Part shown: piece by piece, positions 1 through 5,742 of the stretch
Position numbering within the stretch: the first letter of the stretch is position 1
Layout of the letters: each line of letters starts with the position of its first letter
Assembly: GCA_020432595.1 (NCBI GenBank)
Contig: JAGQGA010000380.1
Location: forward strand, 1-5,742
From: Anaerolineales bacterium
GTDB lineage: Bacteria > Chloroflexota > Anaerolineae > Promineifilales > Promineifilaceae
Length of the DNA: 5,742 bases
Direction: 5' to 3'
Made by a program: the position numbers and the translations under genes
Notes under the pieces: generated by a model
Told to the model about the DNA's origin: nothing
Databases searched by the model: none
Seen by the model: only the letters and a program-made list of their open reading frames with translations

Positions 1-2
1 CC

Positions 3-467
3 GAACTCAGCCGCGCCCTGGTCAAAGCCGTGCAAGCGGCCGGTAGCATCGTCCATGAAGGGGGCAACTTCATCACCATCGAAGGCCCCCGCTTTAGCAC
101 CAAGGGAGAATCCCACACCTATCGCCGCTGGGGGATGGATTTGATTGGCATGACAAGCTGTCCCGAAGCGTTCCTGGCCGCCGAAGCAGAAATGGCCTAC
201 GCCGCCATGGCCCACATCACCGACTATGACGTGTGGCATGAAAGCGAGCAGCCGGTAACGGTGGAAATGGTCATCCGCATTTTACTGGCAAATACGGCAC
301 TGGCACAGCAGGCTATCGTCCAATTGGTGGCCGACATGGACAACTGGGCCGGCGATTTTCCCGTTCACCACACCCTGCGCGATGCCCTCATCACCAACCG
401 CGAACTGATTCCAGCGCAGTTGAGGCAAGATTTGGCTCCGCTGGTAGAAAAATATTTGGAAATATGA
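3..467 (+). CDS. mtnP: S-methyl-5'-thioadenosine phosphorylase, C-terminal part (5' end outside window)
   Basis: This enzyme phosphorolyses 5'-methylthioadenosine to adenine and 5-methylthioribose-1-phosphate in the cytoplasm, the first step of methionine salvage and polyamine by-product recycling. The frame is open from the window edge and leaves 154 residues, roughly the second half of a family protein that is usually about 280-290 residues. Visible signatures, numbered from the first complete codon at 3, are EGPRFST at 27-33 (phosphate/ribose site region), YRRWGMDLIGMTSCPEAFLAAEAEMAY (nucleoside phosphorylase family 2 core), and ITDYDVWHE, whose aspartates belong to the purine-binding TDYD motif. 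The TDYDxW form and the MTSCPE stretch favour MTAP over purine nucleoside phosphorylase. The C-terminal helix ends in EKYLEI before TGA. The stop overlaps the next ATG by four bases (ATGA). The N-terminus and the true start are not visible. A close homologue acting on methylthioinosine cannot be excluded. Confidence 0.93.
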   Translation, partial: ELSRALVKAVQAAGSIVHEGGNFITIEGPRFSTKGESHTYRRWGMDLIGMTSCPEAFLAAEAEMAYAAMAHITDYDVWHESEQPVTVEMVIRILLANTALAQQAIVQLVADMDNWAGDFPVHHTLRDALITNRELIPAQLRQDLAPLVEKYLEI

Positions 468-1768
468 TGAAAGATATGCAACTGCGTTTCTCGTCTTTGA
501 TTGTAATTCTTGGCATTATTCTGTTAGGCACAACGACCTTAGCCAGTTCAACACTTTGGGCAAAAGAGGTAAATGCCGCTACAAAAATTTACCTGCCATA
601 TATTGCCAAGCCGTCAACGATTAAAAGCCAAATTACCAAAAAGGTGCTTGAACTTCCAATACAGTTGGAGGATTCTGCCGGAAGCTGGTGTACCTGGGGA
701 GGATGTACCATTGGACCGCGTTTGTATCATGCACCACTACCAAATAACAACACATTAGTTGGCTGGACTGACAAAAATGGCAATGGGCACATTAGCCTTG
801 TGACTTCTGACAGTGTCACCCACTGGAACTTCGCTGGCACGTCTATTCGTGGACTAGTCGGGCATGAAGACAATTCCTTTGCCGTTTTACTTTGGAATCC
901 AACCCAAAAAGTCATCAAACTGTCTAGGCGGAGTGCCACAAATGTGGAAATCTGGTCAACAAATCTTAATAGTTCCATAGCAGTCGCTGATTTCTGGTTA
1001 GGAGACGGCCGTTTAACCTATGGCAACAACCTTTACGCGGCCTATTTTACTGTTAAGGGAACAGCGGGGGGTTTCACAGGTCATCATGGCGATCAGATGA
1101 GCTATGTGGATAGCAGTGGCAACAAACTGCCAGGGAATTTTCCCAATGGCTGGGACTGGGGTTGTTCGCACTCAATGGCACAATCAATAGCCTATCATCC
1201 TGGTCTAGGAAAATTTGCGGCCATCTGCTCTAGCGACTGTTACCCAGCCGCTAGTATTCATTGGGTCAATGCTTCCCATCAAATTTATCAAGGAGCAGGA
1301 AATTGTGGTGGTAATGTTTCTACGCAGTTGGGGCAAATGGCTTTAGGTAATGACAGTTGGAAATTGGTTTTTAACGCTATAGCACAGCCTTGTTGTGAAG
1401 GTAAAGGGATTGCTTTAGCAACATTAGATAAGCAAGAAGGCAGTCACTACAGTTGGCTAACAAACAGTCAAGGCGCTTTTGAGCGAGACCCCGTGATTGC
1501 TCGCCTTGGCGCTAATTCCGCTATTGAAAAATATGTGGTTGGATGGCTAACAACCAATAACAATCAATATCTGCTTGGAGTCATTGACGCGGCAGGCCAT
1601 TTTCTCATTAATCCTGAAAACGTTTCTACAGCAGGCATCGGGTGGGGCAATCGAGATGACTCGTTCCACACACGATATGATGGCACTGTCTCTTGGGTGC
1701 AAGGTGATCCCAATGCACAAACGATTTCCCTGTTTGTTTTTGACCCAGCGCCATTTATGGCACCCTAA
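464..1768 (+). CDS. secreted cysteine-containing protein of unknown function, probably beta-propeller-like
   Basis: I do not recognise a characterised function. The 434-residue product starts with a Sec-type signal peptide: the hydrophobic stretch SSLIVILGIILLGTTTLA spans about residues 10-27, with possible cleavage near VNA-A at 38-39. IYLPYIAKP (42-50) follows directly, a segment type I associate with exported Chloroflexota proteins. The mature part has eight cysteines (76, 81, 234, 255, 259, 281, 310, 311), compatible with disulfides outside the cell. Notable motifs are GHHGDQ (206-211), GWDWGCSHSM (229-238) and CSSDCYP (255-261), a cluster that might bind metal or form a structural core. 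Recurrent W/G-rich strand pairs (around 98-113, 357-378 and 407-427) suggest propeller blades; this is inference. The start overlaps the mtnP stop. ATG at 467 or 476 is also possible, and GGAA at 458-461 best fits 467. Base composition is much lower in GC than its neighbours (one 60-base line at 1321 is 40% GC, against 65% for a line at 3841), which suggests a later arrival or lineage-specific gene. Confidence 0.8.
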   Translation: MMKDMQLRFSSLIVILGIILLGTTTLASSTLWAKEVNAATKIYLPYIAKPSTIKSQITKKVLELPIQLEDSAGSWCTWGGCTIGPRLYHAPLPNNNTLVGWTDKNGNGHISLVTSDSVTHWNFAGTSIRGLVGHEDNSFAVLLWNPTQKVIKLSRRSATNVEIWSTNLNSSIAVADFWLGDGRLTYGNNLYAAYFTVKGTAGGFTGHHGDQMSYVDSSGNKLPGNFPNGWDWGCSHSMAQSIAYHPGLGKFAAICSSDCYPAASIHWVNASHQIYQGAGNCGGNVSTQLGQMALGNDSWKLVFNAIAQPCCEGKGIALATLDKQEGSHYSWLTNSQGAFERDPVIARLGANSAIEKYVVGWLTTNNNQYLLGVIDAAGHFLINPENVSTAGIGWGNRDDSFHTRYDGTVSWVQGDPNAQTISLFVFDPAPFMAP

Positions 1769-1979
1769 AAATGACTCAAACCTTTGGGGGCTTTTTGGTT
1801 GTTTACAAAATAACCGGGCAAAAAAGCAAGAAGCTTCTCATGTCATTCCGAGGTCCTCCGAGGAATCTTTCCGCTTCTTTGAGATGAAAGATTCCTCGCT
1901 CCGAAGACTTCGCTCGGAATGACATCTACCCGATTAATTTGTTAACCTGCTATGAGACTTCAAAGGTTTCGCTCTGCGC
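1769..1979. other. intergenic region between the secreted-protein gene and the SEDS gene
   Basis: Apart from the inverted repeat at 1841-1924, this 211-base gap holds a T/G-rich stretch just after the upstream stop (about 1780-1805) with no convincing stem, and an AT-rich stretch at 1931-1956 ahead of the SEDS gene. TGC-TATGAG at 1948-1956 vaguely resembles an extended -10 element but matches only four of six core bases and lacks a -35 partner. AAAGG at 1962-1966 is the only Shine-Dalgarno-like string, 13 bases before the ATG at 1980. No RNA gene is recognisable. Confidence 0.5.
1841..1924. repeat. MITE/REP-like nested inverted repeat
   Basis: This 84-bp element is bounded by perfect 12-bp inverted termini, TGTCATTCCGAG at 1841-1852 and CTCGGAATGACA at 1913-1924. 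A second perfect 12-bp pair lies inside: GAGGAATCTTTC at 1860-1871 and GAAAGATTCCTC at 1886-1897, around a 14-base loop. The intervening arms are partly complementary and of unequal length. It has no coding capacity and resembles widely dispersed 'ATTCCGAG...GAGGAATC' intergenic repeats that I recall from several bacterial phyla. No clear target-site duplication is visible in the flanks (ctca / tcta). It could be mobilised in trans by a transposase, or transcribed and fold as a hairpin between the two genes. No T-run follows it, so a canonical terminator role is not supported. Confidence 0.8.
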
Positions 1980-3275
1980 ATGACCCTCTCGCTTCCTGCC
2001 GATGAGCAGGCTGAAATAAACGGCCGTCGTGAAACCCTGCTGCTGATTTTGGCGGCGGTGTTTGTGGGGATAACGGCCGTTAACATCAGCCTCGTCACCC
2101 GCCAAACCATCCACTTAGCCCACTTGTGGGCGCCTCTGCTTTGGCTGGCATTTAGCGGCACCGCCCACTGGCTGCTGCGCCGCGCCAAACCAGTGCACGA
2201 CCCCTACTTGCTCCCCCTCTTTGCCCTGCTCACCGGCTGGGGGCTAATTCTCATTGACCGCCTCGCCGTCAACTTTTTGCTGCGGCAAGTTGTGTGGGTG
2301 GGGTTGGCAACGGCCGTTTTTACCGCCACCGCCATCCTGCCCCCCAACCTGCGCCTGCTGCAACGCTATCGCTACACCCTGCTCATCAGCGGGCTGCTGC
2401 TGCTGGCTGCCACCCTGCTGCTGGGGGTCAATCCGTCTGGCTTTGGCGCAGCCCTCTGGCTGCCCGTCCCCTTCACCAGCGGCATCTACTTCCAACCCTC
2501 CGAACTGCTCAAGCTGCTGCTGCTCATCTTCCTCGCCAGTTATTTTCATGAGCGCGACACTGTGCTGCAACTCAGCAGCCAGCGCGGCCCCATCGGCGTG
2601 CTGCCCTATCTTGGCCCCTTGCTGCTGATGTGGGGGTTTTGCGTGCTTTTGCTGGTGTGGCAGCAAGATTTGGGGGCAGCCACCCTCTTTTTTATCCTCT
2701 TCCTCAGCCAACTTTATCTGGCAACGGGCAGCAAATGGTATGTCGTGGGCGGGCTGGGGCTGCTGCTGTTGGCCGGGATGATTGGCTATTTTGCCTTTGA
2801 CGTGGTGGCACTGCGCGTCAATGCCTGGTGGAACCCGTGGCCCGATGCCGACGGCCGCGCCTTCCAAATTGTGCAGTCGCTTTACGCGTTGGCGGCGGGC
2901 GGCGTGGGTGGGCAAGGGGTTGGGCAAGGGTTCCCCGTCTACATCCCCGTTGTCCACTCCGACTTTGCCTTTGCCGCCATTGCCGAGGAATGGGGGCTGG
3001 TGGGCAGCTTGAGCGTGGTGGCCTGCTTTGCGCTGCTGGCCCAGCGGGGGTTACGGGTGGCGATGTTGGCAAAACGGCCGTTTTCCACCTACCTCGCTGC
3101 CGGAATCACCGTCCTTTTCAGCGCCCAAGCGTTCCTCATCATGGGCGGCGTCACCAAGCTGCTCCCCCTGACCGGCGTAACCCTCCCCTTCGTCAGCTAC
3201 GGCGGCAGTTCGCTGTTGGTCAGCAGCATCATGGCCGGGCTGCTGGTGCATTTGTCGGCGGAGGAGGGAGGGTAG
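1980..3275 (+). CDS. rodA: SEDS-family peptidoglycan glycosyltransferase (FtsW/RodA/SpoVE)
   Basis: This polytopic inner-membrane protein of 431 residues, with about ten to twelve hydrophobic segments, should polymerise lipid II into glycan strands together with a class B PBP. Family signatures are FQPSELLKL (171-179), WQQDLGAATLFF (227-238), R279 in LRVNAWWNPWPDADG, then AFQIVQSLYALAAGG(V)GG (294-310), HSDFAFAAIAEE (326-337) and the C-terminal LPLTGVTLPFVSYGGSSLL (395-413). D328 corresponds to the essential aspartate of the fourth large extracellular loop in RodA (the HTDFIF motif), so the enzyme looks active. The start at 1980 is the first in-frame ATG after an in-frame TGA at 1953. The partner PBP gene follows 81 bases later, an order like rodA-pbpA of actinobacteria, which is why that symbol is preferred; sequence alone does not separate RodA from FtsW. 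The gene contains four copies of the ACGGCCGT palindrome. Confidence 0.93.
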   Translation: MTLSLPADEQAEINGRRETLLLILAAVFVGITAVNISLVTRQTIHLAHLWAPLLWLAFSGTAHWLLRRAKPVHDPYLLPLFALLTGWGLILIDRLAVNFLLRQVVWVGLATAVFTATAILPPNLRLLQRYRYTLLISGLLLLAATLLLGVNPSGFGAALWLPVPFTSGIYFQPSELLKLLLLIFLASYFHERDTVLQLSSQRGPIGVLPYLGPLLLMWGFCVLLLVWQQDLGAATLFFILFLSQLYLATGSKWYVVGGLGLLLLAGMIGYFAFDVVALRVNAWWNPWPDADGRAFQIVQSLYALAAGGVGGQGVGQGFPVYIPVVHSDFAFAAIAEEWGLVGSLSVVACFALLAQRGLRVAMLAKRPFSTYLAAGITVLFSAQAFLIMGGVTKLLPLTGVTLPFVSYGGSSLLVSSIMAGLLVHLSAEEGG

Positions 3276-3345
3276 AGATTGGGGATTGGAGATTGGGGAT
3301 TGGTCGCTGGGCTAGTGTCAATCTCCAATCCCCAATCCCCAATCT
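3276..3345 (+). repeat. long imperfect hairpin of GGGGATTGG-type repeats between the SEDS and PBP genes
   Basis: Left arm 3276-3302 and right arm 3319-3345 (27 bases each) are complementary except at two positions; as RNA one would be an A-C mismatch and the other a G-U wobble. The loop is 16 bases (3303-3318). The arms are built from iterated GGGATTGG / GAGATTGG units. The left arm begins immediately after the SEDS stop codon (TAG, 3273-3275), and the right arm ends 11 bases before the PBP ATG, leaving no room for an ordinary Shine-Dalgarno sequence. No T-run follows, so this is not a canonical intrinsic terminator. It is likely a dispersed repeat that may also attenuate, stabilise or couple expression of the two genes. 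Confidence 0.8.
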
Positions 3346-3356
3346 CCCCAAATGAT

Positions 3357-4703
3357 ATGTCCCACCGTCTCCAACACCTCAACCAACTCATCCTCGCCAG
3401 CTTTGCCGCCATCGCCCTGGCGCTGCTTTTTTGGAGCGTGCTGCGTGGCGACAGCTTGCTGCGGCGCGACGACAACCCTCGTTTGGTGGAAGCCGAGCTT
3501 CGCATCCAGCGCGGGGCGATTGTAGACCGCAACGGCACGGTGCTGGCGGTTAACGAGGGTACGCCGCAACGCCAGCTTCGCCGCTATCCGCTGCCGGGGA
3601 TGGAGCCGGCCGTTGGTTATTACAGCCTCCGTTTTGGCACCAGCGGCGTGGAGCAAAGTTTTGACCCCGTGCTGCGTGGCGACCCGGCCAGCCCGCTGCT
3701 GGCGTGGGAACAGCAATTGCTCCATCGGCCACAGGTGGGCGCGGGGGTGCAGCTAACGCTTGATGCGGGGTGGCAACAAACGGCCGTTTCCCAATTCCGC
3801 GACCAAACCGGGGCGCTGGTACTGCTAGAACTAAACGGCGATGCCCCCGCCCAAATTCGCGCCCTCGTCAGCCTGCCCGGTTACGACCCTAACCTGCTAG
3901 ATGAGCAGTTTGACGCGCTGGTGGCCGACGAAACCGCCCCCCTGCTCAACCGCGCCACCCAGGGGCAGTATCAGCCGGGGCTGCTGCTCCAGCCGTTTAT
4001 CGTGGCCGCCGCTGCCGCCAGCAACGAGCTACAGCTTAACGCCACCGTGGACAACCCCAACCGCCCCGTTCCCATTGGCAGCGTGGTAACGCGGTGCAGC
4101 AGCCGCCCGCCGGAGCCAGCTACTTGGGCCGATGTGGTAACGCACCACTGCCCGGCTCCACTGCGCGACCTGGGCGATAGGCTGGGGGCGGCGCGGCTAG
4201 ACCAGATTTTTGCCGATTTTGGCCTGACCACCCTGCCATTGCTGCCGCTGGCAACGGAAACGGCCGTTTCTGAACCGAGCAGTGACCCCGTTTTGGCGGC
4301 TATTGGGCAGGAAAACTTGACGGTAACGCCGCTGCAGTTGACGGTAGCTTTGGCGGCGTTGGGCAATAACGGCCGTTTGCCCACTCTGCAACTGGTGACG
4401 GCCAGCGGCAGCGATGCGGCTGGGTGGGAGCCGGTGATTGTGGAGGATGGAGGGAAAACGGCCGTTTCTTCCGCCACCGCCCACGCTGTTGCCCAGGCTC
4501 TACCTCAAGACAACGACAGCCTCACCTTTTCCCGCCTCGTCCTTTCTGGCCCCGAAACCAGTAACAACAGTTGGTATCTAGCCCTTGCCCCCGCCAACCA
4601 GCCCCGCTACGCCCTCGTCATCGTCGTGGAAAACAGCGACGACCGCAGCGCGGCAGCGGCCATTGGGCAAGCTTTATTGGGAGAAGTATTCAGTAATCAG
4701 TAA
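3357..4703 (+). CDS. class B penicillin-binding protein (PbpA/PBP2 type) lacking all transpeptidase active-site motifs
   Basis: The product has 448 residues. It has a short cytoplasmic N-terminus and one membrane anchor (about 11-29). The class B pedestal follows, with RGAIVDRNGTVLA (52-64) and GYYSLRFGTSGVEQSFDPVLRG (87-108). The transpeptidase-like domain runs from about LTLDAGWQQTA (133-143) and GALVLLEL...ALVSLPGYDPN (152-179). LLNRATQGQYQPG (196-208) normally precedes the SxxK serine, but here LLLQ (209-212) replaces STFK. The SxN site reads HCP (264-266), and no KTG triad occurs before SWYLALAP (405-412). VTPLQLTVALAALGNNGRLP (322-341) is otherwise well conserved, so the fold is probably intact. 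It therefore looks like a pseudoenzyme partner of the SEDS protein just upstream. The start at 3357 is chosen because the frame upstream (alternative TTG at 3279) is encoded by the hairpin repeat. The last codons lie in a tandem repeat. Four ACGGCCGT palindromes lie inside. Confidence 0.88.
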   Translation: MSHRLQHLNQLILASFAAIALALLFWSVLRGDSLLRRDDNPRLVEAELRIQRGAIVDRNGTVLAVNEGTPQRQLRRYPLPGMEPAVGYYSLRFGTSGVEQSFDPVLRGDPASPLLAWEQQLLHRPQVGAGVQLTLDAGWQQTAVSQFRDQTGALVLLELNGDAPAQIRALVSLPGYDPNLLDEQFDALVADETAPLLNRATQGQYQPGLLLQPFIVAAAAASNELQLNATVDNPNRPVPIGSVVTRCSSRPPEPATWADVVTHHCPAPLRDLGDRLGAARLDQIFADFGLTTLPLLPLATETAVSEPSSDPVLAAIGQENLTVTPLQLTVALAALGNNGRLPTLQLVTASGSDAAGWEPVIVEDGGKTAVSSATAHAVAQALPQDNDSLTFSRLVLSGPETSNNSWYLALAPANQPRYALVIVVENSDDRSAAAAIGQALLGEVFSNQ

Positions 4704-4748
4704 ACAGTTACCAGTTATCCGCGTTCGTCCGTGTTCGTCCGCGTCCTA
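4691..4748 (+). repeat. adjacent 7-mer and 10-mer tandem repeats after the PBP gene
   Basis: Four heptamers of the form CAGTWAN run from 4691 to 4718 (CAGTAAT, CAGTAAA, CAGTTAC, CAGTTAT). They are followed directly by three decamers at 4719-4748 (CCGCGTTCGT, CCGTGTTCGT, CCGCGTCCTA, the last degenerate). The heptamer array overlaps the end of the PBP gene and supplies its final S-N-Q codons and the TAA stop at 4701-4703. The decamer array ends five bases before the Shine-Dalgarno sequence of the LOG gene. Both types resemble dispersed intergenic repeats I recall from cyanobacterial and Chloroflexota genomes. No function is apparent. Confidence 0.75.
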
Positions 4749-4752
4749 TTTT

Positions 4753-4756
4753 GGAG
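4753..4756 (+). promoter_or_regulatory. ribosome binding site of the LOG-family gene
   Basis: GGAG lies six bases before the ATG at 4763. It decides the start, because an in-frame TTG at 4751 overlaps this site and would have no Shine-Dalgarno sequence of its own. Confidence 0.75.
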
Positions 4757-4762
4757 AAAATC

Positions 4763-5530
4763 ATGGCCCGACAACCCAAAAACAACCATCGTACCGAGGA
4801 TACCCGGCTGCTAATTGCCCCGTGTGACCAGTCGGAAAATTTTACCGATACCGACCCCTGGCGCGTGATGCGCGTCATGAGTGAATTTGTGCAGGGGTTT
4901 GATGCCCTGGCCGAACTGGGGCCGGCCGTCACTATTTTTGGCTCTGCCCGCGTCAAGCCAGACAACCCCCACTACCAGCAGGCGGTGGAAACGGCGCGGC
5001 TGCTGGGCGAGGCCGGATTTAACATCATCACCGGCGGCGGCCCCGGCATCATGCAGGCGGGGAATGAAGGAGCTAAACAGGCCAATGTAACCTCGGTCGG
5101 CCTCAATATTGAGCTACCGTTTGAGCAGCATCTCAACCCGTTTGTAGACATTGCTGTGGATTATCGCTACTTTTTTGTCCGCAAGACAATGCTGGTTAAA
5201 TATGCCCAGGGGTTTGTCATTTTTCCCGGCGGCTTTGGCACCATGGATGAGTTGTTTGAGGCACTGACGCTGGTGCAAACAGGCAAAATCCAAAATTTTC
5301 CCATTGTGCTGTTTGACAGCAGCTATTGGGAGGGACTGTTGGGCTGGCTGCGCAGCACCATGCTGCGCGAGGGCAAGGTGTCGGCCTCTGACCTGGATTT
5401 GCTAATCGTGGCCGACTCCCCCACCGAAGTGCGCGACATTGTTGTGACTGCTTTGCAGGGAAAAAGCGACCGGGCGGAAAAAGAAGCGGCCGTTCGCGCC
5501 ATTTTGCAGCAGGTTTACCACGGCCACTAA
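4763..5530 (+). CDS. LOG-family (TIGR00730-type) nucleoside 5'-monophosphate phosphoribohydrolase
   Basis: This 255-residue cytoplasmic Rossmann-fold protein belongs to the family once mis-annotated as lysine decarboxylase. Characterised members cleave the N-glycosidic bond of cytokinin ribotides or purine monophosphates, releasing the base and ribose-5-phosphate. Visible motifs are DTDPWRVMRVMSEFVQGFDAL (29-49, an N-terminal helix extension typical of a bacterial subgroup), TIFGSARV (57-64), the nucleotide-binding GGGPGIMQAGNEGA (91-104), FVRKTML (138-144, with the substrate-site arginine R140), and the hallmark PGGFGTMDELFEALTLVQTGK (155-175, with catalytic E163). All key residues are present, so it is probably active. 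The start is ATG 4763, supported by GGAG at 4753-4756. The exact substrate cannot be read from sequence. Bacterial members of this kind are more likely housekeeping nucleotide hydrolases than hormone makers. Its last codons overlap the promoter of the next gene. Confidence 0.92.
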   Translation: MARQPKNNHRTEDTRLLIAPCDQSENFTDTDPWRVMRVMSEFVQGFDALAELGPAVTIFGSARVKPDNPHYQQAVETARLLGEAGFNIITGGGPGIMQAGNEGAKQANVTSVGLNIELPFEQHLNPFVDIAVDYRYFFVRKTMLVKYAQGFVIFPGGFGTMDELFEALTLVQTGKIQNFPIVLFDSSYWEGLLGWLRSTMLREGKVSASDLDLLIVADSPTEVRDIVVTALQGKSDRAEKEAAVRAILQQVYHGH

Positions 5531-5543
5531 TTTTTGCTATAAT
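5514..5543 (+). promoter_or_regulatory. sigma-70-type extended -10 promoter for the BI-1 family gene
   Basis: TATAAT at 5538-5543 is a perfect -10 hexamer, preceded by TGC at 5535-5537, giving the extended TGnTATAAT form. A weak -35 candidate, TTTACC (5514-5519, four of six matches), stands 18 bases upstream inside the end of the LOG gene. Transcription would begin near 5550, leaving a leader of about 75 bases before the ATG at 5625. No terminator is visible between the LOG stop and this promoter, so read-through is also possible. Confidence 0.65.
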
Positions 5544-5613
5544 CCCGCTCATCAACAATTTCTTGGTTATGCGTCTCGTTTATTCAGGATTTCCTCTACT
5601 ACAGAGCGATCAC

Positions 5614-5617
5614 GGAG
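5614..5617 (+). promoter_or_regulatory. ribosome binding site of the BI-1 family gene
   Basis: GGAG (within GGAGAAA) lies seven bases before the ATG at 5625. It is almost the same as the site before the LOG gene (GGAGAAAATC), which supports both starts. Confidence 0.75.
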
Positions 5618-5624
5618 AAAATTT

Positions 5625-5742
5625 ATGTCTTACGAACATCAGCAAACTTTACCCGTTTCTCAGGCGCAGGTGTCGGCCATTTTTACGGCGGCCATGCAGC
5701 GCGTTTATTTGTGGATGGCACTTGGCTTGGTGCTAACAGCCA
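5625..5742 (+). CDS. Bax inhibitor-1 (BI-1/YccA) family membrane protein, N-terminal fragment
   Basis: Only 39 residues are inside the window, too few for the usual frame listing. The stretch QRVYLWMALGLVLTA (25-39) matches the start of the first transmembrane helix of the BI-1/YccA/YbhL family, where a basic, aromatic 'VYxxxALGLxLTA' pattern is typical. Family members have six or seven membrane segments and about 220-240 residues. Characterised ones are pH-sensitive calcium leak channels (BsYetJ) or modulate the FtsH protease (YccA). Residues 1-24 are a polar cytoplasmic lead. A strong Shine-Dalgarno sequence and an upstream extended -10 promoter support the start. The short length limits confidence in the assignment. 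Confidence 0.72.
   Translation, partial: MSYEHQQTLPVSQAQVSAIFTAAMQRVYLWMALGLVLTA

Follow-up and report, generated by a model that had tools for sequence, protein, structure and literature searches.

Introduction

Class B penicillin-binding proteins (bPBPs) are described in one study (PMC12713402) as activating their SEDS partners selectively and allosterically; there, a catalytically dead SpoVD still allows asymmetric division via SpoVE, and formation of the spore cortex depends on active SpoVD. The regulatory function of Staphylococcus aureus PBP1 persists without activity, its transpeptidase activity being nonetheless essential, as stated in the available part of PMC9426605. In the Escherichia coli model, as outlined in an excerpt of PMC6207328, RodA is activated by PBP2, and the accessible text of PMC10449877 reports that the transmembrane helix of PBP2 alone stimulates E. 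coli RodA, and that natural SEDS–PBP fusions are already known in general. Whether a PBP paired with SEDS is indispensable for catalysis or for activation is a question so far addressed by engineering dead mutants. Here we describe a 5,742-nucleotide stretch of DNA from an Anaerolineales bacterium (hereafter, the window), in which a SEDS gene is directly followed by a gene for a PBP without the SxxK, SxN, and KTG motifs.

Overall structure of the PBP

The gene at 3357–4703 on the forward strand is one unbroken open reading frame (ORF) from ATG to stop, and its 448-residue product is a PbpA-type class B PBP, matching the Pfam transpeptidase domain (PF00905; E-value, 3.5e-19) and the PbpA dimerisation domain (PF21922; E-value, 2.5e-07), both above the cut-off. 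A first-pass annotation of the sequence had placed the protein at 3963–4577. The residue numbering used there fits the ATG at 3357, but the range spans only the motif-bearing part of the gene, and the RGAIVDRNG stretch that was quoted lies upstream of it. Structure prediction, which had been proposed as a check, confidently gives a PbpA-like fold. In the AF2 model, a helix at residues 2–29 (3360–3443), which after the known family we take to be the membrane anchor, precedes the juxtamembrane or pedestal region (residues 36–127; 3462–3737), matched by PF21922, and the transpeptidase-fold domain (residues 128–448; 3738–4700; mean pLDDT, 92.1), assigned from PF00905, the model, and fold matches. 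For the predicted model of a fused SEDS–PBP chain, the PDB matches listed cover the PBP part.

Loss of the catalytic motifs

In the phmmer alignment with Mycobacterium tuberculosis PbpA, STFK is replaced by LLLQ and SCN by HCP in the window PBP, the Ser and Lys columns of SxxK being occupied by Leu209 and Gln212, and no KTG is found before the SWYLAL strand. Alignment to the PDB entries 3un7 and 3lo7, together with the homologue columns, places the SxxK replacement, Leu209-Leu-Leu-Gln212, at 3981–3992; the SxN replacement, His264-Cys265-Pro266, is encoded at 4146–4154, and the end of the strand normally bearing KTG, Leu396-Ser-Gly-Pro399, at 4542–4553 as located by alignments and the AF2 model. 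The protein contains a single Lys, the non-conserved Lys367 (4455–4457), and its only Cys residues are 247 and 265; nowhere in its 448 residues does an S..K string occur. A Ser/Lys pair displaced to another part of the chain, which the first-pass annotation had named as a finding that would overturn its reading, is therefore impossible, and this candidate was rejected.

The same loss was found throughout the homologues. The window PBP was aligned with the best 120 of 910 matches of a first database search (121 rows in all), and two further searches, with a Thermoflexus-type and a fused-type relative as queries, contributed the best 120 of 795 and the best 120 of 423 matches; the 360 homologues so listed are all distinct sequences. 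Among the 121 rows, residue 209 is never Ser, residues 212 and 266 are Gln and Pro in every row, columns 390–399 hold no Lys, and no Lys column is conserved, the best reaching 31/121. None of the 240 homologues from the two more distant queries has an SxxK-like, SxN, or KTG-like motif in its PBP part; in 361/361 rows (the window and the best 120 of each search), the three motifs are missing at their sites. Among the 360 complete homologue sequences, 24 contain a stray K[TS]G and five a stray SxxK-like string; the five are fused proteins with the string in their SEDS half, and none of these strings coincides with a motif site. The S..K string is likewise found somewhere in 11 of the 121 rows, and two dead rows of the phylogenetic tree described below (L001 and L119) have K[TS]G in their C-terminal part, again not at a motif site. 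In that tree, Ser209 with Lys212, or Ser264 with Asn266, is present in none of the 64 dead rows, whereas all four residues are present in 58/58 intact rows. As judged from sequence, the PBP family is demonstrably dead. The earlier claim that LLLQ, HCP, and the missing KTG represent the loss of all three transpeptidase motifs is thus confirmed by the phmmer alignment and by the 361 rows, and the suggested orthologue survey finds the losses common to all 360 listed homologues; no intact close relative was encountered, intact orthologues appearing only further away, in other Chloroflexota.

Conserved cysteine pair

Cys247 (4095–4097) and Cys265 are both kept in all 361 rows (121/121 for the first search and 240/240 for the two others). 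Of the 64 dead rows in the tree, 61 have both residues, L156 shows one, and L028 and L029 have neither; Cys occupies the same two columns in only 8 of the 58 intact rows. According to the accessible part of a paper on Acinetobacter baumannii PBP2 (PMC9974482), the x residue of SxN touches a β-hairpin lying over the active site, with a disulfide in M. tuberculosis PbpA, and Cys at this position in other PBPs is a zinc ligand in the portion seen of PMC9334274. By analogy, a Cys247–Cys265 disulfide probably staples the lid hairpin to the old SxN loop, holding the emptied site in place.

The invariance of the two residues in the 361 rows might also be taken as a sign of newly gained chemistry, with Cys265 or Cys247 acting, for example, as a nucleophile. 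We regard this as very improbable: the two tree rows without either Cys (L028 and L029) argue against it, active PBPs are known in which the x residue of SxN is a Cys that forms a disulfide or binds zinc (PMC9974482 and PMC9334274), and Cys265 is not preceded by a conserved His, residue 263 being His in 88 of the 121 rows.

SEDS partner and gene fusion

The gene directly upstream of the PBP gene, at 1980–3275 on the forward strand, encodes a SEDS glycan polymerase (FTSW_RODA_SPOVE; PF01098; E-value, 2.3e-71), assigned as the partner of the dead PBP. In the SEDS tree it clusters with the SEDS proteins of PbpA modules, both dead and intact, and is separate from 20 FtsW/RodA rows taken from ten relatives' genomes. 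Asp328 (2961–2963), presumably the catalytic aspartate, and Arg279, Gln299, Glu336, and Glu337 are retained in 24/24 dead-linked, 22/22 intact-linked, and 20/20 FtsW/RodA rows. The Asp328 column is also Asp in 46/46 rows of another alignment, ten of these rows being repeats of the same genes; the conservation of His326 depends on the alignment, with 46/46 in the one containing the ten repeated genes and 17/24 dead-linked rows in another.

A SEDS gene adjoins the dead PBP in the window and in 49 of 53 other dead loci, 23 of them having both in one frame. In three of the remaining four (L003, L006, and L024), the start of the locus lies too near the PBP gene, and L026 is the exception. In L026, the dead PBP (ORF 9899–11320) has no SEDS gene that could be found within ~10 kb on either side. 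The single-frame arrangement was counted in 23 of 50 dead loci including the window (the 64 dead rows minus ten P rows, L003, L006, L024, and L026), as compared with 2 of 32 intact SEDS-linked loci (58 rows minus 26 without SEDS beside them by the adjacency rule), and requires at least ten changes on the tree. L147 and L041 are single SEDS–PBP frames with intact motifs, so that a dead transpeptidase is not required for fusion.

Three SEDS genes were found in each of the 24 dead-bearing genomes searched; among ten genomes with intact modules, eight have three, one has four (the fourth below the cut-off), and one has two. All of the 24 dead-bearing genomes also encode at least one separate protein of class B size, as judged by frame length, with SxxK and KTG, an outcome in favour of the first-pass annotation, which had proposed a search for a second, intact class B PBP. 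By pattern, 58 of the 60 PF00905 loci from the 24 genomes, including the best match of each, carry SxxK and KTG, and fewer carry SxN. Two further SEDS proteins and intact transpeptidases would leave the third SEDS free to specialise, and there is a small chance that its unit with the pseudo-PBP makes another envelope glycan needing no peptide cross-links, rather than ordinary peptidoglycan. The SEDS of the module, however, retains residues common to FtsW and RodA, and the orthologous module of other Chloroflexota has an intact transpeptidase, both of which speak against such a product.

Several other features of the window are noted here. A phosphorylase gene and the SEDS gene are adjacent in several relatives, such as L005, L010, and L012, so that the ORF of 434 residues lying between them in the window (464–1768), which has no match in Pfam or NCBIfam, looks inserted. 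Ahead of the SEDS gene, at 1840–1925, nested perfect inverted repeats of 13 nucleotides may form a small element of a mobile or terminator-like kind, and the gap between the SEDS and PBP genes (3275–3346) contains a 28-nucleotide inverted repeat, 93% complementary and made of repeated GGGGATTGG-like units. The palindrome AACGGCCGTT occurs seven times in the window (2072, 2309, 3073, 3779, 4259, 4368, and 4457; 0.01 expected), always inside the SEDS or PBP gene. It reaches 16 copies in one related locus, with none in 163 of 202 loci, and is a highly iterated palindrome of part of the window's lineage.

Selection and shifted constraint

The dN/dS values (NG86) of dead PBPs range from 0.061 to 0.206 over nine pairs of relatives chosen for their closeness, the window gene not being among them, and those of SEDS from 0.041 to 0.122 over eight pairs. 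A decaying gene or a local mutation might be suspected from the loss at three motif sites, but the continuous frame, the loss common to all 360 listed relatives, and the low dN/dS in relatives make this explanation of negligible probability. On the same grounds sequencing error was rejected, as the first-pass annotation had anticipated from the unbroken frame, and the candidate of a pseudogene under relaxed selection was discarded in view of the intact window frame and the low dN/dS in relatives.

Region identities were expressed relative to residues 36–448, with L041, L042, and pairs of >60% or <25% identity excluded. The pedestal, which in class B PBPs faces the SEDS partner, gives a ratio of 1.18 in dead rows as compared with 0.87 in intact rows, and the transpeptidase domain 0.95 as compared with 1.04. 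Constraint has thus moved toward the pedestal in the dead rows, as would be expected if contact with SEDS, not catalysis, were selected. The old pocket is still conserved: for 39 positions of our choosing around the former motifs, the ratio is 1.48 in dead and 1.64 in intact rows.

These surroundings are the most conserved part of the dead domain, and six residues (Gln202, Gln206, Gln212, Cys265, Pro266, and Trp406) are invariant in the 121 rows of the window subfamily, three of which (Gln206, Gln212, and Pro266) occur in none of the 58 intact rows. Such a pattern would suit a domain acting mainly as a ligand sensor, which would gate the SEDS polymerase by binding stem peptides, or some other ligand of the envelope, in the old pocket; this would be compatible with the activator role proposed below, the selected property being binding. 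We consider it unlikely as the main explanation, since the pocket residues vary between dead subclades, leaving no single ligand site common to all (residue 212 is Gln in 121/121 rows of the window subfamily, Gln in 94 or Glu in 24 of 120 Thermoflexus-type sequences, and Phe in 75 or Leu in 32 of 120 fused-type sequences), and since the conservation of the pocket may be structural.

Distribution and origin of the dead family

The named homologue records all belong to Chloroflexota, comprising Anaerolineae, Ardenticatenaceae, Candidatus Leptofilum, Brevefilum, and others; the fused type is represented by a record named Brevefilum sp. (P0338). A scan of genome contigs gave 42 loci, of which 39 are dead (L001–L038 and L040) and three (L039, L041, and L042) have SxxK. 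Of 400 genomes scanned across the phylum, 342 gave matches, paralogues included; among the 70 loci examined, which are the top-ranked and other hand-chosen ones, 15 are dead and 55 intact, counting as intact L143, which ends before the KTG site (L039 is the L153 protein).

In the PBP tree (122 rows, with the motif columns removed), the 64 dead and 58 intact rows lie on opposite sides of one branch with an SH-aLRT support of 95, and two rows from outside Chloroflexota sit on the intact side; this topology allows a single loss of the motifs. The PBP and SEDS trees are both quick searches with SH-aLRT support only and a midpoint root, L103, a repeat of L005, being excluded. The SEDS tree also parts dead-linked from intact-linked rows with the sole exception of L123, which has its SEDS among the intact modules; in the PBP tree, L123 forms a long branch at the edge of the dead side. 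The motifs have therefore probably been lost a second time, independently, in L123. This locus, from genome G021, encodes a fused dead SEDS–PBP with the same Cys pair. The gene order phosphorylase–SEDS–PBP is also found in the intact loci L139 and L144, and the usual number of SEDS genes is the same in genomes with dead and intact modules; accordingly, the dead gene has the appearance of an inactivated orthologue and not of an extra paralogue.

Proposed role of the pseudo-transpeptidase

The active site is lost, yet selection has retained the protein, in many cases as one chain with the polymerase. These findings suggest that the SEDS-partner PBP of many Chloroflexota survives as a switch or scaffold, not as an enzyme. 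We consider it probable that the pseudo-transpeptidase is kept as an activator and scaffold of a third SEDS polymerase while other PBPs carry out the cross-linking, the activation and the division of labour being inferred. In the mechanism that we propose, the class B PBP keeps its presumed anchor, its pedestal, and its transpeptidase fold, with the residues for acylation gone, and would pair with the upstream SEDS polymerase, as one fused chain in many relatives, most likely serving as its allosteric activator and scaffold. The SEDS polymerase would make glycan strands, the intact PBPs of the cell would cross-link them, and the former active site would stay folded, probably stapled by Cys247 and Cys265. 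The idea in the first-pass annotation that a dead PBP would be left with the activating role fits the neighbouring SEDS gene, the fused chains, and the greater relative constraint on the pedestal.

Two observations count against the activator and scaffold role: PBP catalysis is essential in model systems (SpoVD for the cortex, and S. aureus PBP1), and L026 has no SEDS nearby. In addition, the PBP2 helix alone stimulates E. coli RodA, so that activation by itself leaves the retained transpeptidase fold and pocket unexplained; sensing or scaffolding may be an additional task of these parts. More tentatively, and with somewhat less than even confidence, we picture a branch of Chloroflexota with a third peptidoglycan polymerase whose built-in transpeptidase is now a locked, disulfide-stapled regulatory lid, having arisen mainly through one ancient loss. 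If so, a SEDS synthase makes strands without itself cross-linking them, and its partner offers β-lactams no Ser to acylate.

Comparison with known systems

Dead bPBP mutants and natural SEDS–PBP fusions are already known; among the open-access literature matches listed, titles and the beginnings of abstracts showed no conserved natural family of SEDS-linked dead bPBPs. Evolution appears to have run the dead-PBP experiment over hundreds of sequences with the protein kept, and within the family, residues retained for the control of SEDS can be told apart from those for catalysis. The natural single-chain SEDS/pseudo-PBP proteins provide material for structural work, and the annotation "penicillin-binding transpeptidase domain-containing protein" carried by members is probably wrong about function.

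In comparison with M. tuberculosis PbpA (PDB entries 3un7 and 3lo7) and the PbpA-type proteins of Atopobium and Eggerthella (4qjg, 4jbf, and 4mnr), SxxK, SxN, and KTG are all missing in the window PBP. As in the RodA–PBP2, FtsW–FtsI, and SpoVE–SpoVD pairs, the SEDS gene lies directly upstream and the SEDS residues are kept; unlike in those pairs, the bPBP partner is dead by nature, as read from its residues, and not by engineered mutation. The engineered dead forms of Clostridioides difficile SpoVD (S311A) and Bacillus subtilis PBP2B (accessible part of PMC12713402) and S. aureus PBP1* (accessible part of PMC9426605) resemble the window PBP in having a non-catalytic role, that of SpoVD being exerted via SEDS, as would be the role proposed here. 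These are, however, laboratory mutants of active enzymes whose catalysis counts at other points of the life cycle, whereas the dead state described here is conserved over many lineages.
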